Virus record (IMG/VR): IMGVR_UViG_3300045131_001994 | Coordinates: 1-38,593 of that record | Strand: one strand, 5' to 3' | From: a virus | DNA: 38,593 nucleotides | In this document: piece after piece, positions 1-38,593 of the stretch | Layout of the letters: each line of letters starts with the position of its first letter | Numbering within the stretch: position 1 is the stretch's first letter | Translations under genes and position numbers: made by a program | The notes under the pieces: model-generated | What the model was told of the DNA's origin: nothing | Database searches by the model: none | Seen by the model: the letters and a program-made list of their open reading frames with translations, nothing else

Positions 1-127
1 GGCAGACTGTCCGTCCGCTATGACGCCGGCAATCCAGGCTTTGAACAAAAATGCCTGGTTGAAAATACAGCCATGAAAATTGAGCTTATCCGCTATCGCG
101 TTGGTGAAACGCGCGGTGAAACATTGC
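1..127. repeat. Terminal direct repeat, left copy (circular overlap)
   Basis: These 127 bases are identical to the last 127 bases of the window. The repeat lies inside a coding region and the reading frame continues correctly across it, so it marks the closure of a circular sequence. A length of 127 equals a common maximum assembly k-mer, so an assembly overlap is likelier than a real short terminal repeat on the virion DNA. Confidence 0.95.
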
Positions 128-1968
128 TGAAAGATTATCTCCTGTCTGATCCGTCGCTGGCAACAATGGAAGGACAGCCCGGGACCAACGATCCGGCATT
201 TTATAACGCTGCACAAACTCTTGCCCTGCTGAAATCCGCACCAGTCCGAGAATACAGCATTAACGGAACAACGTTATGGCATTCGACCCAAGCGACAGCG
301 GATAGATTCTACCGCGAAATTCGCCTGAACGGTGAGCCTACCGACGCTTTCCCGCTGCCGCTGTCAGCCTATCAGGAATGGCTGGCACTCGGCAATACCG
401 GCACTCCAACTCAGTTCATTAACTCGCTTAAAACAATCAATTATCTCGGTGCATGGGTTGCCGGTGACTATGTCCTGAATGATGGCGTAACACATGAGGG
501 CAGTCTCTATGTTGCACAAGGCAGCGTCAGCACTGAACCGCCGACCGGCTGGACCCTGTTCGTCTCAAAAGGTGACGCCGGTACCTCCGCATATCAGCTC
601 TGGCTTGATCTCGGCCATACCGGAACTGAAGAGGAATTTATTGCATCGCTTGCCGGGGCTCCTGGCGCTGATGCCACTGACGGCACTGACGGTGCATCGC
701 TTAATCCGTGCGGTGATTTTGTATCTGAAACTACTTATAGCAAACTTGACCTCGTATCGCACGAAGGCAGCAGTTATATCTCTAAGGTTAATAATAATAC
801 CGGGCATACTCCGGCCAGCGTCTCTGATTACTGGCAGATATGCAGCGCCAGGGGAGCAAATTTTCTGTTCGATGCGAAAGATGTGTTGAGCGCTCGAAGC
901 ACTTACGACGAAGAACTTGCCGGATTTTCTTTTTTAGCGATTGATACAAAAAATGCATATTTCAAAAATTCTGCCACTTCCGGCGACTGGAGCGATCCTC
1001 TGCCATTTACCGGGCCAAAAGGCGATCCGGGAGAATCAGTTAATCCTTCAGGGGCTTATAACATTTTAACGACCTACTCAATCAATGCTCTTGTCACCTT
1101 TACCGATGGCAATAGCTATGTGTCCCGGACCAACGGCAACGTTGGCAATAACCCGTCGACTGATACAACCAACTGGCAATTATCGGCAACTGCTGGCGCC
1201 ACCGGACAAACGCCTAAATTTATCACCGGCACATTTGTCGCCGCAGATTTAGTGGATGGTGTATTGACCATAACCCACGATCAAGGACTGATTACAGGCT
1301 TGCCCTGCTGTATCTCTCGTGAAATTTCCGCTGGTAATTATAAGACTATTACCCCGGACGATGACTTTATTACCTGGTACGAGGACGGAGCAACAATTGA
1401 CCTGTCAATCTACAACATCACCGGCGCTACAGTATGGAAGTATGCTTTCGGCGGCTGCACGATCCCCGCCGTGGTTTCACATTACAACGCCGATGCGTTT
1501 CCTCAAAGCTGGAAAGATGCACTCTGGCCAAATATCACCGGCAGGCCTGCGCTTGACTATGACCAGCTCAATCTTCCTGTAGCTCGCGTTGACTATAACA
1601 CCGCTGAAGGCCTCGGAATTATCCTGACCGAACCGCTGCAACCGGCAACCACTGACCTTGATTTCGTCATCACCGCCCAGCCGCACACTCCGGGAGCGAC
1701 CGGAACTGATATGGCATGGAAAGCTGACGTATGCCGTTACCGTGCTGGCGTTGCGGAAACAGCGATTGAGACAATCACGCTCGGCGCAATGGCTTTTGCC
1801 GCTGCCGGGGTCACTCAAACCGCGTTCCGCAAGTCATTGTCTGACATGCTGGCCGCTGCCGTTTTGGCCGGTGATCAGCTTGCAATGATTATCTATCCGG
1901 ATACCGCCGCCGCGAACCGCAAACAGACCGACTGGATGGTTCTATCAGTTACCATAAAGGCAGTTTAA
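1..1968 (+). CDS. Tail fibre / receptor-binding protein, C-terminal part of gene crossing the origin
   Basis: This is the continuation of the gene that starts at 37951; joined across the circle the protein is 827 residues. The open frame runs from base 1, upstream of the first local ATG at 73. Two copies of a motif starting SAYQxWLxLG (about residues 295 and 368) resemble linkers common in phage fibres. Short collagen-like Gly-x-y stretches (GAPGADATDGTDG, GPKGDPGE) alternate with three repeats of about 40 residues containing aromatic residues and 'GxSYVS' or 'GSLYVAQ' cores, which look like chitin/cellulose-binding (CBM5/12-type) modules. Known families with this mix are tail fibres and baseplate proteins that bind surface glycans. 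The gene follows the tail genes and precedes two more adhesin-like genes. The exact ligand is not predictable. Confidence 0.8.
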   Translation, partial: GRLSVRYDAGNPGFEQKCLVENTAMKIELIRYRVGETRGETLLKDYLLSDPSLATMEGQPGTNDPAFYNAAQTLALLKSAPVREYSINGTTLWHSTQATADRFYREIRLNGEPTDAFPLPLSAYQEWLALGNTGTPTQFINSLKTINYLGAWVAGDYVLNDGVTHEGSLYVAQGSVSTEPPTGWTLFVSKGDAGTSAYQLWLDLGHTGTEEEFIASLAGAPGADATDGTDGASLNPCGDFVSETTYSKLDLVSHEGSSYISKVNNNTGHTPASVSDYWQICSARGANFLFDAKDVLSARSTYDEELAGFSFLAIDTKNAYFKNSATSGDWSDPLPFTGPKGDPGESVNPSGAYNILTTYSINALVTFTDGNSYVSRTNGNVGNNPSTDTTNWQLSATAGATGQTPKFITGTFVAADLVDGVLTITHDQGLITGLPCCISREISAGNYKTITPDDDFITWYEDGATIDLSIYNITGATVWKYAFGGCTIPAVVSHYNADAFPQSWKDALWPNITGRPALDYDQLNLPVARVDYNTAEGLGIILTEPLQPATTDLDFVITAQPHTPGATGTDMAWKADVCRYRAGVAETAIETITLGAMAFAAAGVTQTAFRKSLSDMLAAAVLAGDQLAMIIYPDTAAANRKQTDWMVLSVTIKAV

Positions 1969-2631
1969 ATGAACATTCAAACTACAAAAAACCGGCGCGG
2001 ATTAATCGGACATTGGAAATATAGCGGCTCCGTTGCCGCTGGCGGAAGCCTGAAAGATATTTCGGGCGGCAATAAGCACGGCACACTACAAGGCAACGCC
2101 TATATCGACAATACCGGGTTGCATTTGGACGGCTCCGGCGACTATTGCGCGCTCGGCAGCACTCCGGCAAATTATAAGACACTTAGCCACACGATTTCAA
2201 TGTGGATAAACCCGGTTTCAATCCCAAACACGATTCCGTTGCTGTCATTTGGTACTGGAAACTATTACTTTGGCGTTTGCATGATCCGCCGCCTGATCCA
2301 TTCTTTTGTGGCCGACGGCGTTCAAAAGATTACCATGTCACAACCTTACAGCATCCCCTTGAATGTTATGCAGATGATAACCGCAACCTCCAGGATAGTT
2401 TCGGACACGGAAACCGAAATAGTGCTGTACATCAACGCCGTGGAAGTTAAGCGGCAAGCGTGGACTGGCACAAGGCTGAACAGTTACGGCAACGTTTCGT
2501 TTATCGGCTCGTTCAACGCATCATCATTATATTTCAACGGCATTCTGGACGATGTAATGCTCTTCGACCGTCCGCTTCAATCATCCGAAATTCAACAAAT
2601 TTACCACACTCAAAAAAGGAGACACTTATGA
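1969..2631 (+). CDS. LamG / concanavalin A-like lectin domain protein (tail adhesin)
   Basis: A 220-residue protein that begins one base after the stop codon of the fibre gene. The sequence has the layout of a laminin-G/concanavalin A-like jelly roll: an opening GLIGHWKYSG strand, 'GLHLDGSGDYCALG', 'HTISMWINP', a central 'TEIVLYINAVEV', and the closing 'YFNGILDDVMLFDRPLQ' with 'SSEIQQIYH'. In phages such domains sit on fibres and bind carbohydrates. It overlaps the next gene by four bases (ATGA), so translation is probably coupled. No signal peptide or enzyme active site is visible. The lectin assignment rests on recognisable motifs; a role as a virion adhesin is inferred from position. Confidence 0.75.
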   Translation: MNIQTTKNRRGLIGHWKYSGSVAAGGSLKDISGGNKHGTLQGNAYIDNTGLHLDGSGDYCALGSTPANYKTLSHTISMWINPVSIPNTIPLLSFGTGNYYFGVCMIRRLIHSFVADGVQKITMSQPYSIPLNVMQMITATSRIVSDTETEIVLYINAVEVKRQAWTGTRLNSYGNVSFIGSFNASSLYFNGILDDVMLFDRPLQSSEIQQIYHTQKRRHL

Positions 2632-3326
2632 GATTCAAAGATTTTAACACAATAGAACTTGATACCCCGCCCGTCGCGGGAGTTAATCCGCAGGCAGGAT
2701 GTGTCTTTGTATGGGAAACTGTTACCGATGGAGTATTGACAATCCACTGGCGCGATAGTGAGGGTGAAGATAGAACATTCATTTCCGGCGTTGCCGACCC
2801 ATCCAGCGATGGTAAAACCTATGGACGCAAAGACGGCGCGTGGTCTGAAATTGTCGCCAGCGGCGGCGGTATAACTATTGCTATATTTGACTGGGTGATG
2901 ACTTATGCGGAAATATTCGCTGCCGGTCAATACGTTCGCTGGACTGCTCCAAACTGGCGAAAATTCGAGATTAATCATACCCATGCGAACACCATAACCA
3001 GCGCAAGCATTGATACTACCAATAAGCAATTCACATTACCAGCGGGAAAATATACGATTGAAGCCGTATGTACGGCTTACGGAGCGTATCAGCTCAGGGT
3101 TAGGAATATTACAGATACGGCAACATCCGGAGCATCTAACTTCTACAACTTTACATCCGGCAACGCATCCGGAGACCATAGCGTTAATTGTTACGTTGAA
3201 CTTGCCGGGGCAAAAACATTTGAGTTTCAGATTAAATCAGCCGGAAATCCTGACATTGTGTATTATCCGGTAGACGGTGGAGAATCTTTCCAGCTTTGCA
3301 GAATAAAAATATCAAAGGTAGGCTAA
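2628..3326 (+). CDS. Tail-associated protein with C1q/TNF-like C-terminal domain
   Basis: A 232-residue protein. The start at 2628 is chosen because it forms an ATGA overlap with the upstream stop and has AAAAGGAGA seven bases before it; a longer frame opening at 2460 lacks this. Residues 1-90 contain short strands and a 'GKTYGRKDGAWSEI' segment that resembles the tail-fibre repeat found in many phages. After a glycine linker (GGGIT), residues 100-232 look like a C1q/TNF jelly roll, with 'FTLPAGKYTIEAVC', 'YQLRVRNITD' and a closing 'FQLCRIKI'. Such trimers cap fibres. It probably acts with the neighbouring lectin in host recognition. Confidence 0.65.
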   Translation: MRFKDFNTIELDTPPVAGVNPQAGCVFVWETVTDGVLTIHWRDSEGEDRTFISGVADPSSDGKTYGRKDGAWSEIVASGGGITIAIFDWVMTYAEIFAAGQYVRWTAPNWRKFEINHTHANTITSASIDTTNKQFTLPAGKYTIEAVCTAYGAYQLRVRNITDTATSGASNFYNFTSGNASGDHSVNCYVELAGAKTFEFQIKSAGNPDIVYYPVDGGESFQLCRIKISKVG

Positions 3327-3328
3327 AA

Positions 3329-3613
3329 ATGACTGAAAAACAAGAAGTTACAATTGAACACCTTCACGAGTGCGCCGCCGCTTATCAAACAGAACAGCTT
3401 GACGCAAACGGCTTTGCTGCAATCCTCGTTAAATCTCAGCTTCAGCAAACACCACAAGCAATTTCTATTATTGAATGGGTGAATGCTCTGTGGCAAGACT
3501 ACAATACTCGAAAAGCGGCGGTACTTGCAGATGAAAATTCCGTTACAGATTTTGACTTTTCAAACAATGGCAAAATGCCGTTTGATTTCTACTCGGCAAT
3601 TAGCGAGGGGTAA
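3329..3613 (+). CDS. Small conserved-looking phage protein, unknown function
   Basis: A 94-residue acidic protein, mostly predicted helical (for example 'VTIEHLHECAAAYQTEQL'), with no membrane segment or signal peptide. The start at 3329 is preceded by AAAGGTAGG; the longer frame from 3296 runs into the end of the upstream gene. It lies between the adhesin genes and the DUF1353 gene, where phages often place fibre-assembly chaperones. No motif supports that role directly. Confidence 0.6.
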   Translation: MTEKQEVTIEHLHECAAAYQTEQLDANGFAAILVKSQLQQTPQAISIIEWVNALWQDYNTRKAAVLADENSVTDFDFSNNGKMPFDFYSAISEG

Positions 3614-3616
3614 CCC

Positions 3617-4078
3617 ATGATCTCCGCAGACCTGATAACTTTAACTCCGGCGGCTTCTACCTGGCGCAAATGGCAAGGCCGGGAATGGATTATTGCTGAA
3701 CGCTGGCAATGTCATATCTGCACCAAAGATTTTGAGTTCCATATCAGCGTCCAGCCGGGATTGCGGACTGACGGCGGCAGCATTCCAAAAATCTTCCAGA
3801 ACATCATTTCGCCGCTGGGTTGCTATCTGCTGGCGTTTCTGGTTCATGACATTCTTTATGCCGGAGAATTCTGCACCCGCGAGGAAGCCGATTGGATATT
3901 GCTGGAGCTGCTTGAATATCTTGGCGCAAACTGGATCAGACGCAATGAAATATATTCCGCCGTCCGCATCGGCGGCGGCTTCGTATGGAAAGCACATACA
4001 AAAAAGAGCATTGAATCAGCCAGGGCGATTATTGAATTTACACCAATTAAAGGTTTTAAACAATTAACAACCGCCTGA
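3617..4078 (+). CDS. DUF1353 family phage protein
   Basis: A 153-residue protein three bases after the previous stop. It contains the hallmarks of DUF1353: a 'LRTDGGSIPKIFQ' segment followed by 'LAFLVHDILY', then a helical region and 'YSAVRIGGGFVWKAH'. The conserved Asp, His-Asp and terminal His could bind a metal, but no reaction is established for the family that I can name. DUF1353 genes commonly lie near the end of tail and lysis modules, as here. Because no endolysin is recognisable anywhere, this is one of few candidates for a cell-wall or lysis function, but that is inference only. Confidence 0.75.
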   Translation: MISADLITLTPAASTWRKWQGREWIIAERWQCHICTKDFEFHISVQPGLRTDGGSIPKIFQNIISPLGCYLLAFLVHDILYAGEFCTREEADWILLELLEYLGANWIRRNEIYSAVRIGGGFVWKAHTKKSIESARAIIEFTPIKGFKQLTTA

Positions 4079-4102
4079 GACGCGGGAAAGAAGAGAGTAA
4101 TT

Positions 4103-4327
4103 ATGACAGGGGACGGAGTAAACTGGGATATGATGACTGCGGCGTTGACAATCATTGGATTGTTTGTAACGATTCTTGCTGCAACTATCGGCGGGATCGC
4201 TACAGTGCTATGGAAGATAGCCAGCATTGACAAGAGCAAGGTTGACTGGACCGCCTGTCGTGATTTTCGCTTGAATTGTCCATGCAGGAAAGAAGTTGAC
4301 GAAATCAAAGAGCATCTAAACAAATGA
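4103..4327 (+). CDS. Small single-span membrane protein, holin-like candidate
   Basis: A 74-residue protein with one strong transmembrane segment at about residues 11-37 (containing 'LTIIGLFVTILAATIGGIA') and a charged C-terminal tail carrying CxxxRLNCPC-type cysteines. The start is preceded by AAGAGAG at suitable spacing. The stop overlaps the next gene by four bases. Size, topology and placement after the tail genes suit a holin or a haemolysin XhlA-like lysis accessory protein. A holin assignment is inferred from layout. Confidence 0.55.
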   Translation: MTGDGVNWDMMTAALTIIGLFVTILAATIGGIATVLWKIASIDKSKVDWTACRDFRLNCPCRKEVDEIKEHLNK

Positions 4328-5118
4328 ACCAAAAAATTCCAACTAAAGAAGAGTTTCTTGAAATGCTTCCGGCAATTAGAGAAACAGCGCGAAAGCTAGG
4401 CTATGCAATCGGACTGCATGGTTCATTGGAAAGAGATTTTGACTTGATCGCGGCCCCGTGGACGGAAGATGCGGTTCACTCGGACGATATAGCAGAGGCA
4501 ATCAAGACTGCTACAAAGTGTGTCAGATGGCGCGTTTATCGTGATCAAGGCGATGTTAAGCCGCACGGACGAATTGTTTATTGTTTTGACTGGGATCAAG
4601 AAAATTATGAAAATCGCGGCTACATAGACTTGTCTGTGATGCCGAGAATAATTGAAAACAATCACCAACAAAAAAGTGAGGTAGAAATGAAAAAGTTCCT
4701 GTTCCTCGTCGGACTGCTGATTCTGGCAGTGTTATTCGCGGGATGCGGCACTATCACGGTCAAAGAGATTGACCCCAACTCCGGAAAAGTAATCCGGGAA
4801 ACTGTCTCTGAAGGTACAGGTGTTATTATCGCCAGCACTCAGAACAAAAGCATTTACGCTTTCCGATCAGGATGGTTTTTTCTGTTTGAGTTGAGCCCCG
4901 GAACGCCTGACAATCCAACGCCTCATGCTACGGCGGACGGCGGTTGCCTTGACAGCGGAATATTATTACTGCATAAAGATCAACAGAATATTCAAGGGGT
5001 TGCCGATATAATCAAAGCCGGTCGAAGCAGCTTTACCGCATCGGCTACCGGGGCAAGCAGCAATGTCGGAAACCCGGAAACACAAGGAGCCGTCCCGGAA
5101 GGGAAGGCTCCTGAATGA
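4324..5118 (+). CDS. Phage protein with GS-x3-DxD motif fused in frame to a lipoprotein
   Basis: One open frame of 264 codons with two unlike halves. Residues 1-115 match a small phage family with 'LGYAIGLHGS', 'RDFDLIAAPW', 'KPHGRIVYCFDW' and 'YIDLSVMPR'. The GS followed by DxD recalls nucleotidyltransferases, but the spacing is short and no activity can be claimed. The second half, from residue 122, begins with a lipoprotein signal sequence, which would be useless in mid-protein unless a second start is used. The gene overlaps the holin-like gene by ATGA. Either it is a true fusion, or two products are made from one frame through the internal start at 4687. Confidence 0.6.
   Translation: MNQKIPTKEEFLEMLPAIRETARKLGYAIGLHGSLERDFDLIAAPWTEDAVHSDDIAEAIKTATKCVRWRVYRDQGDVKPHGRIVYCFDWDQENYENRGYIDLSVMPRIIENNHQQKSEVEMKKFLFLVGLLILAVLFAGCGTITVKEIDPNSGKVIRETVSEGTGVIIASTQNKSIYAFRSGWFFLFELSPGTPDNPTPHATADGGCLDSGILLLHKDQQNIQGVADIIKAGRSSFTASATGASSNVGNPETQGAVPEGKAPE
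4687..5118 (+). CDS. Small lipoprotein from an internal start (spanin-like candidate)
   Basis: An in-frame ATG at 4687 is preceded by GAGGTAG at good spacing. It would give a 143-residue protein starting MKKFLFLVGLL and followed by a lipobox-type 'LFAGC', with the lipid-modified cysteine near residue 20. The mature part contains 'TITVKEIDPNSGKVI' and a glycine/serine-rich tail. In a Gram-negative host it could be an outer-membrane spanin partner for the upstream membrane protein. It has no proline-rich stretch of Rz1 type, so that is only a positional guess. It could also be a surface-exclusion lipoprotein. Confidence 0.55.
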   Translation: MKKFLFLVGLLILAVLFAGCGTITVKEIDPNSGKVIRETVSEGTGVIIASTQNKSIYAFRSGWFFLFELSPGTPDNPTPHATADGGCLDSGILLLHKDQQNIQGVADIIKAGRSSFTASATGASSNVGNPETQGAVPEGKAPE

Positions 5119-5142
5119 AGAATTGAATAATCTCTAAAAGTT

Positions 5143-5175
5143 AAGCCTCAATTATCGGGTGGATAGTTGAGGCTT
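5143..5175. terminator. Strong, probably bidirectional intrinsic terminator
   Basis: Arms AAGCCTCAA (5143-5151) and TTGAGGCTT (5167-5175) form a 9-bp stem with a 15-base loop, followed on the + strand by TTTTCATTTTC. On the - strand the stem is followed by AACTTTTAG. It lies exactly between the last rightward late gene and the end of the convergent leftward operon. Confidence 0.85.
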
Positions 5176-5188
5176 TTCATTTTCAGTT

Positions 5189-5205
5189 ATTAAGGATTCC
5201 TTAAT
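5189..5205. repeat. Perfect 17-bp palindrome in the convergent intergenic gap
   Basis: Arms ATTAAGGA and TCCTTAAT surround one central T. It lies just after the terminator and four bases before the last leftward gene. It is short for a hairpin, with no loop, and looks more like a dimeric protein-binding site. No function is known. Confidence 0.5.
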
Positions 5206-5208
5206 GGT

Positions 5209-5481
5209 TCAATTTTTGCTATCTTTTTTCAACTTCCCGTGATTGAGTATGTCCAGTCCGCAATGAGCATAAAACACTTTTCGGCATTTTGTGCACGGCC
5301 ATTTAATACGCTTTAAATGAGCGTCGCAAGTATATATTGTCTGATAATATTTATTCCATGCTTTATAATCATTTTTGTCAGGTTCTTGCGGATAAGGGAT
5401 TCCTGTATTTACCATATCATCAATATCAAACTCATGCCTGCAAAATACAGCGCGTAAAAAGCGGAATAAAGCGTTTTTCAC
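5209..5481 (-). CDS. Small cysteine/histidine phage protein (zinc-ribbon-like)
   Basis: A 90-residue protein, last gene of the leftward operon. It starts with GTG preceded by GAGGTGA. The N-terminus 'FLRAVFCRHEFD' and the later 'WPCTKCRKVFYAHC' give a C-H plus CxxC pattern resembling small phage zinc proteins of the DUF1660 kind, where a 'CxxGHxW' start is followed by a CxxC. It may bind one zinc. It sits four bases below the stop of the next upstream gene, so translation is probably coupled. Confidence 0.6.
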   Translation of the reverse strand: MKNALFRFLRAVFCRHEFDIDDMVNTGIPYPQEPDKNDYKAWNKYYQTIYTCDAHLKRIKWPCTKCRKVFYAHCGLDILNHGKLKKDSKN

Positions 5482-5485
5482 TTCG

Positions 5486-5698
5486 TCACCTCGTAGTGTA
5501 TTTTTTTCTGTTTTCTTTAGTATTGTGCTTTGAACAAAGAAAATATTCCCTCTTTTTTGAAATCCAGCATTTATTATCTCTTAGCTGTTTAGTCGCTTCA
5601 CTCCTTGAATTGCCGATAAATTCAGCCATTTGATCTTGCTTTGTCCATTCATCGCATTCATCACAATAACAATTCATTGTATAATTTTCGGCTATCAC
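5486..5698 (-). CDS. Small zinc-ribbon-like protein, unknown function
   Basis: A 70-residue protein starting with GTG; the start overlaps the stop of the upstream gene (GTGA). The N-terminus contains 'MNCYCDECDEW' (CxCxxC), and two further cysteines lie at 'NKCWIS' and 'FLCSKH', giving four to five potential zinc ligands. The C-terminus is basic. It belongs to a run of five small coupled genes. No specific role can be assigned. Confidence 0.55.
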   Translation of the reverse strand: MIAENYTMNCYCDECDEWTKQDQMAEFIGNSRSEATKQLRDNKCWISKKREYFLCSKHNTKENRKKYTTR

Positions 5699-5976
5699 TC
5701 CATCACCTCAATTTCAATGATTATAGCCGGGTTGCCAGTCTTGCCATAGCACTCCGTCCAGCCCGGCAGCTTGGATGGATTGACCTGAATTTGAACGCCC
5801 TGAATAATGCCGGACAATCTGCGCCCGGAGTAGCCCAGGGACAGCGTTACCGGTCTGCCGACCATGCAGGTTTCACGATTCCAGCGCGGCCCAAAGAGCC
5901 GGTATTCGTGCTTCTTGCTGCCGTTCTCGAACGCCTCGAAGTACTCTTTTTTCAGCGGGATGAATAGGTTTTTCAT
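5695..5976 (-). CDS. ASCH/PUA-like small protein
   Basis: A 93-residue protein. The opening 'LFIPLKKEYFEAFENGSKK', then 'EYRLFGPRW', and a 'GRPVTLSLGYSG' strand resemble the ASCH domain, a PUA-like beta barrel that usually binds RNA or modified nucleotides and is frequent in phages. The length is close to a minimal ASCH domain. The call is from motif memory and is moderately sure. It is coupled to both neighbours by 4-base overlaps. Confidence 0.6.
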   Translation of the reverse strand: MKNLFIPLKKEYFEAFENGSKKHEYRLFGPRWNRETCMVGRPVTLSLGYSGRRLSGIIQGVQIQVNPSKLPGWTECYGKTGNPAIIIEIEVME

Positions 5977-6257
5977 TTTTTAATTCTCCGGATTAAAACT
6001 TGCATCACAGAACCTCCGTTTTCTTCGCCACAAAGATCGCATATAGAATCAACACCAAAATCAGATAATACACAATGCTCGGACTTACGCCATGCATCTA
6101 GTATTTTATGTTTTATGGCACACTTTTCGCAGATTGTTTTCCATTCCGGTTTAATATCTTTAACTGCCGGAAACCATTTTTGACACTTTTCACAAAGATC
6201 ATTATCGGCATCAAACATGATTACTTTATTACTGCCACATTTTGGACAAATTTTCAT
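5973..6257 (-). CDS. Double zinc-ribbon protein
   Basis: A 94-residue protein with three CxxC pairs: 'ICPKCGSNKV' at the N-terminus followed by 'LCEKCQKWF', then 'ICEKCAIKH', and 'ICDLCGEENGG' near the C-terminus. The pattern suggests two or more zinc ribbons. The start is preceded by GAGGTAG. Such proteins may bind nucleic acid or act as adaptors to host RNA polymerase. Nothing here shows which. Confidence 0.6.
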   Translation of the reverse strand: MKICPKCGSNKVIMFDADNDLCEKCQKWFPAVKDIKPEWKTICEKCAIKHKILDAWRKSEHCVLSDFGVDSICDLCGEENGGSVMQVLIRRIKK

Positions 6258-6265
6258 TTTCTACC

Positions 6266-6625
6266 TCACAATAATGTTAATTGGTTCTGATTGTTGCCAT
6301 ACTTCCGAGTGCTGGCGTGATGACCGGCATCGTGCGACAAATGGCATTTCTGACACAATGCTTTCAGGTTTTCCGGGCGGTTATCGGTTATATCATGGTT
6401 GAGATGTGCGACCGTCAATACGATTGTAATAATCTTTGCGCCGTCCAGAGTATCCGCTTCTTGCTGCATACCGCACGATTCAATAAATTTACCTTGCTTG
6501 TCGCGGTATCCGGTAGCATGATTCTTGACCCGGCAAATCTCGCAGCGGTATCCGGCGCGTCTCAGGATCGCCGGACGTATCTCTGTTTTCCAGTTAAACG
6601 GATATTTTTTGTAGTCTATTGGCAT
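6266..6625 (-). CDS. HNH endonuclease
   Basis: A 119-residue protein with a clear HNH core: zinc pair 'YRCEICR' (Cys28, Cys31), the catalytic strand 'VAHLNHD' (His74, Asn76, His77), 'NRPENLKALC' with the conserved Asn86, and 'CQKCHLSHD' (Cys91, Cys94, His95, His98). The family cuts DNA using a single metal ion. Here it sits in the early operon far from the terminase, so it may act on host DNA, recombination intermediates or mobility rather than packaging. It overlaps the upstream gene by ten bases. Confidence 0.85.
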   Translation of the reverse strand: MPIDYKKYPFNWKTEIRPAILRRAGYRCEICRVKNHATGYRDKQGKFIESCGMQQEADTLDGAKIITIVLTVAHLNHDITDNRPENLKALCQKCHLSHDAGHHASTRKYGNNQNQLTLL

Positions 6626-7146
6626 GATTCACCTGTTTTTGTTATTGGATATTTGATTAATTGTGCGGTTTTAGGCAGATATAACGGATGTTTTGGATTG
6701 CCGTCTGCATTCACTCCAAAGCAAAACAACTTATCGGCGGGGAGAATGGCGGTTACGGTATTGACGCGCTCTTCAATGCCGTTAAAGCTGCCCCAGCAAG
6801 CAACAATCGTATCGGCTCGTTCAGCCACTTTCGACAGATAAAAATCATTAAACGTTCCGACTGGATCACTGGCTGAAAACATGTCTTTCGGTTTAGTGGC
6901 GCGGAATACGAAAAGATTTGTCATTTCCATTGCATGGTAGCCAAGCCTTTTTGAAAAATCTATTAACCGGCGAATAGTAGCATCGTTAATTGATTCATCA
7001 GCGGTTGAAGGATTCAATCCGATAAACATAATCCGCTTGATATTGCTTGAATCAAACAAATCAGCATTGCATAAGCGCCATAGCACATAGCGATACTTGC
7101 GATCGTCTGACAAGATTGTCCTTTTATCATCAACAAGAATGCTCAT
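6616..7146 (-). CDS. DUF1643 family protein
   Basis: A 176-residue protein with the DUF1643 signature: 'YRYVLWRLCN', 'IMFIGLNPSTADESINDATI', 'ATNLF'-like 'MTNLFVFRATKP', then 'IVACWGS' and a final 'FCFGVNADGNPKHPLYLP'. The family is widespread in phages and in bacterial islands and has a fold recalling uracil-DNA glycosylase-like proteins; its reaction is not known to me. A strong AAGGGGGAA site precedes the ATG. It directly follows the coiled-coil gene. Confidence 0.85.
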   Translation of the reverse strand: MSILVDDKRTILSDDRKYRYVLWRLCNADLFDSSNIKRIMFIGLNPSTADESINDATIRRLIDFSKRLGYHAMEMTNLFVFRATKPKDMFSASDPVGTFNDFYLSKVAERADTIVACWGSFNGIEERVNTVTAILPADKLFCFGVNADGNPKHPLYLPKTAQLIKYPITKTGESCQ

Positions 7147-7440
7147 CTATTCCCCCTTTGCCTTTTCAATAACTTTTTTTATTTGCTCAAATAACGTATC
7201 CTGCTCCTTCATCCATGCCTCTTGACTGACAGATGACAGACTGCTATCCGCCCATTTGTCCAGCCTTTTTAGCAGGTCAAGCATTTCGTCATGCTGCTTG
7301 ACTGCTTTGATAGCTTTTTCGATTGCGCTTATTGTATTTGCATAAATAATTTTAGACTCCGTAGAGGCTGTCTCTTTTTGCGAAAGCCTTAAATTGCGTA
7401 ACTTGGAATTAAGAATACTGATTGCAATTGCGTATTTCAT
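7147..7440 (-). CDS. Small helical (coiled-coil) protein, unknown
   Basis: A 97-residue, Lys/Glu-rich protein predicted almost entirely helical. Heptad-like leucine and isoleucine spacing is visible in 'ISAIEKAIKAVKQHDEMLDL' and in the C-terminal 'LFEQIKKVIEK'. No cysteines or membrane segment. It lies between the methylase-like gene and the DUF1643 gene, with a good ribosome site (AGAGGAAAAG). No function recognised. Confidence 0.55.
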   Translation of the reverse strand: MKYAIAISILNSKLRNLRLSQKETASTESKIIYANTISAIEKAIKAVKQHDEMLDLLKRLDKWADSSLSSVSQEAWMKEQDTLFEQIKKVIEKAKGE

Positions 7441-7455
7441 AATGCTTTTCCTCTG

Positions 7456-8289
7456 TTAAAAGTTAAATACTATCTGGCCGTTTGGCTCGATGATTAAGTC
7501 TGCTTGTATCGGCTCCGGAACCTTGACCGGCTCCGGAGTGGCTGGCTCTGATTCCGCCTGATGTTCAATCTCAATGGCCCGGCGAATATGCCGATGGATA
7601 TTGTCCAGCCGTAAACGTTGCGGCCAGCCGGCAAAGAAGTATACCGGGGTGTAATGCTGAAAGTATAATTCCTGTGTTATAGTGTTCCGGCGTTCAATCA
7701 GTCCGGCGATTCCAGACAAAGCAAGCTGTACATACGTCATGTGCGTTGCTGTAAAGTCCAAGTCCTGAGTAATAACAAAAAGCTGAGTTGACGGATTAAA
7801 GCCAAGCTCTTTGAACGTCTCAGCAAAGGCCAGAACCATGCCCCCTGCCCCGGAACACGGTTCGTTCATCGTTATATATCCGTTGCGGTCAATCAAGCCT
7901 TGCAGATGATCTTTATCGGCGTTCATCTGTGCCATAAGCTTCTGGACGCAATACGGCGTGAAGAATTGGCCCATGTTCTCGTTTTGCATTTCCAGTTCAT
8001 GGAAGATGCTGCCGAGGAAGTCGCCACCCTCTACTTCCAGACCGAAAACCACGCTGGTAAATAACTCGGCCAGTAATTGGTATTTCTTCGGATACTGCCG
8101 GGCGATCTCTTTATAGCGCTCTTCGTCTTTTTCATTCTTATAGAACGGCTGGCGCAATTCGATTGCCGCCATTTCGCAGAAGTCCTGAAATACCCGCCAG
8201 CGGCTATGGCTGTAACACAATTCATTAAATATACTAATGAATGCCTTGCGCGGATGTTCTGTGATGATGGGCTTGATAGACTTGCTCAT
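7456..8289 (-). CDS. N6-adenine methylase-fold protein lacking visible motif IV
   Basis: A 277-residue protein. Residues 107-112 'GQFFTP' and residues 143-151 'EPCSGAGGM' are the S-adenosylmethionine-binding signatures of the HsdM/N6_Mtase family, preceded by 'DFLGSIFHEL'. The later 'MTYVQLALSGI' with 'RRNTI' recalls short relatives on conjugative elements that have the same end. No (N/D)PP(Y/F) catalytic motif is visible, so DNA methylation is doubtful; it may be degenerate, an antirestriction decoy, or modify another substrate. The C-terminal 50 residues are Pro/Glu-rich. It overlaps the E1-like gene by ATGA and probably works with that cassette. Confidence 0.75.
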   Translation of the reverse strand: MSKSIKPIITEHPRKAFISIFNELCYSHSRWRVFQDFCEMAAIELRQPFYKNEKDEERYKEIARQYPKKYQLLAELFTSVVFGLEVEGGDFLGSIFHELEMQNENMGQFFTPYCVQKLMAQMNADKDHLQGLIDRNGYITMNEPCSGAGGMVLAFAETFKELGFNPSTQLFVITQDLDFTATHMTYVQLALSGIAGLIERRNTITQELYFQHYTPVYFFAGWPQRLRLDNIHRHIRRAIEIEHQAESEPATPEPVKVPEPIQADLIIEPNGQIVFNF

Positions 8290-8999
8290 TTCTTCCGCTT
8301 TCCCTTATCTTCAATCGCAACCGGCAGCGTCCGTCCAGTCTTCAGGTTGATGTAATACCCGCGATGGTCCAGACCGCCATGACGGAACAGCGACCAGAGC
8401 AGTTGCAGGGCGCAAGTTGCCACCGCCTGGTTGATGAATAGTTCCTGACTGCCGAGAGCTTCAGCCAGACTGCATGACGGCGTGTTATCTTCTGGGATGG
8501 ACGTGTCTATCAGTTCCGGGCAGGTTTGCCAGGGATAGGGAAGCTGCTTGCCGTCGCCGATCAGCACTTGCCCGAAATCGGCGCTATTCCCGCAGTCCAG
8601 ATAATACAGGCCAGTTCGCATCAACTGCTCTCTTATTTCAAGGCGCGATGCTCTTGAATCAACGCATCCAATCACTATATCGGAAGAAAATATTCCGTCG
8701 TGTTTTTCCGGCATGGCGCGCCAGTCCAGCCGGAAGCCGACATTCAGCCGATTAATTAGCGCGGTTGCCTTATTCGTGCCGACATCACCGGGCCAGAATA
8801 ACTGCCGGCCGACGTTCGCTTCTGAAACATTGTCCGGGTCATAGGCGGTAACCATAAGCCCGCCCGGATGCCCCAGCGCAATCATAGACAGATGCAGTCT
8901 GGCCAGCCCGGACAGAATCATGCTGCCGGTACCGCCGCAGCCAACGACGCTGACGTTGACGCTATCGGACAGCAAGCCTGTGCAAATAGTATGTTTCAT
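8286..8999 (-). CDS. PRTRC system ThiF/E1-like ubiquitin-activating family protein
   Basis: A 237-residue protein of the ThiF/MoeB/E1 superfamily, which adenylates the C-terminus of ubiquitin-like proteins. Visible are the nucleotide loop 'GCGGTGS' (residues 20-26), 'YDPDNVSEANVGRQLF' with Asp54/Asp56, Asn62, Arg65 and Gln66, the conserved 'DVGTNKA' lysine (Lys77), 'GCVDSRASR' (Asp114), and 'SCSLAEALGS', where Cys176 is a candidate thioester cysteine. The zinc CxxC pairs of MoeB are absent, as expected for the PRTRC ThiF group. It is coupled by 4-base overlaps to PRTRC-B upstream and the methylase-like gene downstream. Confidence 0.9.
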   Translation of the reverse strand: MKHTICTGLLSDSVNVSVVGCGGTGSMILSGLARLHLSMIALGHPGGLMVTAYDPDNVSEANVGRQLFWPGDVGTNKATALINRLNVGFRLDWRAMPEKHDGIFSSDIVIGCVDSRASRLEIREQLMRTGLYYLDCGNSADFGQVLIGDGKQLPYPWQTCPELIDTSIPEDNTPSCSLAEALGSQELFINQAVATCALQLLWSLFRHGGLDHRGYYINLKTGRTLPVAIEDKGKRKK

Positions 9000-9709
9000 T
9001 TCAAAATGTCCTTTAATTTGTGTTCTGTTTTTATCAGCGCGGCGGATGAAAACTTATCCTGTGGATGCTTGACGGCCGAAAGCCATAAGCGGTCATGTCC
9101 GCCGTTGGCAATCTCACTGCCTGCATTCGGATGAGTGAATGCGGATTCATAGAACGCCGTCTGCATCTTATCAGTAATCGCAATAGATATGCCGTCAAGT
9201 CCGTTTTTGCTCCAGAGTTTTTCCCGGATCCCGGACGGCATGCACACGCCGCCAGTGTCGTTGACATTCCAGAACGGCGCGCGGTAGAGTGCGGTTGACG
9301 GTTCCGGACGCTTGTCACCGGACAGCGCCCAGCATTTCAATGACTGGCGCGTCAATCGGAAGAGCAGTGCCGGCCAGCGAACATCCTTGCCGCTGATTTT
9401 GTTCATTTTACGGCCCGTGGTACTGGTTGCCTTAAAAAATATCGGAGCCGTTTTCTGTTTGACATACCAAGTGATTGAATCCGCGCTGAATTCAATAATG
9501 TTTGCCGGAAGATAAGTTCCGGCAGCGCGTTTGCCGTCATTGCGAAAAAGCTCTTCAACGTCCGCATTATCCAGCGGCGTTCCGGCTTGTATCACTCCGT
9601 CAAGGGAAACCCGATTTAGCGTGGCAAAGGTATTGCCGCTGCCCTGGTAGATCAGGATAGCTTTATCCAGCCTTGCGCTTGACAAAACGCTTACATATTT
9701 TATGTTCAT
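8996..9709 (-). CDS. PRTRC system protein B (E2-like)
   Basis: A 237-residue protein. The start at 9709 is chosen because it forms an ATGA overlap with the PRTRC-F stop and has AAAGGTGA upstream; the longer frame to 9751 lacks this. PRTRC-B is described in the literature as an E2-like (UBC fold) family. The hallmark region here is 'LYRAPFWNVN' followed by 'GGVCMPSG', in which Cys156 sits where the E2-like catalytic cysteine is expected. It would accept the ubiquitin-like protein from the neighbouring ThiF protein. The assignment by motif and gene order is strong; activity is inferred. Confidence 0.85.
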   Translation of the reverse strand: MNIKYVSVLSSARLDKAILIYQGSGNTFATLNRVSLDGVIQAGTPLDNADVEELFRNDGKRAAGTYLPANIIEFSADSITWYVKQKTAPIFFKATSTTGRKMNKISGKDVRWPALLFRLTRQSLKCWALSGDKRPEPSTALYRAPFWNVNDTGGVCMPSGIREKLWSKNGLDGISIAITDKMQTAFYESAFTHPNAGSEIANGGHDRLWLSAVKHPQDKFSSAALIKTEHKLKDILK

Positions 9710-10833
9710 GCTGTCACCTTTAATTTTTCGGGAGATTTTGATTGCAGCCATATCAGCAGTTCCGCAACGGCATTCATGCAGTCCAGATATGTCCGCAATG
9801 CTTCCAATGCGATAACCGCCTCATCATAGCCGCCAGTCTTGAACGGCAGGCAAAACGGACACAGATAGATCGTTCCGCCATAATTATTATATTGCTCTTC
9901 AATCGTATCATCCCAAAACGTATTGAAGAGGCCTTCGGCTTGCAACGTTTCTGCTTCCAGCCCGATCAGCCGGACACCCGGGAGAGTGCCGTTGATGTAC
10001 TCGCGCGAAAATTTGTATTTCTTCCACGCTGCGAAATACTTTTTATTGGCGGCTTTCAGCTTTTGCACCGGAACCGGCAATACCCCGGAATACTTCTTGC
10101 TTTTGCTGAATAACCATTTGGGATAGGCGACATTGAAGTCATCGCGGGTAATCGGGCAGAATTCGGAAATTTCCTGTTCCATGTCATCGCGCTGCTCTTC
10201 ATCTACGTCTTCAGAATCTTCGGGGATGTAACCGGACCTTATCTCTTCTACTCGATCGGTTTCATCCGGCGACCCCATCCAGTAATTACATGATACTTGA
10301 TTCAGTAATTCTCTTGGGGTCATAACATAAACCGGGCTTTCGTCTATGATGTCGAGTATCGCCCTGGCTTCGTCTTCCGGAAGCGTCCGCAGGTATGAAG
10401 CGTCACACTCCCGGTTCTGCTCGCTGGTCATATGGACAAACAATACTGGGCCTTCTGGATAAAAAGTATCGCTGAACTCCTGTTTCGCTACTTCCGGATG
10501 TAATATCGAAAGCTCCGGATAAAATACTTGTTCCATTTCCAGGTAATCATGCCCGCGGTAAATCCATCCTGACACCCGGGAACAGAGCAGCTTGTCAATC
10601 GTATCAGCCGGGTTCATAATGTCCGCCAGATTGCCGGTTGACATGCTCAGGTCTATGCAATTACTCAGCATGGCAAGCATATCCAATGCAAAACTATCCC
10701 CGGCGACAGCGTTTATTTCAAGCTGAATGTCCGGCGACAGTTTCGGCAATGTCAGAAAAGCGGGGGCAGCAGCTCTGCCGGGCATTGTCCCGGACGGCTT
10801 TGATATACCGCGTGAAGCAACTTTTTTGCGCAT
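9706..10833 (-). CDS. PRTRC system protein F
   Basis: A 375-residue protein matching the PRTRC-F family in overall features: an N-terminal 'FLTLPKLSPDIQ', a middle acidic stretch (about residues 190-215, rich in Asp/Glu), and a C-terminal 'IYLCPFCLPF' followed by a long helix with 'ALEALRTYLDCMNAV'. Its biochemical role is not known. The start at 10833 has AGGA nine bases upstream; an internal ATG at codon 17 is an alternative closer to the family's usual beginning. The first 82 coding bases overlap a small gene in another frame, and the stop overlaps PRTRC-B. Confidence 0.8.
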   Translation of the reverse strand: MRKKVASRGISKPSGTMPGRAAAPAFLTLPKLSPDIQLEINAVAGDSFALDMLAMLSNCIDLSMSTGNLADIMNPADTIDKLLCSRVSGWIYRGHDYLEMEQVFYPELSILHPEVAKQEFSDTFYPEGPVLFVHMTSEQNRECDASYLRTLPEDEARAILDIIDESPVYVMTPRELLNQVSCNYWMGSPDETDRVEEIRSGYIPEDSEDVDEEQRDDMEQEISEFCPITRDDFNVAYPKWLFSKSKKYSGVLPVPVQKLKAANKKYFAAWKKYKFSREYINGTLPGVRLIGLEAETLQAEGLFNTFWDDTIEEQYNNYGGTIYLCPFCLPFKTGGYDEAVIALEALRTYLDCMNAVAELLIWLQSKSPEKLKVTA

Positions 10834-10952
10834 TCTCTGTGTTCCTGTTTGAATTTATTGATGATTAATTTTTCATCTTTTACTTTCTCCGGAAGCAGAC
10901 CGATAATCTCTTCCGGAGAAAGCGCCTTGCGTATGGGATACGCTCTCTTCAT
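10752..10952 (-). CDS. Small overlapping protein between PRTRC-C and PRTRC-F
   Basis: A 66-residue basic protein whose ATG overlaps the PRTRC-C stop (ATGA), with AAGGG just upstream. Residues 1-50 look like genuine coding sequence ('LSPEEIIGLLPEKVKDEKLI', helical), while its 3' end overlaps the PRTRC-F start by 82 bases. It falls in the cassette where other PRTRC loci may carry PRTRC-A, but it is far too short to be a JAB peptidase and shows no HxH motif. Its function is unknown and it could be a remnant. Confidence 0.5.
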   Translation of the reverse strand: MKRAYPIRKALSPEEIIGLLPEKVKDEKLIINKFKQEHRECAKKLLHAVYQSRPGQCPAELLPPLF

Positions 10953-11173
10953 CCCTTAGTACCGGTCTGAATATTGAACGTCCAAACATTCTTGCCGTTG
11001 CTGGCGACCGGCCCTTTGATCCCGGCGTTATTCAGTTCCGGGTAAGTTCCGGCGTAGAAGTTCCTGACTTCATCGGTTGTCATTGATGCTTCAGGATCCG
11101 GCAGGCTCATGCCGTTGAAACTAAAGGAGCGTTCGAGGTTCTTGTCTGTGGTGGTAGTCTTTTTGGTAGCCAT
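10949..11173 (-). CDS. PRTRC system protein C, ubiquitin-like (Prok_Ub) protein
   Basis: A 74-residue protein of the PRTRC-C/Prok_Ub family, which has a ubiquitin-like beta-grasp fold. The family core is clear: 'RSFSFNGMSLPDPEASMT' then 'EVRNFYAGTYPEL', 'AGIKGP' and a closing strand 'NVWTFNIQTG'. The protein ends in a lone glycine ('TGTKG'), the residue that E1 enzymes adenylate in ubiquitin-like modifiers. Together with the E1-like and E2-like genes downstream this gives a complete activation path without needing processing. The ribosome site AAGGAA lies ten bases upstream. Confidence 0.88.
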   Translation of the reverse strand: MATKKTTTTDKNLERSFSFNGMSLPDPEASMTTDEVRNFYAGTYPELNNAGIKGPVASNGKNVWTFNIQTGTKG

Positions 11174-11204
11174 AATGTATAATTCCTTATTTGATGGTTA
11201 TTGA

Positions 11205-11840
11205 TTAAAATTCAAAAGTGGCTTGTTTGACTGGGGTCGCTGCCGGAGCTGATTCTACTGCCTGGCAAGCACTGCACAAGTCTTTTTCGACCCATGAGCA
11301 CGGCCCGGAATCCGTATGACACGGTGTCATTTCCGTGCATCCGCAAACGCGGCAACGCTGCTCAGGCTCTTCAACTGGCGGTAATTCTACATCCGGAGCA
11401 TCCTTCTTTTCCGGCGCTTCCGTCAGCTTTCCAATGTCCGGAGACGGTTGTCTTTCGCCCAGGCTTTTAATCTCTTTCGCCGGCGTAAACCTGCATTTGC
11501 CGACATGTTCCTTGTCAAGTAGACAACGGGAACCGTTACTGTCGCCCTTTTGGCATCTGGCGGCATCTTCTATTTCGCTATCCTCTTCATCCGCTTCCGG
11601 CTCTTTTGCTGCCGGAGCCTTTGCCGCCAGTGCAGCAGCAACATAATCTGGAAGATTTGCGGAATGATGAAGATTGTTCATAATCTCTTCGACCGTGCCC
11701 TTTGCGATGAATGGCAGGATCTTGTCATTGCCAGCATTCGCCGGCGCGATTCCGAGAATGAATTTCTCTTCGTTCAGATAGGTAAACGCTATGTTCACCT
11801 GCTTTTTGGCTTGCGCCAGTTCGACCAGTCTGTTCAGCAT
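11205..11840 (-). CDS. PRTRC system protein E with C-terminal zinc modules
   Basis: A 211-residue protein. The start at 11840 has GGAGA upstream; an earlier frame start at 11885 is poorer. Residues 1-60 fit PRTRC-E ('LNRLVELAQAKKQ', 'ILPFIAKGTVEEIM'). After an acidic/alanine linker, residues 96-116 carry 'RCLLDKEHVGKC', and residues 163-192 carry a dense cysteine cluster 'CRVCGCTEMTPC' followed by 'CSWVEKDLCSAC', a zinc module seen in many phage proteins. PRTRC-E has no known activity; here the zinc modules suggest binding to DNA or a partner. It is the first PRTRC gene in transcription order. Confidence 0.75.
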   Translation of the reverse strand: MLNRLVELAQAKKQVNIAFTYLNEEKFILGIAPANAGNDKILPFIAKGTVEEIMNNLHHSANLPDYVAAALAAKAPAAKEPEADEEDSEIEDAARCQKGDSNGSRCLLDKEHVGKCRFTPAKEIKSLGERQPSPDIGKLTEAPEKKDAPDVELPPVEEPEQRCRVCGCTEMTPCHTDSGPCSWVEKDLCSACQAVESAPAATPVKQATFEF

Positions 11841-11875
11841 GTTCTTGTCTCCGTTTTTTGGTTTTGGTTTGGTTA

Positions 11876-12331
11876 TTAATCGCAATCATCAGAATAATAG
11901 CTATCAAGCCATTCTTTTGATTCTTTTGCATAGTCAAAATCATAAATAAAATTCTTAAAAAATAATCCCCCTTTTTGCTTGATTGCGGCTAAAATACAAG
12001 CCGGACAGCCATTTGTTTTTTCCCTGAGTTTTTTTAGTGAATCAGCGGCTATTTGTAAAGTTTCTCTGCTTAACGCATTTTTTTCATATTGGGCATTTTC
12101 GCCAGCTCCATTCCACGGTTTGCCTATTGCCACAAACAATGAATCATCGGGCAGAATATCCATTAACTCATCTATTGAAAGTTGACTGCAATCCTCGTTT
12201 CTTTGACACATTCTACAAACGCGCCTGGGATTTGCTGTACAATGCAGTTCATGTTTTTGCATATGCCCGCCAGAACATGATGACTTTTTGCAATATTCAC
12301 AATAATAACGGTTTACTTTTTTTACTTTCAT
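11876..12331 (-). CDS. Zinc-finger protein, phage/plasmid type
   Basis: A 151-residue protein. The start at 12331 is chosen for its AAAGGAACG site; the frame remains open to 12370. The N-terminus has 'YYCEYCKKSSCSGGHMQKHE' followed by 'LHCTANPRRVCRMC', a CxxC...HxxxH...C pattern typical of a small zinc finger found in phages and plasmids. The remainder is helical and contains 'GCPACILAAIKQKG', another CxxC. It precedes the PRTRC genes in the operon. It may bind DNA; no precise role. Confidence 0.65.
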   Translation of the reverse strand: MKVKKVNRYYCEYCKKSSCSGGHMQKHELHCTANPRRVCRMCQRNEDCSQLSIDELMDILPDDSLFVAIGKPWNGAGENAQYEKNALSRETLQIAADSLKKLREKTNGCPACILAAIKQKGGLFFKNFIYDFDYAKESKEWLDSYYSDDCD

Positions 12332-12357
12332 TTTTATTCGTTCCTTTGGTTTGGTTA

Positions 12358-12993
12358 TTAAAATTTCCATCCGGTGGACGGCTGAAATAAGTCTTGCTCT
12401 ACTGCTGATACTGCCGGAGCCGGAACAATGTCCGGGTTAATAAAACGGCGTTCCGCGGGAACTTCGTAAATCTTCCGGCAGTGGACATAACATGATTTTA
12501 AATCTTTTTTTACCGGAGTTCTGGTTGCCAGACGCGGAACAAAAGTCCTTTCAAAAAACTTTTCAGGAATAACCTTATTACAAAAAATTCCATGCTTTTC
12601 CCATGTTAATTTTTGAATGATTGAAAATTTAGCTTCGTCGTTATAAATGCTATATTTGCCTTTGACATCTATCCAATATTCGCGGTTATCCGGACTAAAT
12701 AGCCGGTGATCTATGCGCTGAAGGTCTGGCGTTGCGATAAAAGAGAAGTCCGGAGTGTAGCAGCAATCCTGCATTAGATGTCTTTTGATAATTTTAGTCT
12801 TGGTAGGTAATTGCTCTCTGATATAAAATGACGCAGGAGGTATTAATTCAAATTCTTCAGGATGAGTCCTGAAATTTACGATCATTCCCGCATCTTTCGC
12901 CTCTTCCAGCCATTGATAAAATTCAATTTCTTCTGGACTGTCAAACTCGATTCCAGCATACCTTAATTTCTTTTTTTCTTTTGTTTTAGTCAT
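12358..12993 (-). CDS. PD-(D/E)XK nuclease, DUF1064 / resolvase-like
   Basis: A 211-residue protein starting at ATG 12993 (AAGGA upstream; the frame reaches 12999 as TTG). It shows the nuclease pattern: 'FDSPEEIEFYQWL' (Glu21/Glu22), 'CYTPDFSF' (Asp82) and 'YWIDVKGKY' (Asp109, Lys111), followed by helices. This is the arrangement of DUF1064 and Holliday-junction-resolving or endonuclease-I-like phage enzymes. Located between replication genes and the PRTRC cassette, it probably processes replication or recombination intermediates. Confidence 0.75.
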   Translation of the reverse strand: MTKTKEKKKLRYAGIEFDSPEEIEFYQWLEEAKDAGMIVNFRTHPEEFELIPPASFYIREQLPTKTKIIKRHLMQDCCYTPDFSFIATPDLQRIDHRLFSPDNREYWIDVKGKYSIYNDEAKFSIIQKLTWEKHGIFCNKVIPEKFFERTFVPRLATRTPVKKDLKSCYVHCRKIYEVPAERRFINPDIVPAPAVSAVEQDLFQPSTGWKF

Positions 12994-13585
12994 TTTCAAT
13001 CCTTATCTGCTTTTGTGCTTCCGTGTAACGCCTGTCGCATTCCCAAACTAAATTCCACGCCGCCTCTTCACCGCCAATAATCTGTTCCCCGTGTTCCATA
13101 CTCCAGGGAATTGAATTTTTGACGGCATTAACCCTTGATTGCATGGAACATTCAGCTTCCGATACATTCAGATAACCGATTGAACACCGGCAAGGATGAA
13201 CATACCAGGCAATCAAAGGATACGGCGCGACAGGCGGACGGCGGACGTCAACCAGTTTACCAGCATGGACAACAATAATTACGCTGCCAAGGCCATCACA
13301 ATACCCGCAGGTGCTCTTTCCGATTGCGGCCGTACGCCGTTTTTCATCGGAAACCGTTTTTATCGTGTAATACTGTGCTTTTATTTCAGCCAACTTTGGA
13401 GCGCTGGTCTGCCGCCCGGCAGTCTTATTGATTGCCACCACTTCAGCCAGCCGCTCAACTGCCTCTTTGAGAATTTCGCCGTCACATTTTTCGACGAATT
13501 CAGACCAGAACTGCTCACCGTCAACATCCGTCAGCCGGTGAAAGTTTGCAGCATACATCTGCTTGAATTTTTCATAATTTGCCAT
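12986..13585 (-). CDS. Probable replication accessory protein with zinc motif
   Basis: A 199-residue protein. Residues 1-85 are helical and resemble the N-terminal region of phage helicase-loader/primosomal proteins ('FKQMYAANFHRLT', 'LKEAVERLAEVVA'). Residues 92-135 include 'TCGYCDGLGSVIIV' and, 40 residues on, 'HPCRCSIGY', a four-cysteine zinc-binding arrangement. It directly follows the replication-protein gene, which suggests loading of helicase or primase. That role is inferred from layout. Confidence 0.5.
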   Translation of the reverse strand: MANYEKFKQMYAANFHRLTDVDGEQFWSEFVEKCDGEILKEAVERLAEVVAINKTAGRQTSAPKLAEIKAQYYTIKTVSDEKRRTAAIGKSTCGYCDGLGSVIIVVHAGKLVDVRRPPVAPYPLIAWYVHPCRCSIGYLNVSEAECSMQSRVNAVKNSIPWSMEHGEQIIGGEEAAWNLVWECDRRYTEAQKQIRIEND

Positions 13586-13593
13586 TTTTTACC

Positions 13594-14382
13594 TCAATCA
13601 AGACTTGTTGAACGCATGTGAACCGGGATGGATTCTTTTTTACTTGCTGGAATTCTCTGCATCCAGATTTTTTCATCTTCAAAATATCCGCCGCCAGCAT
13701 ACCAGTTGTTTGAACCGGTGATGAAGCGGTGTTGATCCTGTGGCCATTGCTCAACGATTGACGCATACAGCTCTGTCCGTTCTTCAATGAATGCAATTGC
13801 CTCTTCGATTGTTTTTACGGGGGGATTATCAAAAACTTTCTGAATTGCTTTTTTAACGTCTGCCGCTGATTGTGTCGGCATGATTGCTTTTGGATGTTTT
13901 TTAAGAATTCTCTCAGCCGCTTGGATTAAAAAGTTGTCGTTAATCTCTATATCATCCCCCGCTGGGGGTAAGGGGGGATTTAATGTATTATCTTCTTTCT
14001 CCTTTCTCCTTTCTTCTTTCTTCTTAGTTGGGGGTACCTTCTTTATCTCAGCTGATTTCTTGCCAGCTTCAGAACATTTCTTTAAATATTCAAGATGTTT
14101 TTCTAATTGCAGTGTAATAAATTTTACGCTCAAAAAACCATCTTTTTCTATTATTATTTCAAGTTCTTTAAGGTCGGTCAAGCAACCTTCAAGGTAGGTT
14201 GAAGGTACCTTTAATTTTTTTGCTAAAAAACGGTCATTTTTTAAAACACCATTTTCGCGCCAAAGTAAAGCTAGAAGGTTGACGAAGGTACCTTGATATT
14301 CCTGAGAAACCAATTGAATTTTTCCAGTAAGCCAATCATCCGTATCAAATTTAAAGAACGGTAGCCTTTTATCTTTAGCCAT
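13594..14382 (-). CDS. Phage replication protein, DUF1376-like N-terminus
   Basis: A 262-residue protein starting at ATG 14382 (a TTG at 14388 is also open). The opening 'LPFFKFDTDDWLTGKIQLV' and 'GTFVNLLALLWRENG' are typical of the winged-helix N-terminal domain of DUF1376/replication-initiation proteins. A highly charged Lys/Glu linker at about residues 118-135 follows, then a C-terminal segment ending in 'FITGSNNWYAGGGYFED', which resembles the conserved end of phage replisome organisers. It likely binds the phage origin or loads helicase together with the next gene. Confidence 0.65.
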   Translation of the reverse strand: MAKDKRLPFFKFDTDDWLTGKIQLVSQEYQGTFVNLLALLWRENGVLKNDRFLAKKLKVPSTYLEGCLTDLKELEIIIEKDGFLSVKFITLQLEKHLEYLKKCSEAGKKSAEIKKVPPTKKKEERRKEKEDNTLNPPLPPAGDDIEINDNFLIQAAERILKKHPKAIMPTQSAADVKKAIQKVFDNPPVKTIEEAIAFIEERTELYASIVEQWPQDQHRFITGSNNWYAGGGYFEDEKIWMQRIPASKKESIPVHMRSTSLD

Positions 14383-14384
14383 TT

Positions 14385-14726
14385 TCAAAACCCTAATATT
14401 ACTGGTTGCATTCTGTCCAGTGAAGCATCATAGAACTGGACCCGGCGAATAACCTTTTGGGGAGGCTGTAACATGCTTTTAACCGCTTGCAGTCCTGTTT
14501 CCGTGATAAACGTCCGGCAGTAAACTTCCCGGCTTTCGCCACGTTCATAGCTGCCTTTTTTAACGCGGAACCATGACATGTAACGCTGGTATGGCATGTT
14601 ATCGGCCATAAGAACTCCCGCCTGCCGTAACTGTCCAAACAGAATAGTGGGGCCGGTGCTGATTCCCATAGAGGAAAGAATCTTCGCGGCATCCTGAATT
14701 GAAAAGCATCCGGCAGGCGGGGTCAT
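14385..14726 (-). CDS. KilAC-domain (antirepressor C-terminal type) protein
   Basis: A 113-residue protein that consists of a KilAC/ANT domain only: 'FSIQDAAKILSSMGI', 'ILFGQLRQAGVLM', 'PYQRYMSWFRVKKGSY' and 'TFITETGLQAV' match the consensus. The usual N-terminal BRO, KilA-N or AntA domain is absent. The family binds DNA and often acts as an antirepressor or early regulator. A good GAGGT site precedes it, and the stop overlaps the replication-gene start region. Confidence 0.8.
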   Translation of the reverse strand: MTPPAGCFSIQDAAKILSSMGISTGPTILFGQLRQAGVLMADNMPYQRYMSWFRVKKGSYERGESREVYCRTFITETGLQAVKSMLQPPQKVIRRVQFYDASLDRMQPVILGF

Positions 14727-14731
14727 ATTAA

Positions 14732-15580
14732 TTACCTCAATTCTGCTGGGTTGACGAATTCATGTTCGCCGGTATGCCCTCTGACAAGCTTGCACATCTG
14801 CACGCCGTCTTCGTGCATTTCTTTGCACATATTCAGATTGCAGTTGCCGTCATGCCCTTTGTCCAGAACGCAGCGCAATCCGCTTTTCTCATGGACATTC
14901 TCGCAACGCTCCGGCGCTGTGGCTTCTTTTGCTTTGCGCGGCTTCTTTTCCGGTTTGGCTTCCGGGAGAAGAGACAATTCAATTTTTTCTTGAAGACTGA
15001 AAACTGTCTTTCCATCGCCGGCAACGCCGCGGATAACGCGGTATTTGTCCGAGTTTTCCAGATTAACGGTATCGTGTTTGACCATTTCGCGATCATTGAC
15101 CGGTCCAAAAACAGTTTTCCATCCGGCAGAAGTGAAATTGTCCGCGTCGCGGTTGTCAACCAGGACGGATGAGCGATTGTTGAACGTGAAATATTCAGTC
15201 TCACTTTCGTCGGCCTGCAACCCGAGGCAGTTGATGAACAGATCTTCCATTTCGCCGGAAGTCATCTGCTCAAGCGATACCTTTTCGCCAGTGTCGGCCC
15301 GGAATGTTGTCTTGAATCCAGCTTCCGGATGATTATAAGTGATGATACACTTAACATCTCTCATTTCGCGTTCTGATTGCAGCAGTTGCGAATAGCGTTC
15401 AATATTGGAATCGCATTCCAGCACCTGGGCTTTGAATTTGCTAGATACAGACTTCAATTCGTTTTCAAGCCTGCCCTTGCGCTGATTCTCGCCGGAAAGC
15501 ATCTTGCCGTACTCTTTGAGTTGCGGCGCCGGAATTACACACTCCAAGCTCTTTTCGATCTCTCGTTCATTGTTTTTCAT
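14732..15580 (-). CDS. Early protein with coiled coil and two C-terminal zinc modules
   Basis: A 282-residue protein. Residues 1-75 are predicted coiled coil; residues 76-115 contain 'VKCIITYNHPEAGFKT', a strand region resembling small phage proteins of unknown role; residues 209-223 are basic and rich in Lys, Pro and Ala. The C-terminus has two related Cys/His units: 'RCVLDKGHDGNC' (Cys237, His243, Cys247) and 'MCKLVRGHTGEHE' (Cys263, His269, His273), each with an upstream cysteine. The first unit closely resembles one in the PRTRC-E-like protein. It sits among recombination genes; a nucleic-acid-binding role is inferred. Confidence 0.55.
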   Translation of the reverse strand: MKNNEREIEKSLECVIPAPQLKEYGKMLSGENQRKGRLENELKSVSSKFKAQVLECDSNIERYSQLLQSEREMRDVKCIITYNHPEAGFKTTFRADTGEKVSLEQMTSGEMEDLFINCLGLQADESETEYFTFNNRSSVLVDNRDADNFTSAGWKTVFGPVNDREMVKHDTVNLENSDKYRVIRGVAGDGKTVFSLQEKIELSLLPEAKPEKKPRKAKEATAPERCENVHEKSGLRCVLDKGHDGNCNLNMCKEMHEDGVQMCKLVRGHTGEHEFVNPAELR

Positions 15581-15620
15581 CGTTTTTATCCTTTTTGTTG
15601 TTTATGCCATTACTGGCGGG

Positions 15621-15701
15621 TTAATTTTTGATAGTGAGCCTTTTCTCTTCATGCTCAGGAAGTGGCGGTGCCCTCTGGATGCATGGCTGTACGTTATTCA
15701 T
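15621..15701 (-). CDS. Possible 26-residue peptide
   Basis: An ATG at 15701 overlaps the NinB-like stop by eight bases and opens 26 codons rich in Pro, Glu and Lys ('APPLPEHEEKRLTIKN' at the end). The ribosome site is weak. It fills an otherwise empty 110-base gap. It may be a leader peptide or simply chance. Confidence 0.25.
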   Translation of the reverse strand: MNNVQPCIQRAPPLPEHEEKRLTIKN

Positions 15702-16071
15702 AATCCACGCGCTCTGGATCCGGGATGATAATATTCTGTTCACTTGCCCAGGCGCGGATTTGCTCTATGTAATCTTCAAATTCTTTAGTGGTAAGTTTGG
15801 TTGTAGACCTGCCGCCAAGAAACTTATTTTTAAACTCCTTGTGCTGTTCGGAGGCGGCATGTCCGGTTGATTCTGACGTAAGTTTAATCACCACTCCCCA
15901 GTAATATGAATTCTGGTCTACGGAACGATCTTTCACGGGCTTCCGGACGATAATTTCAATATCTCCGTAAAGGTTGGCAATGGCGGCAATCCAGCGGGCG
16001 CGCTCCATGGCCTCGAACGCCAGCTTGCCGCTTATCACTTTCCCGCGAATGATTGTTCCAAGTTCGCTCAT
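15694..16071 (-). CDS. NinB/Orf-like recombination protein
   Basis: A 125-residue protein; the start at 16071 forms an ATGA overlap with the recT stop. 'DRSVDQNSYYWGVVI' resembles the conserved 'RSxxQN..(L/Y)W' core of the NinB family and its relatives, and the C-terminal 'FEDYIEQIRAWASEQ' followed by 'IIIPDPE' is common in this phage group. NinB (lambda Orf) is a recombination mediator that helps load annealing or exchange proteins. The position right after recT supports this. The family call is moderate because the protein is shorter than lambda NinB. Confidence 0.65.
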   Translation of the reverse strand: MSELGTIIRGKVISGKLAFEAMERARWIAAIANLYGDIEIIVRKPVKDRSVDQNSYYWGVVIKLTSESTGHAASEQHKEFKNKFLGGRSTTKLTTKEFEDYIEQIRAWASEQNIIIPDPERVDYE

Positions 16072-17072
16072 GCTTTGGCTGTCACCCATTCAGCAGCAGC
16101 CTTGATGAAGTCCGGGGTTTTATTGCGGATGAAGTCAGACCATTTGGTGAGCTTAGGATTGCTTTCCATTTCATCCAATGGAGTGGTTATTTTCTTAAAC
16201 GCGAGATAATCAGCAATATCCTGAATAGTCACAGGAGCCCTGGAAGCCGTGATTTCCGCCTGTACGATTTCCGACAGCGGCGGAACAACTTCAGCGGTTT
16301 TGCTCACTTCGTTAGCAGTCTGCAACCCGAGTTGCGCTTTCAGATCCGCAATAGACGCGCCGCCCTTAACTTCTTTGGCCGGGGTAATGTTCTTCATCGG
16401 TTCTTCATCCAGTTCATCCGGAGTGTACACCCCAAGGATAACTTCCGGACAATATAACCGGCTCCAGCGCTTGACGGCCAGATAGGCAAGCTGCTGTTTG
16501 GGATCACTGGCCCAAAGAGTGGAATTGCGAACAGTCGCCTGAGAAAGCAGTAACGGAAGAACGCGGGGTTCGTCTTCACCTTTAAGCGTCGCCCAAACTT
16601 TCACGCCACAGCCCTCTTCGTCTGCCGGGCTCCATGCCGGAGCCTGATACTCTCCGTTTGCCCCTTTGATTATTTTGAATTTACCGATTACCCGCTCCCA
16701 TGGTCCATACCATTCGTAATGAATCCTGTCTTTGCAAGGCGCCATGGTGTTAATGACTGCGTTGACCAGTTGAGCTTCATAGCCCAAGGTTCCTTTGACA
16801 ATATGCGTTTTCTGCGCTACGGCGTAGGGATTCATCCCCCACATGGCCGATTGCATGCAGACCGCGAAACAATCGCCTCTGTTGCCGCGCAAATGCTGAG
16901 GAACAGTGCAACTGCCAGATGACATAATGTCCGCAATGCGTTCAAGGGCGGCAAATTTGCCGCCGTCAAACAGCAGATTAGCTTCCGGAGACAGTACCGC
17001 CGCCTGTTGATCGGTGATTGCCGGAAGAGTTTCGGTTTTAGCCTCTTCGAGTTCTTTCTTTTTGTCGTTCAT
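16068..17072 (-). CDS. recT: RecT-family single-strand annealing protein
   Basis: A 334-residue protein with the RecT core: 'HLRGNRGDCFAVCMQSAMWG' then 'NPYAVAQKTHIV', 'LGYEAQLVNAVI', and 'DPKQQLAYLAVKRWSRLYCP' with a following 'VILGVYTPDE'. RecT proteins anneal complementary DNA strands and work with an exonuclease. The gene lies 20 bases after the YqaJ exonuclease gene, the standard pair. The C-terminal 80 residues are less conserved and contain Lys/Thr-rich sequence. It probably serves circularisation or recombination of phage DNA early in infection. Confidence 0.9.
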   Translation of the reverse strand: MNDKKKELEEAKTETLPAITDQQAAVLSPEANLLFDGGKFAALERIADIMSSGSCTVPQHLRGNRGDCFAVCMQSAMWGMNPYAVAQKTHIVKGTLGYEAQLVNAVINTMAPCKDRIHYEWYGPWERVIGKFKIIKGANGEYQAPAWSPADEEGCGVKVWATLKGEDEPRVLPLLLSQATVRNSTLWASDPKQQLAYLAVKRWSRLYCPEVILGVYTPDELDEEPMKNITPAKEVKGGASIADLKAQLGLQTANEVSKTAEVVPPLSEIVQAEITASRAPVTIQDIADYLAFKKITTPLDEMESNPKLTKWSDFIRNKTPDFIKAAAEWVTAKA

Positions 17073-17092
17073 GGTACTTTATCCTTTTTGGT

Positions 17093-18001
17093 TTATTTGA
17101 GCAGAAACGTTCTTGTTTCTGAAACTCTTGTGAATTGTTCAGCAATATCCGGCATCATTGATTTTAATGCCTTAGTGTCAATTGAGTTGCGAGTTCCTGA
17201 CTTCCATGTTGCCAGCTTATTCCCGGAATCATCCAGCAGAATTTCTGAATCGGTCATAAACTTTTTTATCTGAATCTCGTAATCTTCGATACTTGACTCA
17301 ACCGCTTTCTGCTGATCTTTCATTGTCCGTAAAACTTCACAAGCCGCCTGAATATGTTCATCGGCCTTGATAACCTTGCCCTCGACCGAGCGGTACATCT
17401 TTGCCAGGTCTGCCGCCGTTACCGGCTCCGGGGCAATGCCGGTTAAAACGTGATTGCGCCAGAACTCAACGCATTTAGCCGCCATCAGTTCAGCCAGTTC
17501 CTTGTCATAGTCAATCTTATATTGCCGGTATTCGTTGCCGCCAATCAGCACCGCCAGCCAGCCGTATTTTGAACCGGTAACATGCAGATAGTGCATGACC
17601 TGACAGAGATAGTAAGGCGGTATCTTGTCGCCGCCATCGTCATCCCAAAGCTGGGCGGTGTACTTGTCAGCCGTCTTGCACTCCAGAACGCCGCCGCCGA
17701 CCACGCGCCGGTCAATGTTGCCGATCAACTCCGGATGCAGCGGATGACGGAACATAGTATTGCGCCGCTGGACTTTCATTGAATTGCGCCGGCTGAATTC
17801 CTGGGCGATTACATCCTCGAGGACATGGCCGAAATGGAATAATTCAGCCTTGCTTGAATCTTCGATAGTGACGCCGGTTTTCTCCAGATAGAGATCATAA
17901 GGGGTTTTCCATTTGCTTAATCCAAGAACTGCGGCAACATCGCTGCCGCCGATTCCAGAACGTCTTGCCAGCGCGAACTCTTCTTGACTTTCTTCTTTCA
18001 C
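17093..18001 (-). CDS. YqaJ-type viral exonuclease
   Basis: A 302-residue protein starting at GTG 18001, with AAGGAA nine bases upstream. The YqaJ fold is clear: 'SGIGGSDVAAVLGLSKWKTP' at the N-terminus, 'FGHVLEDVIAQEF' (Glu62), 'IGNIDRRV' (Asp97) and 'VLECKT' (Glu107, Lys109), then 'YYLCQVMHYLHVTG'. These make the PD-(D/E)XK catalytic set of lambda-exonuclease-like enzymes that resect 5' ends. The C-terminal part (residues 190-300) has a coiled coil. It partners with RecT immediately downstream. Confidence 0.9.
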   Translation of the reverse strand: MKEESQEEFALARRSGIGGSDVAAVLGLSKWKTPYDLYLEKTGVTIEDSSKAELFHFGHVLEDVIAQEFSRRNSMKVQRRNTMFRHPLHPELIGNIDRRVVGGGVLECKTADKYTAQLWDDDGGDKIPPYYLCQVMHYLHVTGSKYGWLAVLIGGNEYRQYKIDYDKELAELMAAKCVEFWRNHVLTGIAPEPVTAADLAKMYRSVEGKVIKADEHIQAACEVLRTMKDQQKAVESSIEDYEIQIKKFMTDSEILLDDSGNKLATWKSGTRNSIDTKALKSMMPDIAEQFTRVSETRTFLLK

Positions 18002-18034
18002 GGTGTATAATTCCTTATTATCGTTTTTTGGTTT

Positions 18035-18059
18035 AGCCCTGCGTCAACAGGGCTTTTTT
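18035..18059 (+). terminator. Terminator-like hairpin on the + strand inside the leftward operon
   Basis: Arms AGCCCTG (18035-18041) and CAGGGCT (18048-18054) with a 6-base loop are followed by TTTTTT on the + strand. This is a classic rho-independent terminator for rightward transcription, but the flanking genes are all leftward. On the - strand the hairpin is followed by AACC and no T run. It may stop antisense transcripts or shield the YqaJ gene. Confidence 0.65.
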
Positions 18060-18231
18060 ATTTTGTTGCTTCTTTATCAATCAATTTTTGCAGCTCGACT
18101 ATTGCTAATTCTAGTGCCGCTTTGTGCGGTAACGCAGTTTCCATTGATAGAAATGTATTGTGATCCTTGATAACCCATCTATCATTGATTTTAACAACAG
18201 AAACGCCGTGTCCGAGTTCAATATTTGTCAT
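18058..18231 (-). CDS. 57-residue protein, unknown
   Basis: A small gene whose ATG overlaps the stop of the previous gene (ATGA). The product has a beta-rich start ('GHGVSVVKINDRWVI') and a helical end ('KAALELAIVELQKLIDK'), a compact two-part layout. Its stop codon lies within the T-run of the + strand hairpin. It is part of a chain of coupled small early genes. Nothing identifies a function. Confidence 0.6.
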   Translation of the reverse strand: MTNIELGHGVSVVKINDRWVIKDHNTFLSMETALPHKAALELAIVELQKLIDKEATK

Positions 18232-18422
18232 GATTTCACCGGCTTAAAAGCGTTGTTAAGCGTTTCAAAAACATCCACTTTGCCATCATCGTCATCATAT
18301 TCGTTTTCTTCCGTGTCGATCTCTTCGTCTTTCCAATCGCTTTGATGATTGGAACATCCGCGACCTGCCGGATCTGGGTCACAGCTTTTACGGCCATTAT
18401 GGATACAGGATGAGCAGCTCAT
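18228..18422 (-). CDS. Cysteine-start, acidic-tail small protein
   Basis: A 64-residue protein. The N-terminus 'MSCSSCIHNGRKSC' continuing to 'GCSNH' holds four cysteines, likely one zinc site, and the middle is highly acidic ('DEEIDTEENEYDDDDGK'). It is joined to both neighbours by ATGA overlaps. Acidic zinc proteins of this kind can mimic DNA or bind host factors, but nothing here proves that. Confidence 0.6.
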   Translation of the reverse strand: MSCSSCIHNGRKSCDPDPAGRGCSNHQSDWKDEEIDTEENEYDDDDGKVDVFETLNNAFKPVKS

Positions 18423-18721
18423 TTATACGCCTCGATCAGTTTGATAATCCCGTATAGAGCTATTGCCGCCAGCACAATGACTATAAACACAAACCTGGCT
18501 ATCCGTACCCATACGCCGCGAGTTGCAAGGCATGGCGCCGGGAAACCGGCATTAGTCATCAGGCAATTCTCACATTCTCCGCAACTTTTTATTTCACCGC
18601 CCCCCGCGAGTGACACCAGCACGATGAACCAAAAGGACGCGACGGCAAACTCCCACATCTCGAATACCGGACGCGAGAATCTCTTGATTGCTGGATGGAA
18701 ACTCATTACGATCTTTTTCAT
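18419..18721 (-). CDS. Two-span membrane protein with extracytoplasmic cysteines
   Basis: A 100-residue protein with hydrophobic segments at about residues 24-41 ('FAVASFWFIVLVSLAGG') and 74-95 ('IARFVFIVIVLAAIALYGII'). Between them lies a loop with 'SCGECENCLMTNAGFPAPC', four cysteines that could bind metal or form disulphides. The start has AGGAGCTCC upstream. Early expression of a small membrane protein suggests superinfection exclusion or membrane takeover; this is inference. Confidence 0.6.
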   Translation of the reverse strand: MKKIVMSFHPAIKRFSRPVFEMWEFAVASFWFIVLVSLAGGGEIKSCGECENCLMTNAGFPAPCLATRGVWVRIARFVFIVIVLAAIALYGIIKLIEAYK

Positions 18722-18737
18722 TTGGAGCTCCTGTTTG

Positions 18738-18890
18738 CTATGCCAATCTAAGGCGGTTAATTCTGCGGCTCAATGCGGCCTGTTTGTTCTTCAGGCGATT
18801 AGCGCGGCGGCGTTTGGCAATCTGCGGTTCATATTTTGACTTTCCGTATTTTCCGAACAACACTTTGTCAATGAACTTAAAAAACTCCAT
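18738..18890 (-). CDS. 50-residue basic protein
   Basis: An ATG at 18890 with AAAGGAAAG upstream opens 50 codons ending in TAG. The second half is very basic ('IAKRRRANRLKNKQ' and 'LSRRINRLRLA'), typical of a nucleic-acid-binding tail. It fills the gap between the membrane protein and the excisionase-like gene. Confidence 0.55.
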   Translation of the reverse strand: MEFFKFIDKVLFGKYGKSKYEPQIAKRRRANRLKNKQAALSRRINRLRLA

Positions 18891-18906
18891 TTTTACTTTC
18901 CTTTCG

Positions 18907-19137
18907 TTATTGGTTATTGGATTGGTTCTGTTTTTGGGTTATCCACGCCTGAACATCGGCGGCGGTGAAGTGCCAGCAGTTGGCAATCTTGATGCCTTTG
19001 AGATGCCCGGCGTTTACTTCGTTGCGGACATAGCGCTCGTTGATTTGATACTCCGTTGCCACCTGTTCAGCGGTGTACAGCTTAGGCAACGAAGAGCAGA
19101 GAGCCTTTACTTCGTCGAGGGTTAAGTCTAATGTCAT
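18907..19137 (-). CDS. Excisionase-like / MerR-type winged-helix DNA-binding protein
   Basis: A 76-residue protein with a helix-turn-helix of the HTH_17/excisionase type: 'LYTAEQVATEYQINERYVRN' then 'VNAGHLKGIKIANCWHF' and 'ADVQAWI'. Such proteins bend DNA at att sites or regulate early promoters. It is the second gene of the leftward operon driven from the switch region, the usual place for a Xis that acts against the integrase encoded on the other strand. Confidence 0.75.
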   Translation of the reverse strand: MTLDLTLDEVKALCSSLPKLYTAEQVATEYQINERYVRNEVNAGHLKGIKIANCWHFTAADVQAWITQKQNQSNNQ

Positions 19138-19142
19138 TTTGA

Positions 19143-19322
19143 TTAGTCCTTTGCTTTTACTTTGTTATCTGATTCTTTTTGCTTGCTTTTGCTTGACAAT
19201 GAATCCAAAAAAAAGTTGATTGCCTTGCGAATGATTGCGCTTCTGTTTTCGTGTCCATCTTTTTTGGCTTCTTGCATTAATTCTTGGTCAATTTCATCAG
19301 GATAGTCGATTGTAATTCGCAT
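19143..19322 (-). CDS. Ribbon-helix-helix regulator (Arc/MetJ/CopG type)
   Basis: A 59-residue protein; the ATG has AAAGGAAA seven bases upstream. 'MRITIDYPDEIDQELMQEAK' followed by 'ENRSAIIRKAINFFLDS' gives the beta-strand then two-helix layout of a ribbon-helix-helix repressor, with a basic tail. It is the first gene behind the leftward promoter, so it probably binds the adjacent operator as an autoregulator or acts as a Cro-like counterpart of the repressor. Confidence 0.7.
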   Translation of the reverse strand: MRITIDYPDEIDQELMQEAKKDGHENRSAIIRKAINFFLDSLSSKSKQKESDNKVKAKD

Positions 19323-19348
19323 TTATTTTTCCTTTGCTAAATGTTGAT

Positions 19349-19368
19349 TTGCTATAATTATATAGCAA
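19349..19368. promoter_or_regulatory. 20-bp palindromic operator candidate over the leftward -10 box
   Basis: TTGCTATA and TATAGCAA arms flank ATTA. The palindrome covers the -10 of the leftward early promoter. Additional half sites TTGCTA (19334-19339) and TAGCAA (19373-19378) flank it. This is the expected spot for repressor binding in a lysis-lysogeny switch. Confidence 0.7.
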
Positions 19369-19385
19369 GCAATAGCAAGTGTCAA
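19357..19385 (-). promoter_or_regulatory. Leftward early promoter (consensus sigma-70 type)
   Basis: On the - strand TTGACA (19385-19380), 17 bases, then TATAAT (19362-19357). Both boxes match the consensus exactly. It lies 35 bases upstream of the ribbon-helix-helix gene and should drive the whole early operon, including recombination, replication and PRTRC genes. Confidence 0.85.
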
Positions 19386-19400
19386 TAGGTAAATAATATA

Positions 19401-19430
19401 TTTTCTTGATTTTTCTTGATTTTTCTTAAA
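19401..19430. repeat. Three tandem 10-bp repeats beside the repressor promoter
   Basis: TTTTCTTGAT occurs twice in tandem, followed by TTTTCTTAAA. The 10-bp period equals about one helical turn. The second copy supplies the -35 box of the rightward promoter. It could be a bent-DNA or activator site. Confidence 0.6.
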
Positions 19431-19444
19431 CAATGCAGTATAAT
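19416..19444 (+). promoter_or_regulatory. Rightward promoter of the repressor/lysogeny module
   Basis: TTGATT (19416-19421), 17-base spacer, TATAAT (19439-19444), 36 bases upstream of the repressor ATG. It is divergent from the leftward early promoter, as in classical temperate switches. Confidence 0.75.
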
Positions 19445-19479
19445 AAGAATAGGGAGTAAAATAAATCAGGAGCAAGTAT

Positions 19480-19875
19480 ATGCTGTTTTATGGCGAAAAA
19501 TTAAAAAAATATCGAGAATCTAAAAAACTGACACAACAAGAACTTGGCGACAAAGTTCAAAGAACGCGTCAGTCTATCGATAATTATGAACGTGGAGAAA
19601 ATAAGCCAACGCCAGAAATAGCCTATGCTATCAGGCGCGTTTTGGGGTGTAGTATATATGATATATCAGATTTAAATCCAGAACCAGATGATCCCGCATT
19701 AAAAAATGATTTTAAAAAAGTTGGAAATCATCCAGTAGATGATATTTTATATAAAGAATGGGAAATCCTTTCAACCGAAAATAAATACAAGGTATTGGGG
19801 TTTATTGAAACGCTAAAAAAAGACGGAGCTAGCGAATGCGATCCGGGGGAGTTTCGCGCTGACAGGACGGCGTGA
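19480..19875 (+). CDS. Cro/CI-type helix-turn-helix repressor
   Basis: A 131-residue protein with an N-terminal HTH_3 (XRE) domain, residues 5-62: 'KLKKYRESKKLTQQELGDKV' then 'RQSIDNYERGENKPTPEIAY'. The rest is short and charged, with 'WEILSTENKYKVLGFIETL' typical of oligomerising tails of small phage repressors. There is no S24/LexA-type autopeptidase domain, so induction would not follow the classic RecA-cleavage route. The ribosome site is AGGAG. It probably represses the divergent leftward promoter. Confidence 0.85.
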   Translation: MLFYGEKLKKYRESKKLTQQELGDKVQRTRQSIDNYERGENKPTPEIAYAIRRVLGCSIYDISDLNPEPDDPALKNDFKKVGNHPVDDILYKEWEILSTENKYKVLGFIETLKKDGASECDPGEFRADRTA

Positions 19876-19919
19876 CTGTCCGCAGTATGGATTTGATAAT
19901 AGAAAAATAGAGGGGTGAT

Positions 19920-20378
19920 ATGGGTAGAGTTCTTAATCTTCTTACCGTGTTTTTGTTTATTATCATCGGGGGTCTAGTATTTTTAAACGCAATGAGCATA
20001 TTGCCAAATATTAAAACCGTATTCCATGAAATTCAATTTTATATTATGATGATCGGAGTGTATCTGTCGATTGTGGCAATATTAATTGTGGCAATACTTG
20101 ATAATATCATGCGCCAATCGGATAATCTTGAGGATAAATTAGCAACAAAAAAAGATATTGACAAACTTTATGAGGCTTTGCGCAATGTCGAAAAGTCTAC
20201 AATCCCGCCTAAAACTAATGAGCCGATACAAAAAGAAATCAAAAATGAAGAGGCAAAAGAAAAGCATCCTGCTAAATCCGTTCCTTGCCCTAAGTGTCAA
20301 AGAATGTTATCGCTAAACGCCATTGAAAAAGGTCTTAGGGAGTGTCCATCATGCAAAAGCGCTTTTGCAATAGAATAA
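19920..20378 (+). CDS. Membrane protein with C-terminal zinc ribbon
   Basis: A 152-residue protein with two transmembrane segments (about residues 5-25 and 38-62), a coiled-coil charged region (about 70-120), and a C-terminal zinc ribbon 'CPKCQRMLSLNAIEKG' with 'CPSCKSAF'. The ribbon would face the cytoplasm if both spans form a hairpin. It sits between repressor and integrase, in lysogenically expressed territory, and may be a lysogenic-conversion or immunity protein. It overlaps the next gene by about 28 bases. Confidence 0.65.
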   Translation: MGRVLNLLTVFLFIIIGGLVFLNAMSILPNIKTVFHEIQFYIMMIGVYLSIVAILIVAILDNIMRQSDNLEDKLATKKDIDKLYEALRNVEKSTIPPKTNEPIQKEIKNEEAKEKHPAKSVPCPKCQRMLSLNAIEKGLRECPSCKSAFAIE

Positions 20379-20800
20379 TATTATTCCTGTTACTAGCCGT
20401 TTTTGGTCATGTTATAGCCATCACAGACGGCGACACGATAAAAGTATTGACCGCCGACAAGATTACTGTCAAAGTCCGCTTGTACGGCATTGATGCGCCG
20501 GAAAAGGCTCAGGATTTCGGACAGGCGGCAAAAAAGCATCTATCTGGACTGATCTTTGATAAGGAGGTAAAAGTTGATGTAACAGATATAGACCGGTACG
20601 GCAGATCAATAGGCAAGGTTTATCTTGATGATAAGTACATCAATTTAGAAATGGTCAAGGCTGGCATGGCGTGGCATTATGTTCAATATGCCAAACACGA
20701 CAAAGATTTACAGGAAGCGGAAGTCTCCGCCAGAGAGAATAAATTCGGCTTATGGTCTCAACCGGAGCCGCTAGAGCCGTGGAAGTTTAGAAAACAATAG
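20351..20800 (+). CDS. Secreted thermonuclease (SNase) family enzyme
   Basis: A 149-residue protein. ATG 20351 is preferred over GTG 20342 because the AGGGAG site is then correctly spaced. An N-terminal signal sequence ('IILFLLLAVFGHVIA') precedes an SNase domain with all known active-site features: 'DGDTIKV' (Asp26, Asp28), 'VRLYGIDAPE' (Arg43, Asp48, Glu51) and 'DRYGRSIG' (Arg85). The family hydrolyses DNA and RNA using calcium. It would be exported by the lysogen. Its expression with the repressor suggests a role in the prophage state. Confidence 0.88.
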   Translation: MQKRFCNRIILFLLLAVFGHVIAITDGDTIKVLTADKITVKVRLYGIDAPEKAQDFGQAAKKHLSGLIFDKEVKVDVTDIDRYGRSIGKVYLDDKYINLEMVKAGMAWHYVQYAKHDKDLQEAEVSARENKFGLWSQPEPLEPWKFRKQ

Positions 20801-20809
20801 GAGTGTATT

Positions 20810-21232
20810 ATGAAAGCGCTATTAATGTTCGCGTGTATCCTATCGGCCTGTATCTGTATGGCTAAAAGTTCAATCACAGACTGCCCGGACTGTAATGGAC
20901 AGGGTCAAGTAAAGGGTAATATCGACAAATGCCAAACGTGTCACGGAACCGGCAATATTGAGAAAAAAGAGATGACTGCCGGCGTATGTTCAAAATGCTC
21001 AGGAACTGGAAACATTAAATCTGAAAAAGGTCGGCTCGGAACATCAAAATGTCCTGACTGCAAGGGAACCGGAAAGATTCCTGAAGATGCCTGTGTTTGT
21101 TGTAACGGTAGAGGCAAAATAGAAGCCAAAAACGGGTACGGCAAGATGAAACTCAGTAAATGCTATTCCTGTCACGGCTCCGGCAATAAAGAAGAACCTC
21201 GCTCCAAAACTAAACAAACCGCGCAAAAGTAA
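20810..21232 (+). CDS. Secreted protein with six DnaJ-type CxxCxGxG motifs
   Basis: A 140-residue protein. A signal-peptide-like start ('ALLMFACILSACICMA') is followed by six CxxCxGxG-type motifs: CPDCNGQG, CQTCHGTG, CSKCSGTG, CPDCKGTG, CVCCNGRG and CYSCHGSG. DnaJ itself has four, forming two zinc sites. Here six suggest three zinc sites, without a J-domain. Such domains bind unfolded protein. It follows the nuclease by nine bases with GGAG upstream, and its stop overlaps the integrase start (TAATG). It may be a chaperone or disulphide partner for the exported nuclease. Confidence 0.75.
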   Translation: MKALLMFACILSACICMAKSSITDCPDCNGQGQVKGNIDKCQTCHGTGNIEKKEMTAGVCSKCSGTGNIKSEKGRLGTSKCPDCKGTGKIPEDACVCCNGRGKIEAKNGYGKMKLSKCYSCHGSGNKEEPRSKTKQTAQK

Positions 21233-22344
21233 TGGCCTTAATCAAGCGCAATAACATCTGGCATGCGTACTATCGCGGAATAGGCGGCAAGCTAACCTTC
21301 CGCTCTACTGGCTGTACAGATAAGCTGGAAGCCAAAGCCTTGGAGCCTGACATAATGGCGGCAAATAGAGAAGCCAAGCGCAAGCATCGTATTGAGGTAT
21401 TACTGGGCCGCGCCCCGGTGGAAGAAAAGCCCTTGACTCATCAACCCGCTAAACCAAAGAATCGCGTTAAGCTTTCAGAGCTGCTTGACACCGTCCAAAA
21501 ATACCGCGAGATATCTCAAGACCATATCAAGACATTCAGCCGGTTCATTAAGTATCTGCCGCCTGAAGTAAAATACTGCGACCAGGTAACGCCGGAAATT
21601 GCCTTTAAGTATCTGCAAGATAAATATAAGTCCAAGACCGGTAAGTCATGGAATAACAACAAAACCTACCTCAACAGTTTATTCCGCGTTATCCTCATAG
21701 ATGCCGGACTATCTGAATCGCCATTTGCCAGGGTTCCGCAGATGCGAGACTTCCCAAAACATCAAAGGCCGTTCACCGATGAAGAATGCGTTAAGATAAT
21801 CAATGCCTGTAAAGAACCCTGGAAGAGCGCATCAATGATTGCCTATCATACTGGAATGCGTCAAAAAGACTGCTTTGGCTTAAAGTGGTCGGATATTAAA
21901 GGCGGAATTATAACGATCACGCCGGCCAAGACGAGCCGGTTTGGTAAGTCCGTGCAAATTCCCATTCATCCGCAATTATCTAAATGGCTGGATAAATTAC
22001 CGCGCAGGGATGAATTAGTCTTAGGCTTTGGTCATATCAAATACCATAAGTGCGGCAGCTTCAACATGTATTTCGGATCTGTGTTGGATACTCTTAAAAT
22101 AATAAACAATGAATCCGGCATAGTAGGCTTTGGCAGTTTTCGTAATAGCTTCAATACAAGATGCGACAAGGCGCAAATACCTGAGCATGCGACAATGGGA
22201 ATAACCGGGCATGCAGATAAAAAGCTAAAACGCCTATATTCTCACGACCTGACAGCAGCCATGGCGATAAAGCAACTGCCATCACTACAACTTGATAATG
22301 CCAAAAAATGTAATAAAAACACTGCAACCTCTAAAAAAGTATAG
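21232..22344 (+). CDS. int: Tyrosine integrase
   Basis: A 370-residue tyrosine recombinase. Residues 1-60 are a basic N-terminal arm-binding region, residues about 80-165 the SAM-like core-binding domain, and the catalytic domain follows. Catalytic residues are Arg210 ('YHTGMRQKDC'), Lys233 ('PAKTSR'), Arg304 ('FGSFRNSF'), His327 ('GITGHADK') and Tyr336 ('LYSHD'). The His of the usual HxxR box is replaced by Gly301. The gene ends next to a tRNA fragment that serves as attP. It is transcribed with the repressor module. Confidence 0.9.
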   Translation: MALIKRNNIWHAYYRGIGGKLTFRSTGCTDKLEAKALEPDIMAANREAKRKHRIEVLLGRAPVEEKPLTHQPAKPKNRVKLSELLDTVQKYREISQDHIKTFSRFIKYLPPEVKYCDQVTPEIAFKYLQDKYKSKTGKSWNNNKTYLNSLFRVILIDAGLSESPFARVPQMRDFPKHQRPFTDEECVKIINACKEPWKSASMIAYHTGMRQKDCFGLKWSDIKGGIITITPAKTSRFGKSVQIPIHPQLSKWLDKLPRRDELVLGFGHIKYHKCGSFNMYFGSVLDTLKIINNESGIVGFGSFRNSFNTRCDKAQIPEHATMGITGHADKKLKRLYSHDLTAAMAIKQLPSLQLDNAKKCNKNTATSKKV

Positions 22345-22349
22345 CAAAC
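22324..22349 (+). repeat. Left copy of direct repeat flanking attP (candidate integrase arm site)
   Basis: The core TCTAAAAAAGTATAGCAAAC here is nearly repeated at 22440-22468 (TCTAAAAAAGTGTATAGCAAAC), both preceded by GCAAC. The two copies bracket the tRNA-like attP core. The left copy covers the end of the integrase gene. Such paired repeats are typical of integrase arm-binding sites. Confidence 0.6.
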
Positions 22350-22381
22350 AATATAATTTCAATTATTTTGAGCTTATATAA

Positions 22382-22408
22382 TGGGTTCAAATCCCACCCC
22401 CTCCGCCA
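22382..22408 (+). other. attP core: 3' end of a tRNA-Ser gene
   Basis: TGGGTTCAAATCCCA forms a T-arm and loop, followed by CCCCCTCCGCCA, an acceptor 3' half with discriminator G and encoded CCA. G at the discriminator and this ending fit tRNA-Ser. No anticodon or 5' half lies upstream, so this is only a fragment, immediately downstream of the integrase gene. Integration here would restore the host tRNA end. Confidence 0.88.
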
Positions 22409-22439
22409 CTTATTACCCTAAAGAAAACCACAAAATACC

Positions 22440-22468
22440 GCAACATTCTAAAAAAGTGTATAGCAAAC
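22440..22468 (+). repeat. Right copy of direct repeat flanking attP
   Basis: This matches the repeat at 22324-22349 with one GT insertion and a few changes. It lies 32 bases after the tRNA fragment. It ends in TATAGCAAAC, sharing the half site of the operator at 19349-19368. Confidence 0.6.
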
Positions 22469-22483
22469 TGTATACGCTTATTT

Positions 22484-22511
22484 TTGTCTTATCTCTATTA
22501 TCCTGTATATT
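22484..22511 (+). promoter_or_regulatory. Possible promoter for the post-attP genes
   Basis: TTGTCT, 16 bases, then TATATT, placed 25 bases before the small membrane-protein start. The boxes are partial matches. It could supply transcription of the terminase region, but an activator-dependent late promoter is also likely. Confidence 0.4.
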
Positions 22512-22535
22512 ATCCCCATCAACAGGGAAGTGATA

Positions 22536-22661
22536 ATGACAGCAGGCATAATTATAATCTCAGACGCTTCTAAAGATGATCCTATATTGCTATCATTGTT
22601 ACTCTTTATTCTTTTTATCTACGTTCTTGAACTGATAACCCATAAGAGAAACAGGCCATGA
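22536..22661 (+). CDS. 41-residue single-span membrane peptide
   Basis: An ATG with AGGGAAG upstream opens 41 codons with a central hydrophobic stretch ('ILLSLLLFILFIYVLELI') and a basic tail ('THKRNRP'). The stop overlaps the next possible start (ATGA). A small membrane peptide just before the terminase region is unusual; it may be a toxin-like, exclusion or holin-like protein. Confidence 0.5.
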   Translation: MTAGIIIISDASKDDPILLSLLLFILFIYVLELITHKRNRP

Positions 22662-22948
22662 TTACAAGCCATAAGTCAATCAGGCGCGCGCAATCATATA
22701 ACGCATGTACGCGCTGTATTAAATATTATATCATGCTTTTTATTCATGCTTCATTTATCAGCACTGTGCTCTATATCCGGTTAATTCTGAAAAACTTTTT
22801 TCAACGCAAAAGCTGTATGTTAAAATTTTGCCTTTACAAAAAAACTGTATGTGAAAAAAACGCCTTTACAAAAAAGCTGTATTGGGTCCTTCCCGGAACT
22901 TTCTCAGGGATGGTTCCTTCGTCGAAATTAAGAGAAAAAGTAAGTTAG
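22658..22948 (+). CDS. Doubtful 96-codon frame
   Basis: It is linked to the previous peptide by ATGA, but the ribosome site is poor, and the second half is generated by the A-rich tandem repeats, giving a Lys/Cys-rich sequence unlike a folded protein. The region is better viewed as noncoding. A short hydrophobic stretch is present at about residues 25-45. Confidence 0.22.
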   Translation: MITSHKSIRRAQSYNACTRCIKYYIMLFIHASFISTVLYIRLILKNFFQRKSCMLKFCLYKKTVCEKNAFTKKLYWVLPGTFSGMVPSSKLREKVS

Positions 22949-22966
22949 TTAGCAAGGTATAGCAAT
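22662..22966. other. 305-base stretch before the terminase genes, mostly noncoding
   Basis: It holds a doubtful open frame, three A-rich 32-bp repeats, an inverted repeat GGAAC...GTTCC at about 22897-22919, and two TAGCAA half sites at 22950-22965 just before the next start. The location directly upstream of the terminase genes is where packaging (cos or pac) signals often lie, but no such site can be recognised by sequence alone. Confidence 0.4.
22808..22882 (+). repeat. A-rich imperfect tandem repeat, period 32
   Basis: CTGTAT recurs at 22813, 22845 and 22877, and CCTTTAC at 22831 and 22863, exactly 32 bases apart each time. The units are rich in A tracts spaced at about helical intervals, which suggests bent DNA or protein binding. 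Confidence 0.7.
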
Positions 22967-23302
22967 ATGACAATCGGACGAGACAGCAAAGCTGGGCTAT
23001 CCAACCGGATAATGACGGTACAGGACGCCGCCTCTTTGCTTGGTGTTAAATGCGATTCTCTCTATCGTGTTATCAAGCGTTGCCAAAAGTCAAAGCCGGT
23101 ATTCCACCGGTCCGGGTTATCGTTCGCCATTTGCCAGACAGCCAGACGTATTTTATTGATTCCGCTTGACGCTCCGCCGGTAGACGTTGAAAAAACAGAG
23201 AATGCCGCTGCTGCGAAAATATTGGCAATGCTTTTGCCGTGTCTTTGTGACAGATGCAGATCCTCGGTTGAAAAAATAAAGGGAGAATATGAAAGAGGTT
23301 AA
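22967..23302 (+). CDS. Small terminase subunit candidate (helix-turn-helix protein)
   Basis: A 111-residue protein with AAGG upstream. 'MTVQDAASLLGVKCDSLYRV' looks like a helix-turn-helix of the kind that begins gpNu1-type small terminases. The C-terminus has 'LPCLCDRCRSSVEKI', a CxCxxC cluster. It overlaps the large terminase by 14 bases. By position it should recognise the packaging site; sequence support is weak because small terminases diverge rapidly. Confidence 0.5.
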   Translation: MTIGRDSKAGLSNRIMTVQDAASLLGVKCDSLYRVIKRCQKSKPVFHRSGLSFAICQTARRILLIPLDAPPVDVEKTENAAAAKILAMLLPCLCDRCRSSVEKIKGEYERG

Positions 23303-25421
23303 TTTTTCATCATTCTTCAACAGCTCGACAAAGGCCGACCCCGGCAATAATATTTCTTCTTCCTCGACAACTGGCGCAGCGCCTGCCTCTATCCGCGATA
23401 GTCAAGGCGCGCTGATGAAAGAAAAGAGAAGGGCAGAGCGAGATATAGGCGATATTCCGGCAGTTGTCAATCCAGAGAGGCGCGCCGCCGCCCTGGCGGA
23501 TTACAATGTATTCAAGCGAACATATTTCGCCAAGTCTTTCTATCGGGAAGATTGCCCAGCAATGCAAGTATGTAATAAAAAGATTGTCAATGCTATAAAT
23601 TTCGGGGGCAAGTCTTCTGAAGGTCTACCGCGCGGCCAGGGCAAGACAACTAATCTGCGCGCCGCCGCCATATACGCAATCTTTACCGGCAAGCGTAAAT
23701 TCGTAGTTCCTACCACTAATATTATCCCGGACTGTAAGCGATTCCTTGACAATATTAAAACAATCCTTGAAACAAATGATTTATTGCTGCAAGATTTTCC
23801 AGAAATACTTTATCCGGTTCGCAAACTTGAACGCATAACCCACAGGGCAAAGGGTCAAATATGCCAGGGCCAGCACACGAGGATAGTATGGTCAACCTAT
23901 ATTCAATTCCCATCAATACCGGGATCTGTCGCTTCCGGCGCCGTGATCTGGCCAATCTCAATTATTGCGATCCCGCGCGGCCTGCAAATAGCGCTGCCGA
24001 ATGGCGATGTTATGCGGCCTGACTTTCTTTTGGTTGACGACCCGCAGAATAACGAAAGCGCAAAATCTAAAGAGCAGACCGATTGCCGGGAAGATGCGAT
24101 CACCGGTACTTTGCTGGGGCTGGCTGGACCAGATCAGGAAATAGCCGCTGTGATGACATGTACCATTATTCAGGAAAATGATTTAGCGGATAGATTTTTA
24201 TCGCGCGAAAAACATCCGGAGTGGCAGGGGGAATGCCATGCGATGATTACCGAATGGCCGACTACGGAAGCGATGAAACTATGGGAACAATACCGTAACA
24301 TTTTATTGGATGAACTGGAAACAAATATCAACATTACATCTTCAGCGGACAAACATCCAGCCGCCAATCAATTCTATACAGACAACCGCGCCGCAATGGA
24401 TGCCGGCTGTGTCGTGATGGATGAAGCATTAAAGTATATTAATGAGGTATCAGCAATCCAACATGCAATGAACCTGTATTTAATTTCTCCGGACACTTTC
24501 CTTTGCGAATATCAGAACGCCCCGGCCCGTCAGAATACTTCATTACATACGCTTACTGTTCGCGGGATAATGGAACGCATCAACGGACTGCCGCGCGGCC
24601 AGGCTCCAGAGAATACTATCTTCCAGGCGGCATGTATCGACCTGAATCACTATGCCGCAAGCTGGGCCGTGTCTGCTTTCCGGAATGACTTCACGCCGGC
24701 AATATTGGATTACGGTTTTTTCCCGGAAGGCAAGCTGCTGTACGATACTAAAAATTCTGAGATGGACGAAGCTACGGCTTTTATTGCGGGGCTGAATGGC
24801 CTCGTTCCAAAAATTGCGGCAGCATTCCCGGATCTTAACGCACTGGGTATTGACGGCAACCGCTTTTCCGATCCAGTCTATAAATGGATTGTCCTGAATA
24901 AACACAATTATCCGTTCCAGATATACGCACTGCGCGGCGTTGGCTCAACTCAATACAAGATTCCGGCGACTAAATCAAAATACGCAAAACTCGTCGGCAA
25001 GCCGCGCAATCATTGCCATATCCGGGTTGGGCGCGATGCCCAGCGCGAGATCTGGTTTGATTCTCACCACTGGCACTTATTCATGCAACGCATGTGGATT
25101 ATGGAGCCAGGAGCGGCGCGTTCAATCTCGCTATTCGGGCAACAAGGCAGTAATCACCGGGTATTTGCTGAACAGATTTGCGCTGAACGGCTGTCTGATC
25201 TGTACGAAGAAGGCGGGAAAATGAAATATCAATGGCGGACTGACGGCAAAAACGAAATGTCAGACATTACAACTATGCTTTGCGTTCTAGCCAACTGCTC
25301 CGGGCTGGAGCCGGACGGCTTGAAAGCTCCGAAAAAAGTGCGTAAAGTGGTAAAATTATCTGATTTACGCAAAGAAAATCACGTTAAAAAGCCTAATCCA
25401 AGAGATGAATATTATAGATAA
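23289..25421 (+). CDS. Terminase large subunit
   Basis: A 710-residue protein with GGGAG upstream. The ATPase has Walker A 'GLPRGQGKTT' (residues 112-121) and Walker B 'FLLVDDPQN' (Asp250, Asp251), followed by 'CTIIQENDLADRF'. The C-terminal nuclease shows acidic residues at 'ACIDLNHYAAS', 'LGIDGNRFSD' and 'MSDITTML', fitting an RNase H-like terminase nuclease. It packages DNA into the prohead. At 710 residues it is long for the family, mainly because of a disordered N-terminal 60 residues. Confidence 0.9.
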   Translation: MKEVNFSSFFNSSTKADPGNNISSSSTTGAAPASIRDSQGALMKEKRRAERDIGDIPAVVNPERRAAALADYNVFKRTYFAKSFYREDCPAMQVCNKKIVNAINFGGKSSEGLPRGQGKTTNLRAAAIYAIFTGKRKFVVPTTNIIPDCKRFLDNIKTILETNDLLLQDFPEILYPVRKLERITHRAKGQICQGQHTRIVWSTYIQFPSIPGSVASGAVIWPISIIAIPRGLQIALPNGDVMRPDFLLVDDPQNNESAKSKEQTDCREDAITGTLLGLAGPDQEIAAVMTCTIIQENDLADRFLSREKHPEWQGECHAMITEWPTTEAMKLWEQYRNILLDELETNINITSSADKHPAANQFYTDNRAAMDAGCVVMDEALKYINEVSAIQHAMNLYLISPDTFLCEYQNAPARQNTSLHTLTVRGIMERINGLPRGQAPENTIFQAACIDLNHYAASWAVSAFRNDFTPAILDYGFFPEGKLLYDTKNSEMDEATAFIAGLNGLVPKIAAAFPDLNALGIDGNRFSDPVYKWIVLNKHNYPFQIYALRGVGSTQYKIPATKSKYAKLVGKPRNHCHIRVGRDAQREIWFDSHHWHLFMQRMWIMEPGAARSISLFGQQGSNHRVFAEQICAERLSDLYEEGGKMKYQWRTDGKNEMSDITTMLCVLANCSGLEPDGLKAPKKVRKVVKLSDLRKENHVKKPNPRDEYYR

Positions 25422-25433
25422 GGGGTAATTTTT

Positions 25434-25628
25434 ATGAAATGGGGAAGTTGTGAAGTTGAATCCTCGGTTGATTACAGCAATACACTAGATAATTACGGCG
25501 TGATTGTCGATCGCTGGCCGGTTTCCGGTAAAATTATGATCAATCTTCCGCTGGGAAATGATGATCTGCTGGCGCAATTCAATAAATTTGTCCATGAATT
25601 GAATGTTAAAATAAGCGAACAGGAGTGA
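25434..25628 (+). CDS. Small acidic protein, unknown
   Basis: A 64-residue protein following the terminase by 12 bases, with AGGGG upstream. It contains strands ('YGVIVDRWPVSGKIMINLP') and a helical C-terminus ('LLAQFNKFVHELNVKI'). No recognised family. It is coupled closely to the zinc-protein gene next to it. Confidence 0.55.
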   Translation: MKWGSCEVESSVDYSNTLDNYGVIVDRWPVSGKIMINLPLGNDDLLAQFNKFVHELNVKISEQE

Positions 25629-25630
25629 TT

Positions 25631-25810
25631 ATGAGTATCAAAACCGTAAAAATTCCGGAAGTGAAGTGTCCGAATAAGAAATGCAAGGCAAGCATCAGCC
25701 AATCCAAGGTGTACAAGACGCGCCTTGACCGGCTGAGTAACCGCAAATTGCAGTATAGAACTTGCGGAACGTGCTGTGAGAACTATATAACTGAAACATC
25801 TTTATATTGA
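25631..25810 (+). CDS. Small zinc-ribbon protein, Ogr/Delta-like
   Basis: A 59-residue protein. ATG 25631 is chosen because AGGAG lies directly upstream; a GTG at 25625 would sit inside the ribosome site. 'EVKCPNKKCKASISQSKVYK' and 'QYRTCGTCCENYITE' form a four-cysteine ribbon arranged like the Ogr/Delta late-transcription activators of P2-type phages (CPxC...CxxxxC...F/YxxxE). If so, it could activate late promoters. The match is by pattern only. Confidence 0.5.
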   Translation: MSIKTVKIPEVKCPNKKCKASISQSKVYKTRLDRLSNRKLQYRTCGTCCENYITETSLY

Positions 25811-25819
25811 GGTTGAATT

Positions 25820-26206
25820 ATGCCAGTATTAAAATTAATGTTGAGTTTTAAGATCAATGAAATTTTGAATCCGGAGTATGTACGCGAAAATATTGAAAAA
25901 ACAATAAACAAGGAATGTGATGTTGACGGCTCGCTTGTGCGTTTGGTTGATTGTGAAATTGTAAAGAAAGAACCCGCAAAGGACTATTCCCGTCTTTTTG
26001 GGGTCTCTAAAATTGACCCAACCAGATTATATATTAGCAATATCGGGCTTGTAAAATACAAAATAAAACAACGCCCAGGAGACTATGCAATAATTTATTT
26101 GAAATATGCGGACAGAATAGAATCTCGAACTATCCACGTTAGGGAAGATGGATTAATGATTCCAGGCGACTGCATTGCTTGTAATATTAGAAATATTTGT
26201 GCTTAA
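25820..26206 (+). CDS. Unknown 128-residue late-region protein
   Basis: A mixed alpha/beta protein with a helical N-terminus ('INEILNPEYVRENIEKTINK') and a beta-rich remainder ('GLVKYKIKQRPGDYAIIYL'), ending in 'GDCIACNIRNIC'. AGG lies upstream at good spacing. It is the last gene before the structured 180-base gap. It resembles no family I recognise. Confidence 0.5.
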   Translation: MPVLKLMLSFKINEILNPEYVRENIEKTINKECDVDGSLVRLVDCEIVKKEPAKDYSRLFGVSKIDPTRLYISNIGLVKYKIKQRPGDYAIIYLKYADRIESRTIHVREDGLMIPGDCIACNIRNICA

Positions 26207-26207
26207 T

Positions 26208-26224
26208 TGTCCAGTATATGGACA
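26208..26224. repeat. Inverted repeat immediately after a stop codon
   Basis: TGTCCA and TGGACA arms surround GTATA. It lies two bases after the preceding gene and about 60 bases before the structured element. It may be a small binding site. Confidence 0.5.
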
Positions 26225-26284
26225 TTTCTTTGATTATATTGAACGGAAGATTATTATTATAACGTAGATAAAAATTGAAAATTG

Positions 26285-26374
26285 CCGGATATAGCCTGTT
26301 GCAACGGGCGGGAAACCGGAAAAAGCGCGGTGTTTGGGCCAAACCTCAAATGCCGCGCTTTTTCTTTTATCCGG
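26285..26374 (+). ncRNA. Multi-helix structured element upstream of the portal region
   Basis: An outer helix joins CCGGATA (26285-26291) with TATCCGG (26368-26374). Inside lie a hairpin GCCTGT/ACGGGC (26294-26309, one G-U pair), a small CGG-GAAA-CCG hairpin with a GNRA tetraloop near 26310-26319, and a perfect 12-bp stem GAAAAAGCGCGG/CCGCGCTTTTTC (26319-26330 with 26353-26364) whose long loop contains a further small stem. The large stem is followed by TTTT, so it may terminate or attenuate transcription. The outer helix ends next to the ribosome site of the next gene. Confidence 0.65.
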
Positions 26375-26386
26375 AAGGGAGTAAAT

Positions 26387-26581
26387 ATGCCAGACATGAC
26401 AGATCCGGAAGTGCAGAAAAGCCTGCCAAAACGCATCGTAATTGACGGCCAGACCGTCGAAACGCGCCCGGTCGATGAAATCCGCAAAACTCAAGCCGAT
26501 ACCGCATTCGCTAAAATAGCCCGCAAGAAGAAAATGCCGTTCAAGTGCTTCAGGGTAAGTTTCCCGGGGAGTGTGATATAA
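26387..26581 (+). CDS. Small head-tail joining protein candidate (gpW position)
   Basis: A 64-residue basic protein with GGAAGGGAG upstream. The sequence begins 'MPDMTDPEVQKSLPKRIVID' and has a helical segment followed by a lysine-rich end 'KIARKKKMPFK'. Small proteins of about 65 residues at exactly this place, between terminase and portal, are usually gpW-type head-completion proteins. The similarity is in length and position, not clear motifs. The stop overlaps the portal start by one base (TAATG). Confidence 0.5.
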   Translation: MPDMTDPEVQKSLPKRIVIDGQTVETRPVDEIRKTQADTAFAKIARKKKMPFKCFRVSFPGSVI

Positions 26582-28104
26582 TGGCCGCAGTGAAAACTAA
26601 AATTGTAAAAGCTGCTTCCGTTCCTGCGGCCCCCCGCTCATCCTTTAAGAAGTCGCACATGGTCAAGGCCCGGTATGATGCAGCGCAAACCACTATCCGC
26701 AATTCCCGCCACTGGTCGCAGGTGGACAATCTTTCCGCTAATTCAGCCAATGACTTTCAGACGCGCCGCATTTTGCGCGGACGTTCACGCTATGAATATG
26801 CCAACAATACCTATTGCCAGGGCATTGTCAACAGCTTTGCGGAATGGATGGTCGGAACTGGTTCACGGCTGCAAATGCAGACCGATGACGAAGTTTTTAA
26901 CGACGATATCGAATTTCTCTGGAATGAGTGGAGTGAATCAATCGGACTTCCTGAAAAAATGCTCGTTGCGGAAATAGCCCGTATTCGTGACGGTGAAGAT
27001 TTCGGCGTGCTGTTCAGCAATCCAAACAGTAAAACCATGCTTTCACTTGATCTAATGGTGTTGGAAGCGGAGCGCGTAACCAGCCTATACGCACAATCCG
27101 GAGATCTGTTTGCCGGTTCACTTGCTCCGAATAATATTGACGGAATCATTCTTGACCCTGCCGGCAATCCGGTGACTTATCAAATACTGAAACAGCATCC
27201 CGGAGAATTGAATACGCTGGCGCTATTCGGCTCGTTTGAATCACAGGACTATCCGGCGGATTATGTTATCCACTGGTTCAAGCCTGACCGCCCGGAACAA
27301 AAACGCGGTATTCCATCAATCACCTCCGCACTGGAATTGTTCTCCATACTCCGCGATTATACTATGGCCACGCTCCGCGCCGCCCAAACCGCTGCCGATA
27401 TAGCCGGGGTGATCCAAACCCCGGCACTTCCTGACGACGACGAAACGGACGGCGAAACAGAATCAACTGGATACGCTGCTTTTGATACTTTCCCGATTGA
27501 CCAGGGCATGTTTACCGTAATGCCGGACGGTACTACAATTAACCAGCTTAAACCAGAGCAGCCAACCACCACTTTCCCCGAATTTGAAAAGCGGATGATT
27601 AACGGCATGGCGCGCGGCGTGAATATGCCTTATAACATCGCCGCCGGAAGTTCTGAAGGCTATAATTACAGCTCCGGCAGACTTGATCACCAGTCATTCA
27701 ATAAGACTATTGTTACCACCCGCTCATTATTCGTCAATCGGATGCCTAACCGGATATTCTGGCACTTCTATAATGAACTCATGATGCTGCCCCAGTTCCG
27801 GAAATGGCGCAATTATAAAACCCCGCGTGTTTCACTTTACGCGAATCCGGTTCCGCAACATGATTGGATGTTTGACGGAGCCCCCCAGATCGACCCGGCA
27901 AAGGCTGCCAACGCCTTCGATACTTTAAGTGGCAATGGCGGACAGACCCTTGCGCGCTGGTATGCTGAACAAGGACTGGACTGGAGGCCGGAAATTAAGC
28001 AGTTCATGAAAGAAAAAGACATGATTCAGAAATATTTGACCAATGTTGTTAAACAAGCAAAACCCGATCCAAATAACGAGGACATGCAAAATGGACAAGA
28101 ATAA
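26581..28104 (+). CDS. Portal protein, lambda gpB-like
   Basis: A 507-residue protein; ATG 26581 with GGGGAG upstream is preferred over the longer frame at 26545. Portal-family features include an N-terminal 'RRILRGRSRYEYANNTYCQG', 'IARIRDGEDFGVLF', 'VIHWFKPDRPEQKRGIPS', and 'GMARGVNMPYNIAAGSSEGY' with 'YSSGRLDHQSF'. These match the lambda-type portal family. It forms the dodecameric DNA entry pore of the capsid. The stop overlaps the protease start by 14 bases. Confidence 0.9.
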   Translation: MAAVKTKIVKAASVPAAPRSSFKKSHMVKARYDAAQTTIRNSRHWSQVDNLSANSANDFQTRRILRGRSRYEYANNTYCQGIVNSFAEWMVGTGSRLQMQTDDEVFNDDIEFLWNEWSESIGLPEKMLVAEIARIRDGEDFGVLFSNPNSKTMLSLDLMVLEAERVTSLYAQSGDLFAGSLAPNNIDGIILDPAGNPVTYQILKQHPGELNTLALFGSFESQDYPADYVIHWFKPDRPEQKRGIPSITSALELFSILRDYTMATLRAAQTAADIAGVIQTPALPDDDETDGETESTGYAAFDTFPIDQGMFTVMPDGTTINQLKPEQPTTTFPEFEKRMINGMARGVNMPYNIAAGSSEGYNYSSGRLDHQSFNKTIVTTRSLFVNRMPNRIFWHFYNELMMLPQFRKWRNYKTPRVSLYANPVPQHDWMFDGAPQIDPAKAANAFDTLSGNGGQTLARWYAEQGLDWRPEIKQFMKEKDMIQKYLTNVVKQAKPDPNNEDMQNGQE

Positions 28105-28681
28105 AGTTCAAAAAATATCATTTTCCGCGCCGATAAATATTCAGGCGGCAGCGGCCCCGGATGCCAGCGGTACTAAAAAACCGGCGACATTCTCAATCCG
28201 CGCTTATAATGGCGACAAGATCAATGTCTCCAACTATTGCTATGCTCCGGTTGTCTTTGACCTGTCCGGCCTGATTGTTGCAACTCAGCAGATTCCAATT
28301 CTCGACAGCCATGAAACCGAAAATGACGCGGTACTGGGCCAGACTGACAAGATTGAAATTGTCAACGGCGGGATAGATGAATCCGGCGTGCTTTATTCGC
28401 ATATCGACGAACAGGCCGCCATGATTGCCGCGAAAGCCGCTGCGGGCTATCAGTGGCAGGCTTCCGTTGGTGTCCGTCCGCTGTCCATCGAAGAAGTTCC
28501 AGCCGGTTCAAAAGTAACTGTCAACGGGCGCAGTATAGAAGGCCCGGTTGATATTATCCGCACTGGCGTACTGGTCGAAACTTCCATTGTCGTAATCGGT
28601 GCTGATACTACCAGCACCGTTCAGATTGCCGCGAAAGCTGCAAGCAATACCCCTAAACAGTCCATAATCATCCTAATCTAA
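28091..28681 (+). CDS. Prohead protease, U35/S78-like
   Basis: A 196-residue protein; start at 28091 with GAGGA upstream. 'IPILDSHETENDAVLGQ' carries the candidate catalytic His, and 'YQWQASVGVRPLSI' the candidate Ser, in the spacing of HK97-type (U35/S78) prohead proteases, followed by 'VETSIVVIGAD'. It should cleave the scaffold region of the capsid protein during maturation. It lies between portal and capsid genes, the canonical order. Confidence 0.78.
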   Translation: MDKNKVQKISFSAPINIQAAAAPDASGTKKPATFSIRAYNGDKINVSNYCYAPVVFDLSGLIVATQQIPILDSHETENDAVLGQTDKIEIVNGGIDESGVLYSHIDEQAAMIAAKAAAGYQWQASVGVRPLSIEEVPAGSKVTVNGRSIEGPVDIIRTGVLVETSIVVIGADTTSTVQIAAKAASNTPKQSIIILI

Positions 28682-28696
28682 CTAAGGAGACAAGCG

Positions 28697-30157
28697 ATGA
28701 ACGAAAAACTGAAAAAACTGCTGATCGCCAGAGGCTTGAAAGCCGATGCGACTGATGCAGAAGCCACTGCCTACATGAAGGCCGAAAACATCGAAGTGAT
28801 CAACGCTTCCGGCGAAACTCCGGAAATCAAAACCATTACCGCCGCATCCGCTCCGGTTGTCAGTCCTGAAGTTGCCGCGCTACGCGCAGAAAGCGTCCGC
28901 ATTGCCGGAATTAACGCGCTGAATGGCGATCTCACCATTAAGGCCGCCGCGATCACCAACGGCGACAGCGTGGACAAAACTGAACTGGCATTGCTCCGCG
29001 CTTCCCGTCCGTCCGCTCCTGGCGTCATGATTGCCAAACCGCAAGACTTGGATTCTGCAATCCTCGTTTGCGCTGCGCTGATGAAAAAAGGTTATCCGAT
29101 GGCGAAACTGGAAAAACAGTTTGACCAGAAAACGCTCAACGCTGCCGACCGCCGCCGTTCTGTCAGCTTCAAGGGCATGATCGCCGCTTGTTGCGCGCTT
29201 GACGGACGCATGGCCCCGGAAATCAACGCCAGTCCTGACGAATGGATCCGCGCGGGCTTCTCCGGCGGTTCGCTCTCCGGGATTCTGTCCAATCTGGCCA
29301 ACAAAGTGTTGGAACTGCCGTTTGAGTCCAATGCTGACGCTGCTGCCGTCTTTCAGGTCTGCAAAGAAATTCCGCTGAATGATTTGAAGCAGCACAGCAT
29401 GTATCGTCTGCTTACCGGCTCCAAGCTTCCGGAAGTTCCCGGAGGCGGCCCGTTGGAATATGACTACCTGCAGGAATCCAGCCGGACGATTCAGGCGAAA
29501 ACTCACGGAAAACTCATCGGCATTACCCGCGATATGATCATCAATGATGATCTGCTCGCGTTCATGAGCCTGCCGGAAAAGATTTCCCGCGACGGCTTTG
29601 AACAGTTCGCCGATGATTTCGTGAACATGCTTGAAGTGCTGGCAGTTGCCGGCGGTGCTGCCGCGTTCTTTGGTTCTACCAATAAGAACGTTGATACTTC
29701 CAGCAAGATTCCAAACGGAACCGGATACGCAGTGATGAAGAAACTGTTTGCCGCCATGCTCGATGACGCTGGAAAGCGTATCGGCGTTCGCCCGGCAATG
29801 GTGATCACTCCGACCGCGTTGACCGCCGAAGCGGAAAGCGCTTACGCTTCATTGAATCTGCTAGCGACCGCGTTCAATAAAGACGCGACCGCTTCACAGG
29901 TTACAGGCGATGCGAACATCAACCGCGGCAAATACAAGCCGATTGAAATTTCCAGACTGTCCAGCGATTCCGTCTGGTATCCGATCGCCGATCCCAACAT
30001 CGTCCCCGCGTTCGCAGTCGGCTTCCTGAATGGTCGCCGTACTCCGACCGTTGAAGAAGTCGCCGTTGCGCCGGAATACCTGGGCCGCGCTTTCCGCGTG
30101 ATCTGGGATTATGCGTTTGCCCTTGATAACTATCAGGGCGCGCTCCGGATGAGCTGA
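28697..30157 (+). CDS. Major capsid protein with N-terminal scaffold-like region
   Basis: A 486-residue protein with AAGGAGA upstream. Residues 1-120 are helical and charged ('LKKLLIARGLKADATDAEAT'), like a scaffold (delta) domain. The rest resembles HK97-fold capsid proteins of the same group: 'SFKGMIAACCALDGR', 'KLIGITRDMIINDDLLAFM', 'RPAMVITPTALTAEAE' and a closing 'EYLGRAFRVIWDYAFALDN'. The upstream protease may remove the N-terminal part. It is codon-rich in GC-ending codons, as expected of a highly expressed gene. Confidence 0.85.
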   Translation: MNEKLKKLLIARGLKADATDAEATAYMKAENIEVINASGETPEIKTITAASAPVVSPEVAALRAESVRIAGINALNGDLTIKAAAITNGDSVDKTELALLRASRPSAPGVMIAKPQDLDSAILVCAALMKKGYPMAKLEKQFDQKTLNAADRRRSVSFKGMIAACCALDGRMAPEINASPDEWIRAGFSGGSLSGILSNLANKVLELPFESNADAAAVFQVCKEIPLNDLKQHSMYRLLTGSKLPEVPGGGPLEYDYLQESSRTIQAKTHGKLIGITRDMIINDDLLAFMSLPEKISRDGFEQFADDFVNMLEVLAVAGGAAAFFGSTNKNVDTSSKIPNGTGYAVMKKLFAAMLDDAGKRIGVRPAMVITPTALTAEAESAYASLNLLATAFNKDATASQVTGDANINRGKYKPIEISRLSSDSVWYPIADPNIVPAFAVGFLNGRRTPTVEEVAVAPEYLGRAFRVIWDYAFALDNYQGALRMS

Positions 30158-30172
30158 TCAAGTATTGCAGAT

Positions 30173-30192
30173 GCCGGGCGGTAATGCCCGGC
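30173..30192 (+). terminator. Hairpin after the capsid gene (weak terminator or RNA-stability stem)
   Basis: GCCGGGC and GCCCGGC form a 7-bp GC-rich stem with a 6-base loop, 16 bases after the capsid stop. No T-run follows, so partial termination or protection of the capsid mRNA from decay is more likely. Confidence 0.55.
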
Positions 30193-30233
30193 GCGCAATT
30201 TAACCACATCATTTAAAAATAAGGATTTAAAAA

Positions 30234-31010
30234 ATGATTTGTAACATGAAACAGGAATTTGTGAGAGTTCAGCACACTCCGTCCGGCAATGTCGCCGCGG
30301 GGGCCGTTGTCCTTGTCGGAAATTATGTGACGTTTGCCCCGCAGGCAATCGCCGCCAATACTCTGGGCTCCGTCGTTGTCAGCGGCAAAGCTGAAGTTGC
30401 CAAATTCGGCGCAGTCTCCGCCGCTGCATGGACTCCCGGACAGAAAATCTATTACGATGAATCTGAAGAAGAATTCACTCACGTTGCCACCGGCAATATC
30501 TTTGCCGGCATTGTCCCCCCGGACGGCGCGGCTCTGACTGCCGATACTACCGGATTGCTGCTGATTAACGTGCTGTCGCTGAATGACCCGGGCGAAGCCG
30601 CCGCGTTGGTAAACCAGACTCAGGACGAGCTGACGCTGACCGGCATGACCGGAACCGCGAATACTGCTCCGGCAGCGGAAACCAATATTGACACGCTGAC
30701 CGGAACTCTTACCGGCGTGCTTAATAACACGCTGGCGGATGTTGCCGCAGCAGCCGGAGCTTGTGCGGGCGCAGCAACCCCGAGCGCGACTGACGTTGAT
30801 ACCGCGATTGCCACCGCCGCCGCTGGGCTTGCCACTGGCGCGAACAAAAACTTCAAGGAAATCCAGGCGGAACTCACCACGCAGAAAGCCTTGAATACCG
30901 TGCTGATAAACGATATGAAGACAATGGCAACGCAGCTCAACAAAATAAAAGTTGACTACGCCGCGCTCTTGACTTCAATGAAAAATGCTGGCAGCATGGC
31001 CAGCGCGTAA
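30234..31010 (+). CDS. DUF2190-type capsid decoration / head fibre protein
   Basis: A 258-residue protein with AAGGA upstream. Residues 1-105 match the DUF2190 pattern: 'GNVAAGAVVLVGNYVTFAP', 'GKAEVAKFGAVSAAAWTPGQ' and 'IYYDESEEEFTHV', an oligomeric beta-barrel used as capsid decoration. The second half (about 120-258) is Ala/Thr-rich, with a repetitive 'TGTANTAPA' and 'TLTGTLTGVL' region and a C-terminal coiled coil ('QLNKIKVDYAALLTSMK'), suggesting a projecting fibre. It follows the capsid gene directly. Confidence 0.75.
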   Translation: MICNMKQEFVRVQHTPSGNVAAGAVVLVGNYVTFAPQAIAANTLGSVVVSGKAEVAKFGAVSAAAWTPGQKIYYDESEEEFTHVATGNIFAGIVPPDGAALTADTTGLLLINVLSLNDPGEAAALVNQTQDELTLTGMTGTANTAPAAETNIDTLTGTLTGVLNNTLADVAAAAGACAGAATPSATDVDTAIATAAAGLATGANKNFKEIQAELTTQKALNTVLINDMKTMATQLNKIKVDYAALLTSMKNAGSMASA

Positions 31011-31021
31011 AAAAACACCCG

Positions 31022-31094
31022 CCGCCGGTTTTATTTCTTTTCCGGCGGAGTTGCTGAGTCCGGAGCGGCGTTTTTCGCCGCTCGCCGCTCCGGA
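31022..31094 (+). promoter_or_regulatory. Two adjacent GC-rich hairpins with alternative folding
   Basis: First, CCGCCGG/CCGGCGG (31022-31028 with 31042-31048). Second, a 12-bp stem TCCGGAGCGGCG/CGCCGCTCCGGA (31059-31070 with 31083-31094), mutually exclusive with AGCGGCG/CGCCGCT (31064-31070 with 31076-31082). T-rich sequence follows (AATTTATTTTAG). The element fills the 105-base gap between decoration and connector genes and may attenuate transcription. Confidence 0.6.
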
Positions 31095-31115
31095 CAATTT
31101 ATTTTAGAGGAAACA

Positions 31116-31466
31116 ATGAATTTTTTTGGACAATCTTCTCAAATTCTCGCGGACATGCTTGACGCTTATGCTGCCGACGAAATGACCTATACGCGCGGCG
31201 GACAATCAGAGCCCGTCTTGATGAGTATGGGAATGTCCGAAAATAACGTCGAACTGCGTAACGGAATAGGTATTGACAAGCAGCTTCAGGTGTTTATCGT
31301 CACCGCCGCCAATCTACCGGAGTTTGTCTCTGGCGAACCGCTGGCCGATGATGTTATATCATACCAGGGCATTGATTATACCGTGATTCCATATGCCGGA
31401 ACGAAAGTTTTCCATAATTGCGATCCTGCCGGAATCCGGATCAGGATTTTTACCCGTAAAGGTTGA
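31116..31466 (+). CDS. Head-tail connector protein candidate
   Basis: A 116-residue protein with AGAGG upstream. The C-terminal 'GEPLADDVISYQGIDYTVIP' is typical of small head-closure proteins that follow capsid genes in lambda-like clusters (position of gpFII/ATP-binding-sugar-transporter-like proteins). It has a beta-rich core. Assignment is by position and layout. Confidence 0.55.
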   Translation: MNFFGQSSQILADMLDAYAADEMTYTRGGQSEPVLMSMGMSENNVELRNGIGIDKQLQVFIVTAANLPEFVSGEPLADDVISYQGIDYTVIPYAGTKVFHNCDPAGIRIRIFTRKG

Positions 31467-31468
31467 AT

Positions 31469-31921
31469 ATGAATTTTGAAGCCGCAATATCCGCTAAAAT
31501 AATTGATGCAATCAAAGAGATTGCCAGCATTGCCGCGTCCGGAGCCGCAGTTGCAGTTCTGGAATTTGCTGATTTTCAGGATGATTACAATCGCGCCGCC
31601 GTAGTGGTTAATGTTGAACCGCGCGTAAATATCTGCGGACCGTTATACCGCGTACAGGTTACGCTGATTTCTAATACTGTCAGCGCGAAAGACAAGAACC
31701 GGGCACAGTTAATTGCTTTGGATGCCGCCCTTGCTGATTATATTGAAGATGTCAAGGCCGCGCCTGACGCGCTGTCCGGAGAATCTGATTATACCGTGGA
31801 CGGTGCCGCCAATACTGACCCGTCACCCATGCCGGAGCTGCTGGACATATCGCGCGCCCGGATCCGTTCATTCAACTTATTTGTCTCATATTCACATACC
31901 CCGCCATCATCAACCCCTTAA
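31469..31921 (+). CDS. Tail terminator / completion protein candidate
   Basis: A 150-residue protein; ATG 31469 lies two bases after the previous stop with AAAGG upstream. It has an N-terminal helix ('ISAKIIDAIKEIASIA') and a beta-alpha core ('RVQVTLISNTVSAKDKN' and 'AQLIALDAALADYIEDV'), the layout of gpU/tail-terminator proteins. The gene order (connector, then this, then tail tube) agrees. No sequence motif is decisive. Confidence 0.5.
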   Translation: MNFEAAISAKIIDAIKEIASIAASGAAVAVLEFADFQDDYNRAAVVVNVEPRVNICGPLYRVQVTLISNTVSAKDKNRAQLIALDAALADYIEDVKAAPDALSGESDYTVDGAANTDPSPMPELLDISRARIRSFNLFVSYSHTPPSSTP

Positions 31922-31936
31922 TAGGAGAATAACAAT

Positions 31937-32254
31937 ATGGCAAGTTTAGGAACATTCGGAGTATCGCAGGGAGCCGGAAGCGAAAACTTCCAATCCCGCG
32001 ATACCACCCAGACCGTTGAGAATGATATTCTCAAAGATTCAGCCGGACGTAAACTCGAAGTCACGACTTTTGGACAGGAAAAGAAAGTATCCGAAAAATT
32101 CTATGCCGGCGCAACCCTGCCGGATCTGTCGGACGCTGTGGAAGGACAGAACGGCGTTGATGTTGTCATATCCGAGGCTATTAATGAAGTGGCCAGCGGA
32201 TACGCGACCGTCAGCAAAGAACGCCTGATCGTACCCGGCCCCGCCGGAGCATAA
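31937..32254 (+). CDS. Possible tail tube protein (short)
   Basis: A 105-residue beta-rich protein with AGGAGA upstream. Segments such as 'KLEVTTFGQEKKVSEKFY' and 'VDVVISEAINEVASGYAT' suggest alternating strands like a tail tube subunit, and the gene sits where tube genes sit. At 105 residues it is shorter than the usual tube protein (130-250), so it could instead be a minor tail protein. A tube gene is otherwise not identified. Confidence 0.45.
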   Translation: MASLGTFGVSQGAGSENFQSRDTTQTVENDILKDSAGRKLEVTTFGQEKKVSEKFYAGATLPDLSDAVEGQNGVDVVISEAINEVASGYATVSKERLIVPGPAGA

Positions 32255-32269
32255 AAGGAATTTGACAAA

Positions 32270-33175
32270 GTGTTAAGAACATCGGATATTCCCGTCTGGC
32301 TGATACCTCAAGAGCCGGTCAATTACGCGCTGGAACTAAAAACCGCGTTATCAATACCGCTGCAAATCGGCGGCGCGGAAATAATGCCCGTTACTATGGG
32401 TACGCTGGCGCTCATTGAAACCGCCTACTTGAAGTGCTTTCAAACTGGAATATCCGATAATTTACACGAATTTCAAAAACTCTGTTTTATCCTATCGCAG
32501 CGCGAAAACGCTTCCCGCCTGGTATTTGCCTGGCGCGAATGGATGGAATCGCCTGGCGGAGTACAATTTGATCTTGATATTCCCGCTTCATGGCATGACC
32601 TTGACCGCGCTGCGATAAAGTTCGCAGCAGTCAATAAACTGAATGAAGCTTTCGGCATGGCCCCGGAAGTCTTACAGCACGTTTACATTGCGTTCAACGG
32701 CTTCCGTATGATGCCGAAAAGCAATGGCAAGCCCGGCGAATGGCTCTTTGAACTGCCGAATGTCGCTGGATATGTACTGGCCGTCTGCAAAGCCGCGAAC
32801 GTTGACGCATTCAACGCGCTCTGGCGGATTCCTGTTTCCCTCGGTTCCCATCTCTGTGCAAAGCTGGCGCAATCGAATAATAATGATGTCATGCGTCCGC
32901 CCGATATTGAATTCCTGAAAGAGTTCACCCGCCGGACGGTTGAAAGAGAAATAGCCGGTGAACTGCATCCCTGGCAGTATCTCGACCCGGAATGCGAACT
33001 TTCCGAATACCAGCGTACTAAATTCCCGGAACTGGTTAAGCAAATAATGCAAATGCGTATTGATTTTGACGCTATGAAGCCGGATGAAAAAACCGCGCAT
33101 AAAACCCTGTGGCGCGAAAAAATCAAAGCAGAAAATCAGACCATCCGGGGTATTCTGGAGGAACGCAAGAAATGA
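32270..33175 (+). CDS. Tail assembly protein of unknown family
   Basis: A 301-residue, mostly helical protein starting at GTG 32270 with AAAAGGAA upstream. It contains 'IMPVTMGTLALIETAYLKCF' and a charged helical C-terminus ('LWREKIKAENQTIRGILEE'). It lies between the tube candidate and the tape measure, where tail chaperones are normally encoded. The usual frameshifted pair is not seen. It is coupled to the next gene by ATGA. Confidence 0.45.
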   Translation: MLRTSDIPVWLIPQEPVNYALELKTALSIPLQIGGAEIMPVTMGTLALIETAYLKCFQTGISDNLHEFQKLCFILSQRENASRLVFAWREWMESPGGVQFDLDIPASWHDLDRAAIKFAAVNKLNEAFGMAPEVLQHVYIAFNGFRMMPKSNGKPGEWLFELPNVAGYVLAVCKAANVDAFNALWRIPVSLGSHLCAKLAQSNNNDVMRPPDIEFLKEFTRRTVEREIAGELHPWQYLDPECELSEYQRTKFPELVKQIMQMRIDFDAMKPDEKTAHKTLWREKIKAENQTIRGILEERKK

Positions 33176-33888
33176 TTGAAATGAATGTAAAAGTAAATCA
33201 ATACGACGCAGCAAGGCTTAAAGGATTGCTGACATTTATTGCTGAGCATACCCGGCGCAATCTCCCGTCTCTGATAAAACAGGCATGTCTTACTGCGATT
33301 AATTCCGCCGCGATTGCTACAAAGCCGGGAAGCGATAGCAAGGTCTCAACCCTGCCGCGTAAATTCAAGTTGCGCCCGATAGTTAAAATGCAATCGCTTC
33401 ACGCTCACGGCCAATATTTCTATAAACTGTCAAACGGTAGAATTATTTCCAGTGATCAGAATTGGAGTAATAAGCTGGTTAAGAAGTATAACATTATGCG
33501 CATTGTCCGCGCATTCAAGGCGTGGAGTAAAAAACTCAAACGCTGGACATATCTGCCATACGAAGGCACAAAAAACACTTTTGATGCTGATGCAAAGGGC
33601 GGAAAAATACCGGGATATGGAGCGGCAAAAGCTGGATGGCTTAAAGCTTATAATTTTTTCGGTAAGCCAGACAATTCAGGAGACGTTAAAGCGCGCCGTC
33701 CGGTTTCGCGGGTAACTGCTCAATTAAGCGGCTCAAATCCTTTTGCGGTTATTGAAAACCTGGTTGAATACGTCTCAATAACCTCCCCCGATTCCGCGCA
33801 AAAAGGGGTGAACGCCGCCGGTCATAAGATTGAAAAGTCCGTCCTTCCAAAACTATCAGGGGAGATCCAGGCCAAATGGCGAAATTAA
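33172..33888 (+). CDS. Tail protein of unknown function
   Basis: A 238-residue basic protein. The start at 33172 forms ATGA with the previous stop and has GGAGG upstream; the frame opens earlier at 33109 inside the previous gene. It contains 'LLTFIAEHTRRNLPSLIKQA' and several Lys/Arg-rich stretches. It overlaps the tape measure start by 13 bases. It may be a minor tail or neck component. Confidence 0.5.
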   Translation: MIEMNVKVNQYDAARLKGLLTFIAEHTRRNLPSLIKQACLTAINSAAIATKPGSDSKVSTLPRKFKLRPIVKMQSLHAHGQYFYKLSNGRIISSDQNWSNKLVKKYNIMRIVRAFKAWSKKLKRWTYLPYEGTKNTFDADAKGGKIPGYGAAKAGWLKAYNFFGKPDNSGDVKARRPVSRVTAQLSGSNPFAVIENLVEYVSITSPDSAQKGVNAAGHKIEKSVLPKLSGEIQAKWRN

Positions 33889-35615
33889 ATATAGAGATAG
33901 GGGCAAATGCCTCAAAGGCTGAAAGCGTAGCCGGTAAGCTAAAATCTACTTTCAGCGGACTTGCTTCCGGCATTGGCGGAATATGGGGCAAGATTGCCGG
34001 GGCCGTCTCCGTCGGGCTGGTGTTGGGTAAAGCCAAAGAAACCGCCGCCGCGATGGATGACCTGAAAGATAGAGCCGATAATCTGGCGATGCCAACTGAA
34101 GAACTTCAACGCTGGGAATATGCCGCGAATGATGCCGGGCTCGGTTCTCAAAAGTTTGGCAATGCCATCAGTAAGCTGAATACCCTGATTCAAGATGCCG
34201 GAAACGGCAGCGATGAAGCCGTCGGCAAGCTTACCGCCTTGCGGCTCGACCCTGAACAGTTAAAAGGAAAATCATTCAGCGATCAACTGGGAATGGTCTT
34301 CGATGCTATCAGTCGAATTGATGACAAACAAAAAGCTTTAGGCATGGCCAGTCAGATTTTCGGCGAAAAAATGGGTAAATCAGTTTTAGGATTGGCCGCT
34401 AACTGGCGCACTTTAAAAGCCGAAATTCCCTCTGAAAAGATATTCAAGGATGAAGATATCGCCGCCGGGGAAGCATTTACGAAACAAATGGCACAACTTG
34501 ACATTACCATTCAAAAACTTATTACCGGATCTGGATTGCTCCAGTGGCTGACGAAGATTGGCGCGGCGATGGATGCGATATATTCAGCCACCCCAAAAAA
34601 TTATAACACTGACAATGCATCTGTTCTTGATTCACAGTTTCAAACCAAGTCTCCGGTTAAGAATATTGGAAGTTCTGTTAATTATATGCAGCTTGCGGAA
34701 GATGGACTCCGCAAAGAACACGAAAAAGAATTTAATGAATCGCTCAAAGGCAAGAATTTTTTTCAGCGGTTAATGACTCCGAAATTTAATCCGGGATTTA
34801 GTAAAGTTGCCAAAGAAAAATATCTTGATGAAAAAGTTCCAAACTGGCGCAATAAAGAAACTGATATCGCAACCAAAGAAGCTGCCAATAAAAAAAACAA
34901 AGCAGATGCCGCTGCCGCGCAGATTGCCAAAGATGCCGCCGCCGCCGATAAAGCCCGCGCCGAATGGGCCGATAAATCCTATACCGACGAAATTAAAAAG
35001 ATTCAGGAAAAAACCGCTGCCGAAGAGTTGCTGACCGATAAAAAGAAAGCACAGGCAGAAGCAATGAAGATTATTAACGATCTCGAAGAAAAGCGCAAGG
35101 CTAAAGGCGTTGGACCATTATCCGCTGAACAGAAAACAAATATTACAAACGAAGTCCAGAAATCCATGACCGCCGCCGATGATTCCGCCATTACTAAACA
35201 GGTTGAATCGATGAAAGAGGCCGTCGCCATCCAGGAACTGTTGAATCAGGGCAAGGAACGCGAGGCCTTCATACAACAGAAAATCAATGAAGCGGAAAAA
35301 TCTTCCAGCAATGGAAAACTCAGCGATGCCAACAGTACCGCGATAAAGACTGCTGCCGGACTGGAATTTGACACTAAACAGGCCATGCCGCGCGATATTC
35401 AGCCGCAGGCAATCAATTACGTTACCGATTCCGCATTGCGTATCGGCGGGTTTCACGGCGGACAAGCCCAATACGGCGGCGCGGTTGATATTCAACGCCA
35501 GCAACTCGATCAGACCCGCAGCCTGGTTAGCGTCGCCAAAGAAATTAAGTCTGCCATGCCGCCGCCGTCAGTAAATACTAATACCGATGATAGTCTTGGA
35601 ATAGGATATAAATAA
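33876..35615 (+). CDS. Tail tape measure protein (short)
   Basis: A 579-residue protein with GGGGAG upstream. It has an N-terminal glycine-rich hydrophobic stretch ('SGLASGIGGIWGKIAGAVSV'), then 'NLAMPTEELQRWEYAA' and 'LGMASQIFGEKMGKSVLGLA', typical of lambda-family tape measure proteins. A long charged coiled-coil part follows (residues 320-480, rich in Lys, Ala and Glu). Tape length sets tail length; this is short, implying a short non-contractile or compact tail. Confidence 0.75.
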   Translation: MAKLNIEIGANASKAESVAGKLKSTFSGLASGIGGIWGKIAGAVSVGLVLGKAKETAAAMDDLKDRADNLAMPTEELQRWEYAANDAGLGSQKFGNAISKLNTLIQDAGNGSDEAVGKLTALRLDPEQLKGKSFSDQLGMVFDAISRIDDKQKALGMASQIFGEKMGKSVLGLAANWRTLKAEIPSEKIFKDEDIAAGEAFTKQMAQLDITIQKLITGSGLLQWLTKIGAAMDAIYSATPKNYNTDNASVLDSQFQTKSPVKNIGSSVNYMQLAEDGLRKEHEKEFNESLKGKNFFQRLMTPKFNPGFSKVAKEKYLDEKVPNWRNKETDIATKEAANKKNKADAAAAQIAKDAAAADKARAEWADKSYTDEIKKIQEKTAAEELLTDKKKAQAEAMKIINDLEEKRKAKGVGPLSAEQKTNITNEVQKSMTAADDSAITKQVESMKEAVAIQELLNQGKEREAFIQQKINEAEKSSSNGKLSDANSTAIKTAAGLEFDTKQAMPRDIQPQAINYVTDSALRIGGFHGGQAQYGGAVDIQRQQLDQTRSLVSVAKEIKSAMPPPSVNTNTDDSLGIGYK

Positions 35616-35616
35616 T

Positions 35617-36435
35617 ATGTTACCTGAATATTTCATTGAACAAGCCGAAAGTCCGGTTATCGGAATTAACAGTTTCCGGCGCGTTTATGCCGTGTCCAAA
35701 TCCTATGGCGCGGACGCAATCAAGGCGGCGGCGGCGGCTGAACAGACTGACACATCCCGCAGTGGCTATCATGACCCCTCGCAGTTGCAAATATCACCCA
35801 AAAGCCCCGCATATTATCAAGTGTCTATGATGTTTTATGACGACATTGCAAAACTTGATATTCAGAACGTTAAAAAGCCGGGCGATAAAGTTTATAGTTT
35901 AGAAATAAACTACATCGAAAAACCGCTGGAAACACACGAAAATTATCGAGTGAAATGGAACTATGATCTGTATGGGTATATTCCAAAAGGCGGAGAACTG
36001 CCCGCAGCCCCATCATGGTGGGTTGACGCGGCAATTATTGACCCGTCCGCAACTGATTACGGTACTAAATACTTATGGGATAAATCACTTCCGGCAGCGG
36101 ACGATAAAGGCAAATGGAAAATACTTGCTACTCGCACAATGCCAGGACAAGAGGCTTATTTATACCCGCAGCCGATGGTTATTGAACGCCTATACTATTC
36201 AACCAGACAAAAAGCAATCGACTCACTGCGTAAGGCTGGAATGCTTAAAGCCCCTCCCACAACAGAATGCTTTGGCTATGAAACTGCCAATAAATATTGG
36301 CTTTGCATGCCCCAGGGGCTGGAAAAGGACGCGACAAACTGGATAGGCGTGAATAAATATCTGTACATGGACAGGGGCTATAATGTACGTTTTTATAAAG
36401 ATTATGATACTGGCGCATACGGAACCGAGGAATAA
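35617..36435 (+). CDS. Tail-associated protein, unknown family
   Basis: A 272-residue protein immediately after the tape measure. It is rich in Tyr and Trp ('YRVKWNYDLYGYIPKGG' and 'APSWWVDAAIIDPS') and ends acidic. In siphophages this position holds distal tail or tip proteins. No conserved motif is recognised. Confidence 0.5.
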   Translation: MLPEYFIEQAESPVIGINSFRRVYAVSKSYGADAIKAAAAAEQTDTSRSGYHDPSQLQISPKSPAYYQVSMMFYDDIAKLDIQNVKKPGDKVYSLEINYIEKPLETHENYRVKWNYDLYGYIPKGGELPAAPSWWVDAAIIDPSATDYGTKYLWDKSLPAADDKGKWKILATRTMPGQEAYLYPQPMVIERLYYSTRQKAIDSLRKAGMLKAPPTTECFGYETANKYWLCMPQGLEKDATNWIGVNKYLYMDRGYNVRFYKDYDTGAYGTEE

Positions 36436-36447
36436 GGATAAAACACT

Positions 36448-37038
36448 ATGCCAATGCCTGAAAAACCTTCCAGCGGACAGCGTAAATTCGACAAAGACTG
36501 GTTTGTCAATCTATGGGAAGCCGTGCAGACCTGTATGTTGACCGGAGACGGCAAAACCACACGCGTCCAACGCTGCTGGGGAAGCGGTACAACCATTCAG
36601 TCTATCCAGCAGCCGTCTAGTAATCGCGGTGGCGGCGCGGCGGCGGTGGAATATGAAGGGTATTTTACGGTAATAGATGTTTCTGACGATGACGGACAGA
36701 AAATAAAAATAGTCGATGGATTCAGTGATGATTTAACCGCCGAAACCAGCGCGGGAATTGCTGTAATTAACAATACTCAATTTCAGGTAGATGCTGCAAC
36801 TCTGACTATTGGCGGCAATGCGTATGTTTATCTGGAATCAGTCTACGATGATGTGCTGCTTGAACCCGGAGAACCTGAAATAGTGCAATATTCCTCTATT
36901 CAGGCTCAGGAAGACGGGGTTGCGCGGGTTTTAATATCACGCGTCAAGTGGAATAATGATTCTTCAACCATTCAAAAATATTCTCAAGAATCTCACGGCA
37001 TGATTCAGGGATTCTGTTGGGGGAGTTGCGATGAGTAG
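36448..37038 (+). CDS. Tail-tip/baseplate-like protein, unknown family
   Basis: A 196-residue protein, AAGGATA upstream. A Gly/Ala-rich segment ('SSNRGGGAAAVEYEGYFTVI') precedes a beta-rich half, and the C-terminus ends in 'GMIQGFCWGSCDE'. 'WGSGTTIQSIQQP' is reminiscent of repeated tail-fibre motifs. It overlaps the next gene by eight bases. Function unknown; tail structure is inferred from place. Confidence 0.45.
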   Translation: MPMPEKPSSGQRKFDKDWFVNLWEAVQTCMLTGDGKTTRVQRCWGSGTTIQSIQQPSSNRGGGAAAVEYEGYFTVIDVSDDDGQKIKIVDGFSDDLTAETSAGIAVINNTQFQVDAATLTIGGNAYVYLESVYDDVLLEPGEPEIVQYSSIQAQEDGVARVLISRVKWNNDSSTIQKYSQESHGMIQGFCWGSCDE

Positions 37039-37744
37039 TAAAAAAATATGGTTAACGAATAATAAAGCAATTATGCAAGATCATAAGATCATTGAATGCG
37101 CCGGTTGTCCATGTGCATTTGATATTGACTTGGTTATCAATAGTAGCATGAGAAGAGCATTCCAATCAGAAATAGTTCACCCGAACAGTTCAAAATACGG
37201 CTATTCAGATGCCGATAATGACGGTAATTATTATTTAGAATATACAGATACAATAGGCATAGGAGGCTGGCCGGGCGACCCTCAATATGTAGTACCCGCT
37301 GGCAATAATATATATACATCTCTGGCGCAATGGGGAAAAATAGAGCCTATTCTGCAATATGGATATTTTATTGACAATGGAGTTGTGTCAGGGAATTATT
37401 TTGAACGAGTTTCCATGGCTGTTAATAGCGCATATTTTAGGAACATAAACACTTTTGTCCTTAACGTTAAAATCACCGTTTCTGGCTATAATCAATATAA
37501 ATACCGGTCAAGAAGATCGGTAATAGACCCAGACCCGCAGCCCATAAATCCGCCGATAGATCGTATAACCCCGTTTGATGATGTTGTTTATACAGCCACC
37601 TTGGAGCCAAACGACACTTTCGCTATTCCGGCCGTTTTAGGCGTCGGCAATGCTCCAAGCCCCGGCGTCGTTGCGTCACCTCCAGGATTAATGGAGATGG
37701 AAACAAATTATAACATCTACGAAATCAAGGTCGAGAGGATGTAA
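37031..37744 (+). CDS. Cysteine-bearing tail protein, unknown family
   Basis: A 237-residue protein. The N-terminus 'IWLTNNKAIMQDHKIIEC' continues into 'AGCPC', a tight cysteine cluster, and the rest is rich in Tyr, Asn and Gly, as in adhesins. A Pro-rich stretch 'IDPDPQPINPPIDRITP' lies near residue 165. Position between tape measure and fibre suggests a tail component. Confidence 0.45.
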   Translation: MSSKKIWLTNNKAIMQDHKIIECAGCPCAFDIDLVINSSMRRAFQSEIVHPNSSKYGYSDADNDGNYYLEYTDTIGIGGWPGDPQYVVPAGNNIYTSLAQWGKIEPILQYGYFIDNGVVSGNYFERVSMAVNSAYFRNINTFVLNVKITVSGYNQYKYRSRRSVIDPDPQPINPPIDRITPFDDVVYTATLEPNDTFAIPAVLGVGNAPSPGVVASPPGLMEMETNYNIYEIKVERM

Positions 37745-37954
37745 ATGTTAATATTTAAAAACAACAAAAATGCGATCATTAAAATAGATTGTAAGTCTAA
37801 TAATAAATGCCGGTACGGAAATTATACCCGGCAACCGTTCACGGGCTGTAAAACCTGCGGAGGAATGATTGTTGAATGCTCACATGAAAAAGTTTGGCCG
37901 AAACAGAGAAATTCAAAAACATGCAATTCAACTTGTAAGGAGTTTAAAATATGA
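37745..37954 (+). CDS. Small cysteine-rich protein
   Basis: A 69-residue basic protein directly after the previous stop (TAAATG) and coupled by ATGA to the fibre gene. Seven cysteines occur ('KIDCKSNNKCRYGNY', 'GCKTCGGMIVEC', 'KTCNSTCKEF'), so it may bind zinc or form disulphides. No family recognised. It may be a structural cap of the tail tip. Confidence 0.5.
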   Translation: MLIFKNNKNAIIKIDCKSNNKCRYGNYTRQPFTGCKTCGGMIVECSHEKVWPKQRNSKTCNSTCKEFKI

Positions 37955-38593
37955 AAGTAACAGTAAATACCCAAACCCGGAAAATATGTAATCCGGACGC
38001 GCCTGAACGTGAAATACTCAATAGCTCGCTGCCACATATCAAATACGGCGATTATGGAGTATTGGAACTTGATTTGATTAATGCCGATGACTCAGTATTT
38101 CCGGTGCTTGAAACCGATACCCTGGAACTGATCGCGGATAAAGATTATGTTCACAGCACCGCCACCGGCGCGCTTAATGCCGCGCTCACCGGCACAATTA
38201 CTGCCGTTGCCGTCAAAACTATTTCCATAGCCCCGCCATTGACCGGATACATTGTGCTGGAGAAAGTCTCAGACGGTACGCGCGAACGGTTTAAATATAC
38301 CGCCAGAACGCTTAATTCCGGCATTTATACGTTTACCGTCAGCCATACTCTTACTGACAGCTTCAGCGAAAATGATATTGTCTATATTGAAGATCCGCTG
38401 ATGCTTTATTCAGGCAGCGAACAGTTCAATATTTCCGGCGACCGCGCTGATTTATCATTAGCCAACGGCAGACTGTCCGTCCGCTATGACGCCGGCAATC
38501 CAGGCTTTGAACAAAAATGCCTGGTTGAAAATACAGCCATGAAAATTGAGCTTATCCGCTATCGCGTTGGTGAAACGCGCGGTGAAACATTGC
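37951..38593 (+). CDS. Tail fibre / receptor-binding protein, N-terminal part (continues at base 1)
   Basis: The start codon has AGGAG eight bases upstream and overlaps the previous stop by ATGA. The frame is open to the end of the window and continues, in frame, from base 128 to 1968, giving 827 residues in all. The N-terminal 190 residues are beta-rich with 'HIKYGDYGVLELDLINADDS' and no collagen repeats, consistent with a domain that anchors the fibre to the tail tip. The receptor-binding modules lie in the other part. Confidence 0.8.
   Translation, partial: MKVTVNTQTRKICNPDAPEREILNSSLPHIKYGDYGVLELDLINADDSVFPVLETDTLELIADKDYVHSTATGALNAALTGTITAVAVKTISIAPPLTGYIVLEKVSDGTRERFKYTARTLNSGIYTFTVSHTLTDSFSENDIVYIEDPLMLYSGSEQFNISGDRADLSLANGRLSVRYDAGNPGFEQKCLVENTAMKIELIRYRVGETRGETL
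38467..38593. repeat. Terminal direct repeat, right copy (circular overlap)
   Basis: Identical to bases 1-127. Removing one copy leaves a 38,466-bp circle. See the left copy for interpretation. Confidence 0.95.

Follow-up and report, generated by a model that had tools for sequence, protein, structure and literature searches.

In the passages that Iyer et al. devote to it (2006, PMC1779556), operon type 6d combines an E1-like protein, an E2-like protein with a downstream His, a helical protein and a ubiquitin-like protein (Ubl) with a conserved C-terminal Gly, all of which recur in the window (the whole 38,593-nt stretch of viral DNA analyzed here). These passages state that a JAB gene is always present, unlike in the window, and hold no description of clamp association or of forms without this gene (A). 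Plasmid pMOL28 of Cupriavidus metallidurans (ParB-E-C-F-B-A-ThiF) shares with the window the order E-C-F-B-ThiF and a ThiF that is 49% identical; however, it has both ParB and A, where the window has neither, its Ubl carries AYAQI beyond KG, where that of the window stops at Gly, and the window, unlike pMOL28, has a further ORF, of 66 aa, after C and before F. The isolated Mu-like Burkholderia phage BgVeeders33 (OK665841) carries the cassette E-C-F-B-A-ThiF, with a ThiF 50% identical to that of the window; as in the window, C and F have a small ORF between them. It differs in having A, a Ubl with a 62-residue tail past TKG and an unrelated phage type. Its cassette products are annotated as hypothetical proteins. 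The nearest ThiF kin (61%) lie on IMG/VR contigs L008, L009 and L010, whose cassettes, like that of the window, lack A and adjoin recombination and primosomal genes, whereas their downstream genes differ and the L008 Ubl ends in TLG instead of TKG. Bil and CBASS Cap2/Cap3 resemble the window as bacterial systems of E1–E2 Ubl conjugation, but Cap2 is an E1–E2 fusion, whereas in the window E1 and E2 are separate and JAB is absent. The literature searched yielded neither a functional study of PRTRC nor a demonstration of a PRTRC conjugate.

The window cassette occupies positions 8286–11840 of the minus strand, with six genes in the order E-C-(66-aa ORF)-F-B-ThiF, and abuts a gene for an N6_Mtase-fold protein:

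11205–11840, minus: PRTRC-E-like protein, directly before C (TIGR03741, 0.0025, below cut-off)
11208–11225, minus: C-terminal QATFEF of E, read from the sequence; resembles a clamp-binding hexapeptide
10949–11173, minus: PRTRC-C, ubiquitin-like protein of 74 aa (PF14454, TIGR03738), ending in ...TGTKG with Gly last
10752–10952, minus: 66-aa ORF between C and F, ending in LLPPLF
9706–10833, minus: PRTRC-F, mostly helical, assigned by iterated profile; start possibly at 10833 or 10785
8996–9709, minus: PRTRC-B, E2-like (PF14460, Prok-E2_D, 1.7e-26); candidate catalytic Cys156, conserved His193
8286–8999, minus: PRTRC ThiF, stand-alone E1-like adenylating enzyme (TIGR03736, 6.7e-82); candidate Cys176
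7456–8289, minus: N6_Mtase-fold protein (PF02384, 1e-6; phrog_5696, 8.1e-69), overlapping ThiF by 4 bases

A sequence-only reading of this DNA had named five of these genes; they are present at these coordinates, intact and on the minus strand, and its PRTRC family calls, that of E with less certainty, and its gene order, E-C-F-B-(A)-ThiF with A absent from the window, were borne out. Its count of five overlooked the 66-aa ORF, which shares 4 bases with C and up to 82 with F and has similar small ORFs at 26 loci; the 4-base overlaps that it described hold at F/B, B/ThiF and ThiF/N6-methylase but not between E and C, which lie 31 bp apart.

Profile searches matched three of the five proteins strongly. 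ThiF scores 274.5 bits against TIGR03736 (cut-off 144.75), and its profile matches solved E1 structures (best 1.4e-8); C scores 2.4e-23 against Prok_Ub (PF14454) and 1.2e-22, or 79.8 bits, against TIGR03738 (cut-off 45.95); and B exceeds the cut-off of PF14460 and scores 3.4e-43 with a family profile built without the window, although with TIGR03737 (1.5e-35) its 122.6 bits stay under the cut-off of 131.45. F and E, in contrast, are placed solely through iterated family profiles. F, with no match in the profile libraries, scores 1.5e-9 with profiles made without the window and still 7.7e-7 when L008–L010 are left out as well, and is reached at 8e-11 by a chain grown from the pMOL28 F alone. 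E scores 17.7 bits against TIGR03741 (cut-off 37.95) and 4e-7 with a family profile excluding the window, a match lost once L008–L010 are excluded too (the L008 E is 56% identical); a chain started from the E of the Cupriavidus plasmid recovers it at 2e-4 to 8e-4, and its place in the gene order and its end motif agree with the assignment. Sequence searches of the PDB turned up no relative for B, C or E; for F they gave weak, unconvincing matches only.

A Foldseek search with the AlphaFold2 model of B (pLDDT 87.9) gave no match at E ≤ 0.001; in a structural second look with residues 64–228, most of the top rows were E2 or UEV chains, the best being UBE2H with a Z-score of 4.8 over 108 residues, which is low in absolute terms. 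To this limited extent the predicted B structure resembles E2 enzymes. Both Cys156, the candidate of the sequence-only reading, and His193 are invariant in 39/39 homologues, and Cys176 of ThiF is invariant in 5/5 aligned homologues, in keeping with the predicted catalytic roles of the two cysteines. The model of F is weak (pLDDT 65.8) and gave no significant Foldseek match.

With the profiles built in this analysis neither A nor ParB was found in the window, and PRTRC-D had no match among the ten window proteins scanned, as the earlier reading had also reported; on this negative profile result, an A hidden elsewhere in the window was rejected. A and ParB, being frequent but not universal in PRTRC, were not taken as defining, and since A is missing from 95 of the 134 cassettes surveyed, its absence is no bar to membership of the window cassette in the PRTRC family, which we regard as practically certain.

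The cassette lies in a complete temperate phage genome, as had been proposed, with a 127-bp exact direct repeat at both ends and genes for terminase, portal, capsid, tape measure, integrase and repressor:

1–127, second copy 38467–38593, no strand: terminal direct repeat, exact match
19480–19875, plus: repressor gene
19385–19357, minus: perfect sigma-70 consensus TTGACA-17-TATAAT (12/12 matches; consensus match only)
17093–18001, minus: RecE, early gene on the cassette strand, upstream of the cassette
16068–17072, minus: RecT, likewise
15694–16089, minus: NinB-like gene, likewise
13594–14388, minus: primosomal-like gene, likewise
12358–12999, minus: resolvase, likewise

The block from RecE to resolvase spans 12358–18001 on the minus strand, and the promoter candidate, divergent from the repressor gene, faces the early operon that bears the cassette, which agrees with the earlier placement of the cassette among early replication genes. 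The cassette would thereby be expressed early in lytic growth from a repressor-controlled operon, alongside recombination and replication genes. This position speaks against a role of the cassette in the lysogen, whether in superinfection exclusion or in host defence, a highly improbable reading even though E1 and E2 Ubl systems work in antiphage defence of the CBASS type II kind (PMC10097602): the genes lie downstream of a repressor-controlled early promoter (consensus match only), not at a lysogen-expressed site.

The cassette probably performs Ubl conjugation, to judge from its protein families and conserved residues. ThiF would adenylate the C-terminal Gly of C, made already trimmed (...TKG); the Ubl would then pass via a cysteine, proposed to be C176 of ThiF, to Cys156 of B, which would join it to a target with F as a possible adaptor. 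Alternatively, ThiF might make a thiocarboxylate on the Gly of C for nucleic-acid thiolation, in the manner of ThiS and MoaD. Membership of the E1 in the ThiF superfamily and PAPS-reductase-like genes near 9 PRTRC loci are consistent with such a sulfur carrier, but an E2-like protein whose Cys and His are invariant is retained in nearly all cassettes, and the window itself showed no relative of the PAPS-reductase-like genes, so that this function is very unlikely.

The C-terminal glycine of the Ubl (Gly74 in the window) is conserved in the family alignment, and what follows it varies with A. In the 95 A-less cassettes the last Ubl residue is exactly Gly in 93 and Ala in 2, whereas 32 of the 39 cassettes with A have residues beyond the conserved KG, such tails occurring solely alongside A; in an Alicyclobacillus plasmid, moreover, a single protein fuses a C-like domain to a JAB domain. 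The pattern fits A as a putative Ubl-processing peptidase, and the window cassette, read at the sequence level, is the A-less form with a predicted pre-trimmed Ubl. On the ThiF tree the distribution of A needs 2 changes and that of the tails 3, so that the raw count carries no significance value; raw Fisher values for A against tails were set aside, as A needs just these 2 changes and there are too few independent pairs for a test. No description of this rule was found in the literature searched. In the absence of A, the modification might persist for long, or a host enzyme might remove it.

Family-wide, the genes near the cassette serve replication and partition (ParB, DnaN, helicase and SSB). 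In 29/158 loci a gene for the sliding clamp, DnaN, is no more than 10 kb from the cassette, in 18 of them no more than 100 bp, and in 29/29 it is on the cassette strand, usually directly before E (at L004 it overlaps ThiF by 4 bases); background occurrence at the sensitivities used is 407/72,556 plasmids and 98/50,697 phages. Pfam DNA_pol3_beta_2 was found in 15 of 50 PRTRC virus contigs; a terminase is also present on L043, L046, L053, L058 and L075. This adjacency, too, was found nowhere described in the literature searched.

E itself consists of a short N-terminal domain, a Cys-rich disordered linker and a hydrophobic C-terminal motif. Some E tails, such as that of L041 with QTSLF, hold the clamp motif in full, Q-x-[SD]-L-F (published consensus QL(S/D)LF; PMC9690074), to which the QATFEF end common to the window and L008 is a loose fit only; a C-terminal Q..[LMIF].F occurs in these two alone (0.02 expected). 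Past residue 90, [SD][LMI]F is present in 32/64 E clusters against 2.1 in shuffles, and Q.[SD][LMI]F in 7 of the 64 against 0.11 and in none of B, ThiF, F and DnaN, the motif having been seen first and tested afterwards and its matches being non-independent through family descent. ThiF also exceeds shuffles for [SD][LMI]F, through a conserved QDLFIN stretch, so that the short motif by itself is not specific. Motif-bearing E proteins are hardly commoner beside DnaN (9/16) than elsewhere (23/48), which makes motif and gene two separate hints.

Together, clamp-gene neighbors and clamp-binding-like E tails in relatives suggest that tagging may act at the element's own replication machinery. E would bring the conjugation machinery to the sliding clamp through its C-terminal motif, so that modification would take place on the clamp, or on one of its partners, at the replication fork of the element, by analogy with ubiquitin or SUMO on eukaryotic PCNA. 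This action at the clamp, with E binding, target and chemistry all conjectural, is tentative: DnaN may be just a marker of the replication modules in which PRTRC travels, and as the window phage has no DnaN of its own, its system would need the host clamp. We give a probability of about 0.4 to the overall reading of the locus as an A-less phage cascade for Ubl conjugation that is brought to the replication clamp and encoded in an early operon. More doubtful is its extension to PRTRC at large, as a clamp-directed counterpart of PCNA ubiquitylation and SUMOylation in which E binds the clamp and C, once joined to it or to one of its partners, controls phage or plasmid replication, A-less members such as the window phage encoding a ready-made Ubl and perhaps lacking their own way to remove it.

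The same neighborhoods bear on two further explanations. Early in infection the cascade might tag host defence or metabolic proteins independently of the clamp; its early lytic position (by the predicted promoter) and the use of Ubl conjugation elsewhere in the phage arms race, by CBASS Cap2 (PMC10097602), accord with such counter-defence or takeover, but the cassette is common on large plasmids, beside ParB, ParA, DnaN and replication genes, where a phage's need for host takeover does not arise, and no PADLOC defence family apart from weak E1–E2 matches was detected, making it unlikely. For a role against Bil-type systems, raised by the sequence-only reading, no evidence emerged: PADLOC models gave solely weak, partial matches to CBASS-type E1–E2 fusions, and the window, whose 237-aa ThiF is not fused to E2, is not of the Cap2 type with E1 and E2 in one protein. 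The replication and partition neighbors favor a role in the element's own replication. Conjugation could instead modify ParB-like or other DNA-bound proteins for replicon maintenance, given that PRTRC-ParB sits before E in several plasmid cassettes; however, the window and most phage cassettes have no upstream ParB and a lytic early operon has small need of partition, so that we consider this quite unlikely. If the clamp reading is true, bacterial mobile elements possess a form of Ubl modification that acts at replication forks, and phages carry it; clamp-gene adjacency, E motif and the relation between A and Ubl tails open this uncharacterized cassette to direct biochemical tests.

Megablast with the early region as query gave no match among 50,697 phage records, the major capsid protein led to no relatives of the phage, and a resolvase scan matched two contigs, neither with PRTRC genes near the resolvase. 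The cassette, on the other hand, is not unique to this phage. A single-sequence ThiF query found 1 relative among viral contigs and an alignment query at least 110; PRTRC genes occur on at least 110 IMG/VR contigs as well as in 367 plasmid records and the cultured phage BgVeeders33, which does not support the presumed rarity of phage carriage. Relatives of the N6_Mtase-fold protein likewise lie near PRTRC genes in 5 other loci.

The cassette lies on the minus strand at 8286-11840 in the order E, C, a 66-aa ORF, F, B and ThiF, within a single complete virus record that has a 127-bp direct repeat at both ends and carries terminase, portal, capsid, tape measure, tyrosine integrase and repressor genes:

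11840-11205, minus: E, first in transcription order
11173-10949, minus: C (ubiquitin-like protein, Ubl), second
10952-10752, minus: 66-aa ORF, third
10833 or 10785 to 9706, minus: F, two possible starts
9709-8996, minus: B (E2-like), between F and ThiF
8999-8286, minus: ThiF (E1-like), last cassette gene
8289-7456, minus: N6_Mtase-fold protein directly after ThiF, 4-base overlap

A small ORF outside the named PRTRC set separates C and F in ~26 loci; in four (window 10752-10952; L159:4319-4555; L157:899-1081; L150:3086-3316) it ends in PP[LC][FIM], the remaining sequence being dissimilar. Downstream of ThiF come N6_Mtase-like and DUF1643 genes, in this phage (7456-8289 and 6616-7146) as on an Azospira plasmid (L159, 8262-9014 and 11497-12003).

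Library profile searches bore out the sequence-only identification of ThiF, C and B, all clear matches (B just below the NCBIfam equivalog cut-off and above that of Pfam), and gave weak or no matches for F and E. With profiles built from the surveyed loci excluding the window, F scored 1.5e-9 (7.7e-7 after removal of the window's three nearest relatives as well) and was reached at 8e-11 by a chain seeded from the F of plasmid pMOL28 alone. For E the values were 4e-7 with these profiles and 2e-4 to 8e-4 with a chain seeded from the pMOL28 E; it was not recovered once those relatives were also left out.

The proposed catalytic residues, ThiF C176 and B C156, proved invariant in the alignments made, as did B H193, whose position downstream of C156 agrees with the E2 description of Iyer et al. 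2006 (PMC1779556), which includes a downstream His. The ThiF profile matches solved E1s. As to the UBC fold expected of B, its confident AlphaFold2 model (87.9) gave no significant Foldseek match, and E2 and UEV chains dominated a structural second look with residues 64-228 (best Z 4.8), a resemblance that is supportive, not conclusive.

The phage setting, initially considered unusual, is less rare than thought: an alignment query against viral contigs turned up 110 relatives, of which 80 were kept (L008-L086 plus L002), and a further 60 came from genomes. Terminase_6N matched 12/50 PRTRC virus contigs, a lower bound because Mu-like contigs use another terminase, and the early regions of L008 and L010, two of the window's nearest relatives, are of the same kind as the window's. 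Cultured Burkholderia phage BgVeeders33 carries a full cassette which, unlike the window's, includes the JAB peptidase gene A.

A is absent from 95 of the 134 cassettes having both C and ThiF, and in these the last Ubl residue is Gly (93) or Ala (2); 32 of the 39 cassettes with A encode 4 to ~100 residues beyond the conserved KG. An Alicyclobacillus plasmid p1 protein (L158:5922-6863) combines C-like and JAB domains. This is as expected if A trims the Ubl, a role predicted in general by Iyer et al. (PMC1779556), and the pattern is clade-level, with two changes of A on the tree, not statistical proof. The only A-less cassette flagged as having a tail, L153, owed this to where the alignment stops, its Ubl finishing in GDRG. 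Mu-like phage Ubl tails start variably and end conserved: in L012-L037 (mostly Mu-like prophage contigs) a variable stretch follows TKG, with the end AHVCPLLDEEVAFINALHARYC conserved in many, and this tail may have its own role.

The sliding-clamp gene dnaN, first noticed near PRTRC on plasmid relatives, was found with a plasmid-only DnaN profile in 29/158 loci, always on the cassette strand (29/29), and within 100 bp in 18, mostly immediately upstream of E; in gut phage contig L004 it overlaps ThiF by 4 bases. As a background, single-query tblastn detected dnaN in 0.6% of plasmid and 0.2% of phage records; comparison with the profile counts is approximate, profile search being more sensitive. 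A Pfam clamp domain occurs in 15/50 PRTRC virus contigs. In E proteins a variable linker joins the N-terminal domain to a short terminal motif: [SD][LMI]F past residue 90 occurs in half of 64 E clusters (2.1 expected) and Q.[SD][LMI]F in 7 (0.11 expected), the latter pattern occurring in none of B, ThiF, F or DnaN. The clamp-binding consensus is QL(S/D)LF (PMC9690074), which the QATFEF end of the window and L008 E proteins fits more loosely.

Alongside this observed gene content, conservation, clamp-gene adjacency and E motif, the activity, target and clamp binding that we infer would most likely form a cascade in which ThiF activates C, C passes to B and is attached to a target located at the E-bound replication clamp or close to it, timed to early lytic growth. 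Defence of the lysogen fits less well, as a perfect sigma-70 consensus points into the cassette operon divergently from the repressor, a position that better suits replication or take-over. PRTRC is an established, functionally uncharacterised family, its E1/E2/Ubl operon type having been described in 2006 (PMC1779556). What appears new, with no description found in the open-access literature searched, is how widely phages carry it, the A-less form with its pre-trimmed Ubl, the neighbouring clamp gene and the motif in E.

Further observations concern individual loci. The Ubl-JAB fusion of L158 begins MTTNQSSLF, a stretch resembling the clamp motif, and dnaN lies ~3 kb upstream. The Vibrio alfacsensis plasmid cassette has two B genes (L157:2130-2858 and 6207-6935), and PAPS-reductase-like genes lie close to PRTRC in 9 loci, including L061, L152 and L154. 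The window E (11205-11840) shares a Cys-rich repeat (RCxx...RCxLDKxHxGxC) with a 282-aa early protein (14732-15580).
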